Source: Watersipora subatra
Taxonomy: Eukaryota; Bryozoa; Gymnolaemata; Cheilostomatida; Watersiporidae
Direction: 5' to 3'
Length of the DNA: 64,000 nt
Assembly: GCF_963576615.1 (NCBI RefSeq)
Contig: NC_088716.1
Coordinates: forward strand, 5,394,001 to 5,458,000
Shown here: one piece after another, positions 1-64,000 of the stretch
Layout: each line of letters begins with the position of its first letter
Numbering within the stretch: the first letter of the stretch is position 1
Program-made: the position numbers and the translations under genes
The notes under the pieces: generated by a model
Told to the model about the DNA's origin: nothing
The model's database searches: none
Seen by the model: only the letters and a program-made list of their open reading frames with translations

Positions 1-1393
1 TAATATGTCAGCTATTTGTGCTGACTGCCTGTTTCTTTTCAACAAAAGGGTCTATTACCTTTCATCCTCGCTATTTTTTCACACTGCACCAGCAACCATG
101 CACCTTTGTACCATTATTGTTCTTTACCATTTCTACAAGCTACAATAATTTCGGTTAAAATTCCTTTTGGAGTTGATGATATTGAAAGATATTTTAGCAT
201 ACATACTTACTGCATGTAATAGTCCAAACACAGATCCAGCATAAAAAAGATGAAATGCCTTACCACCGTTATTTTATTTTCATACCTTTGCCTGCAGAAC
301 TATTACATGATTAGGGTAAACTTTGCGGGTGTCAGGCTGGTGTCTCTCTCCTTTTCTGCTCCAAGCTCGGGCATGCCAATGCTATGCCTTGCCGTTCATA
401 CAAATCACACGCATCTGCCTGTGTTTTTGGGAGAGGATTTCTTTGTTCATGCTATTTCATATTTCTTGTATTCTAAGGTGTTGACATAGTTTTAGTAAAA
501 AAAATCATTGTTTTTCATGAAATATAATAAAGATAAAATGTTGCATATCAGTGATTGTTTCTTCTTATTGTCATTTGACAGCTCACACTTTTCACTGGTC
601 TCTGTACTGGCGAATATTATGTTATCCTAGTGAATGCGGTAGTTTTTGTACATCACAAATTTATCAACAAAGTACTTGTTAGCATTAAACCCACTCTAAC
701 CAGCTATTCTCACTTATTAATCTCTAGTGAGAGTTTTTAGCTGTATTTAACATTCAATATTATTTAGTGAGACCCGAAATTAATCACATTGATTTCCCTA
801 GACGTCAACAACTGTATCAAACTTCTTGACTTTATCACTGAGCTTGCTATCTAACACAACCCTTTCTTTATGTTAGGATTTTTGCATAAGAATTCAGCCG
901 GCTAGAGAGATCAAGGTGATATGCTGGTGTTGTGATTTTGTATTATTGTCCTTACACTTAGCTCCACATTCTTGTATGTCCCCTAGCCACCACCCTAGCA
1001 CACAGACTATTTGAAATACTTATGCACTCAACTAGATAGTTTTCATAGGCAATTACAAACCTGGGAATTTGCAATCAGACTTGTCTATTTCAATGGAAAA
1101 AGATAACTGTAAGGATTTGTGACAGAACCCAGACACATATAGCTTCGGATTTGGCTTGACTTATTAGATCTTATGTAATGTATAAGCAATCATTTTTTCT
1201 CTCCTGCTTTTTGTGTGCACTATCATCATTTTGGTTTTTTATTTCTCTGAGCTTGTGACAGTATCGGTGCGCTATTCTAGGTTTGCTCAATGGTTTTATG
1301 CTTGGAATCAGGGCATTGCTGCTTGCGGATGTTTGATAGTGATACGTTTAAATGTCATCCACTGATGTTGATAACTTTTTTTGTGATTGACAG
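1..1393. other. Non-coding stretch before first KIF1-type exon
   Basis: AT-rich sequence with only short unsupported open frames. It is probably intron of the KIF1-type gene, because the first recognised exon at 1394 has an acceptor and encodes an internal part of the protein. I see no repeat or RNA gene here. Confidence 0.6.
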
Positions 1394-3183
1394 GATGTAC
1401 TCTGGGGCAATGCCGTTCACCTCAAAGAAGCCAACTCTATCAGCCTAGAGCTGCATAAAAATGTGAGTAATTTACACACAACTCTGGCATGATAAACCTG
1501 TCTTTGTGACAACTATATACATTATTAGCTATAACAGCAACATGGGTAGAGCCATTCTATCCTAAAAGTCCTATAATAAACCGCTTATCTCTAGTTCTGC
1601 AAGTTATCATGCATTAATTATCTATGAGTTATCTGTACTGTTTATACTGTTGACTGGCAGATATACGAATAAGTAAGTATTGTAGGTGTTTTCATGGAAA
1701 CTTGTCTATTTTAGTGCGGGCAAGTAGTTTTACTAGGTTTGAAATGCATTTTTATAAGTGCCTACAAAGATGTATTTTTGTTCATATTTTTCTAATAAGA
1801 CTTGATTCATCCGACAGGTAGAATTCCAGTTTGTTCTTCTCACTGACACCCCATACTCACCCATGCTTTCCGACCTCAACAAAGAACTAAATGTACCAAA
1901 CAAAACACTGGTAGCTATAGAAGTGAAGGACAAATGTAATGGCGCTGTAAATTATTGGAGTGTCAATAAATTGTTGTGAGTTATATACGACATTGAGTCA
2001 GGGATGCATATTGATATACCTGGTATATAAAATTAAAAGCAAACCCACCATCATATTCAGAAAAATAATACCTACAAATAGTGTCTATATTAGCTTCATG
2101 TCTGGTTGTAGGCAGCGACTGGACCATATAAGAGAACTGCTTAAACTGGAGAGTGACCTCAATTCTCATAAAGGGTCTAAGAGTAGTCTGAGCCGGGAGT
2201 CTCACGTACCCCACGCTAGTAGCAATGATAGTCTCTTGTGTAACGATCCATTTTATGATAGATTTTCATGATTTTGACTGGTGGGCAGGTAAGATAATGA
2301 TTTTAGGGTGACTGGCTCAGTAGGGTATTGGAAGGCATTTATAAAACAGTGCCAAGTGGAATGCCTCGATTTTATATCTCCACATTGTCTTGGTATGCCC
2401 ATATAAATATGGCTTTTCCGACATTTCAGGGGTTTTCTCTATATCAGCAACCTGCTCTATGATCTTCCACTCATACAAAAGATCGCCATCGTTAATGAAA
2501 AAGGAAATGTAAAAGGTCTGTATGATATGTCATGTACAAGTCTGTACATTTATAGCCTCGTTTACCTTCTATGAACATTTTAAGTTCTAGTTTAAGTGCC
2601 TTTCAAGGTTCATTGCTTAGTTTAATTTCAGATTTTTAAAAGTTTAGTAGTTTGGGCTTTTAACAAGGATAGACCTTGCTGGTTGGCATTTTCTCAATTG
2701 CGCAGCTAATGTATTTAAAAAATGCCACCTGCTCACCAATTTTAGAAACCTTCTAATATAGATTTATTTAATTCGTTGAAATGAATGTTATGTGATACAT
2801 GCAAAAGTTTTTATTAAATTCATGTTAATGTATCTCACTAGGATGTATTATTACACCAATATCTTAAGTGAGTTCAGTCAACTCGCAATAGGCGAACACA
2901 AAGTTAGCTAAATAACTTGGTACCATGCCATGTCTCTTCAGGTGTTAGCAATATGGGTTCACCAAAACTAGAGATTTTAAAGAACACTTTTATTAGTTTG
3001 TATGTTTGCCCTTTTTTGTGCAGCTGCTGAACTTCCTCCTTCCTCTTTGTAGGATACATTCGCATTGCCATTCAGGCAATCACAAATGAAGACGATGTTG
3101 AGAAAACTCCAACCAGGCAGTCAACATCATCCACGCTACACTTTGCTGACAATAATTACTTCTCTTGCATTTCTAAACATGAT
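1394..3183 (+). pseudogene. KIF1: KIF1-type exons 1-5 of the window, with two TGA stops
   Basis: Five exons encode a segment with the motifs WGNAVHLKEANSISLEL, FQFVLLTDTPYSP, QRLDHIREL and DPFYDRFS, then [20 protein letters not shown]. All are characteristic of the central stalk of KIF1A/B and unc-104. Exon 3 (2112-2288) carries TGA at 2269-2271, where the family has a near-invariant Trp, and TGA at 2275-2277, where it has Arg. The reading frame continues correctly past both to the donor at 2289 and on into exon 4. Exons 1, 2, 4 and 5 are open. Confidence 0.88.
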
Positions 3184-4045
3184 GTAAGTTGTTAATTCCC
3201 ATTTTATCTCAATTTTTTCGGTGTTAGACATCATTGTAACAATAAATTGTTAAGTGTGTCATTTAGTTGTACCATCTCAGCTAGCAGGTGGTTAGAACTT
3301 GTAATCGTTATCAGTATCTGCTTGTTTATATTTTTACTTCTTTCAACAATGAAGATAACTTTAGAAAATGGACATTTTTATTCTGACACTAACTAGACCG
3401 AACTTTCCGAAAAGCATATTTACAGTGACATCTCATTGTTAGTTAATTAAGATTTAACTTTTTTGTGAACTTTGAAGATTACTTGTGATTTATAACCTTG
3501 ATAAGGAGTTAGTTATCATTTGAAGCTGCTAGTAATTTTCCTACCACTACTAACTCACAGTATTATTAGCACAACCCTCGGTCATATGTTTTGTTAATAT
3601 TGTAGTTTCTCGGCTCCAACAATTATCAATAAACCAAAATTAGCAGATAATATTAACCTATGGTTGAAACATTTTGGTTTCTGCATGTTTTGTTTTGGAA
3701 TTAGTCAGTTATAATGATAGCAAGCTTTGATTTTTGGTTGACCATCTGCTAGAACATGACAAAAAGTGTTTTGACCCTAGTAATTAGAACATCTCTTGTT
3801 TTTTTTAACTGTTCTTCTTCTCCTACAATAGATTTCTTGCTTCAGCGCCGATCTCCTCACCGCTCTTCACTACTTCTGTATTGAGGTGCTCTAATTATCT
3901 ATCACCTTAAACAGTATGCTTCAAATTAAAGCTTTTTTACATTGACAATTTTCACATAGCATTTTAATGGCGTACTTACGCAGCAATCACAGTAATCATC
4001 TCAGGCAGAAATGCGTTTCTAGACTTGGTGCATTTATTTATTTAG

Positions 4046-4790
4046 CCTCAACAACCGCTTTCAGTCATAACTCCTAGTAAAAGCAGCAGCACAGACAGTA
4101 TCAACTCCCGTGTGGTTGAAGGTCAAACACATGACTGTCCAAAAATTAACCCAGACTCACAGTCATTGATAGACAAAGCGTTTGAGGACTCGCCACACTC
4201 CAGTACACCTGCAGACACGGGTTCCATGACAAATACTGCTCTCACAATTGGCTCCATATTCAGATTTCGGCTCACTGTCTTACAGGCATCACAGGTGCCC
4301 AGTGACTATGCTGATATATTTTGTCAAATCAAGTGAGTCAAATATTATATTTCATTTCTATGTGTGTAGAATGTTCATTAGTTAAATACCAGACAAAGTG
4401 AAGTTATTCTATTAAATTATTTGGCCTTATTAGTTTTTTGCATCTATCATTGTTAATCAAAAATATATCAACATATTTTTTCTTGACAGGTTTGTTCCCC
4501 GGCATGATGAGTCCTTTTCAACTGAATCTCTCAACAACTGTGGCCAGTCTACTTGCTTGGGATTTTACCATATTCAGAATGTATGTTTTTTTTTTAAATT
4601 TTATTCAACGACTTTGAATTTAATGTTTAATGTAAGTATCGTTTACACATTATAGCTTTGATCACACCACTGTTATTTAACAGTTTACGGTGGAGGTGAC
4701 GAAGGCATTCTTGGACTATGTAAAGAACTGACCGGTTGTGTTTGAAGTTTTTGGTCATCATCAGCAGACGAAGATGAGAAACACAAAAAA
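4046..4790 (+). pseudogene. KIF1: KIF1-type exons 6-8, one TGA stop
   Basis: Exon 4046-4332 is a Ser/Thr-rich linker ending in FRFRLTVLQASQVPSDYADI. Exon 4490-4580 continues with FVPRHDESFSTESLNN. Exon 4684-4790 reads FTVEVTKAFLDYVKN, then TGA at 4729-4731, then PVVFEVFGHHQQ. This is the block that follows the Ser-rich insert in KIF1 proteins. The start at 4046 uses the TTTAG acceptor that keeps phase 0 with exon 5; a downstream acceptor at 4065 is possible. Confidence 0.85.
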
Positions 4791-5298
4791 GTAGGCACCT
4801 ATTCATCAATACATTAGCAATGTCACTCATGTGTATCATAATTTTTGATGACATTTGGTTGCTTGTCATTAAATTCTATAGAAGCCTTAAAAGTCTGGCT
4901 CTATTCAAAGGGTTTGTATACAACAAAAAGGTTCGTCTGTACTTATCACTTTTCTATCTAATAAATTTTTATTTTGTTATTTGTTTAACGAATTATATAA
5001 GAAATTGGATGTAGGTAAGTAATTGACTTTTATGGGAGTTGATCAAGTTTATGTACATTATTGTAGTAGCAACGATAGTCTATTGGGTGAAAGTTTTTAG
5101 TATTTTATTTTAATGTCTAATAAAATCAAAAGTGTGACTGCTGGCATTATTTCATGTACAGCAAACTCAGTTGAATGTTCAGGAATGTCATTAGACTTGT
5201 AATAGGAATGTTTGAATAGTCAATTTCTTTTCAAAGATAATCAAATGAATGAAAATGAAGAATGAACAGAGCGGGTTAGGGCACGGCCTGATTGTATT

Positions 5299-5400
5299 AG
5301 TTTAGACTTGTACAGGCTAGTTTAGACTGGTTTAGGCTAGAATAGGCTAGTTTAGACTGGTTTAGGCTAGAATAGGCTAGTTTAAACTGCTATTGAATGC
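5299..5400. repeat. 30-bp minisatellite, about 3 copies
   Basis: Imperfect tandem copies of a 30-bp unit beginning AGTTTAGACTGGTTTAGGCT, in the KIF1-type intron between the exons ending at 4790 and starting at 6800. Confidence 0.8.
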
Positions 5401-5650
5401 TATTGATTAGTCATCTATTCAAGGGCGTAATAGTGGTAAAAGCATAACTCTGTAGGACAATTGTTAATAGCTATCTTCTAATCATCTTTTACTTTGAGTT
5501 TTCCACAATGCAAACCAGGCAAGATTTGATTGTCATAAAACTTGCTAATGAGATGCCAATGTACAGTAGTTTATTTTACAAGACACACTGTATCTAGTTA
5601 ATCGACGGATATACGATATGGTTATATACATGTACAGTGATGCCCTAGTA

Positions 5651-6188
5651 CAAGGGTCAGGAACCTTTGTGACTGAGAGAGCCAAAAACCGCAACACGTT
5701 TAAAAATTTATTTCTAGGAGAGCCGTATGTATAATTATTTCAAATCTCGAAAACATGAAAATTGAAAAGCAAGACCAACAAACTAAGTATGCTTGAGCAA
5801 TTTTAGAGTATAAGAAAACTGGATTTCTTTTGAACAACAATGTTTAATTAGCAGTTTTTTCTTTTCGCTGTCTTTTGGTTTGAACGGTTTACCTTTTGAT
5901 CTGAAAATGGCTTGTGCGGTCTCTGTGCGGAGCGAAGTACAGAAAGCACTAAAAACTCTCTGCTGAGCGTGCCACATCAAAAAGTTGTAATTGAAAATAT
6001 ATTTCGATTAAATGGAAATTATTTTTTATTTGTTAATTGTTTCTGTAATTTCAGCATTATTTGCATTATTATGTTAATTAAATTAACAGCCAAATTATGG
6101 ATTATTTTGCTACTGATTTATTAAACAGCCAGATGCAGTTATCAAAAGAGCAACATATGGCTCGAGAGCTATAGGTTCCCTACTCCTG
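5651..6188. mobile_element. hAT-type MITE
   Basis: The ends form an imperfect inverted repeat: CAAGGGTCAGGAACCTTT at the left, and CAGGAGTAGGGAACCTAT when the right end is read in reverse. Both lead into a GAGAGCC or CTCGAGCC motif, the usual style of Charlie-like hAT termini. The 8-bp flanks are only loosely similar, so the target duplication is not proven. It contains a short open frame on the minus strand (5783-5980) that looks like internal transposon sequence. There is no transposase. Confidence 0.6.
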
Positions 6189-6799
6189 CCCCTACCCCAG
6201 CCGTAGTACATCGATTATCTGATTATCATGTGTAATGAAAACCACACTGACCACAAGGTAGCAGTTTCAAACCTGTATTTTGTAAACTCTTTTGATTAAA
6301 TATAGTTTATATGTTGTGAGCCAGTTTGAGTAAAATAATCAGTTTTTAGTTAAAATATTTGTTTCAGAGAGTTATTTTACCTAAAACAATGCTCTTGATT
6401 GGCTTTATTTTATTCCATTTAACTTTATAGAACATGTTTGCTAACTTTACCTTGAATTTTAGAGGAAAGAGCAAACCACCACACCTGACACTTCTAATAT
6501 CAAAACCTCTTGCGAGCTTTGTATTGCTTGCTTACTGCCTACAAAAATTTTATCGGTACCATTTTTGTGTCTTTTGCCTAGAAATGAATTATCAGGACAC
6601 CATAAAAACACCTTGTTGGAAATTGTGTCCTCCTGACACCCAGCTAGCTTTGACAATATAAAGCTTTCTATCAGCACATTTTTACTTATGTCATTATTTC
6701 TTGTTTCTGGTATTTTAGGATGCCTACTTGTGTAGTATGTTTGCATTTAATTTAAAATACTATTTTGTGGTCAGACATGTTACATTCATTTCTGTGTAG

Positions 6800-6944
6800 G
6801 TTACAGACGGTGGCCAGGGATGACCTGCTAGTCTGAGATATGTGAGTTGGCTCCTAACAGAGAGTATGTGCCTGTCACCGTCGACATTGGCAAACATAAT
6901 GGCTACCAGGGAGAGTTTCTTCTCAGACAATGCATACAACGCAG
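6800..6944 (+). pseudogene. KIF1: KIF1-type exon 9 with 5-bp frameshifting deletion
   Basis: The exon enters as ARDDLLV and leaves as [14 protein letters not shown]...[10 protein letters not shown], the DLLV(Y/W)FEICEL...IQRR block of KIF1. Around 6833-6836 five bases are missing where the family has an aromatic pair (Y/W-F). The exon is 145 nt, and 150 would fit the entry and exit phases of its neighbours, so the deletion is supported by phase as well as by homology. It shifts the frame and exposes early stops. Confidence 0.82.
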
Positions 6945-9561
6945 GTAAGTCATTGAATACAGCTACTTATAGCAATCGTACAAATTTATGTCTGTAATTT
7001 GTTTATGTAGCTTTTTCTGATAGTTTTCATGGGACCATGGCCATAACTACCAAGTGATTGTTTAGTTTTATAATCTAGGTGAAGAAAGTAGCTAATTGAA
7101 TGGTTGAGCAAAATATGTAAACTCGAGTTCCTATTTGTCGTTCTAATCTAATGTCACTGATATATTTGTCCTCATTTGATATTTGACTCACCATTGAACA
7201 GGTTAACTCTCCCAGGTTAACCATGAGCTGCGGAGTGTGGTTCAATACATCGGTTGCGGTTGTGTATCTTAATGAACTGCAGGGTGTGGCTTTAATAAGG
7301 TTCCTGCAAAACATATCCAATTAGATAATAGTTAAATAATTAGCCTATAATCACATATGTATATCATATATATCAATACATATATCACATATGTATTTGC
7401 GCAAACGGATACAATCATTTGTCTGTGTTGACCCAATATATATGTTTATAGCCCACCCGAGCATGGTTCCGTTTTGCAAAAACTTAGTTTTTAACGTAAT
7501 TTCTTTTTTTGCAATGGCCAGTTGTGTCAGATGTGTGAGATAAGTGTGTCTCGACGTAACATTCAAGCATAAATTAAATTGTCATAACCAAGATATATTA
7601 TACAACTGATCTACTCTTTTACATAATAATATATAACAATTTTACATAGAATAGTTTCTTGTGATTGTCGGACATTGCTGCTTCATACTGATATATACTA
7701 TTAATATCAGCACCGGAATAACCACCACTGTCATCCAGCTGACTATTTATGTAATGGCTTTGTCTTCATGTCAATCCATGTCATTGTTAGGCAACTGATA
7801 TGTTCCGTTTGAAGTGTGCAATCTCTGACTGTCCCTGCCTGTAACCAAATTGTTATAATATTATATCTGACGTGCTACCTTTTTGTTTTTTGCGCTTGGG
7901 TCATCGGATATTAATACTTCCTATTAATTATGCGAATGAACATATATTAGCGAATGTTGTTTTTTACAATAACTGTGTTTTATCTGAGAGAGTTGTTTAG
8001 TCTAGAAGCTCATTAAAGAACTGCTAAATAAAGTTAATAAGAAACTGAACTCTCCTTGGCTTATATTGTTAAGCCCCCTAAGAACAGCGAGTTTACGGGG
8101 ACCATGCTGTTACAGATGTATTACAGCTACGAAAGTTTCACAAGCTGTAGATCAATGGGTTTTAGGTGATTTTCTATTGAGCAAAATTACTACTGAAAGT
8201 TATTTTATTTTTAGAGGAATTAATATTGTTGTAAGCTATAATAATTTTTAATGACTACTCAAATCTCAAAATACTCATGTGGTAGCAGTCAAAGTAACTA
8301 AAAGAATGTCCAAGCTCACTATGCAACACTTTTTAGCCTTGTTTCTGACATCAGATATGAATTTTATGCTGAATATTTTATTCGTTTAAAGGTTAGGGCA
8401 ATTTATATGCCCCTCTCAATTTATATGTACCTTTGCCATATATAATGTTTGGCTGAATATTTAATTATCTTCCCATAACAATTAATTTGGTAGCAAAAGA
8501 GTTAAGGATTGCGAATGCTGATCTCTAATCTCTGTCAGATAATTGTCTCACCTAAAGATGAAATAGCACATTAAATGCAACCTTTGCATTTTCTAACTCT
8601 ACGTTTATCAATCACACGCGCACAAAATTATGAACTCAACCTTGAAAAATGACTTATTTGTTTAAGAATCGCTTGTGTTTGCTTTGTTACAGAATTGCTC
8701 TGACATTGGTTTCGGATCCCGCCGCCAATTTACTGTGGAAGTATGTACGAGAAGTGGTAATTGGTCGAATTAGAAACGCCAGAGAGTTTATACCTGATGA
8801 GCATGGAGATATGTCAGTTCTTTCTCTCAACCTTCTCCCTGGACAGTTTATGACTCTTCCCATGGACAATAGGTGGGCCGTTGATATATTGATCAAGCCT
8901 TTCTCATTTGATCTTCTTTTGCCCAGTAGTAGCAATTTTGTCTCAGCTATTAGCAATCCTTATTCTTCTTCACCAACTTCATCTAATCAAGCTCTTTCGT
9001 TTTATCTAGCACTTTTTTCTTGTTTTTTGTTCACAGCTTAAGGGTTTTGTTTGTCATTCATTTGGTCTTTATTTAAACATTCATTTTTTCCATTACATAG
9101 TTTAGGGTATAACAAGCTGTTCATTGCTTTATGGATTGTTTCTGTATCGCTTTATTGTATCTTACCTATTCAATTCATTTAGTATTCAATTCATGTCAAT
9201 TCAATTCATCAATTCAATTCAGGATTCACGATGGTTGCTGATGAAGTTTGCTTCTCTGACACTCCTTTATATGTATCTTAGTTATTTTACTTACATAAGG
9301 GTCTAATGAAAGCCAAGTCATGTGTTAGTCTTAGACAGTTTAGTGCTCTTTCTTCCTACTTATGAGCACCCCAGAGTAATATTTTGGTCTTATTCTTTTG
9401 CAATCTGCTTACTGTGTTATAAGTAAGAGGAGTGATTATGCTATTCGTGCTACAAAGAATGTCTAGGTGTCAGTCATCTTCACTCAACAGAGAGACTTTG
9501 TTTGTATAATATGCTATATGGCAATTTGACATATATAGCATATAGACATTAGACAATTATA

Positions 9562-9562
<1 letters not shown>

Positions 9563-9605
<43 letters not shown>
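9563..9605. repeat. AT dinucleotide microsatellite
   Basis: An uninterrupted run of alternating A and T, flanked by TATAGC and GCTATA so that the whole block is palindromic. Confidence 0.95.
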
Positions 9606-9607
<2 letters not shown>

Positions 9608-9673
9608 TATAATTATAGTAAATATCTATTTTTATAAACGCTGTGTCAGAACGTAGTTCTGACTATACTAATA

Positions 9674-11430
9674 CCCTACAGGATGAAAATATTTCTTAGT
9701 TATAAAAATTCGCGATTTCGCGAACAGTCAATTCCGCGAATTATTAAATTCGGTGAATAATTAGTTCTACTTTCAATCACAAGGAAGAATAACTACTGCA
9801 TCAAATTAAAAACAAGCTGCTAGGCTAGTTTTTAAAATAAATACTAAACGGAGTTGAGTTCCAAAACATTTAAAAATCATTGCCTAGGCTCTAAGCTAAC
9901 ACCATCGCCAATGCATCACATTTCTTTACAAAATTATTCAAAGTCGTCACAAGATATGCAGAATGGCTTCATCGCAAAAATAGCTGCTAGGCAGAAGTAC
10001 TAAATGTAGCCGAGTTCCAACACTTTTTTAAAATCATCGCCGGGCTTCGAGTTTTATTGCCATTGCATCAAACTTTACAAAATTATTCAAGGTTTTCACA
10101 CGTTGTTCGGCATGGCTTCGTCATCGCAAAAAATCTCCCCTAGTATTTTTACATTGAAATCAACTTCATCAATCTCTAATACAGAAGTTGAGGACGATTA
10201 TGATTCTGATCTGTACATTATGGTATGTATTTGGTTTGCAGTGCAGATATGTTTTTCCATAATTAACTGCATTAGTTAATTCTTTTGTTTAAAAACTGAT
10301 CGCTTTCTTATTTTTTTCTCTTTTGTGTTTACTGCAGATTTAAAATGAAACCACCTACTCCGATTACGAAAATTAGAGACAAGTAGTAATATTCATCAAG
10401 GCAGAATTATTGGCAGAGAAGCAACCAGTCAACCTAGACCTTCATCGACAACAACTCCTTGATATCGTTGCAGCAAACATGATTAAATTATATATTTTAT
10501 TTCATGTATAAACATATTATAATTTATTACAAACTTGAGGTTTCGAATAAAATATTTCAAATACAATAAAATTTTACAAAAGATGAATGGAGTAAATATA
10601 AACAGTTTAGTCCATATGGCGGTTGTCTAGCAATAAAATTAAACTGGTAGTCTTGATAAGTGAATACTAGCGTGTAATGGTGCTCTCTGACTAGTTATTT
10701 TGGTAATGGCAGCTCTGTCACTTTCTTGGGTAGATGTTAAAGACCATTCTCTTGCTACTACATGACTGGTAAGGAAGTTATCATCAGAACTTTCTTCGTG
10801 GCTTACTATTGCAAAGTTCTGCCGGCTGACAAAAGATTTGTGCTCATAAAGGCATTTTTGTTCCTTTTTTAAAACATATATATTCTCCTCGTTAGCAGCT
10901 GCGATCACTTCTACCTCAATTTGAAGACCTCCCTGAATGATTGGTTATCTTCTAAGAATGACATCTATCACCCTTGCAATCACTGTGCTTCCATGTATGA
11001 TGAAATATCTCTCACACTAAAACAAATAATGAAGCGGTAAGGATGGGTAGGGATGGAAAACTTAAATATTGCGTTTTACCGAAGAACTAAAGTAAAATTC
11101 AACTAATTTAGTAAATGTGAAAAACTCATTACTTACCACAAATTGTTGGTTCATCAAAGGCCTTCAAATCTAGAAATATTCGTGAAAACCTCTGAACGCA
11201 GCAAAAAATTTGTAGCTTAGCATGATCGCCCTGTTCGTGTAGTTGTAAGCTAAATAAAAAATGAAACACGCAATGTGCGTATGTGTAGGATAACTTTATT
11301 GCTAGACGTAATAGAGTTAACTCTTCCTAGGGAGTGACAGTTTTCAGCCGCGTATAAAATAGTCCGCGAATATGCATGAAGTGGCAATTTTTGCGAAATA
11401 TAACTCCGGGAATAAATTCATCCTGTAGGG
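9674..11430. mobile_element. 1.76-kb TIR element with CCCTACAGGATGAA ends
   Basis: CCCTACAGGATGAA at 9674 is exactly inverted at 11417-11430, and TA flanks both ends (9672-73, 11431-32). The interior is degenerate. It has two diverged tandem copies (about 9812-9985 and 9986-10140) that each end in ATGGCTTC followed by CGCAAAAA, and several CGCGAA-rich patches near both ends. I see no recognisable transposase. It lies in the intron between the KIF1 exons ending at 8872 and starting at 11555. Confidence 0.72.
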
Positions 11431-11882
11431 TATTGTATCACTTAAAAATGTCATTATCAATATCTCAATATAATGTGAATGTGACAAATCAGCTACATGA
11501 ATGGTATTAAATAATCAACTCATGTGAGATAAAGAATTGCTATTTGGTTTTCAGGCAGTTCTTTTGACTTGAGGCAGCATGGGATAGTTCTCTACACAAC
11601 TCAACTCTCCTGAATAGAGTTACTCCATCCAATGAGAAAGTCTATGCTACAATAACTATGCACATAGAGGTAAGAGTGCAGTGATCAAGTTTGTTTAAGT
11701 CTTCGAGTTGTAGTTTAGCATTCAAGTCTAAACAATAGATAAACCATTGTGTCTCTTTTGTCTACCAATTATACAAAGCCTTATGTTTATACTCAACATG
11801 CTCTAGAGTCAGCTTCACCGTCACATTTTCTGTAAATTGAGCTTAACATTAAATGTCAGTTCACTGGGATCAACTTGAAGTA

Positions 11883-12635
11883 CCCTAGGACACTTATGTA
11901 TTCGCGCCATCAAACTGGCATGTTCGCGAAGTCATCATCTCGCGAAAATCTGATGATCCAAACTAAACAATCATAACAAATAAGCGAAAACATGAAATTA
12001 AATAGCTTTGTTTATTGATATCCACAATAAAATCGTCATATTAAAAATGCAAGTAATTTTCATGTCTGGTTTGGCTCATTCGGCAATCATATCTTTGTTC
12101 ATCGATTAAATCAAATTGCCATTTGTCTCCTTAACAAAAATAGTTAACGAGTAATTGCCTTCATCCTCTTCTAATGTTGATAACATACTGTCAAGACATA
12201 TTCCATGTCAGGAGCTCAGAATTCTCGATAAATATTAAATCCTCTCAACCCACAAGTGAAATCAAACTGAGCCATGGCTACCACGTGCTACATATACTTG
12301 AGAGGTAGTATTGGTAAAACATCAGTCGCGGGGGTAGGGACCTAGACGTCATTGGTAGTCCAAGAAACAAATGGAAGTAAGCAATCAAATTGCATTATCG
12401 ATCTCGTCTACACATTTCTACCTGCAGTTCACAAACACAAACTAGTCTCAAATTGAAAAGAAAGTTTTATTAGTGAACTGGACCTGAGGAATCTAAAGAT
12501 GTTTGTTCCACCGCATTTATTTTCACATCACCATATTTTTGCACTCATCAGAGCTGCGAAAATTTGTAGCGTCGAAATTTTACTCTCCATGCTACTCACA
12601 AAACTGAATACTAGCAAAATATAAGTGTCCTAGGG
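11883..12635. mobile_element. 0.75-kb MITE with CCCTAGGACACTTAT ends
   Basis: CCCTAGGACACTTAT at 11883 is exactly inverted at the right end (to 12635), with TA at 11881-82 and 12636-37. Non-coding, with CGCGAA motifs near the left end. The ends share CCCTA and the TA flank with the element at 9674-11430, suggesting related transposition machinery. Confidence 0.75.
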
Positions 12636-14082
12636 TAGTCACTCTTGGTTTTGTTAGAATCTTATGTGAGTTGTTTTTGCCAAGGTGAAATAATTAAGTT
12701 ATTCCAATTTTGCTAAGAACTTCGGTGAATTTGGATTTTAGCGATCTAGGAAGTTATTACCATAGCGGACATCAGCATTTGCTGTCTTTGTACATCAATG
12801 CAAGTTCTTGAACTGTATTTACAAATAAAAAAGCAAAATAATAGCCTTTTAGATTTCAACAGACTGCATTTTCCAATTAGCTTGAAGCTTCACAACAGTC
12901 ACACCGACGATAGTCATTCGCAAAAAGTCGTTTTGATTAGTTGCTTTTGCTCAAAGATGGGAATCATAAAGCAATGAAATATGGTTTGCTGTTGACTAGA
13001 CAATCTTAATCAAACTCATATCTTGTAAACTAAGACTCATGGGATAAATTTTCTCACACTACTGGGTTGTTTTGGTTTTCGTCGGTTCACATGTGTTGCT
13101 GATTAGTAAGCAGTAATGTTCACGTTTGTCTACACATTACTCGCTGTGTCATGACACTCCATTTGCTCTTTCTGTTGATTTTTAATAGCCCCTTTGTTAT
13201 CGTCGGTGACACTTTGTGAAGGAGCAATTCTTGAACTATTGGAACAAACACAACGAAAACACTTAGCCTATGAGCCCGTTGATTGATGGCTAGATTTTTG
13301 TAAAACATCGCCTTGCTAGCTTCTTGTTACTCAGAGGCTAAATGGTTGCGGTAGTTCAGAAGGATTGCTCGTGTCATATAATCTATCTATAGTCTTTTGT
13401 TTAACAAAGGAAAAAAACGTCCTAGTTTAAGCCATTTCACTTGTGTGAAGCTACACGATGGACCAACTATTTTTTCTTGCTGGTATATTTTACAGAAACT
13501 TCATTTCAACTTACCAACTATGACTAGTGTAATCAATCCATTGAGTAAAGGTTTATGATTCTTCAGGTCTATGCTCTTATCTAGATTTGTACTTGATTTC
13601 ATTGCTCTCTCTGTAAGAGAGATATTTTTGTCTTATTCCTTTTACCACCTGACAGTTCCGATTATGGTTTGACAACGTAATGAATACCTCCTAGCTATTT
13701 TATTCTCTCTACATGGGATTCTATTGATGATTTTTGTTTTAGAATGAGAGTTTTCTGTTGCCTGTCTGTATTACCAAGGATGTTTGTCTGCATATCTTTG
13801 GAAGGGATGCTAGGATACTTCCTTCAAGGTATGGTTCTGTTGGTCTTTAATTTAATGTTACTCACCACTACCTGATTATGTCTTGAATGTTTTAATCTCA
13901 TCAAATAATTCGATATATCGCTCACATACACGATATGACTGTTTCATCGGGTGCTGGTATGTGTATATTGACCTAGTGTACCCATATGCTGCTTCTCACT
14001 CTTTATCTACCTGAACAAATATAAGCCCTCACTCATTTCAGCTGGTTATCTGTCCAGTTTACAATTTATATTCTTCTCTAAA

Positions 14083-14445
14083 GACTGGTTCCCATATACA
14101 TCGCAAAGCACCGGCGACAGCATCGCAGGCTATTAGCGGTGAAATGAGAACGTACGCGCCGGGTACCGCCGAGGACTGTCGTTAGTAGCCGGCGGCAACG
14201 CAACTGTTTAAGGCTGTTCAAATTTCACAAAAGATCGCAGGTAAAATCTTCCCGAAATGCACTGTACGACTAAAGGTCCCCATTATAGGGATGGCATGGC
14301 GAGCAAACATTGTATTTGTTTACAAATTATGTTTACGATATTATTAACGATGTGCCTTTTATGTGAACAGATACCGCCTAGTGTTGCAAGCATTTTGCTG
14401 CGCATGTTACCGCCGGAGTCACGTAAACGATATGGGAACCAGGCT
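14083..14445. mobile_element. Harbinger-like MITE
   Basis: Left end GACTGGTTCCCATATACA and the inverted right end GCCTGGTTCCCATATCG form terminal inverted repeats. TAA and TTA border them, compatible with the 3-bp TWA target of PIF/Harbinger. The first 180 bp are clearly related to 45606-45785, which leads into a MADF-type gene, so this MITE looks like a deletion derivative of that element. Confidence 0.7.
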
Positions 14446-14667
14446 TTACTGATTGCTCCTGTGATGTTTTACCTGCCTGAGCTGTTTGCTAAAGGTTTCT
14501 TTGTCTACTTGCTTTCCTCGCTAAATTTTGCCATGTTCAGAGATGTATTTAGTTTCTGAGCTATTTGCTGCATGGCAATTGTATACATACCAGAGGGTAT
14601 TCTAGTCTACTTAAGTCATTTTTAGTGTGGTGAGACATTTAGTAGAAATGGGTGAGTATGGCGGAAC

Positions 14668-14741
14668 GTGGTAGAATTTGGTGGACCATAGTCCACCAGG
14701 AATATGGTCTACCAAAATTCCACCACCATCAGCGGGGTGGT
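14668..14741. repeat. Near-perfect hairpin
   Basis: TGGTGGAC-CATA-GTCCACCA forms a perfect inverted repeat, with a second outer arm (GGTAGAATTTGG against CCAAAATTCCACC). Function unknown; it may be a MITE remnant. Confidence 0.6.
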
Positions 14742-14745
14742 TGAC

Positions 14746-16418
14746 TTTTGGTGAAACATGTTTGTTTATGAATGACAATACACATTTACCTTTGAATGTG
14801 TGACATCATAATCCTTTATTCAGTTTGTCCCTTCTTTATCTTTATTCATGTTGAAATGTCAGTCGTATCTTGTATAAATTACCACCGATGATTTGCTCCA
14901 GGATATTCGATATCGCTAAGTATGCACAAGCTGTCATTGTTTCCTTTCATTGCTTTGTTTTCTTTCACTGCTTGCAGTTCAGTGTTAAGTGGGTGGACGA
15001 GTCTGCACTGCTTTGCTAATCTCGAGCTCTCACTTCCTCCTTAATAGAAATAATTCATTGCAGCAAGCTTTCAATGTTGCTGTGACATTCACTCTGAGCA
15101 AGTGTCCTTTACTAGAAAGTTTCTATGGCTTATACCATTGCTCTACATGCATTGTGTGATTTTCAATACTTAATTTTACTTACTGTAATATTTTCAATAT
15201 ACATCAGTTTTCTGGCCTTTACTGTAGGGCAGTCGTTGAGATGAAAATTGGCTATGTCTTGTCTTACACTTGTATTAACTGATACCAGTAATTTTTGTAT
15301 GTTGAGATATATACATGTAAGTTTAGAATAAAATGTTACAATGGAAGCACATGAGCATTCAATTCTGTTTTCTACAAAATGTTGGTTTGTTTTATTATAT
15401 AATACCAACTAACTTGTGTGTTTCAATAATCTGGGTAGAGTGTTGGTGACGAGGGATTCTTCTTTGTATTGCTACCATCGTTCCATGTTTTGGTAATGTC
15501 TTTGTAAATGTAATCTGCGCTTACAAGTCTCGCATGTGGCCTGGAACAGATCGCTGCTACCAAATATATCACAACCAAGGCTGCACCTTCATGTATCTTG
15601 TCGATGACTCCCAGTTTGCAGTACCCGCTATCCATCAGCATATTTGGTTACTGCTCCTAGCAACAAAAAGCAAAATCTCAGCAAAAGTTGTATCAAAATA
15701 CAATAGTACATTGAGTGACAGCCTAACTAAATGAAGCCTTACCTACTAATCAGGCCTCTGACTAAGGTCACTCAAGTGAACATGAAAGAAAAGGAACATA
15801 AACTGTAAAATATTAAAAAAAATTTACAACATGATAAAATACAATGGCAAATAGTTTGCATATGTTGCTCCTCTCCCCTTCGCTCAAGAAAACTTTAGGT
15901 GCAATAAAGAAAAATATTAAGGGAGAGAGTGCACCTAACACTCAAGATCAAAAGTTTAGCACTAATTATAGGTGTAACATATGCCACGATGCATTTACAG
16001 GAACACAGGAAATGCGTTTTCTCTTCTCCTTTTTTTTTTTTACTCAATTATATGAAACTACTTAACTTTGTGGAAATGAGTGAGTATAGTCTCCAGGCAG
16101 CGGCAGTGAACCGTTGATGGCGTCTCTTAGATGCAGTGGGAAATCCTAGTCGGTGTCAAGGTTGTAGTAGGCTGGCTTCTTTGGTTGATGCAAGGGGAAA
16201 ACGAATTTTGAATGCTAATTCAGCATTCAAGAAGAGTTGCATGCTCGCTAATGCATGCTAATTTTGAGGACCAATTTAGAAAGGGTAAGCCAATTCCTGT
16301 TTAGCCAAATCAAATACTCTATGCAATAACCAGATATTGATAAGAACTCAATATGTTCTAGCAGACTATAGTACAATTTATCAATTTTGTACTCGTGCAT
16401 CCTTACTATTTTCCACTT
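14746..16418. other. Intron stretch without a supported gene
   Basis: Short open frames only. A pyrimidine tract lies at about 16020-16041. I see no second LTR of the retroelement here, although this is where one might be sought. Confidence 0.5.
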
Positions 16419-17201
16419 ATGTTTTGCTTATTAACCACCGTCTGCTTTTGTTCCATCACTTTATTTAAAGTTGATTGTTCCAACCGTAATTTAACCACCA
16501 ATGATTTATCCAAAATTGATTCTCCTGACTTGTACTCTCCTTTCAATTTACTAGACATAACCGAAAATCCAAATTTATTATTTTTAATTGTATCTCATCG
16601 TCTCCAAGTAATTACTGACAATCCGCATCTATTGATCCAGAGAGGTATGTAAACTTATAAACTAAACGAGATTGACATGATTAACATAACTACTATCAAC
16701 TCGTGAACCAATTAAGAAGTTAAGAAGTCACCAATTAAGAAGTTGCTTCACCCTAGCCCAAGTTCATGATTAAGACTGATAACTGCATCACACCTGCGCA
16801 AGAGATATTTCCGTTTCATCACATTGGTTTAACGAAAGTCATCAACTGGCTGAGTTATTTCAGAATTTTAATGACAGGTAAACTACCAATTACTAATCAC
16901 TCTAGTTTTACTTGCAGCTGATTCACCGAGTGATTACTTCCCAACTGATCGAACTGTCATTATTACTAACGTTTCCACTACTGATTATCTCGATTGTAAC
17001 TCTACCAACATCACTTCTATCTACATCCACTCAACTGTTTTTGCAACGAACGGTCTCGACAAACTTTCAACTATTTTATTATCAACGATTCTACCCATCA
17101 GTATTTTATTAATTTTAATTACTATTTTTCTTACTTTACAAATTTATTTACCTACGGCATCGAAGAGACAATCAACTTCCCAGTATTGCCGAACTGATTA
17201 A
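16419..17201 (+). CDS. Candidate spliced single-pass membrane protein, antisense to the retroelement
   Basis: I do not recognise this protein. Exon 1 starts at ATG 16419 and encodes a signal-peptide-like segment (MFCLLTTVCFCSITLF), then a polar domain with an N-glycosylation motif (NLT). It ends at 16644 before GTATGT. Exon 2 starts at 16918 after a TTGCAG acceptor; phase 1 joins phase 1. It adds further NVS, NST and NIT sites, a transmembrane segment near 17070-17150 and a short tail ending at TAA 17199-17201. A second frame, open to TGA 17302-17304, would give a longer acidic tail (RRDNQLPSIAELINLG, DDESEDSLFDAA) that looks more protein-like. A one-base indel near 17120-17155 is therefore likely. 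It could be a nested host gene, or an antisense accessory gene of the adjacent retroelement. Confidence 0.5.
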
Positions 17202-17679
17202 TTTAGGTGAAATGAGCAACTTGGCAACAATTGACGATGAAAGTGAAGATTCTTTGTTTGACGCAGCTTCAATTATTAACCAAACTAATAATTCTCCTGT
17301 TTGATTCTTCTATTACATTTCTTATTACTTACTATTCACTAATTTTTCATCCTGCCAGCCATCATTACAGTCTGCATATCTACTGTTGATTTAATTTCTT
17401 TCACAATCAGATTACGAATTTATTACATACATGTTTTACTCACAGTTACTTAGTGCTGTGTATAACTGGAACTGTCTACTTACTAATATAGTTACGTTAA
17501 AGTTATTACCATCGATATTTAGGAGTTAGCACTATTGAGCAAATGGGTGAACAATAGTGTTCTCTAGTTTCATGCACTTACTAATACAATTTTTTTTTTT
17601 AACGCACAATTTTGAGTACAAGATTGTCTATTCGCAAAACTAACAAGTAAAAGCGTGAAATATTGATGGTACGTAGCAA

Positions 17680-20605
17680 CTAGGCGCGGGGTCGTAGGTT
17701 GTATGTATGACGGGGTTGAGAATTACTCGTGTCTGAATCAGTGTTAGTTTGGGTGTGATCTGGTACATCGCCAGTACTCGTTCTAGAATCAGTAGCACGC
17801 TTTACTGATACGTACTGTGGAGTATCACTACCGGGGAGCAGAGGCTGTTTGCACTTTTTAAGTCGCTGCAGGTGAGTGACGAATTCCACTCCTACTGGCC
17901 TTCCAGCAGCACCCATTGCTCGGATGTATGCATTTAGACCTCGCAGTTTCGTAATCACATAAGGTCCGTAATACTGACTCGTAAACATTTTCACTTGTCC
18001 GGTAGTTACTCGAGGTACCAGGGTATACACGCAATCGTTAACAGCATAGTCATGCCCTTTCACATGCAAGTCATGGTAATACTTGTAACTGGCTTGAGCA
18101 CATTCGATGTTGTCACGGGCTTGAGGCCAAGCAACGGCTAGGGATTCTCTCATGATATCTACACTTGACTTATCCTCGGCATAACTTTTCGGGATAGTTA
18201 TTGGCATACACAAATCAAATGGTATGTCCAACTCTCTGCCATATAACATATAGCTAAGGCTGAACTTGGTCGAATTGTGTACAGTGTTGTTGTATGCGTG
18301 GAGTACATATTTAGTCATCTGGTCCCAATTCGTCTGTGACCTGTTAATTACGGTCGACATCAGATTGCTGAAAGTACTGAAAAATCGTTCAATTCCACCA
18401 TTGGTTGAAGCTTGAAAGCTTGAAATCGTTTTCTTTTCAATATCTAACGTTTTGGCCAAGTCATTCATTAGATCGGATGCAAATTCCAAGCCATTGTCAC
18501 TTAAAAGGACATTCATAACGCCATGTGGTAGGATGACAAACTCAATCAAGTTTTCAGCAATTGTTTGCGTTTTCTTATCAGTAATAGGACGAGCTATCGC
18601 AAATTTTGTGAAACTGCATTGAAAAGCTACAAGGTATTTTGCACCTCGCTCAGTTAAAGGAAGGGGTCCAAGTAGGTCGATGCTCACACGAGAAAATGGT
18701 CGTTCGCATTCGATGGGTTGTAATGGGTATACTGGATTAACGTAACCACGTTTCCTTTGATTGCAGGGCACACAAGCGGATATGAAATCGGCTACACATC
18801 GAGACATACCAAGCCAATGGTACCGCTGAGATAAACGTTTGAAGGTTCTTGATCTGCCTACATGGCAACCAAAGAGAGACGAATGATATGTTGCAAGCAG
18901 GTCAAGCTGCAGCGCTTCAGGTACACATAATAGGGCTCTTACCGAGTCGGATGGGTTGTAATACAACACCTCCTCTTGCAAGAAATAGTTATCCTTCTGG
19001 TTTTCGAAGTGTCTGTGCTGAGTAGGATTACAGTCGGTCGGTTTTTCGCCATGAGTAAGAAAACGTATGATTTTAGATAGGTAGTCGTCCTCTCGCTGAA
19101 ATTTCTTGAATGCCAACAGGTCTTCCTTGGTACATGACAGGTGTGTTATTGTAGAGCCTACTACGCAATTGTCTGAAATAGAAACTCTTGATAGAGCATC
19201 GGGCACAATATTGTATTTACCAGGCTTGTGTACTATCTTTAAGTCGTATTCTTGTAACTTTAGGGCAAATTTTGCTAATCTGGAACACTTGTGTTGACAA
19301 GTCATTAGCCATTTTAGTGGAGAGTGGTCTGTAATAACTGTAGTTTCATGTCCAAGAATAAAATGACGAAAGGTTTTACATGCATCCACAATTGCCAGAG
19401 CTTCACGTTCATAGGTGGAATATCGCTGCTGAGCTGTGTTTAACACCTTACTATGATATGCAATGGGATGGTATCCATCCTCAAACATTTGACAGAGCTG
19501 GGCTCCTAAGGCAAATCCACTGCAGTCAGTATGCAGAAAGAAAGGTCTCGTAAAATCTGGATATCTTAGCACGGGATACTCAGCCAACTTCCTTTTCAGC
19601 AAATTAAATCTTGTCTCACACAATTCAGTCCAAACAAATTTTCGGTCATGTTTCAAAAGTTCTAAAATGGGCTTTATCAAATCGCTGTAATTTGGAATGT
19701 AGGTCCGATAATAATTAACTAGCCCAATAGTCCTACGCAGTGAATTGAGGTCATGAGGCGAAGGAAACCGCAATATTTTGTCCACTAGCTCAAAGGTAGG
19801 TTGACTGCCTTTACTTGTGTACACATGTCCTAGATATTGAACCTTATCTCTGGCAAATGATGATTTCTCTGGATTGACCTTTATACCATGCGCTATAAAA
19901 CGGTCCAACACGACACCTACTTGTTCAATGTGTGTGTCCACGTTATTCTCGCTAAATATTAAAATGTCATCCAAAAAGGAAAGGCAGCTTTTCCAGTTCA
20001 GATTTGCCAAGATGGTGGAAATTGCTCTCTGAAAAACCTGAGGAGAGTTTTTCCAACCAAAAGGAATCACCTTGTACCTAAACACCCCATTATATGTCAC
20101 AAAGGCGCTTCGCTCTCTATCTTCTTCGCTATCTAACCCAATTTGCCAATAGGCTTTCATTAAATCAAGCGTTGTAAAAAGGGAGCTCCCTGTGAGCATC
20201 TCCTTGACACTGTCTTGATGAGGTAATGGGAAAGAAAGAGTATGTGTGCATGCATTTACCCTACGATAGTCATTAACTATGCGCATACTCGTACTATTCT
20301 TCTTCTTCACTAAAATAATTGGTGACGCCCATGCGCTTTGTTGGGCAGGCTCTATTAACCCAGCTTTAAGCATCTTGTCTATTTCCTCATCTAAGGGGGC
20401 TTTGTGCACTACCGGTATTCGATATGGTGCATGCCGGATAGGGGCAGCATCCCTAGTGTCACAGACTCTACCAGACAACCCAGATACTCTGCCTAAGTCA
20501 AAGGAGTGAGTAGCAAAAGCATATCTTTTAGACTCAAGAAATCTTTTAAATCGTTTCTGATCCTGTGTATTCAATACAGATTTTGTCAAGTCAATTTTAC
20601 TTATA
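17680..20605 (-). CDS. pol: Retroelement Pol: RT, RNase H, integrase
   Basis: About 975 open codons without a lesion. In residues counted from the upstream edge of the open frame: RT at about 65-250 with catalytic FLDDIL (about 221-226); RNase H with HTDCSGFALG (about 370), the TYEREALAIV block (about 408) and ITDHSPL (about 436); integrase with an H-H-C-C zinc domain (HSSLFGCH to CVPC, about 585-625) and D-D-E residues in VSIDLLGP, LSDNGLEF and GGIERFF (about 653, 714, 750). The end NLRPRA is common in Ty3/gypsy Pol. There is no natural start codon at the upstream edge, because the frame enters from the protease across the nested insertion site. Confidence 0.93.
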
Positions 20606-20634
20606 CTGCCCTGATCTGACAAAACACAGTAACT
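20602..20634 (+). repeat. Left terminal inverted repeat of the nested DNA transposon
   Basis: Begins TATACTGCCCTGATC; pairs with 23323-23355 with four mismatches in 33 bases. Confidence 0.88.
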
Positions 20635-20962
20635 CAAATTTTAAAATTTTTTACTTTTTTAGTGTTTTACAGACTTTACAACTTGGCGCATAATATCCAC
20701 CAAGCGTTTCACCAAAAGACTTATCTGAACTGCATTTTTGATGCATTTAAACTTTATGAAACACAGTAACTCTGATGAGCTTGCTTTTATGAACTCGCAT
20801 AACACAGCAAGTGCACTTGCATTGTTTTGCCAACAATCATCAGAGCTAGTTGATGGAATTTCAGTAAACTTGCATAACACAGCAACTGCACTTGCTGTGT
20901 TCTGACTGAAATTCAAACTGCTAACAGTTAATCTAGTCATCCTTTGGATAACACAGCAAGTG
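20621..20962. repeat. Subterminal repeat cluster AACACAGCAAGTG
   Basis: The motif AACACAG(C/T)AA(G/C)T occurs near 20623, 20761, 20803, 20882 and 20949 in one orientation, and near 20898 in the other as CTTGCTGTGTT. Some copies carry an extra palindromic GTGCAC or CTGCAC. A further copy is in the right TIR. Such clusters usually are transposase-binding sites; here that is inference. Confidence 0.7.
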
Positions 20963-21037
20963 ATTTTGGTTGGTGGCATTTTATAAAGTTGATTCGTACT
21001 GACATCACTGCTCTAACACAACTGCGTACTTGCTACC

Positions 21038-22938
21038 ATGGATAAACAAGGATCATCAACTGAGAATACAGCATACGGTAAGTAAAATTATTACTTTACT
21101 AGCATTTTACATCATGAAAATCAATTTGTTCACCGTTTCATATCATATACAAAGTCCTAAACACTATTTCATGGATAAAACACACTACACTGTTGTTCAT
21201 GCGCTATTATTGATGGGCTGCAATCCATTGCTACACCCATTAAAATACACAGATCTTGCAGTAATATTACTAAAATCTTTTAATATTTTTAGACATGACA
21301 ATTGATCAAACACCTGTAAAAAGACATCGTACCGATAGTGAAAAAAGAAAACGAAACCTTGAGCTTCATCCATTAAAACCACCATGCAATTGTCGACGTG
21401 AATGCTCTCTCAAAATACATCAGAATCGTCGTATTGAGATATATTTAAACTTTTGGGAGCAAAACTACAACCAACGGAAACAGGTAATACACCAGCTAGT
21501 GCAGACGGTTCCAAAGAAAGTCACACTATCTGCAAACTCTCCTCGTCAGCATACGTTTGTGTATCAAATGGTTAGTGGAGATGGACAACACATACAAGTG
21601 TGCAAGTTGTTTTTCCTGGCAACACTTGGCTTTGGTCCAAATTCTAGCATTGTTGATGAAACCAAGTCAACGTGTGACGACTCATCACCAATCGCTACTA
21701 AAGATCGTAGAGGAAAGCACGCGCCAAAGAACAAACTTTCTCCTCAGGTAATAGCAGACATAGATGCCCACATTGAGTCATATGAGCCTTCAGTCTCACA
21801 TTATCGCCGGGCACATGCACCTCATCGCCGCTATTTGCCAACAAACCTAACGATCAAAAAAATGCACAAAAGTTTTGTTGACGCTCATCCGCCTTTTCAA
21901 ATATCATATACAACATACCGGCGCCAAGTAGAAAGCAAGAACATTTCTTTTGCAAAACTCGGAGAAGAAGAATGTGAGAAGTGCATTGAGTTTGACAAGA
22001 AGCACAGTCATGAAGACATAGATGACACTTGTGATGTTTGCAAAGAAAAAGACTTGCATTTGCAACGTGCAAAAGAGGCACGAGAAGCTTACAAGCAAGA
22101 TGGTTGCAGCTTGAAACCTAATGTTATGGTTAGGAGTGCAGACATGCAAAAGGTGTTGATGTTGCCACGTATTCCTGGTTGTAAAAGTGTATGTTTCACA
22201 CAACGATTAACGACATACCACGAAACATTTGCTCCGGCAGGTGAGTACATGAAAAAGGGTATTGTACCAACTCAAAGTTTTATTTGGCATGAAAGCGAGT
22301 TTGGGCGTAAAGCTCCTGACGTAGCAGCAATTTTTGCTCTGGCCCTGGCTAAGGACCGTGATTATCATGAAATAATTTACTACCTTGATAACTGCTCTGG
22401 ACAAAATAAGAACTGGACATTGTTTACAGCCATTTTAGAGCTTGTTAACTCCGACGTAGTGAAGTCTGACACCATAACCTTGAAGTTCTTTGAGCCTGGA
22501 CATACTTTTATGTCCGCGGATAGCATTCATGCAAAAATAGAAAAGAACATTGGCCATCGAAAGCTTTTTGACTTTGAGGATTTGAAAGCATGCTACCATA
22601 TGCCAAACATTCAAGTAACAGAAGTTAAACATTCTGATGTGAGAATCTTTCAATCCCACCTATCAGCTGCAAAACGTTGGAATGAGGGCACACTTCTTTC
22701 AGAAATAAAAATTGCTCAATTTCGAAGAGGGGAACGGAAATTCTTATATAAAACCTCGTATAAGCAGAACAACTTCAGATCATTCGACTTCTTACCAGCA
22801 AGACACGAACTAATCTTGAGCGATAAGTTTACTGCAGCCGCAAAAGGTTTCAGCAAAACACGCAAGGAAACTCTTATTACCAACTTGGGACCTCTCATGC
22901 CAGCAAATAGACTCCAGTTTTGGAAAAAACCTGGCTGA
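21038..22938 (+). CDS. Transposase-like protein of the nested DNA transposon (561 aa, two exons)
   Basis: Exon 1 runs from ATG 21038 to 21077 before GTAAGT; exon 2 runs 21293-22938 after a TTTTAG acceptor. Phases match, and 40+1646 nt give 561 codons plus stop. The N-terminus has a basic stretch and a Cys cluster (PPCNCRRECS). A second Cys set lies at CEKCIEF and DTCDVC. The C-terminal half has SADMQKVLMLP, IIYYLDNCSGQNKNW and EPGHTFMSADSIHAKIEK, which could supply a DDD/E-like catalytic triad. From memory, these motifs mark a widespread uncharacterised invertebrate family, probably the one Pfam calls DUF7869; I cannot verify the name. TIRs and an insertion site here strongly suggest it is the transposase. 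No lesion, so it may be recently active. Confidence 0.8.
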
Positions 22939-23322
22939 AAGTTAAGAATGCTCAAATTATTCTGAAACAGTACCTATGCATTAAATTTTAGTCGGATTAA
23001 ACATGTTGTAGGTTATACTTAAATTATTGTCACTCATTTCTAATAAATTCTGTTTTGCAAATACAGGTTTGTTAACTCTCCATGCACATTACAGTGTTAT
23101 ACCAGCTCAGGCATGAATGGCATTCATTGTTGAAAGTGCGCGCAGAACTCAGCAACTCAAGGATTAACTAATTAAGAGATTATTACATAATATATTCAAA
23201 TTGTAACTCATCATGTGTGTTTGCTAACTCATCATCTCTATAATCCTATGATTTCAAAATGCCACTGCTACCGTGTAGACAGCAGTAAATAATTCATCAT
23301 TGTGGAAAATACGTAAATTCGA

Positions 23323-23355
23323 ACTTGCTGTGTTTTGTTGGATCAGGGCAGTATA
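23323..23355 (-). repeat. Right terminal inverted repeat of the nested DNA transposon
   Basis: Reverse complement of the left end. It includes GATCAGGGCAGTATA at the outer edge. Confidence 0.88.
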
Positions 23356-24524
23356 GGGTCAGTTGGCTCGGTATTAACATCTTTAAAAACTTCATTAGCA
23401 TTAACCACATCCATGTCGTCTGCAGATAATGAAAAGGCGATTCCAAGCGGAGTTCCTTTAAATACTGTAATGTAGTTTTCAGAAGTATTTACTACACGGC
23501 ACCTCAAATTACTGTCGCTTGGATTGAGTGTCTTTGCAAATAATAAATCTTTGTGTACTATGGTTGGTTCAAAGACCACATGGTCGTTATAATAAGTTCT
23601 GCTTGAGTTGCAAAAGTTATTGTCACTGTACGGTGGAAAAACTAAATCCCTGTCTGCAAACACATTGCAGTACATTCTACTGTCAGCATGTTTAATCATA
23701 GCGCAGTTATTAAACAATTGTTTTCCATGCATCACAGGCTGTATTCTTAGTCTTCCCAAGTGGTAGTCAACACAAAACCTTCCCAGTTGTTTTAGACTGT
23801 CAACTCCTAGTATTAGTGAATATTTGCATGTGTCTATTACTAGAAGAACTGTTTCAATAGGTATATTACCATGGCATCGTATTGGCACAAAAACTTCACC
23901 TAATCCTAACACTACATGTCCACTCATCGCTCTTACAGCTTGAGAAGTTTCTTTTATTTTAGTCTGGATGCCAAGTTTTCTACACAAGTCCATGCTAATT
24001 GTGGATACCTGCGCACCCGTATCTATCAGAGCATCATGTTCTTGACCAAGAATTGTGGTACGTATTAAAGATTCATGAACTAAATTTGACACATTGCACA
24101 CAATATCTGCTAAGGTGGGAGCATGTTGTCGTGTGTATACTCGTCTTGCTTTTGTCCGAGAGGCTATATGCTTAGTAGTCTGTCTAGTAGATCGTCTGTT
24201 TCGTGTTTTGAGTTGGTCAGTTTCCCTAGGTAAATTTCGCTCCGGTGTTTTGTAAGATACTAGCGGAAGGGAAGCTGGCTCTCCTGGAGCCCTAGTGTTT
24301 TCCTCTATGTTAGTCATTTTATCTGATAGTATGTCATTGCTATTCGATGGCAATTCATTGACCTCAATCTCCTCAAGCTCATTTTGCTCTAATGGAATTA
24401 GGATATTCCCAGTAGTTTGGTTCAAAGCAACAGATATTTTGGTAGTTCTATCAGTTTCCTTAGAGCCAAGGAAATATCCACACAATTTTTTCTTAGGATC
24501 TTTTGCAAATGCTTTCAGTCCAGT
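23343..24524 (-). pseudogene. Linker and aspartic protease of the retroelement
   Basis: After the anchor come an acidic, then a strongly basic linker (near 24135-24250, rich in Arg and Lys). A retropepsin follows with catalytic motif DALIDTGAQVS (DTG at about 24015-24023) and the later hydrophobic-G motif LILGVDSLKQLG. About 150 further codons run to the stop at 23343-23345, which lies inside the nested transposon's inverted repeat and is therefore created by the insertion. Confidence 0.82.
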
Positions 24525-26186
24525 GCACATGAGAATGCATCTCCAAACTAAATTTAAGGTTATATATAGACAGCACAAAAATATCCAAAACTGCTTTATG
24601 TCCCATGTACCATAGGTACTCAAGAATGAAAAGGTCCCTTGATTGACTATATTGTTTGCCAGTTTGCCGGATTGCAGTAAAGGGTCACTGTGAAAATTAG
24701 AAGTTACTCCTAAATGCTCCAGAATTTTTGCTTGATGTGAAGAGGAACTAGCCCAGTCATTTAGTGAGAACTTGTCTCTAAATGTATCCCAGTCATATAG
24801 TAATAGTTGATGGATTACCACCTTGTCATGTTCGATGCCAAACGCTGAATAGTCTAGAAATATCAAGTTAAGAGAGTCAGTCTTGGTAATAGGAGTCAAG
24901 TCACCGCTGCTATGATGATAATAGTACAACTTGTTCTGTAGCGAAACAGGAATTTCCTGGTTCATTGCACACTCACCGTAGTCCCTGTCATGAAATACTA
25001 TATTTGTATGAGTGTCGAGCCAAACAGTTTTATTAGCGCTGGCAATATTAATGTTCAAAGGAATCCTGCTAGAGCGCGTTTCCGCAGACATTATAGAGTA
25101 GTTCTCAATTGGTTCGCATGGATAAACAGATAAAAGGTTGTGAGTCAGCATTGCATAAACATAAGTATTATTTAGTAGGTGCCTAGCAGCCAATGTCGGG
25201 CTCCGCTCAAGTGAACTTGTGACCAATTGCACTAGTGCCTGCATGGCATGACAATTATTCAGAAAGAACGCTTTGAACATGTGATTGTAATTTTGGTGGA
25301 TTCATAATTCAAGAGCTTGCAGCTTGGCATTTACTTCGCTATCCGTTACTCGTCCATCAATATCTCGTTTCCCTCGGGTTACATTGTTTACACGGCTGCA
25401 AGCTATGCCTTGGTCAGACAACTCCACATCGCCACCACATTCGCTATCTTGACGCACAATCTGATTTTTAGTGAAACTTAAGGCTAACTCACCACTTTCT
25501 GCCATCCAGAACCAATCTTGGAACTGGCCGTGGAAAGTCTGGTGTGGCAGGTACTTGCACTCCTCCCTCTCGTCTGGTTCCCAGAGAAGAGCAGAGCCAT
25601 CCTTCAGGTTGCAGAAGCCAGCGAGGTAGGTGCAGTGGTCTACCACACCAGCAGGGCTTTCCACATTCTCGGCTTCTCTATGTCGCTTGAATACGCTCGT
25701 CTAATACAAATAAGCATTAAAGACAGTGAGCTCATAATCTGCGCAACATTTAAAACCAGTGTGAAACTCCGGTTCCGCCACATTATCTGTTTGATAGATT
25801 GAACCAGTTTGTACCAGATCACCATGCGGGGAGGTATGCCATTTATAAATTGAATAGCACGTGTCTCGTGAAACAAGTTGGTCAAGGTAGTCGTCTGTCC
25901 TTGTCTGTCCCTCACCAAAAAATCCTGAATGAGTCACAATCCTAGTTTGAATGATTTTGCAATGAAATGCTCCGCTTTTGTATTGGACCAAATTGGGCTT
26001 ATATAAAGTTAATGTCAAATCGTAGGGGTCGTGTGAGGCAGTGGTGTCTGGCAGTATGCAAGGAGGCAATTTCGGTAAATGAAATTTTGCTACAGTATGC
26101 CCAGTCCGGCAAAGCATTGGGGACTGAGCTTGGCACATAGTCAAGAGCGCAAGGAATGTAAACAAGAAACTCATGGCATATGACAT
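24525..26186 (-). pseudogene. Envelope-like glycoprotein region inside the polyprotein
   Basis: A signal-like hydrophobic segment (near 26120-26186, MSFLFTFLALLTMC) opens a Cys-containing ectodomain. An N-V-T sequon lies directly before a furin-type RGKR site (near 25370). Further sequons follow (NNT, NKT), then a transmembrane anchor at about 24525-24590 (FWIFLCCLYITLNLVW) and a Lys-rich cytoplasmic side. Signal, furin site, sequons and C-terminal anchor are what retroviral-type envelopes have; I see these directly, and the fusion role is inference. TAG at 25701 and TGA at 25302 interrupt it in frame. I could not place it in a known fusogen class. Confidence 0.65.
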
Positions 26187-26819
26187 TCCAAGTCCACTAC
26201 CAACATTCCTTCTAGTTACACTAGGCGGTCTAGAAGGGTGATAATTAGCCTTATTATCGCTATTCAATTGCCTCTGCAAACCGCTTGCTCTCACTTCACT
26301 TGCACTACCCTTAAGGTTAGTCATCACCTGCTCAGTTTCAGCTACATCAAGTGAAATCAATTCGTAGCCTTGTTCCCTGCTTACCCATTCACTAGGCACA
26401 GTAGGAACTACCTTAGTCCTACTGCCGACCTTACTTGTCTCAACATTTACCTGCGAAACCTGTGCTACTTCAAAAACAACCGCGGGTACTATTGTGGCTA
26501 CACGGTAAATTATTGGACCCATTACTTTTGCTTTAACTTCTTGTGCAACTGGTGCCTCAACATATTCAAAAGCCATGTTGTCAAAAACCACAGTTGTATT
26601 ATCTCGTGCCTGGTTGAGCGCTACACTAGCTGGCTGTCTCGTAGAATTTGCAAGGAGCACTTCGGCCGAAGCATATGCTGCTCGCGGGGGATTTGTGACA
26701 GATTGCTCAGTAACTGGAGATTTTTGACTCGCTAGCCAATCCTTGAACCATTTCGGCATTTCATTTTGCTGGCTATTTACTCTATGCTGGCCTCTATTGT
26801 TGTTATTGTCAAAGTTTGG
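26187..26819 (-). pseudogene. Spacer between Gag knuckle and envelope-like domain
   Basis: About 210 codons in the same frame, low in Cys and rich in Val, Ala, Thr and Ser. It contains MPKWFKDWLASQ near its start. No known domain is recognised. It links the knuckle to the hydrophobic segment at 26186. Confidence 0.55.
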
Positions 26820-26822
26820 TCA

Positions 26823-27182
26823 GGGTTGTTGGTACAACTGAAACCTACCCTGCCCTGGCCTTGCCTGGCCTTGCTGACCTTCCCTACTACTCACAGCCTT
26901 CTTGTCACAAAATCTAGCTAGATGTTTGTCCGACATACACCAAAAACACTTTCTAACTGTCTTGTCAAATCGTTTGTTTTGAACTGGGTGAGGCCTGCCA
27001 CTCTGGTAATTTGCGGAAACGTCAGAAACATCAGAAACATTTTTATCTGCTAGTAGCGCAGTTTCTACACCAACTGCAGCTCTCAAAATATCTGATAAGT
27101 TTTTGCATGGTGTGCCCATTATTTTGTCTCTAATAGCTGAATGCAAACCCGCTCCGAAGTGAAGCAAAATATAAGGGCTGAC
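26823..27182 (-). pseudogene. gag: Gag C-terminus with CCHC zinc knuckle
   Basis: The frame continues from the capsid (LLHFGAGLHSAIRDKI) to a nucleocapsid-type knuckle CFWCMSDKHLARFC, which fits C-x2-C-x4-H-x4-C. A Gln/Gly-rich tail follows before TGA at 26820-26822. The knuckle would bind the element's RNA during packaging. Confidence 0.82.
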
Positions 27183-27848
27183 TTACCCAGCTTTTCCACT
27201 CGCAACAATTTTTCTGAAGCGTTCATAATACTTGCGCACGCTTTCCGTGCTTCCCTGTCTCACTGCTGAGACTTCCAACGCTACTTGCTCATTGCCTTTG
27301 CATGCATTCAACTTAGTTTTCATGAGCCTTTTTACTTTTTCATAAGTTACTGAACTGCCTTCTGCCCTAACAATTTCCTTTAAATATGCCGCAGCAAGAT
27401 CTTTAAAATATAGCTGTAAAACCAGCACGTAAGAAGACTTGGGCACCTCATTCAATAAACAACACGTTTCAAATTGCGTTGAGAAACTATCAAAATCTTC
27501 TTCACTTTTCCCAGTAAAACCGCCCCAGAACCTCACCCAGTCACTCCTACGAGATTGCCTTACCTCATAGCCATTGCGATCTAATAGGTTGCCACCAAAA
27601 CTTACCTCTGGATCTTCCGCTGGAAGGAAACGGCTCTCTCCCCTCATTGCCGGTCCTCTGTCAGCTATCTCTGACATCCTCTCTGTCAACGTTCGAATCA
27701 TACGCTCAATACTGTCAGTTTTCCTGTCCACAGCGTCTAGTGCATCCTGCTGCCGGTCCACGACATCACCCATTTGCGCAAACCTCTGGTCGACGCTCTC
27801 CATTGGATCTTGAAGACTCACCAATGAGTTTTCCCCACTGTCTCCCAT
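27183..27848 (-). pseudogene. gag: Retroelement Gag, N-terminal and capsid-like part
   Basis: Starts at ATG 27848, just after the primer-binding site. A coiled-coil-like N-terminus (MESVDQRFAQMGDVVDRQQD) precedes a capsid-like region with WVRFWGGFTGKSEEDFDSF and a helical part ending in SVRKYYERFRKIVASGKAG. This pattern is typical of Ty3/gypsy Gag. TAA at 27183-27185 stops it mid-capsid; the same frame continues immediately. The stop lies inside GGGTAAGT, a good splice-donor consensus. Confidence 0.75.
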
Positions 27849-27860
27849 CACACGCAAAAA

Positions 27861-27872
27861 CTTCTGACACCA
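27861..27872 (-). other. Candidate tRNA primer-binding site
   Basis: On the minus strand TGGTGTCAGAAG begins with TGG, the complement of a tRNA CCA end, and sits just downstream of the candidate LTR and 5' of the gag start. The tRNA is not identified. Confidence 0.6.
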
Positions 27873-27873
27873 G

Positions 27874-28547
27874 TGTGATAACCCGTTGCTAATGTCTTTC
27901 TTAGCAATGTTACCCTTAGGGGGCTTCTTCTGTTTAGGCCAATGTTTGTAGAACTGTTTTTCTACCTCAAGATTTAATACTGTGATAACGAGACAGTGTT
28001 GTATTTAAGAACAGTATATTTAACGATCTATATTACGTATTGAGAATGTATCATAGAATATGAGCGTAAGAGTATCAGTATGAATGTTGAACTAAAGACT
28101 TTCCACAAACAAGATAGGGTTCCCTTATATAGGAGAGAATGACTTGCATAAAATATGTGTGGCATGAGTCAAACACAAGATACGAAAAGGTTGCAGAATA
28201 ATATTTACACAATTAATTTTGTTCCAGGCGCACAGACAAAGATAAGCAAGCGGATGCGGACAGATAATTAGCGTAGTTGGAATGTTTATGGAGGATGACA
28301 CGAATGGTGACACAGACAGTCTTGGCAGGAAAAGATGTTGGTCTTGTAGTAATTGTCAGATGTCAAATGATGAACTGTTATAAAAAAATGTTACGTTCGT
28401 ATCTTTTGTGTATACTAAAATAACAACTTAATGTATAAAAGATATGTAGCTCTGACATGAGAGTTGTTCTGACATCGGTATGTAGAAACCGCAGCTAGGC
28501 AGAGGCAAGATAAAACTAGGTCATAGTCAAGATACAGGTATCTTACA
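27874..28547 (-). repeat. Candidate 5' LTR of the retroelement
   Basis: Bounded by TGTGATAACC at 27874 and TCTTACA at 28547, giving TG...CA ends on either strand. It lies one base from the primer-binding site. A TATATA-type promoter motif sits near 28120-28130 in minus orientation (CTCCTATATAAGGG). The outer border is a guess from the TG/CA rule, since no partner LTR was found. Confidence 0.5.
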
Positions 28548-30039
28548 TTTTGCTAGAAATATTTAGCATCACTGGAAGGCCTTTGGTCATAAAAATGTAA
28601 AAAATGAGAAAGTTACCACGTCGGCTTTCACCTCTATTTTTCCTATCAAAAAAAGAGTTACTTGGTTCTTAAAAGATTTTTTCTTAATATCATTAATCTA
28701 CGTAGGAATATGTTCTGGTCTAGAATTATTATAACTCATTGAAGGAGATCGCTTTGTAGTTTTCATTATTTATCAAAAATAGGTTTAAGGAAACTTATAC
28801 ACAAAGTATTCTAATAGGTACTTGCCGAAAAGAAAATGTGATATCACATTCATATGACTATTATACAGTTAGTTGTGTGTTGCTCATAAATAGCAACTCT
28901 GTTTCATTCTTGTAGCACGAGGTTCAAGTCCTTCAAAGCTCTCTTTTTAGCCAGGCAGGATCTGACAGGGATCCCGAGCGCATGACTAGACTGAGCTCCA
29001 TTTATGAGCTGACTTTTAAAGACTCCAACCTTAATTCCTGCCCTGGTAGGAATTAGCAGTTTTTATGTTTTTTTTTTAGATAAAGGTGTTACTATTGACA
29101 TTTGATAGTTATTTCTAATCTCAGATAAGTTCAACTGACCTGAGTCTGAGAGAAATAACAAAGGATGCTTACCATAAGGTTAAGTATTTGAGTAACATAC
29201 AGTAGATGACCTCCATGAAGTGATTCATAGCAAATATAAATAAATAATGAAATAAAATTAACTATATAACCACGGAAATGCTTAATTTTCAACTGTATCG
29301 CAGCTATTCTCTTACCCATATGCTACCCACTTGTCATTTTGAATTCGGTATTGTCTCTCGTATCTATTGTTTAATTAGGCATATCTTTCCTATTAACAAA
29401 ATATTTGTTAAATTGAAAATATTGCTTTATACGACGGAGGTCACAATTCCTTAACATCGTTTAGTCGTTATAAAACCAGGTTAGGTCTTCCGGAAGATGG
29501 ATGTTTGTTAGAAATGGCGCTGATTTTGTGAACACTTTAAAACAACAGTGCTGTCACTTATTAGAAATTGTAGTATCCCTGATGCTTTGGTTAGGCTTTC
29601 AGGTAATAAAATCAACAATAAATCTAAGCATGTGTTAATTTTGAATCCTAAAGTGTTACAGTTGACTGTGCAACCCAAATACGTGTACATGTAGGATGGT
29701 AATCACTCTGAAGTTGCAATGTCAAAGTTCAGCAGACTAGAACTTCCAGTTATAATATAACTTGATTGATGAACTCATTCATGAATAATCAATAAAACTG
29801 GCCTATGCGTCCAAATTGCCTCTCTATGAACTAGCTCATCTGCATGTTATTTATGTGTAAATATATAAAGTATAAGTAGTTATTTTATAATCATACCACT
29901 TAAGGTTTTGCTTGTCTGAAAGTTTAGGAAATGTCATTTGTTTGAAGAACTAGTCTGAACTGTTTTTTCAGTTCCATTGTCATGATTAGAGCTATTATCT
30001 ACAACCTTAATTTTTTGCTTTCCTTCTATGAATCTTTAG
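28548..30039. other. Intron stretch, no supported gene
   Basis: No gene recognised. GGTTCAAGTCC near 28920 resembles a tRNA B box, and a GATCC-containing segment follows, so a degenerate tRNA-derived SINE is possible but unsupported by an A box or tail. Confidence 0.4.
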
Positions 30040-31058
30040 CCATGGCAGGTAAATCACTTCTATCTGGTCATAGACGTAAAGTGTCTGCAAGCAGTTCTAT
30101 GACTCATTCATTGTCTAAGTCTAGTGCAGGTATATGTAAATACATAAATGACACATTAAATACAGAACAGCACCATTAACAGCATTTTCTGTTGAGTTTT
30201 TTGTAGTCATTTTTGTTCTCGCTTCTCACACGCTCTGTTCTACGGATATATCAGAGTGTGATCTTTGTTTTAGAGTTGTGATAATTAGTGCTTATGAGAA
30301 CTGGCTTTTAGAATTGAGTTATCTGTTCAAGTCAGCCATTTTAAGGTTTATGGTAGACACCTCCTTGCGCAAGTACCATCAAAGACTGGGTTAGTCGGAT
30401 AGGCCACTGGGGTAATTCATTAGAAAATGGTATCTTTCAATTTATTCAGTCTAAATTTTTGCAGTCAATTCTTCATCTGCCAATCTACTTTCAGGCTTCC
30501 CGTAATAGGCATATGCATAGTTGAGTTTGGCTACTTCAGAGTTTACAGTACCGAGTCACAGTGTTACATTGTCTAGAATTTGAATTAAGAGAGCCAGACC
30601 GTAATGCATTTGTGGAGCAATTATTTCATTCATACAATGAGATGAAATCGTTACACTAAAAATGATGATAGTGGTTTGAATGATCTCCCAATTACTCTCT
30701 ACTTTGCATTTTATTAAAACTGTTATGTTCTGTGTCTGTTCTGCAAACCTGCTTATTAGTAAAAACTACCTTTTAAAACAATTGAAATCATTTAAGATGG
30801 CCTCAGGTCGCTTATGACTGGATATTATAATAATTTAGTTGGACATCATTTTGTAAACAAATATTAGCAGTTTCGGTATCATTGTTTCACCAGTTTGTCA
30901 TCACTTCTGTAGGTCTCTTAAGGCGTACTCGGCAGGTGATTGACACTTAACAAGCGTATGTAAGAGGTGAAGAAAATCTCGGTGGTTGGAGGCCTCAAAG
31001 CGACTCTCTCATTTTTGAGCATCAGTGGGAACTTGAGAAAATCAAACGCCTTGAGATG
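30040..31058 (+). pseudogene. KIF1: KIF1-type exons 13-14, TAA stop; first exon weakly supported
   Basis: Exon 30913-31058 encodes RQVIDT, then TAA (30948-30950), then [20 protein letters not shown] and [13 protein letters not shown], a clear match to the KIF1 block before the C-terminal coiled segment. About 30040-30130 is a candidate preceding exon with a good donor and correct exit phase, but its entry phase does not match exon 12. Either a small intervening exon was lost in the 16-kb intron, or this exon carries a frameshift. Confidence 0.7.
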
Positions 31059-31416
31059 GTTAGTGAGTGGTAACTGATCTCTAGTCAATAGTTAATATTG
31101 TAGCTATGTTAACTTTTGTCGTTGTGTTATTTCTGACATCTATGTTTAGTTAGTTTTATTTCTGTGTCATGCTATAGTTCATGCCCTTACCTCTAGCTAA
31201 CAAAAGATGAGTTATTACAAACTATGAAGACATGTAAATCTAGTAATTTTGGATAAAATAATATTGCAATTGTATTAATGTCATTAGTAGGATTAATATA
31301 CTAGTCAAAGAGTAATAGTATGGGAGACCCAAATGGAAGGTTGTGTTTTAATGAGCTCAGTATTATAGTAAATACTGACTATTCCTCAAACTTATCATGG
31401 TTTTATTAGGTTGTAT

Positions 31417-34222
31417 CATAGATATAGTAAACCCTAGATATGCGAATAAGCAAAACAAGTGAGGCCTATAATTAGCATGACGCAACGTCATGGTGATGTG
31501 CAAAGCGAATCAGCTGATCTAATAACTCCTATTGACTTAGCACTAAAAACTGCTCAATTTTTCCATAGTTTGTGCATCTGAGACTGCATACTTTATTGAA
31601 AATATGTAAAAATTATATACAGTAATACTTCTACTTACGAGTGCCCTAACATACAAGAAACTTGAGGTATGAGCCAGCTTTTAAGCAAGTTTTAGCACTA
31701 ACATACGAGCCATGTTTGAGATACGAGCACGTGAGTCAGTCGCCAAGTATGTCGGAGGTGTTTTATGAGAACAGCATCACTCTGTATTTTTCATCTGCTC
31801 AGATTATACTTTTGTACCATGTTTTTTGTGCGCGATTTTCAGTGCTGAATTATGTGAATTGAAAGTACCGTGCAAAGACCGAAATTTTGCCAGTAAAAGG
31901 ATAGATAATGCAAAGAAAAAGCGAATAATAACAATTGATATTAAACGGAAAATTATTGAAAAATATGCAAAATATGTATGTGTAATTGAGCTAGCTCAGC
32001 AATATGACAGAAATACATCCACAATTATCAAACACAAGGATTATATTCAACGTATTTAGTTTGCAAAAGGACTAACCATAGTTTCTAAACAATGCAGCGA
32101 TCTTCACGGCCACTGATGGAGAGACTGCTCAGGCTTTAGATAAAAGACAAACAATTGGCCGGTGACTGCGTAACTGGAACGATGCTACGTAAAAAGGCCG
32201 GTGCTATCTATCAAGACTATAAAAAATAGACATTCGGACAAGTTGGCTAGTGGTTGTGCATTAACCCTTGGGGACGACACCTGTGTTCGTTGTGATCGCA
32301 ACATGTTGAAAGGGCGACAAAGGCAAACGTCCTTAGATAGGTTTATCTTAAAACGGCTGGCTGGTCGTGAGAGCAAAACAAAAGAAAAATTAGCTAACCA
32401 GCGAGAAACTTAAAACTATGAACGCCGAAGAGATTTTAATTACGTTAAGTTAAAGATTAAAGTTTGCTTTTAAGTTTGTCTTTTAAGAATTTTTTTAAAA
32501 GTTTTAAAATCCAAATTTTTCAAAGTCAACTGTTGTAATGAAGGATAACTTATCTCTCTTTCTCTAGCAATTGCTAGCGTTAGCTCATATTGTATGTATT
32601 TAACTTTACATTTTAATTAATTACATTTCCTTGCATTAATTTTTATTTGTTGCTTTTTCAAAGAATGTGGTAAGTTAGGACAATAACCAACACGTTCTTT
32701 TTGTTACAATATATTGTTTTGAGTGTTTTATTTGCATTTTTAGAGTATGGAAACCAATCAAAATATACTTAATTGTTCTATATATAAATAAATTTCACCA
32801 ACATGCGAGTAAATTGGCATATGAGCTCAGTCTCTGAACGAATTAAGCTCGCAAGTCGAAGTATGACTGTAATGACTTTGGATGAGAAGGGCAAGAATCT
32901 TACACAGATGGTAATGAATAATACCAATGATTTAGAAGCTTTAATATCATTGATAATACAAAAAGTGACCAAATAGAAAATAAACTAATAACAAACTAAT
33001 GAATCAAATGCGATTTAGAAGCAGTTACCCTGGACCATTGTATTAAACACCCATTAGACATGACTGAAAATAACTAGACGAGATAGTTTTTGTCTTAGGT
33101 TGGTTGAACTAGATTCTTGCTTTGAAGCGGCATAGTTTATTCTGATTTTAATATAGCGATTTACTATAGCTTTGAGGAGACTGTTGGCATGCACTGTGCA
33201 TGTAAAACCTTGATTGAGGTTATGTAATAAGACATATATGTTATTGTCTGTGATGTTACATGTTTAAAAGCTTTCTGTGTGAAACCATAGCTCTCCATGT
33301 GTGAAGGTAGGCACTTTTCTGCAGCAATACATATTCGGCCTATCAATCTGGTCGCCAATCCTCCTTTGTTTTTAACTGAGATTAGGGTTATATCATCACT
33401 ATTTCTACTTCCCACTACTTCTACATCGGTCAAGAACGTGATACACTCATCACATTTGAGTTAGAAAAAATTCCTCATAACCCAACTCCTCATCTTCACC
33501 TTCCTCAGCCTTTGTCTCTTCCTTTTTCTAGTCAGAGAATGTAGCAGGAGTTGGCCAGTTTTTTCAGCTCTGCTCACATCAAGATTAGTACAGTTAGCAT
33601 TGGGACTTGGTGTGATATTTGCTTTTATGAACAGGGTTCGAATTGCAGATCTAAAGCACTGCACATCCGGGTTATGGTTATAGCCACCCTTAGATAGTAT
33701 TGTGGAAAACAGAATCTCAATGTGATCCTGGTTGATCTTAAAGGTTAGGAAGTAGTTGATGTAAGGGTAGTTGCTGAAAAGATATTGAGCAATGCCATGT
33801 ATAGATTCGGCTGCTGACTCAAAACCAATGACGAAATGAGGATGATTTTTCTATTATTTTCCACTAGCAGCTTTCAGCTTGGTGTCTTTAATCGGCATAG
33901 ATAGCTTATGATATTGTTGAGAACTTGTTGTTTTGAGTTGAAGTTCTGTTTTGTTATGGGCATTTCAGGATATACCTGGGGTGTTGTGGTCTCTTCTGAT
34001 GACATTTCACTAAGAATTTAGTCTTATTGTTACGTTTATGGCTTGAAAACTAGCATACCAAGTGTGCTTCCACTGCTAAACTTATTGCTCAATTGAAGGC
34101 TTTGATACTGTGATGCACATCACTATGACGTAACGTCGTGAAAACAACAGCCAATTATAGGCCTTACTTTTGCTCCATTGTAGTGATGGCTATTCGCCAA
34201 TCTAGGGTTTACTATATCTATG
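31417..34222. mobile_element. hAT-type non-autonomous element with 8-bp target duplication
   Basis: CATAGATATAGTAAACCC at 31417 is inverted at the right end (to 34222). The similarity runs inward for over 100 bp with gaps (GGCCTATAATTAGC and ACGT-rich motifs in both). The flanks GGTTGTAT (31409-31416) and GGTTGTAC (34223-34230) match at 7 of 8 bases, the target size of hAT elements. The interior holds a nested Tigger-type element and minus-strand open frames (33164-33433, 33461-33664) without recognised domains. Confidence 0.72.
31620..32869 (+). mobile_element. Tigger/pogo-type element, copy A, nested
   Basis: CAGTAATACTTCTACTTACG at the left pairs with the inverted right end CAGTCATACTTCGACTTGC; both are bordered by TA. 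About 31895-32056 encodes a pipsqueak/CENP-B-type helix-turn-helix (TIDIKRKIIEKYAKYVCVIE and ELAQQYDRNTSTIIKHKD), the DNA-binding part of a pogo transposase. The DDE domain is missing. A related copy lies at 52784-54005 in the opposite orientation. Confidence 0.82.
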
Positions 34223-34689
34223 GGTTGTACCAATGCTCTCAACTACTTCATATTTGGTAGAAGATGATGTTGCTGTTGTTGATGATGCCATAATAAGTTG
34301 TTATAACCATAAAATTACATGTGATTAATGTGTTTTCATGAATAGTAACATAGACCTCGATATTCTCTCTATGTGGTACCGCAAATAGAGAATTGGTAGC
34401 TAAAATCAATTGCAGGGGCTTTTTCCAACAAACTCTAACATTGATATTTTCATTGATCACTTAGTTACTGAAATTAACCCCTCCGTATAGGTTTTGATCA
34501 GCACGGCATGTAGTTCAAATTAAAATATATAAACCAAATAAAAATATATGTAAGCAAAAATTCCAATGCGTATTCATCTTCTTTGCATCATTAATCGCAA
34601 ATAACAACACTTTCATCAGTTTATCATCAGTAATATCAAGTATCGGCAGCCATACAGAAGTGGCGTTCAATTGATGTGTGGCCATATGT

Positions 34690-34925
34690 TTTTCAACCCT
34701 TCTTCAATAGTAGCATTCAAATAAAGGTGGCATTCAAATAAAAGGTGGCGTTCAAATGAAGGTGGCGTGCAAATAAAGGTGGCGTTCAAATAAAGATGAC
34801 GTTCAAATAAAAACTGGCGTTCAAATAAAAAGTGGCCTTCAAATAAAGGTGGCATTCAAATAAAGGTGGCTTTCAAATAAACGTGAAGTTCAAATAAAGG
34901 CGGCATTTAAATAAAGGTAGTGTTA
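34690..34925. repeat. 16-19-bp minisatellite, unit GGTGGCGTTCAAATAAA
   Basis: About 13 degenerate units of GGTGGC(G/A)TTCAAATAAA in tandem, varying in spacing by one to three bases, in the KIF1-type intron before 35341. Confidence 0.9.
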
Positions 34926-35340
34926 AATACGGGTTTCTTGGTTTGTTAGTTTTGTTTAGCAAATGTTCTGTTGTGAAACTATTGGTATTAATGCGTTGTT
35001 AAGTAAAATAAAACTGTGTTCAAGTAACCTTTCCGGTCTTCGAGTACATTTTCTTATGCACTGACTGAGTGATTATTCTTGCTGAGCTATAAGGTCTTTC
35101 TCTCAAACAAATTCATTATATAGTGGCTGGGTACACAGTCAACCAAAAGCTGAACCAATAATACAATTGGTTGAGATGATTTGTTATGCTTAAAGCGTCG
35201 TGAGTAGCAAAAGTAATCACCTCTCTGTTGGTATTTATGACCCTCTGGGTAGTACTATTTTACAGGGACAACATTTAAAATTCAATTCCTCGTGTCAGTC
35301 CTTTGTATTTATTTATTCTACATAATCATGTGTTTTGCAG

Positions 35341-37217
35341 TTTGAAACACTTAAAATGACCTATTTTTTTCACATTGAAAAAGTACGACACACATTTCAA
35401 GTGCGAGAAAAGGTTCAGGAACGGGCTGCTCCTGTTTGTCCAAGGGAACCGGGAAAAGGAGGTACCTCAGAGACGAGTTCACTTAGCAGTTGTGATACAG
35501 CATACAAACGTGGTGTTAGTCCAAAAAACAGTGCTGACATGAGGGTCATAGATAATGAGTCTAACAAGCAGCTTGCGATGAAGGTATATTCTACTGTCTT
35601 TCAGAGTACTCCATGTGCGCGACACCCGGTTTGTTTGTTGTATATCTTAATTGAGTTTCTGTTCCGCCGTGAGTAATAATAATGACTTCATAGGCATAAT
35701 ATGGTGATTCATTTTTCACAAAAATCAAATCCGATTCTCATAAGGGTATTCAAGCTACCGTCCATAAAACTCATGACTTTTAAATCAATCATATGATGCA
35801 GTGGTGCTGCACCTTCACTTCCTGTCCACCACTGTGTGTGAAAGCTGTCGTTTTATTCATGATTTTATCTGAAATGAACTCATATTAGAAACCACAATGT
35901 TGACTAGAATGATCTAATGTCTCTCTCTTGCCACTATATTCTATAGTCATTTGTTAAGTAGATCAAAGTCTTATCGAATGGTCTAAAGATAGTTTCAGTA
36001 ATCTAATACATTGTAGATAGCTTATTGAGAATAAGAAGTTCATCACCTGTTTTGCTGAAGTCGTTAACTGTTTAAACTCTGCATCTTATTAAGAAGAATT
36101 TTCTGATACACAGAAGACAATTATCTTTCTAGCAAAATAGCTAAATATTTCCAAAACTCGATATTATGATTCATTGGAAGTGAGCTTGTGTGCCTCAAGG
36201 CAAAATTGTGTTTGGCTTTTAAATTGATTACGCTCATCTCTGTAGGCTAGGTTGGCTTCACAAAAATGTGTTCCTTCGATTGAAATATATTGTATCTTCA
36301 TTTAACCCTTTCACTGCCAACCATGTACAAATTCGGGTATCTGCCTAGTGCCAGCCATTTTACCGAAAATTGCCAATACTGCTTCATGCTATGCTAACAC
36401 TATTTTTTTCCAATTTCAATCTCTATCTAAAACATTTGTGTTACATATTTTATTTTACCAACATTTTAACAAACATTGCTATGCAAAAACGCAATGGGTC
36501 TATAGGCTACTTTGTGCGATGATAAAGCTATGTAAAGCTACGATCGATGCGAAGCTAAAGCGATTCTCCATAATGTTCCTTACTCTTAAAAACTATTACT
36601 TTCACCACTATCAGACACAGTGCTGCTGGTTTAATTATTTGTATAATCACGAAAATCTGAATTGACTATAATATCATCAACATAACTAATTACCTGTTTT
36701 CTGACTCGCGAGCGGTAATTAATGAACTCACACAAAAACGTTCGTTTTTAAATTAAAAATTCTCAAACAAAGGTTTAAAATTGCTTCGTTATTTTAAGCT
36801 AATGTTATAGACAAGTCATCGGACAACACTGTCAATTCCATAAGTCTTAAAGACCGTGGGTTATGTTGCCAACGAATATTAAAATTAGGTAACTATGCAA
36901 TTGTTGGGAAAGTCTCAATAATGCGTCTACGGCAGTCGTCCAACGAAAACGCATTTATGCAGCTATGGCAGTGAAAGGGTTAAACTATTGGACATTTAGA
37001 TTTGATTGACATGCCAAGTCTATCTTGGAATTTTTTGCTGAAAGCAACCAAATGGTACCATTGATAAGTTGTGGTCTTACTTTCAGGTGATTGCTTTGAT
37101 GAGTTCCGGTGTTGCTTCATCTAGCTGGTGTATGAGGAAGTCAGACTCTACTGAGAGCTTTAGCTCAGACTCAGATAAACTTACACCGAGCAGCTCTGTC
37201 GTATCAGGGCTTTCCAA
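35341..37217 (+). pseudogene. KIF1: KIF1-type exons 15-16, linker before the PH domain
   Basis: Exon 35341-35583 (81 open codons) reads IEKVRHTFQVREKVQERAAP and ends NKQLAMK, matching the VEKTRHYLLLREKLE...ELAVK part of KIF1A. Exon 37087-37217 is Ser-rich and open. Both have good acceptors and phases that continue into the PH-domain exons. No stops are seen here. Confidence 0.8.
36306..36979 (+). mobile_element. piggyBac-type MITE, copy 1
   Basis: CCCTTTCACTGCC at 36306 is inverted at the right end (GGCAGTGAAAGGG to 36979), with TTAA on both sides. TTAA targets and CCC ends are typical of piggyBac. 674 bp, non-coding. It shares its whole length with 56835-57506. Confidence 0.85.
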
Positions 37218-38101
37218 GTGAGTCGGTCATAAAGTGCCACAATCATGTACCCTAATATTTGTTTACTTTCTTCCATAAAAAGTTCTGTTTTCAATGAATG
37301 TGTAGGCATTCTCAACATGATAATAATAATAATTCATAGCATAAATAGCTGTATTATATTTGGTCAGTTTATCTCATGTCTATGTTCTGTCATTGTATTG
37401 ATTGAATAGATAACTCATATTTTATTATCACAATTTTTATAATCATGTAGTATTGTTCCTATTGTAGTTCTGTTAGTTTGTTCTGTCTATACAACTTTTT
37501 AAGTTGAGCTATTAATTGTTTTTTTTTGTATTTTTTTACTTTGTTGTACTTCAATACTTGTTGTGTCAATCAATACTTTCGCGCTAGGTACCGTTGCTAA
37601 ATTTGCTATTATAGTTTTAGTCTTTCTGGTATTGGAACTGCAAGGTTGGTACAGTTTAGTTATCAATAACTATTACATGTTGTAGCATTCAGAATTTGTG
37701 TATATGTGTAAACTTATGGTTTATATAATCACTTTGATTAGCGAATCACAGTCATTATAGTTTCAATCACTGCTTAATAGTCATTCATATCACCTTGATC
37801 AAACCATACCTGTTTAGTTTATAACTTAACAAACTGGCTTTGCTAGAGGAGGTTGCATAAGAAGGTTCTTGTTTCCTCTAGAAAAGATTTAATTTAATTA
37901 ACCGCCAATACTTACATTATTATAGAAACTGATTAATTATATTATATTATTCAACTAAATCATTTATTATTTTGTTGACGCTTTTTATTAAGCGTTACTG
38001 TTTGATAAGGTTTCTGAATGACATCATATCCCTATCACTGTTGTTGTGACCAGTGCTGATAATAGCATTCAACCCAGCATGCATCTAAATTTATTATCTT
38101 T

Positions 38102-38984
38102 AAAGGTTGACTTGCAACAAAATTCACATTTCCATTATTTGATATGAAAATATTCACCATGTCGTACTCTGTTGTGTTGTAGGTGAAAAATATGTGGAAA
38201 GGTGATTAAAAGCTCTTAAAAGCTAAAAACGAACAGTTAATCGCAGCCACATGAGACCGCCATAGTTTGAATTCCCTTTCCAAAACGGCTCAAATGTGAT
38301 TAGTTGTAAGAGATGGTTTCTGTTTACACTTTCTTGCAACCTTATTCGTCGAAATATTTTTACAAATATACTTCCCGCATTCAATAAAACTATGTCTATT
38401 GTTCTTACGCGTCTGTTTTATCGTCATTGTAATGCTGTCACTTTTAGTACCGATATCTTATAACTTACCGTAAAAACTAATTAAATTAATTTTTTAGCCT
38501 TAGCTTGAAGGAGTACATATCATTATCTGATAACCATGACAAGCTGTTGGTCATTTCTGATAATTGAAAACTGCTGCAGAAATTATTTGCGAAGTATTGG
38601 GTCACACGATCAGATTACGACTTGCCAATTAGACCAGGCTGAAACAGAATTGTAAAGTAGCGAGCATCTATATTTGATGCGGGGGTCTTTGGTAAAACCC
38701 GAAGTGTTTGTCATTAACTAGTACTACGATAAGTTTTATATTAATTTTTGTATTGGCCTTTCAATTCACGTGAGAACATACGTGACAAGACAATAACGAA
38801 ATTTCGTGGTTTTGTCATCGAAATAAAGAGATTCCAATCTACGGCGGCTTTTTGTTTTTGAGCTTTTAAGAGCTTGTAATCACATTTCCACATATTTGGC
38901 ACTTACAACACAACAGAGTAAGACATAGTGAATCTTTGGATACCAAATAACTGTAATGTGAATTTTGTTGCAAGTCAATCTTTA
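38102..38984. mobile_element. MITE with about 135-bp terminal inverted repeats
   Basis: The left arm starts AAAGGTTGACTTGCAACAAA and continues through CTCTGTTGTGTTGTA to AAAAGCTCTTAAAAGCT. The right arm is its inverse at about 38850-38984. The exact border and target duplication are unclear because TTTAAAG is present on both sides. Non-coding; in the intron between KIF1 exons 37087-37217 and 39225-39438. Confidence 0.75.
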
Positions 38985-39224
38985 AACATCCCTCTAACTT
39001 GAAATGCTCCATGAAAGCACAATACTTGAAACCTGTAAACCATTGTGTTCCTTGAACAGGGTGTTAATAATTGTCCAAAACATTTTCTAGCAACTGAAGT
39101 TTTGGTTGGTGTCACTATGGGTGTCACTCTTTCTACGTATTGACTCTTCAATAAATTAGAGACAGTTTTCTATTTTGTCAATAGAATTAAAGGTAGCTTA
39201 TCAGTTGATATACTAATGTTTTAG

Positions 39225-40921
39225 ATCTATGTCTAATGCTGATGAACGTAAAAAGGCATCTATGTCATGTGGTAGCATGCATACTGTGTCATCGGATAGT
39301 AGTTCAGTTGGGGAAGCAAGTCATCAGCTCATCATAGACACAGAAGAGATATTTCCCAACCTAATCATCTCTAAAAAAGGCTTCATCAATGTATTTGACC
39401 AGCCCCACCACAGGAACAAGTGGTCTAAATGTCATGTGGTATGTTTTTTGTATTGACTAATATACTAGTTATGGTGTGTCTTCAGTAGATATGTTTAAAT
39501 CCATTATCTGCCTTATATGCATTAATGTAGTATGCAAACCCTTATCACTGGAGAGTCAGCCTCATGTATTCATGTTTACAGCCAGATATTCAACCGCGTT
39601 CACAGTCACGAGTATATCATAAGTTTTCATTTGTATTTTATATATTTTTGTTTATACCTCAACTTACTCTCCACTTAACCATGATATTATAAGTAATAAT
39701 AATCAATTGCAGGTGATTCGACGACCATACCTGTTTCTCTACTCAGGAAGTAAAGACTGTGTAGAGAGAGCTGTTATCAATCTGAGCACTGCCAGGATTG
39801 AGTGCAGTGATGATCAACATTTGTTACTTGGTAAGATTCACTCATTTGTCTCTATTTTTAAATTTATATTTATTCACGATGTTCAGATTTTTGTTGTGCA
39901 TTGTTGATAGTTTAACCTTTTCACTGCCGTATGCTCATTTATGTGAAATCTATGAATTTGCGATTTTCTAAGCAATTATATAGTAACTTAATTTTATTTT
40001 TTGTTGACAAAATCGCCAACAACATTTAGGAGTTTATGGTATTGACAGAGTTGTCCGAAGATTTCTCAATAAAATTAGCTGTTTTAATGTAATGGACAGT
40101 GTAGAGTCAGTATAAGCTCTCAAACTAGTACCTTTTCCTTGCCACACAGCGGAGAGATGGTGTGGCATAAAAAAATCTTTGCTGGTATATTTTATATATA
40201 TATATATTTTTTTATTCTTTCTCACTTTATTTTAGACATAGACAACATTTTTCTAGAGTAGAAATTATTTCGGAGAAGAAAAGGAAAACATTGATTCGAA
40301 TTGACTGATTTAAATGTAAAAATGTGTAATTTCACGCAATTTTTCATACCAATCAAAAAAAAATTTTTACAACTAAAAATGACACTAATTGGAATGTTAG
40401 AAAATTCAAAGGCGAGATAACCTGCATTGGCAGCCTTCCAGTTATCAATATGTGAGTATACTTGTCATGGTTGTGAATAAATTTAGAAAATAAGTTTAGA
40501 TTTTCTTATTTTGAGGAGCCGAAGTGGCGAATTGTAGAAGTTTTAGGATATTTTGAATTATACTAAGCTATTCACATGTATTTTACCCTTCGCATAAAGT
40601 AAAGTCTTTATAATGTCCTTGGACCGGATTATTTATATTGTAGGGATGTCTACTGTAGCTAAAGTTTTGAATGAAGATTCAATCATCATAGTTTTTACCA
40701 ACACTGCAACTAACTAGAGACTTCTCTCACGCTTGTCCTAATTTGCTGTTATACATATTGCAGGTGTACAGAATACATTTTCCATAATCACCCCTTATAA
40801 AGGCTACATCATCCAATCACTAGATGAAAAGGATGTATTTGATTGGCTGTACGCACTCAACCCTCTGCTAGCTGGACAAATTCAATTGCAACTGGGTAAC
40901 AAAAATAGGACACAATCGTGA
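39225..40921 (+). pseudogene. KIF1: KIF1-type C-terminal PH domain exons, all open
   Basis: Three exons encode a PH domain, the lipid-binding cargo adaptor of this kinesin family. Exon 39225-39438 contains PNLIISKKGFINVFDQP. Exon 39713-39830 contains VIRRPYLFLYSGSKDCVERA. Exon 40764-40921 ends in the C-terminal helix [16 protein letters not shown] and the stop at 40919-40921. Spacing and the final Trp helix match KIF1A/unc-104. This part has no lesion, so decay is uneven. AATAAA at 41488 is a possible polyadenylation signal. Confidence 0.87.
39912..40440 (-). mobile_element. Relic of the piggyBac-type MITE, inverted
   Basis: TTTAACCTTTTCACTGCC and the following 170 bp match the inverted right half of copy 1 (for example ATGGTATTGACAGAGTTGTC against its reverse). 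The far end has diverged, so the right border is approximate. Confidence 0.6.
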
Positions 40922-43900
40922 TAGTAACAGACTCTCTCATTGGCTACTAGTAAATAGGTATATCTGTAATTTATATATTTGTCCGGCAATCCCCATCATT
41001 ATATTAACTGATACGAAAAAATTATTTTTGGATTTGAACTATATTTTGGTCTATTTAATCTTCAGAAAGTAATCTCTAACGAACAATCTATATTTTCTAT
41101 GAATTTGTGTTTATTACTGCCAGGATGTATGGCACCTCATTCAATCAACAACTATTTACATTAATTATGAAAACCTGCAGGGTGTGTCAATACTCATCCA
41201 CAGCAAATCAGCTCACATTGTTTGATGCTTATCCAAGACTATTATTCTGTCTGTTCTGAATTTAGCATTTTATGTGTATGTTCATACTGAATAATATGTT
41301 ATCATTGGTATAAAATTCAATCACTGACAGAGATATTTTACTAATCTCTGTGTACTTGTGCATATTTCATGTGATATACTTTTGTTGTTATCTTAACTTC
41401 TAGTCAGTCATTGTTGTGATATTATACTGTTAGATTCATTGAGCTAATTATTTTGTTTATTTTCTTAAGAAATAGAGAGTTGTTCCTAATAAAATATTTA
41501 TTTTATATGAAATGAGAGTCAGTCATAAAGTCAAGTTATACCGTTTGAATGACCGCCGTTGTGGAAGAACACATATTTTATTTGTGTAATTTCAAAGTTA
41601 GCTTTGCTGTAGATTGGTTGTATTATTATTTATATTGTAAGTGTTATTTTATCTCTTTATACAGTAACAAAGCTTATTTACTAAACAACTTTTTTAAATT
41701 GGACAGCATATCTATATGGTACTATAATCACCTGGTGCCTTTTTCATTTTTACAAAAATTGAAAGCTAAAGCACTATTTTCAGAAGCTGCTAAAACCTTC
41801 TTGCAAACTTGTTTATAAAATTGGTAATCTCTAGTAGCTCCTTCTCTGCTTTCAATGAAAGTTAAATTTCAATGATTGCTGCTTTTATTGGCTTTGCAGA
41901 GACTTATATGTTACTGTATTGCTAAGAATAAAAATGGAACGTTTAACAAACATGGAGCTCTGGTATGTTCTCATGCAGAACTAAATACAGCCAATTCGTG
42001 TTATGAACAAGTACAATATCTCATGAGAACATCTGAAAGTCAAACGATCCACACAAATCTCTTTAAGTATTACATAACTCACAAAACACTGATAAGAAAA
42101 TGAGTGGTATAATTTTATTTTAAAGAGTTTGCTATACGTCAAGATTTTTCGTAGATATCCTGTTATGTTTTTAATGTTAATCAAAGAAGCTTTTGGGATG
42201 TTTAGTGTTTTTATGACAAATTAACGGAAGTTTTATCAGTGTTTTTTGCCGTACCAGCTTAAATGTTTTTAAACAAATGTGTAAGATAATGACTCTCAAT
42301 TGGAAAACCCTTTGTAAGTTACTGATGTAATAGGCATGGTTCAAGTTTCACTCACTGATCATAACATGTGAACCTCTGTTACCTTACATGGAGCAGATTT
42401 GTACTGAATCTGAATATTTTTCATTCTTTAACTTTGTGTTTTATATAAGAGTGACAGTTGAGTCACATATTCTCTTGTTACAGATGTTCTTGTAGGAGTA
42501 CAAAGATAATTAGCTAATTAGCCATTATACTGTAAACAGTTAGCTCTCCCACTAGGCCCTTCAACTATAGCTGCTTTGTGATCACTTGGGTTTCTTCATT
42601 TTATGTGATAATACTAAATTATTGCTAAAAGGGGTTTTGTTGACATATAATGGAAAAATTAACTATTTGGTACAACATAATGCAGTGCAGTATGGTTTTG
42701 GCTCTAGACGACTAAAGCTAGTTTTCTGTTCACAGTGGCCTGATACATATACTGTGGCAGTATTTGTAGTATATTGCAGAGAGCGATGTTTATTGATATG
42801 GAAGTCACCTAGCAATTAGTTTTGATGTAACGATGGAAGTAGATTAACTTCTATGAAGTAGAACCCTTCCTCATTTATCTAAAGGCAATCGCCGATTATT
42901 GCTTGCTATCATTTTGCCATCTTGGTGCAGATTAGCTCAAAGATATTTAGGCCTAGTACTGAATACATCTGACATTCGACCCATTCATCCTTTGCCATTC
43001 AGTTCTTAGAATTATTGTAGGCCTACGACTTTTATTATTGTGAATACAATACATTATACTGATATGTGTGGTATTTAAGGAATTCACTCATTCGAACACC
43101 ACACTAACATCAGTGATTAGTGATTACCTCTGCTCCCTTTATCCAGACTATGCTTTTATGAATAATGTCTCAGAAGGCAATCCGCCTTATTATGGCTGCC
43201 AAGAATTGTTGTCAATTTATAGGATTTGACCCAGATTTTTAGTGCAAGCCTAACTATGCTATTTATTAGATGTCAGAGTAGCAATAGAAATATTCTTTAT
43301 TCTCATAAACTAAAACCTTAATACACAAATAGCAAAAGTCTAAAATAAAGCAGAGCAACAATAAGTAATAAAAGCTAAGTAATAAAGTATATTTTACGCC
43401 AACAACTAGTTGAATCTGCCCTTAAGCTCTGTCTTGTACGTCTACAAGAGGTCACAGTCAAAAGAGGATGAACTGCTATAAATGTTCTCTTTTATAGGCA
43501 TATGATTAGCCTGAGGGTAGACGCATAAGTGTTAGGGATTGTGTCTCTATATTAATGTGGTTGATCATTTGGGGAGCGCTGACTTCGAGTACGTCAACGG
43601 AAGAGCGCTGTCCTGGTGGGGCAAGTGTTGTAGTTGCACAATGTTGCTTCTGTTGTGTACGTCAGGGAAATTCACCAGATTAATGTGATGATATATTCAG
43701 TTATTTTGTCGGTGTCAGCTGGCAGAAGATTGAATTTCAGCTTCTCTTTGTGGTTGATTCTTCTAAGTTTAAAGTTCTTAATTAGCTTGTTGCTGCATTT
43801 GAGTTATTGGACTTTGTATGGCTTCAGAGGTTTGTTGCTGGTGTGGCTTGCTATCCGTATGTCCCGTTGTGTGTATTGTGTGTACAACTTCTGGGCCTAA

Positions 43901-45605
43901 TCCATTCTTTGGCGGTGTCTTTGTAATTCTAAGCAACAGCATAATGTATGTTAATCCAGTAACCTGTTCCATTCCGTGTCCGTATCGAGTTTTAGTGAAA
44001 TGTCAATATAACAATACAAAGAAGCTGGTTGCACAACGACTAATACTCACATTGTGATTGCAAAACTTTAGGAAACTGTTCTCAAGGGTCACAATTTTGT
44101 CTGGTATGTAATAAAAAACTGGCTTTTTGTGTGGAAATTTATACTCTGAAGGTGAGTATGGAAAGTGAGAGAGAAATGAGACAGATTACTGTATTCATGT
44201 CTAATCAGCTGACTTCTACAATAACCATAGCAAATCAACTAAGGACTTCTTTACTTACCCAAGAGTAACACATGCACGGCTATTTCATAACTATCACTAT
44301 ATTTTACAACTATACATGTTAATGTATGTTAACAATTTCAACATTACTTTTTTGTGATGGAGCAGTTATGAAATATGTTGTCATGTTATCGCATGAATTT
44401 GCTTATACTTGAGAGTTTCATGTCTTCTGATTTTATACATACTATAGTTGAAGGCCCAGCATTGCCTCGCTGATTAAAGGTTTTTCATGGAAAAAGTTAT
44501 TTTGAACATTTCAAATACATAACATGTACAAAATTTCCAATTCTAACTTTTAAAGGAAGGTGTTTGTTTATTTTGTGAGTGTCTGGCCAATGTATAGCTG
44601 AAATATGGGAAATCTTGACCCATTGCTAAAACTGATTGTTAAAAATTATCTCTTATTTCTTACAGTTCACAATTTCTCAAGATTTAAAATAACTCATGAA
44701 CACTGGCAGGTAATGTAGTTGCGATTAGCTGTGTTCATGTACCCAATGAATTTTAATAACCAGAGCTAGTAGCTCAAGGAACTACTTTTAAATTTGCTAT
44801 AATAAGAGCAGTGCTAGTCCAAAACAAACAGAGAGCGTTTGAAAAAAAATTGCACACCATAGGAATATAACTCGCTCTTATGTAAACTTACTAAATCGAA
44901 TATTGGTAGGTTTACATAAGATTGCATAATGTTAATTATTAGTACAATTTTAAATAATTGTAAAATGCAAAATGCTAGAAATGACCTATTTAAAAATAAG
45001 ATGCAAGGAAATATTTAGCACATGTTTGAACTGACATAATGAAATCATTTGTTGAGGTCACTCTCACTGTTAAATCGTATGTTGTATGTTTCTCTTTTGA
45101 TGGTATGTGTTACAAACTGAGCTCACTGATTCAATACTGGTTTCAGTCTAATTACTGTAGCTGTGTCACAAATCACTCAGTAGCTGGTTCAATATGGTTG
45201 ATTTTTAAGCAGGTCATGTGACAATGCCTAAAATGCTTTATAAAGTCTAGCATGCAGACTATATGCTTATTAAACAATTAAAAAATCATTAGAAATTAAA
45301 TTTATAAATCATAAAATAGGAAAGGCTTTTACTATCTAAAAATATTGGAAGAGATTAGTGTGAAGAAGATTTTAGACGAGGTATTTGGTCACAATGTTCG
45401 GACTGCGTATCGGCACCTTTAAATGTTCTCAATTCTCACTTGTCCATAACTAACAAGTTGGCAGTTGTTTATATTCACTCAGTAAGCTATACTTCAGCAT
45501 GGATATATTCAACTAATTCGTTAGTGGATACCTTTACAGTTTGGAAATAGTGAGTCAGTGTTTTTCATGCAAATTTTGGCTTCAGTCACTAAAAACAAAT
45601 ATTAA
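40922..45605. other. Intergenic stretch after the KIF1-type gene
   Basis: AATAAA at 41488-41493 could be the polyadenylation signal of the KIF1-type gene. Open frames such as 41549-41818 and 43634-43900 have no recognisable domain or coding bias. No RNA gene or clear repeat was recognised. Confidence 0.5.
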
Positions 45606-46199
45606 GCCCGGCTCCCATATATGCCGCGAAGCACTGGCGACAGCACCGCAGGCTATTGCGGTAAAATGGGAACTTACACGCCGCGGATCGCAGTGCACTG
45701 CCGGTGGATGCCAGCAGTCAACACAAGAGTTTGCGCATGTTTAAATTTCGCAAAGGGTTGCAGGCAAAATCTGACCCAAAATGCCTTGTCCAGGTGAAGG
45801 TCAGTCATTTAAACTCGTCATAGCAAAGAGACAAGCGTGGCTAATGCTTATGAGGAATGCCAATTGATATCGTTGGTTCAGAAGTACCCAGCCTTATACG
45901 ACAGACAAGGTGAATGTAAATTATTATAATAGTATGTTGATTAATTTACCGTAGTGATAGAAAGTAATTTAATAGTATGTATTTATGACACTACTTAAAT
46001 TGGTGATATAGCTGTCAGTAACACTAATTAACTCGGTGCGATAAACAAAGTTAACTCTTTTTAAAATAATTATTCGTTTGAGTATACATTGGTTATTTTT
46101 ATTTCAATAGTTTATTTATTTTAATCATTCCAATGTTGGATGCACAACATATTCGATGGAATATCTGGAAGTGCCAAATTTACTGATGTAGTATTCGCT

Positions 46200-46309
<110 letters not shown>

Positions 46310-46917
46310 TACATGTACACATATATACATGCACTATAATAATACTGCTACATATTATTAATAAAAATACTTGCATGTGTTATTATATATAACTGCATTC
46401 TAAGCTGCTTATACCTGTATATACATTATATGATGTATGTATGTAGAAGTATTTGCTGAATATGTGTTTGTAGTATGGGACATTTTTGTGACTTGAGTTT
46501 ATTATTGCATACCAGTTCTACAAAAGGCCAAACAGGAAGGCAGATGCCTGGCAAGAAATAGCAGCACAGCGGCCTATGAGCGCGCAGGAGTTTGAAGTGA
46601 AGTTTAGAAACTTCAGGACAAGGTTCTCCAAATATTTAAAAGACAGAATAGGTAATTGAGTGTTGTGGACTAGCATGCTTTCTTTAACTTGAACATTTTC
46701 AATGTTGTTTTTAAAACTAAATATCAACCATCTGAATTTTGAATCTCTCTAGGTGCTCCTGGATGTGGAGCAGCAGATGTGGGTCCACTAAAGCCAGAGT
46801 TTGAGGTGGCAAGATTTCTCAGTTCCCACATCAAACACTGAGAGCCAAAATCAAATCCAGTTGAAGAAGTCAAGGCTGTTACTGATTTATTGACAACAGA
46901 GTCTGCTGACCCCATAT

Positions 46918-46990
46918 CACTTGACCCTTTGACGACAGACCCTTTGACGACAGACCCTTTGACGATACGCCCTTTGACGACAGACCCTTC
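46918..46990 (+). repeat. 15-bp coding-phase tandem repeat (DPLTT)
   Basis: Four to five copies of GACCCTTTGACGACA in tandem. The unit is a multiple of three and gives Asp-Pro-Leu-Thr-Thr in the MADF tail frame. Confidence 0.85.
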
Positions 46991-47369
46991 AGCGACAAAG
47001 ACACGCCCTCGTTTCATCAATTGAAGTTAAACCAATTGTAAATGAATATGATGCTACAGTAAATGTTTTGACAATTTTCTCAAATTTGTACAAACTTTAA
47101 TATTTTTAGCATGCCTAATGGTGAAGTACTGTTTTTTTTCTGTTTGAAGACATTTTCTGTGAGTTGCTCAACTTTTTGACAAGTATTTTACCAAATCTAT
47201 GTGTAGTATGAGCACGTTTAGATAAATATAATAAAAATTTGAAAACTTTGGATCGTTGGACAGATTTTTCAGGGTTACCGACACGTATAATTGACCAAAA
47301 TGGCCAGGGTTCAAAGGATTAGTATATGAATAATTGACAGAATGAACACCCATTTTTTTAAATTGGCAG

Positions 47370-48092
47370 CAATCAACAACAAGAAAAAGTTGACTTTGAG
47401 GGCCGACAGGTCAAAGATGGGTGGAAATTGGACTATATTTTTACTGAAATACGTATCGACTGTGTCTGGTTTATTTCTACAGAGACAATGGCTGTTTTAA
47501 AGAGTTTAATGTGAAGAGACATTACCAAACAAAAAATGCTCACATATATGACAAGATTACAGGTAATGAGCGCTGAGTGAAACTGAAATATCTTGAAGCT
47601 AGTTTAATCTCACAGCAGCAATACTTTACAAGCGTTCGAGAGTCAAATGCGGATGCTACAAAGGCTAGTTACGAGGTAGCAGTGCTGATCACAAAGCATC
47701 ACAAACCTTTTACCGAAAGTTTCAATTATCAAATACATGTACTATGTAATGATAATAGTAAACATATCTGTCCTGAAAAGCAGCAAGAGTTTGACCAATT
47801 TTACCTGGCACGTAACACTGTGGTAAATTGTTAAATAATGAAAGTAAGTAAATATTGAACTTCATTTATATTGTCAATTCAATTTTAATATGTATGTTTT
47901 AAACGAACCAAAACACACCCTTAAGGTAGCTGAAATTAAAATAAAAAAGCAAATATGAAACAAAGATTTGCTCAACAAAATCTATTTAAATTAATTGCTG
48001 CTATATGTAAAAAAAATGTCTCCCAAAGTTGGTCCTCTATATTTTTAACACACCAAATCTTGGCTGCTTTGCAAAAAGTTTGGACACCCCTG
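47370..48092 (+). pseudogene. Fragment of hAT transposase (GTF2IRD2/ZBED-like)
   Basis: Similar to the N-terminal part of hAT-derived proteins: KVDFEGRQVKDGWKLDYIF, then a degraded BED finger (FNVKRHYQTKNAH), then YLEASLISQQQYFTSVRESN and ATKASYEVAVLITKHHKPFT. There is a frameshift near 47498 and an in-frame TGA near 47576, and the catalytic domain is missing. GTTTGGACACCCCTG at 48078-48092 looks like the right inverted end of a hAT element (inverse CAGGGGTGTCC). The left end was not found. Confidence 0.7.
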
Positions 48093-49841
48093 ATCTAAAT
48101 CATTTTGCACAGATCCTAGTTAGGCATCAAGTGCAACAACATATTTTACTAGATATGATCCTTTAATGAAAACTTGGATGAGTTTAAGAATGATTAGTAA
48201 TTACTTAATATGAATATGCTGAACTTCTTGGGAAAAAATGCCTTCTATTACATGATTACTCTTCAACACTATGGTAATCCTACCAATAGTAGTACTATTC
48301 CTTATTGCACATTACTTTTTCTCTCATTTTGTTGTGCCATGATTTAATGTTAAAAATGCAAACCAACCACCTATTACTATTAGCTAATTTCAAACTTGCT
48401 ATTCTCTTAATAATTGGTAAAATGTTGCCAAAAATCATTATCAACCTCAGTTTTTCTTTAATAATTTTTAGTCACTATCAAAGGATTCAGAAATTGTGTT
48501 TGTCCCAATTATTTTTTTCACTATTTTCAAATGCAAAAAAGTCCTTCAAATTAAATTTAAGTGACAAAACATACGATAATACAGAAACTCATTTCAATAA
48601 AAATTAAGTGCTGCAAAATGTATGATAGTCAAATCATAATTAAATAGTTTTATACAAAATTTTTTTTACATTAACGTATTTTAATGATTTTCTCATTGAT
48701 CTCTGTGTAAACCATTTAAAAGCATGAAGCCATCTAGCTACATAGCATGCAATGTTTTAGGTTTGCTAAATTATTATCATCAAAAAAGAAATGTGAGGTG
48801 TATTTTCATGACAGAGTGTAGGAATAAACTTTCCGTAGTTCCTAATTCGATGAAAAATGAAATAGGACTAATTCGTCTTCTGTTTAATTACAGGGACAAA
48901 GAAAAACATGCAATATTGTTTAAACTTGAAATTTATGGTAGACGCATGCTAATCATATGATGTTGACAATCTTATAATCTAAGACATTAACTTACTGTGA
49001 CTCTCAACATGTTCTGTAGTCTATTGCAACTTGTCTTCATCACTGCTGCTGTCATTTGATAAACAACCAGTATGGGCTGCTAAAAAATTTTTTGATCGAA
49101 GCATCTTGGCAAGTATTATACAGGGAAGTGAATGCTTTGTATAATTAAACTTCTAGTCTTCTCAAACCAGAGCAGTTAATAAACAGAATGTTCTGAGTTC
49201 AAAAATTGTTGTAGAAAGTTTAGGATTGTATGAAAAAGCAGCTTTGTCCAACTTCATGACGCTCTTTAGATGCACAAGGAGACTTGGTAGGGTTTTACTC
49301 TAGCCAGCTTTTTAGAAGGAGGCAAATATTCACTGAAATTAATTTTTCTGTCCTTGTATATCTAGAATACATATGGCCGACCAGTTCAGCCTAATATCAT
49401 AAATGTATTTGGGCTTGAGTAGAACTTTTTGAAACTCATCATTTAATAAAGAATAGATAGTTTTTTGTCATAGCTCAAAAACATTTATTATGTTTTAGAA
49501 TATGATAACGGGCTCTATGCTAAGCATAACATAGTTTGAATTGAATTAGTACCAACAAAGCACACAATGATTTTGGGAAAATTTTAGTGATGTCACTTAA
49601 TAAAAATAAGCATATAAAAATATAACATGTCCTAATACAATTTGTGTTACATATTAAGCTGTGTTGGTTTTAAAACATTTAACATAAAATATTCAAACTT
49701 TGCGCTCATTTGCATCCATTGGGAAGGATCAATAGCTATGAAGAGATAATGAAGCTTGAACAATGAAAGGACACACTGAAATATTTTATATTATTGACGA
49801 TGTTGAAGTACTGTCTTATTCCATCCTCCAGCATCAAAATA
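48093..49841. other. Intergenic stretch downstream of the phosphatase gene
   Basis: AT-rich, with short open frames only (48305-48607, 48724-48960), none supported. It presumably contains the 3' UTR of the minus-strand phosphatase gene. Confidence 0.5.
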
Positions 49842-52767
49842 TTATCTGAAATTAGAGTACTCTCCAAAGGCATGGAGATAATCAATGAGTACTCTATATA
49901 GAAACTCATACTGGTCCTGTAAAAGATATTGATAGAAACTCATACTGGTCCTGTAAAAGATATTGATAGTCATTCATTTTAGTCCTGAATTCAGCACAAT
50001 TAAACAAGGTAATAATATTATTTTTTGGCCACATAAAGACAGTAAAAAATTTATGTGTGTGCAAAATATGGGTTTATAACTTTACATAAAATAGTTAAAA
50101 CAGTAAGTTCAGTATTATTTCTTGGCCACATAAAGACAGTAAAAAATTTAGGTGTGTACAAAGTATGGGTTGACAACTTTACATAGAATAGTTGAAACAG
50201 TAAATGTAGGGCTAAGATACAAACATGTATTTTTTTGAGCAAATCTGTAATTTAGAGAGTTAATTAAAATGATGATGTAGGGCAGATTATTGTGCAAAAG
50301 ACTATTCAAAGTGAGAATGATGCAAGTGCACCAAACTGATGTGGAAAAAATACATCAGACAAACCTTAACTTACTTTCTTATTATATAGGAAATAGCTAC
50401 ATTATTTTTAGAAAGCCGCTTAAGTTTTTGGTGTTAAAATATGGTTAATAAGCATACTTAGAAAAATTTTCTAATTAGCAGCTGTTTATTTATTTTGTGG
50501 AGAAGCTGGTTTCCATTAAGCATGAAAAATTGCTGTAGAACATAATTGGGTTCTTATGAGCAAGAAACTAGTCTATGAATTTCGAAAATATGAATGATTA
50601 AGAAAAATTTGAAAAGAGGAATGTTGCAAATGCAGTAAAAAAGAACATACACTAGCAAAAACAAAATATGTAGTAAGTTACTAACAATGGTAGAGATGAA
50701 CTGAGGTCGTCTTAGTTGAGCCATAACAGTCGGTGTGTAAACATCAACCAGCTGCTCTGTCTTTAGTTGCTCTATAGCGTTGTGGGCGCAGATAAAAAGT
50801 CCACACTTGGTGCTACCATCCCTGATAGAGGCAAAATATTTGTATCAGGAATACTTTTGTGTATAACATACGATGAGTTGCCAGCATCAATGCAAAGATT
50901 AAAAACATAATAAGTATAATACATTTTGCAATGACAAATCATAAATCATTGGAAGCTGAGAAATAACTAAAATTATGTCTCAGCAATTATAATTGAAAAA
51001 TTGAAACTTTCAAAGAAAATTTTGTATGCAAAAATACTTACAAGCAGGTGGTGCACATTGTCTTACACATCATATCTTGCTGCACTCTTGCAGTTGTCTC
51101 TTGCAAGGAGATAATCGCATCAGGCGTAGGACAATACTCAGAGCTTCTTTCGTTTAGTATGATCACTCGGACTTGCAGGCTGGTCTAGCAATCAATCAAT
51201 GTAACTCACTCAGCATAATTTCAACCATTTCACACTAACACTTGTCTTTGTTCACAAATTCTAAATTGTTCATTGGCTATCTTTTCACAATCATTTTTTT
51301 CCAGTAAACTGCTAGTTACCGGAAAAAAGTTACTCATTTTAATAACTCGGTGATTAATTAAAAGGAACCAAAAACCAACGTATTTTTTTATCAAGTTTGT
51401 GCATTAAAATTTGGATCTGATAAAAACTAAAAACACAATGCTAAATATGAGCAAGAGTAGGCAGAACGTACAGTATGTATGACAGAGTGAAATTGAATAA
51501 GTAAATGAGCACCTGTTTTGTTTTTAAGTAAAGATCAACTAGGTTGACTGCACTTCCTTCAGTTGTGTTTTCTCTTCGTATCACAAAATCATTGACTTCA
51601 AGAGAAGTTGAATCTTTCATTGGATAGAAAGTAATCTAGAAATGAGGGTACTAAAATAACTTGAAACAAAATTAAAACTGTACATAAGCATTCACGTGTA
51701 ATAGTTTTATGAATACCAATGCAAGTGAATGCAATGGTATTCATATATAACTTTTTTAAATTTTTTGTGAATAATATGTACTCATAAATAACAAACTGCC
51801 ATGTATTTTGTGCTAAACAACCAAAACACACTGGCAAGTTTTGTGCCAATGCTCGGAGCTGCATGACAATATGGCGGGTGCTAAGTAAGCAACATTATTA
51901 CGCTTAAACAAGAGAAAAATAAAATTGTTCACCAGCCGTTCAAGCATAATTTCTTTTAAACTGAATTTATTGATTTAGAGCAGTCAGTAGGCTTGATCTT
52001 GTTGCACTCACCGGGCTGGGCTCAAGTTGTACAATGATTGAAATGTCTTTTTCAATCATCAACTGCCAGAAGTCAGCAAGAGTGTTGGCTAGTGGTAGCT
52101 GAGTGGCTATCCACTCTTTTTTATCTCTGTAGCCCTAAAATAATAGATTATGAGCTGAAATGTATTTTTACCTTAACAATTGTGGTATTAACTCCTGGAC
52201 TGCCACAATAATCGCCACGCTAAAAATAAGTGGAGATGTAAGGAATTGGCATCTAATTAAGAGACACTTATAAACATGCTGGAAAAAACATTGAGAACTT
52301 TAAGGATTCAGCTTTTTCAGCATTTTTACATTATCCTGTTGTGCAAAATATGTGAAAGAAACAGAAATTAGTATACATTTTAGCAAAGCCCGTATAGTTT
52401 AGTTAAAAGCTGATACCTGAATTGAATTGTAATTACCAATACTGCCCAAAACCCCTGATTCAAGATGCATCTAACCGGCGTACTCACATCAACAAATACA
52501 GCATTTATGTAGTTTCCATTTGCTCCATCTGTGAGGAATGGCATGGAGCTTTCAGCTAAAACAATTAGAAAAGTTTGCAATAGACCAAAGAAAACAACTC
52601 TGATACGGCATGTTTGCTCGCAAGTGTTGTGAAACATGCTTTTGCTAGTGAAGGTGAAACAGATACATACATGGAAGTATCTCATGGAATCGATTCTTAT
52701 CGTGATTTGCAGGGTCCTTTCCAGGAAGAAAAGAGTGCTCAACAGAACCAGTTCTTTCCTTTGCATG
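49842..52767 (-). CDS. PTP D2, pseudophosphatase-like
   Basis: Seven exons. Fold motifs seen: [49 protein letters not shown] and RRPQFIST. The WPD position reads [12 protein letters not shown], without the W-P-D set. The signature loop reads CLDGSTKCG: Cys is kept, but the P-loop Arg of C-x5-R is Lys. Many receptor PTPs have an inactive D2 with a regulatory role; loss of activity here is inference. The end is [14 protein letters not shown]...SNFR. Confidence 0.88.
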
Positions 52768-55700
52768 CTGTAATATAAACATACAGTCATACTTCAACTT
52801 ACGAGCGTATGCGTTCCGAGACTAAGCTCGTATGTCAATTTACTCGCATGTTGGGGCATATTATTTATATATAGAACAATTAAATATATATTGATTGGTT
52901 TCCATACTCTAAAAAAAGCAAATAAAACACTCAAAACAAGATATTGTAACAGAAAGAACATGTTGGTTATTAGCCTTACGTACTACATGCTTTCAAAAAG
53001 CAACAAATAAAAAATGCAAAGAAATGTGATTAATTAAAATGTAAAATTAAATACATACAATAGCAGTTAACACTCGCATTTGCCAGATAGGGAGATATAA
53101 GTTATCCTTCGTTACAACATTTGACTTTAATAAATTTGGATTTTATCAAAATGTTAAAAGACAAACTGAGAAGCAAACCTAAAAGCAAACTTTCATTTTC
53201 AACTAAACGTATTTAAAATTTTTTGGGCGTTTATAGTTGGAAGTTTTTCGCTGGTTAGCGAGAAATTTTTCCCTTTTTTTTGCTTTCACGACTAGCCGGC
53301 CGTTTTAAGATAAACCTATCTAAGGACGTTTGCCTTTGTCGCCCTTGCAACATTTTGTGATGAGAACAAACACGGGTGTCGTCACGAATGGTTAATGCAC
53401 GACCACTAGCCAGTTGTCCAAATGTCTATTAAACAGTTTGGATAGATAGCGCCGGCCTTATCACATAACATCGTTTCAGTTACGCTGTCACCGGCCAATT
53501 GTTTGTCCAATGCCATCAGCGGTTGTGAAGATCACTGCACCGTTTAGAAACTATGGTTAGTCCTTTTGCGAACTAAATGCCCTGAATATTATCCTTCGGT
53601 TTGATAATTATGAATGTATTTCTGTCATATTGCCGAGCTAGCTCAATCACGCATACACATTTCGCATATTTTTCCGTTTAATATCAATTGTTATCATTTG
53701 CTTTTTCTTTGTATTATCTTTCATTTTATTGGCAAACTTTTGGTCTACGCACAGTACATTTACTTCACATAATTCTGCACAGAAAACCGTGCACAAAAAA
53801 AAACACGGTACAACAGTATAACCTGAACAGTTGAAAAATACAGAGTAATGCTGTTCTCATAAAACACCTCCGGCATACTTGGCAACTGACTCAAGTGCTC
53901 GTATCTCAAACATGGCTCGTATGTTAGTGCTAAAACTTGCTTGAAAACTTGCTCGTATCTCAAGTTTCTCGTACGTTGGAGTACTCGTAAGTTGAAGTAT
54001 TACTGTACTGAATTGTTACAGTGCTAATAAATAGTGTGGTATTTGAGCTTTAAGCTTGTCTTCTGGTGTGGTATCCAGCCTTGTATTACAGGAATATTAC
54101 AAGATTAAGAAAACAGCTTTTCTCAGTAGATTTTGTCTAAGCGGATTATGAAATAATATCATCTTTTTAGCATCATTCTTACTTTTCTGCAAATTTGGAT
54201 CAACTGTTGACAGACTTTTCCTAATTTATGTTTATGAGAAGTTTCACATAATTTACATGTTTATGGCAAGGTATAACCTCTTCTGGTACCTTATTTATAA
54301 TTTCACGTGAATCTAAAGTTTTAACCCCCAGCTCCAAATACTGTCTCTGCAGAGATTTACCAACCTGGAACTCGGCTGAGATGAGGTCATCATCACTTCC
54401 TGGTTGTTGCAAGTGCTTTGCCATTCTAGATTCTATGTCTGTTGGTTGGCAGTTAAACTTTGCAGTTGATAGTGACTCATAGAGAGCATCATGTAGCAGT
54501 TCATATTGTTCCTGAAGTGTTTAGATATGAATAATGAACGACTGGATCTTTGAAGACAATTAGATAGATAACCAAGACTACATACTTATTCTATCAACTC
54601 AATTCATTGTCAATAATGGAAGCAATAGTCCCATTTTGAATCTTCTGATATGTCATGTAAAACAAACGTAGTTACTAGGACATGTATGTATGTATGTATG
54701 TATGTCGTATGTTGTCTATTTTCATTTTTGTTGTTAAGAAGATTGGTACATACCACAGTTTGTATCATGCAAGGCCTTCTTGTTCTCATTTCACTCACAC
54801 ACTCAAAAGCATCCACAACTCCTTCTGCTGCTGCCTGGTCAAGTAGGTAGTCAAGAGCAACGTAAGTTCCAGTTCTCCCAACACCAGCACTAAAACACAT
54901 GTGGATAGCGGTTTTTCATTGATGCCATATCTTAATCTGCTATGTGGTGGAAAGCATAAACACGGAACTGTGGACTACATCTAATTACCTGTATTGGTTA
55001 GCTTAAAATGATCTGTTAAAACAAAGTCATTTAATTTAACTGTGTTTATGATTGCATTCCAGTTTCGATAAAATACTAAAATTTAGAACAGCATCGTTCA
55101 AGATTACTTCTAATTTTAAGGTAAGATGTTTCATGATGATCAATGAATGCTTTTATTAACTACAAGTGCTCTGAATGAATATGAATGTAGATTATTGAGT
55201 TGCAATTTAAATAGATGACCACATACTTTTAACAGAGTAAACTAATAACTGTTTCCAATAAGAAACATTTTTATTATATTGAAAAACTGTCTTGTTATGG
55301 TAAAATTTAGTCTGCAAGATTAGCAGTAGAGGATTGGTCTAGTTGGTAGCCTTTTGATCTAAATTTCTGAAGCTTATGAGCTCAGAACACTAAAAACCAA
55401 TACTTTATTATCCATTAATTATCGTCCAATTCATGTCTTTTGTTTGATAGTTTTGAACACGATAACAAGATCAGAGATTTAGAGTCCATTAAGTTGTATG
55501 CAGAAACATAATGGTTACTTTATGAAACCACATCATAGTTTACTATAATGCAGTATACTACGACTTACTGAAACATAATACGATTAAAGGCATGACTGCA
55601 TAACTTTGGTGAGTTTATGCAAAGCCAGATAGCTCCTTATACTAAAGAATATGGTCAGCAAAACTGCCCTTCGCTAATATAGACTTCGTTAACCATTAGA

Positions 55701-58700
55701 TATTTTTTCATGTAATGCATTTAAGTATTGCGAAATAGAAATATTTTAAATGTGCCAGTCTAGTTATCCTGCCCTTACTCGGACTACTAATCAAACGACA
55801 AAAAACCTTTCATGAGGCAACTATTGGTAAAACTAAAAGCTAAATATTGTTGAACTTGGTTTTGCCTGCAAAAATTGCGAGGTATTCTAAGGGTTTGCAA
55901 TTAAAAAAATAAGCATATTCAAAAGTTTTTTGTCGCCCTTATTTTATAAGTTTACAATCTAAAGGCCTAATGCTAAGGCTTATATGCATTACTGCTTTTA
56001 TTGTCACAAATCCTAAAAAAACTCAATGAATCGGTAAAATGTCTCAGTAAATAACATATTCAACTTTGTCATAGTTTCTAAAAGTAAATGACATGTCCAA
56101 CTTTGTCGTAGTTTCTAAAGGAAACGATTCTTTTTTAAAACTAATAAGATAATTTTTGTACAGTGGAACCTCGGTTCTCAAACATAATCCACTCCAGCAA
56201 GTTGTTCAAAAAACGAGTGGTTTGATATCCGAAATAATTATTCCCATTAGAACTAAAATATGTAACTTTTAATCTGTTCCAAGCCCAGAAAACCACTTCA
56301 GTAAAGTATTTTTTTAACATTTTACAACATAAACTCTACTTTATATTACTAACTATAAATAAAAATGGGTAGCTAGAGATCATGTTTATTATAAATAAAA
56401 GATTTTCTATCTATGATGATGAAAACATAAAACAAATAGTAAAAATTTGGTATGTTATGCTCTTAAAACATTGAAAACATTCTAGGTTAAGAACAATACC
56501 AAAAATTGCATAATTGATAACAAAACTGTGATAAGTGCAACAGATCGGTTACATCAAAATTTGTGTAAAAAGAAAATATAAACAAGAATGACATGTTTAC
56601 TTTACGCTCCAGGCTTTCAGGACAGTGTGGAAAATTTGTATCGGTTACCAACAGTTTCAGTTTAGCAGTGTTGGTGAGGATTATGATGAGAGTTGGTTAC
56701 ATAAACTGAATGCAAATAAAGCCCTATTCAATTCCAGTTAAGCTTGTGAAAATTGCAGCACCTGCTTTAGCTTATCCTCTGGATTATATTATAAATACCA
56801 GCTTAAAATTAGATACATTTGCTGATAACCTTAACTATTTCACTGCTAACCATGTACAAAGTCGGCTGTCGGCCTAGTGCTAGCCATTTTACCAAAAAAC
56901 TGTTGACATTGCTTCATGATAGGTATACAGTATTTTTTCAAGTTCAATCTTTATCTAGAACATTTTTGTTACATATTTAATTTTTCCAACATTTCAACCA
57001 ATATTGTTATGCAAAAATTCAATCTATACATTGTGCGATGATAAAGCTATGTGAAGCTGCAATTGATCCGAAGCTAAAACGATCCTCCACAGTGTTCCCT
57101 ACTCATGCAAAATTATTACTTTCACCACTATCAGAGACCGTGTTGCTACTTTAAGTGTCAGTATAATCACGAAAATCTAAATGTGAACAGACTATAATGT
57201 CATCAATATAACTAATTATCCGTTTTCCAACTCGCGCGTGGTAGTTAACAAACTCGCACAAAAAATATTTGTTTACAGATCAAAGATTCTCAAATAAACG
57301 TTTAAAATTGCTTGGTTGTTTTAGGCTGATTTTATAAAAGTCTTCGCACAACAATTTCAATTTTATAAAAGTCTTGAAAACCGTGGGTTATGTTGTCAAT
57401 GAATAATAAAATCAGATAACTACACAATTGCTGGGAAAGTCGCAATAATGCGTCTACTGCAGTTGTCCCAAGAAAACGCATAAATGCGTTTATGGCACCG
57501 AAAGGGTTAAGATAGCAAAAGATAAAGCTTTGTTTACAAAGGTTTCACCAAAGCATTTATCAAATTATAGACCAAAATCTATATTTCCAGTTTTTAGTAA
57601 AGAATTTTAGAAAGTTGTCCATGCACTAATATTCAAATATTTAGAAAATAACAGTATTCCAACGACACAACAATTTGGTTACAGAAAAGATTGAAAGACT
57701 AGCCAAGCGTTAATTAAGCTCACAAATAAAGTTTTATTGGCAATGACCCATGGCAGAGCAGCACTAAGGATATTTTTTAATTTTTTTAATTTTAGTAAAG
57801 CTTTTGACACTATTAACCGCAATATACTCATTCGCAAATTAAAATATATGCATTATTCATCAAATTTTGTTGACTGAATAAAAAAGTATTTGGAATATAC
57901 AAAACGGGTAACCTGCATGGAAAATTATAAATCTAGCTTTTCAATTATAAAATTAGGTGTTCATCAAGGTTCTATCCTGATTCAAACATTATTCCTAATA
58001 TATATAATTAATGATCTTGTGTTATCTACTAATTATTTAAAACCTATTATACATGTATATGCTGACATTACGAAGTTATTTTTTGAGTCCAACAAATTGA
58101 ATAATGATGGTATAGTCAGAAATGAACTTTAAAAAATTGAACAACGGTGTAATACACACAAATTAACTATAAACATGAACAAAACAATGTATAATGTAAT
58201 GATAAATCATCAAAAGAAAATTCAATTAAAAAGTGATAAAATTACTTGGTTCGGAGTTGGAGGAGACATCTTCAATCAAGTTCTTAGGAATTTATTTGGA
58301 CAATCACCTGGTATGGGATACACACATCAATAAGCTGAATAAGCAGATAGGATCTATGTCAGGCCTGAATAGTAGATGTTCTAAATTTTTACCCCGAAGT
58401 ATTATGAAACTAATATACAATGCGTTTATTAACTCAAAAATTAGTTACTCTTTGTAGTCATAGGGAAATGCTCAATTTTGTTAATTAAAAAATGCTAGTA
58501 TCACAAAAACGTCTATGGCACAAAATATTTAATAAACCAAAACTAACTTAATCTTGGTTCCTGTATGTTTAGCTGTCTTTTCTGCCTGTTGATAAACTTC
58601 ACTACTGTGAAATTCTTTTGGTAGCTTATTCAAAAATTTACTCAAGTGATGACGAAACTAAAAAAGACTTACGATATAACACCAGAATTTTAGAAACCAA

Positions 58701-60472
58701 TCTACCTTTACCATTATTTTATACTGTTTCAGGTCAAAAATCAATCGAACACAGAGTACCATCACAATGGAGCAGTCTTCCAGTAGACTTATGCAAAACA
58801 ACTGCATCTACTAGTTTTAGATTTAATGTTAAAAGTCATTTGGTAAGCCTAAATTAATTCAGAACTGCTGTTTGGGTTGGCCAATTCCTGTATGACCAGC
58901 GCCTTGACTAGCTGCAGCACTACCGCGCATGTGGGTCTCATCATGCCTTAACGAGTAGAAACTAAACTTTCAATGTTTTTGTTTGACTTGATCAATATTA
59001 TAACTATATCTTTTTTTGCTTAATGTTATATTTTCATTACTGATGAAATAAAATACACACATGCACGCGCACATGCAAAGACACATGCAGGCACGCAGGC
59101 ACACTCGCAAGCACACACACGCACACACACCTTTGAAGCAGATTCTTTCTCCGAAACGATTTGGGTTAACGCGACTAAAGGAGTTGTCTTTCCAGCAAAT
59201 ATCTTCTGTAGAGGGACTTCGTCCCAGCTGGTTTCTTTTTTTTTGTAAATAATTTATTAAGCGTAGCTTGCATCTTCCTTTGTTAACAAATGTTTCCATG
59301 CTGTTCCATGAGCTGTTCCGAACATTTTACTATGAAGCGCGTGCTCCGATTTGGTCAAGAACCGAATCTATTATCAAAATCTGACACAAACCAATCTCAA
59401 ATTTTCAGGTCGAAAACCGAGTTTGTCAAGAATCGAAGCATTTGAGAATCGATGTTCTACTGTATACGTTATTGGTACATTTGACATCAACCATTTAGAA
59501 AATTGTTATTTAGTTGAACAACAAAGTCATTATTTCGGCTAACTAAAAAACATTTCGAATTAAGGAGAATTATTATACAAACGAATAGATAAACCAAAAA
59601 GCTCAGAAAGAATTGTATAATACTAATTTGAGGCTATAAGTTAGGAATTTTCATAAGCTTTTGTTTACTTCTAAATTTTACTGATAGTTGCAAGGCGCTA
59701 CACTGCATTTGCATGTTCACATAGGTGTTGTGCATCTTTTTTGTGAATAAAATCTTACCTGCAGTGGACAAGCAAAGGCTGTGTTTCACTGTTGCTAATC
59801 CTAGAACTGATGAGCCGGTGAAATGAAACAAACATCTCAATATCAGGAACACCGTGATCAGGCCATGACAAGTAGTTGAAGTGAGTGATGGTTCTCTTTT
59901 TTCCATTCTAATATGGAAAAAATGGCTTTAGTAAAAATGGATTTCGTTTGCACAACAGAAAGAGGTATTTTTATTATCGATTTTATTACTTACTATAAAA
60001 CAGTAGTTTACTAAAAGAAAAAAATAACATTTGAAATAATTTTACTATGAATACGGCTTACTTAGATGTAAGAATACCATATCATTCTGCGAAGAAGTGC
60101 TTCGTAATAGCAAAAATTGTTTCTCTTGTTTACTAGACAGAAAACTAATTTCAAATGGCTATCTGTTCACTTCCTTGTATAAGGCTTTAAAAATTATTAC
60201 TATATTGAACTATTCCAGTGTCTCAAAGAAAAAAAGTATAGCATAACACACACAAATATACCGACAGGACTAATTAAAGTTTTTCACATTCAGTCAAATA
60301 TTAGACTATAGGACTTCATCTTTGATAATTAGCAGATAAAACTCACCTTAGTAACCTCTAGATGACTCATTGAGAATTCAGCATACAAATTCACACTTTT
60401 TAGAGAAACATAAAAGTCACCAAATACTTTGGAGACTCCTACTTCTAGCGGCCAGTACTGCATACACTTTTT
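49842..60472 (-). CDS. Receptor-type protein tyrosine phosphatase, C-terminal part of D1 through D2
   Basis: Removes phosphate from phosphotyrosine; receptor forms are membrane proteins with two cytoplasmic PTP domains. Eleven exons in transcript order: 60347-60472, 59759-59907, 54754-54889, 54365-54511, 52671-52767, 52488-52555, 52012-52134, 51513-51635, 51042-51184, 50686-50821, 49842-49916. All GT-AG borders and phases join, giving 440 codons plus TAA at 49842-49844 with no lesion. D1 has the WPD loop ([10 protein letters not shown]) and the signature [12 protein letters not shown]2 keeps the fold motifs but not the catalytic ones. The N-terminus, membrane segment and first part of D1 lie beyond the window end. 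Receptor type is inferred from the tandem domains. Confidence 0.92.
49901..49968. repeat. 34-bp perfect tandem duplication over a splice acceptor
   Basis: GAAACTCATACTGGTCCTGT and the next 14 bases occur twice, exactly adjacent. In the minus orientation each copy holds a TTTTACAG acceptor and the first codons of the last phosphatase exon. Only the inner copy (acceptor at 49917-49918) gives the full family-type C-terminus. Confidence 0.9.
50021..50214. repeat. 97-bp tandem duplication in the last phosphatase intron
   Basis: The segment with TTGGCCACATAAAGACAG occurs twice, 97 bp apart, with about 90 percent identity by eye. Confidence 0.8.
52784..54005 (-). mobile_element. Tigger/pogo-type element, copy B
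   Basis: CAGTCATACTTCAACTTACG at 52784 and the inverted CAGTAATACTTCAACTTACG at 54005 are bordered by TA. The interior matches 31620-32869 in reverse, including the remnant of the HTH region, which has stops here. It sits in the intron between the phosphatase exons at 54365 and 52767. Confidence 0.82.
54365..54511 (-). CDS. PTP D1-D2 linker exon
   Basis: Forty-nine open codons from [14 protein letters not shown], the end of D1, to ISAEFQ, where D2 begins. The donor is CAG|GTTGGT, chosen because it gives phase 0 with the next exon; the downstream GTATTT donor would break the frame. Confidence 0.85.
54754..60472 (-). CDS. PTP catalytic domain D1, exons 1-3 of the window
   Basis: Exon 60347-60472 gives [10 protein letters not shown] and a beta strand region. 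Exon 59759-59907 gives [18 protein letters not shown], with the general-acid Asp. Exon 54754-54889 begins inside the nucleophile loop ([10 protein letters not shown]) and ends RRPCMIQTV, holding the Q-loop Gln. All residues needed for catalysis that fall in this stretch are present. The pTyr-recognition loop would lie upstream of the window. Confidence 0.92.
54890..56160. other. Phosphatase intron, no supported feature
   Basis: AT-rich intron. TGGTCTAGTTGGTAG near 55334 resembles a tRNA A box, but no B box follows at a suitable distance. Confidence 0.5.
56700..58857 (+). pseudogene. Non-LTR retrotransposon (LINE) reverse transcriptase fragment
   Basis: RT motifs run across several broken frames: [14 protein letters not shown] (about 57555), [17 protein letters not shown] (about 57795), [18 protein letters not shown] (about 57955), and [10 protein letters not shown], where the catalytic YADD is changed. 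The C-terminal part is [20 protein letters not shown] and [16 protein letters not shown] (about 58275-58857). The set resembles CR1/L2-like LINEs. Several stops and frameshifts show it is dead. The left border is approximate. Confidence 0.75.
56835..57506 (+). mobile_element. piggyBac-type MITE, copy 2, inside the LINE
   Basis: TTAA borders both ends (56831-34, 57507-10). 672 bp, same orientation and nearly the same length as 36306-36979 (AACCATGTACAAA and CCTAGTGC(C/T)AGCCATTTTA shared). LINE coding sequence resumes in the same frame after it when one TTAA is discounted. Confidence 0.85.
59055..59131. repeat. CA-rich microsatellite
   Basis: Imperfect ACAC/GCAC run within the right part of the mariner-type element. 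Confidence 0.85.
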
Positions 60473-61220
60473 CTAAAAATGGAAAAAAATTGAGTTCACT
60501 CTACAAGTGCTGACAGATTCTACCTTTGGTGTAGGGTGCGCCCTCGGGCTACGGTGTACCTAATATATGACTATTTTGTTTTACGTAGTAGAACATGATG
60601 GCTGTCTGTTTTAGCATACAAATCCTATTTCACCGTATAATTTCAATAGATTTATGCTTGAAATTAAACTATGATTGAACTAGCAAATATGCCGATATGC
60701 TGTTCACTGAAAACCTTCTCAAAATGATGAAAAGATAAACATCGGCCAGTTTCCCATTTAGCATTCATTATGTGAAAGTAGTTACACTTTCTCTACAAAC
60801 TGGTAGCAAAGTCGTAATTACAATTGCTTCCCACTGACAATCAGGAAGCAGACAACTTCTATTAGCCTGCCAACAATAATCCATTTCAATTTGTTTTTTT
60901 TCAAAGGTATGACAACGTAATTAGTAGGCCTACCAAAACGTTTTTGTCTCCTTTTCGACCTACCAACTACATTTAACAGCTCAAATTATGTCACTCCAAA
61001 GATGCACCGAATAAAGTTTAATTTTTCCTTTTGATGGCCATTAAATGTTCAAGTATGCAAAAGGCCATTTTCGATTACAGCATCTCTTAGGTTTTATTGT
61101 ACAGTTAAATTATGTTAGAGAAAGTTTAATGAGGTTGGCGAAAAATATAGCAAAAATAAAGTAAGAAAAAATGAGTGACAAAATTTCAGGCCGTGACAAA
61201 AGTTAATGCTTAGTTCAGTA
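60473..61220. other. Intron stretch before the satellite
   Basis: No exon of the phosphatase gene is recognised here, so its next upstream exon must lie beyond the satellite or outside the window. Confidence 0.5.
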
Positions 61221-63870
61221 GAACACATATTAAAGCCTTATATAATCCACTATACAACATATTAAAGCCTTACTTACCCCACCATACAACATATTAAAGC
61301 CTTATACGCTCTACTATACAACATGCTAAAGCCCTATATACTCCACTATACAACATATTAAAGTATTATATACCCAACTATACAACATATTAAAGTATTA
61401 TATACCCACTATACAACATATTAAAGCCTTATATACCCCACTATACAACATATTAAAGCCTTATATACCCCACTATACAACATATTAAAGCCTTATATAC
61501 CCCACTATACAACATATTAATGCCTTATATACCCCACTATACGACATATTAAAGCCTTATATAACCCACTATACAACATATTAAAGCCTTATATACCCCA
61601 CTATACAACATATTAAAGCCTTATATACTCACTATACAACATATTATAGCCTTATATAACCACTTTATACAACATATTAAAGCTTTGTATACCCCATTAT
61701 ACAATATATTAAAGCTTTATATACCCCATTATACAACATATTAAAGCCTTATGTACTCTACTATACAACATATTAAAGCCTTATATACTCACTATAGAAC
61801 ATATTAAAGCCTTATATACCCCACTATACAACATATTAAAGCCTTATATACCCCACTATACAACATATTAAAGCCTTATATACTCACTATACAACATATT
61901 ATAGCCTTATATACCCACTATATACAACATATTAAAGCTTTATATACCCCATTATACAACATATTAAAGCCTTATATACCCCACTATACAACATATTAAA
62001 GCCTTATGTACTCTACTATACAACATATTAAAGCCTTATATACTCACTATAGAACATATTAAAGCCTTATATACCCACTATAAAATATATTAAAGCCTTA
62101 TGTACTCTACTATACAACATATGAAAGCCTTATATACTCACTATAGAACATATTAAAACCTTATATACCCATCTATACAACATATTAAAGGCTTATATAC
62201 CCACTATGCAACATAATAAAGCCATATATACCCCACTATACAACATATTAAAGCCATATATACCCCACTATACAACATATTAAAGCCATATATACCCCAC
62301 TATACAACATATTAAAGCCTTATGTACTCTACTATACAACATGTTAAAGCCTTATATACTCACTATAGAACATAATAAAGCCTTATATACCCATCTATAC
62401 AACATATTAAAGGCTTATATACCCACTATGCAACATAATAAAGCCATATATACCCCACTATACAACATATTAAAGCCATATATACCCCACTATACAACAT
62501 ATTAAAGCCTTATGTACTCTACTATACAACATGTTAAAGCCTTATATACTCACTATAGAACATAATAAAGCCTTATATACCCATCTATACAACATATTAA
62601 AGGCTTATATACCCACTATGCAACATAATAAAGCCATATATACCGCACTATACAACATATTAAAGCCATATATACCCCACTATACAACATATTAAAGCCA
62701 TATACACCCCATTATACAACATATTAAAGCCTTATATACCCTACTATACAACATATTAAAGCCTTATGTACTCTACTATAAAACCTATTAATGCCTTATA
62801 TACTCACTATAGAACATATTAAAGCCTTATATACCCCTCTATACAACATATTAAAGCCATATATACCCCACTAAACAACATATTAAAGCCTTATATACCC
62901 CACTATACAACATATTTAAGCCTTATGTACTCTACTATAAAACATATTAATGCCTTATATACTCACTATAGAACATATTAAAGCCTTATATACCCCTCTA
63001 TACAACATATTAAAGCCTTATATACCCCACTATACAACATACTAAAGCATTATGTACTCTACTATACAACATATTAAAGCTTTATATACCCCACAATACA
63101 ACATATTAAAGCCTTATATGCCCACTATAGAACATATTAAAGGCTTATATACCCCTCTATACAACATATTAAAGCATTATATACCCCACTATACAACATA
63201 TTAAAGCATTATATACTTTACTATACAACATATTAAAGCCTTATATACCCCACTATACAACATATTAAAGCCTTATATACCCCACTATACAACATATTAA
63301 TGCCTTATATACCCCATAATACAACATATTAAACCCTTATATACCCCACTATACAACATATTAAAACCTTATATACCCCTCTATACAACATATTAAAGCA
63401 TTATATACCCCACTATACAACATATTATAGCCTTATATACTCTACTATGCAACATATTAAAGCCTTATTTACTCACTATACAACATATTAAAGCTTTATA
63501 TACCCACTATAGAACATAATAAAGCCTTATAGACCTCACTATAGAACATATTAAAGCCTTATATACTCACTATACAACATATTAAAGCCTTATATACCCC
63601 TCTATACAACATATTAAAGGTTTATATACCCACTATGCAACATAATAAAGCCATATATATCCCACTATACAACATATTAAAGCCTTATATAACCCACTAT
63701 ACAACATATTAAAGCCTTAGATACCCCACTATACAACATACTAAAGCCTTATGTACTCTACTATACAACATATTAAAGCTTTATATACCCCACAATACAA
63801 CATATTAAAGCCTTATATACCCCACTATACAACATATTAATGCCTTATATACCGACTATACAACATATCC
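61221..63870. repeat. 32-bp satellite array, about 80 copies, with 190-bp higher-order units
   Basis: Unit ATTAAAGCCTTATATACCCC followed by ACTATACAACAT, 32 bp in total, repeated for 2.65 kb with variants such as ACTCACTATAGAACAT and GCCATATATACC. In part of the array the variants recur in blocks: the GTACTCT variant is at 62102, 62324 and 62514, the last two 190 bp apart with nearly identical content between them. That is higher-order repetition of six monomers. Confidence 0.95.
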
Positions 63871-64000
63871 AATATATAATGCCAATCCTAAAATGGAGTA
63901 AAATCAAATGTCGAGGATCTTATTTTCTTTCATTCATTAAGTTAAGTGAAGTTAAGTGCATGTCTACTGAGTTGAAAATATACTGATAACACTACCTTAG

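What the first reader, a model, noticed from the sequence alone, without database searches (positions are those of the whole stretch)
17680..27848. Retroelement with an envelope-like glycoprotein between Gag and protease, in one frame
On the minus strand Gag, CCHC knuckle, an envelope-like region (signal-like segment, sequons, RGKR furin-type site, membrane anchor), DTG protease, RT, RNase H and integrase follow in one frame once the nested transposon is discounted. Known retroviruses and env-bearing gypsy/BEL elements place env after pol and express it from a spliced RNA. Gag-Env-Pro-Pol in a single frame would need a different way of making the glycoprotein, for example signal-peptide cleavage of a polyprotein. 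I know of no described lineage with this order, but cannot search.
Basis: partly seen in the sequence, partly recalled or inferred. Interest (0 to 1): 0.88.

Follow-up and report, generated by a model that had tools for sequence, protein, structure and literature searches.

The report
Retroelement with fusogen inside Gag-Pol
A family of recently active virus-like jumping genes in what looks like an animal genome carries its cell-entry glycoprotein in the middle of its main protein chain, between the capsid and the enzymes, instead of as a separate gene at the end as retroviruses do, which implies an unusual way of making it.

The parts
27874..28547 (-). 5' LTR of the window copy
   Evidence: 94.5% identical over 675 columns to the LTR of copy a
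27861..27872 (-). primer-binding site TGGTGTCAGAAG just inside the 5' LTR
   Evidence: read; same place in copies a-c, e, f, h-j
26820..27848 (-). Gag with one CCHC knuckle (26948-26907); in-frame stops at 27185 and 26822
   Evidence: PF03732 2.5e-5; CCHC; stops
26187..26819 (-). variable linker between Gag and the signal-like segment (53-283 residues in the copies measured)
26127..26186 (-). internal signal-peptide-like segment with A/G at the likely cut site
   Evidence: alignment of subfamilies; hydropathy; position
24543..26126 (-). Env ectodomain and membrane anchor; RGKR at 25376-25365; stops at 25703 and 25304 in this copy
   Evidence: PF24664 below cut-off on the piece, above it in the whole-genome search (29.8 bits) and in relatives; gB-like model of a relative; stops
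24063..24542 (-). linker between membrane anchor and protease
23787..24062 (-). aspartic protease (DTG)
   Evidence: PF13975 7.6e-10
20606..23351 (+). nested DNA transposon, TIR CTGCCCTGATC, flanked by TATA; ORF 21277-22938 with DUF7869 (not part of the retroelement)
17680..20640 (-). RT, RNase H, integrase (GPY at 17967-17959)
   Evidence: PF00078, PF17917, PF17919, PF17921, PF00665 (rve at 29.5 bits is below its cut-off of 32.6); GPY position
15433..17679 (-). 3' region between Pol and the (missing) 3' LTR
   Evidence: 96.7% identical to the 3' region of copy a
16419..16644 (+). exon 1 of a putative antisense gene (signal-like, LRRNT-like)
   Evidence: borders read by eye
16918..17198 (+). 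exon 2 of the putative antisense gene (sequons, hydrophobic anchor)
   Evidence: borders read by eye

Best explanation
This is a decayed copy of a Ty3/Gypsy-type (Metaviridae-like) LTR-retroelement lineage whose gene order is Gag-Env-Pro-Pol in one reading frame. Env resembles class III (herpesvirus gB-like) fusogens of the kind found in nyami-, chu- and related negative-strand RNA viruses, and is placed between the nucleocapsid and the protease. Shown: order, shared frame, recurrence in many subfamilies and a related layout in a second RT clade, LTRs with target duplications, purifying selection on Env, gB-like model. Inferred: the unspliced genomic RNA is translated into one polyprotein. Gag stays in the cytosol, the internal hydrophobic segment opens the translocon, and Env is threaded into the ER lumen. 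Signal peptidase cuts behind the segment, a furin-type protease cuts at RxKR/RxRR, and the second hydrophobic segment stops transfer so that Pro-Pol is again cytosolic. The element's own protease then frees Gag and Pol. The layout resembles alphavirus and flavivirus polyproteins (recalled) more than any retrovirus.
Against: There are no RNA, ribosome or protein data. The Env model is of middling confidence (pLDDT 67.5, pTM 0.38), TM-scores are about 0.2-0.4, and the rmsd is large. The linkers evolve fast (dN/dS 0.08-0.54, one small pair 0.90), so they may be mere spacers. Rows L020-L022 have an extra hydrophobic segment before the signal-like one (L021, all three), which complicates the topology; it is also the one that the script picked, so their charge count refers to it. 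In group II copies L077-L079 no signal-like segment passed the threshold (L079 did with a shorter window). A 1:1 ratio of Gag to Env to Pol would be unusual for a virion (recalled). Whether P0004, P0007 and the other database proteins come from other species is unknown: P0003 is 98.5% identical to a copy here, and the search of P0004 in this genome did not complete.
Confidence: 0.7

Rival explanations
1. Same element, but Env is made separately, from a spliced or internally initiated RNA; the continuous frame only lets Pol be reached in a minority of products.
For: Retroviral Env is made from a spliced RNA (stated for RSV and MLV in a PMC10309623 passage). P0001, P0002 and P0004 begin with a start codon in the linker upstream of the segment, although such database proteins may be mechanical predictions on short contigs.
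Against: No stop lies between Env and protease in the open copies examined, so a spliced Env would still carry Pro-Pol unless a second intron removed it. The linkers keep the frame across subfamilies despite large length changes.
Confidence: 0.22
2. Env is a passenger captured by the element and kept in frame without function.
For: The window copy and many other copies are broken.
Against: dN/dS 0.05-0.27 in Env, conserved cysteines, cleavage site and anchor in two RT clades.
Confidence: 0.05
3. One-off insertion or assembly error that happens to put an Env-like gene in frame between Gag and protease.
For: None beyond the single window copy.
Against: 48 of 52 lineage RT rows have it; 15 open copies; a second RT clade; separate database records.
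Confidence: 0.01

Closest known systems
Errantiviruses (gypsy, ZAM) and other env-bearing Metaviridae
   Same: Ty3/Gypsy-type Gag and Pol, LTRs, captured env gene
   Different: There env follows pol (an ORF3 downstream of pol is the usual env place, PMC5408684 passage) and is made from a spliced RNA (recalled); their Env is thought to come from baculovirus (PMC12440569), not class III
Anakin (Pao elements of mosquitoes with a chuvirus glycoprotein; PMC7642597, passages read)
   Same: LTR element that captured a chuvirus-type glycoprotein
   Different: Belongs to BEL/Pao; no Gag-Env-Pro-Pol single frame is mentioned in the passages read, which do not state where the glycoprotein lies
Cer-7 and Tas (BEL elements with herpesvirus- or phlebovirus-derived env, as cited in PMC7642597)
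   Same: captured fusogens; Cer-7 is said to have a herpesvirus-derived one
   Different: env lies downstream of the polyprotein
MDG1-group elements with sORF2 (PMC11952523, passages read)
   Same: Gypsy-type elements with a membrane protein that usually does not lie after pol
   Different: sORF2/FAST-like proteins have 63-107 residues and their own ORF upstream of gag, or downstream of pol in 7 of 22 lepidopteran consensus sequences
Bdelloid rotifer TelKA/Juno/Vesta elements (PMC5408684, passages read)
   Same: Gypsy-type elements with captured extra genes, some env
   Different: env is ORF3 downstream of pol; a dUTPase, not an Env, sits between PR and RT
Alphavirus and flavivirus polyproteins (recalled)
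   Same: capsid and glycoprotein in one polyprotein with an internal signal sequence
   Different: RNA viruses without Gag, RT or integrase; class II fusogens

Membership tests
Metaviridae (Ty3/Gypsy) | pol order protease-RT-RNase H-integrase with Gypsy-type Gag | tested here: met
   PF13975, PF00078, PF17917/PF17919, PF17921 in order, PF03732 before them; that these Pfam families are Gypsy-typical is recalled
Metaviridae (Ty3/Gypsy) | two LTRs with TG..CA ends, primer site, 4-6 bp target duplications | tested here: met
   14 of 15 open-frame copies have an LTR pair, 13 a 4-bp duplication; the window copy lacks the 3' LTR
Metaviridae (Ty3/Gypsy) | RT places among named Gypsy clades in a tree | not tested
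   the tree holds only RTs of this genome; no named references were used
Errantivirus / env-bearing retrovirus layout | env located after pol | tested here: not met
   Env lies between CCHC and protease in the copies mapped; the region from pol stop to 3' LTR holds no sense ORF longer than 112 codons in 13 copies
Class III fusogens (gB, rhabdovirus G, nyami/chu glycoproteins) | gB-like domain architecture with long central helix | tested here: met
Monjiviricetes glycoproteins (PF24664) | match above the curated cut-off | tested here: met
   11 of 12 Env rows match at E up to 0.1, the first at 38.2 bits with cut-off 27; the window's own stop-free piece is below it, 20.5 bits, and its place is above it in the genome search, 29.8 bits
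Anakin / BEL-Pao | BEL-Pao type Pol | tested here: inconclusive
   no family known to me as BEL-type (recalled) appeared, but no tree with BEL references was made

The most novel reading that the evidence does not exclude
A lineage of infectious retroelements, spanning at least two RT clades in one genome, makes its whole virion (capsid, class III fusogen, enzymes) as a single polyprotein that alternates sides of the ER membrane. Env may act as a membrane tether that carries Gag and Pol to the budding site. Some subfamilies also encode a spliced antisense membrane protein. This would be a way of expressing a retroviral envelope that needs no splicing of its own.
Probability: 0.55. Interest if true: 0.92.

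Novelty: new variant of a known kind. Interest (0 to 1): 0.82.

Why it matters
Where the passages I read state a position, env of retroviruses and retroelements lies after pol, or a small membrane protein lies upstream of gag. A young, multi-copy lineage with a fusogen inside Gag-Pol shows that another gene order is workable. It makes testable the question of how a retroelement can produce a surface protein without splicing. It also adds a capture of an RNA-virus-like class III fusogen by Gypsy-type elements, at the same site in two RT clades, which bears on how retroviruses arose.

Tried and rejected
Chance or artefact: rejected by the copies with open frames, LTRs and target duplications. 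One-off insertion: rejected. Alternative genetic code for the four stops: not pursued; the window copy has TAA, TGA and TAG alike, while other copies are open without recoding.

Searches that found nothing useful: Env piece against phage records; Env piece and Env alignment against IMG/VR viral contigs; PDB by sequence (none, three chance-level rows). The four lineage RT rows without Env upstream (C8:33184107, C2:61083632, C8:49429452, C3:60382383) all have stops inside. C8:49429452 was flagged for an Env on its downstream side; that Env is probably the one of the next RT row at C8:49440886. Single or double gain of Env cannot be told from the tree: envI, envII and no-env RTs are three groups (support 100/100, 100/99, 93/96), the root is unknown, and the program warns of long branches. 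Copy d has no 3' LTR in the stretch fetched; copy g has a 413-bp LTR match but no target duplication seen. Group II LTRs were seen only in part: 180 and 229 bp, 100% identical; their outer ends were not fetched, so no target duplication could be seen.

Papers: PMC12440569 parts 1-3 of 5 read; PMC10084718 part 2 of 5; passages only of PMC7642597, PMC10309623, PMC11952523, PMC5408684, PMC12583693 and PMC8672886; a term search of PMC8556966 found none of the terms; all others were seen only as search listings.
Full report
What was claimed.

What is in the window. Gag starts at 27848. Gag (PF03732, 2.5e-5), protease (PF13975, 7.6e-10), RT (PF00078, 3.2e-29), RNase H (PF17917, 1.3e-33) and the integrase zinc domain (PF17921, 2.4e-16) are present in that order; the integrase core match (PF00665, 29.5 bits) is below its cut-off. 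Between CCHC and protease lies a signal-like segment, an ectodomain with RGKR, and a membrane anchor. Gag, Env and protease share one frame, but this copy has four stops in it. A 2746-bp TIR transposon with a DUF7869 ORF is inserted between protease and RT, flanked by TATA. Its length plus one TATA accounts for the frame offset of RT. The 5' LTR is at 28547-27874 by comparison with copy a; the 3' region can be followed to 15433 and no second LTR was found.

Other copies in the same genome. The window lies in an unnamed 783.7-Mb assembly of 239 contigs. That the host is an animal is inferred from the kind of element and the genome size; a check with a Wnt family did not complete. The Env N-terminal piece has 123 matches there, with 110 of 468 candidates scored. 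The RT piece has 91 matches, with 91 of 8158 candidates scored. Fifteen places have an Env row and an RT row at the right spacing in the same stop-free frame, of 2424 to 2609 codons. Of 52 RT rows with 56% identity or more, 48 have Env upstream; of 39 rows at 35-39%, none do. Eight of those 39 lie in open frames of 1609 codons, 815-1000 fewer than the Env-bearing ones, but the longest of the 39 frames has 1960 codons. Because only top candidates were scored, these counts are a sample.

Order in pieces. I fetched 3.4-5-kb pieces around Env rather than whole elements. In most open-frame pieces CCHC, signal-like segment, RxKR/RxRR, anchor and D(T/S)G follow in order. Exceptions: L013 and L016 are open throughout but show no CCHC in the piece; L019 and L023 have shorter open stretches without CCHC; L025 has CCHC but no cleavage site or protease in its open stretch; L003-L008 end before the protease, and of these L004 and L007 have short open stretches. 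Env identity between group I subfamilies is 40-77% (95% for one near pair) and 43-80% to the first row.

LTRs and age. For the 15 copies I fetched the ends separately. Fourteen have an LTR pair of 99.2-100% identity (copy g over 413 bp only). Thirteen have a 4-bp target duplication: 12 matched by script, and copy l by eye (CATG), because the script set its ends wrongly. Copy g showed none and copy d no 3' LTR. The lineage has therefore moved recently. Primer sites differ between subfamilies (TGGTGTCAGAAG, TGGTCCCGCGAAG, TGGTGCCGAAACC).

A second RT clade. Searching the genome with PF24664 (65 matches, 68 of 72 candidates scored) brought up further open frames, among them six of 1479-2277 codons. 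These six places, fetched in pieces, show CCHC, RxKR/RxRR and anchor in one frame, 6 of 6. A signal-like segment passed the hydropathy threshold in 3 of 6, and in L079 with a shorter window. An aspartic-protease-like motif follows: DSGA in L079 and L080, DSGS in L077, and DSRS in L081, where it may be damaged; L078 and L082 were not examined for it beyond the pattern, which found none. Their Env is 23-29% identical to group I (three rows compared). RTs of four of these places are 34-36% identical to the window's. In a tree of 18 RT pieces, group I (100/100), group II (100/99) and RTs without Env (93/96) are three groups. With three groups and no root, one gain with a loss and two gains cannot be told apart.

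Selection. dN/dS of the Env segment is 0.14 (L020/L021), 0.13 (L021/L022) and 0.14 (L017/L018) at low dS, 0.27 (L009/L010, few changes), and 0.05 (L013/L014) and 0.07 (L011/L024) at dS of 2.4 and 1.9, where the estimate is rough. One pair (L027/L028) is identical in Env, and in four distant pairs dS is saturated. Linkers give 0.08-0.54, and one small pair 0.90.

How it likely works. The open copies have no stop between Gag and Env or between Env and protease. Pol is therefore reached only through Env, unless splicing or internal starts intervene. The hydrophobic segment before Env ends in A/G at the likely signal-peptidase site in the rows aligned (by eye). Net charge is positive before it and after the anchor in 18 of 18 rows (near-copies included). 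Spacing to RxKR and anchor is conserved. This fits a polyprotein with Gag inside, Env outside and Pol inside. Rows L020-L022 have an extra hydrophobic stretch before the segment (L021, all three), so their topology is less clear, and the script measured from that stretch. The protein step is inferred.

Outside this genome. Three protein searches returned nine proteins in all. P0007 aligns over its whole 818 residues with L079 at 66%, with CCHC, segment and RxKR in one ORF; P0004 joins Env and protease. Their organisms are not given. P0003 is 98.5% identical to a copy here, so some may be this species or a near one.

Literature. Ten searches of open-access papers gave no element that I could see described with Env between Gag and protease; most listings were not opened. 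Nearest are Anakin (PMC7642597), sORF2 elements (PMC11952523) and rotifer elements (PMC5408684). Troyka elements (PMC12440569) encode no envelope. Repbase and subscription journals were not searched.

An antisense gene. [quoted passage not shown]) the window and copies a, c, e, f and h have two antisense open stretches with GT..AG borders at matching places and the same phase, as read by eye. The first is signal-like with a weak LRRNT match in the window (0.002, below cut-off) and in copy c (0.023), none in copy e; the second has sequons and a hydrophobic anchor and no Pfam match of note. Copy a has a frameshift in the second, and copy b lacks the first motif. Copies i to l show no antisense ORF of 75 or more codons, and m to o show others without the motif. 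Function unknown; a host-derived decoy is one idea.

Verdict. The gene order is established for this genome. The expression mode is the open question. I rate this a new variant of a known kind.

Noticed in passing
window 16419-17198 (+ strand), antisense to the element; same place in copies a, c, e, f, h: Putative two-exon antisense gene with conserved GT..AG sites: signal-like and LRRNT-like exon, then a sequon-rich exon with a hydrophobic anchor.
   Followed up: partly
window 20606-23351: Nested TIR DNA transposon with a DUF7869 ORF and TATA on both sides.
   Followed up: partly
L077-L082 (C6:14996900, C4:49944900, C8:52275800, C3:57852100, C2:38391400, C5:44798200): A second RT clade with a related Env at the same position.
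   Followed up: yes
C10:8145907, C2:53085934, C71:375828, C187:274070, C2:37181079, C4:43060181: Six places with open frames of 708-737 codons whose Env match stops early in the ectodomain; perhaps a propagated truncated form (L083).
   Followed up: no
window 61225-63868: Tandem satellite array with strong strand asymmetry (GC skew -0.62 over 62001-64000).
   Followed up: no
window 31605-32871 and 52782-54020: Inverted pair of about 1.25 kb, 84% identical.
   Followed up: no
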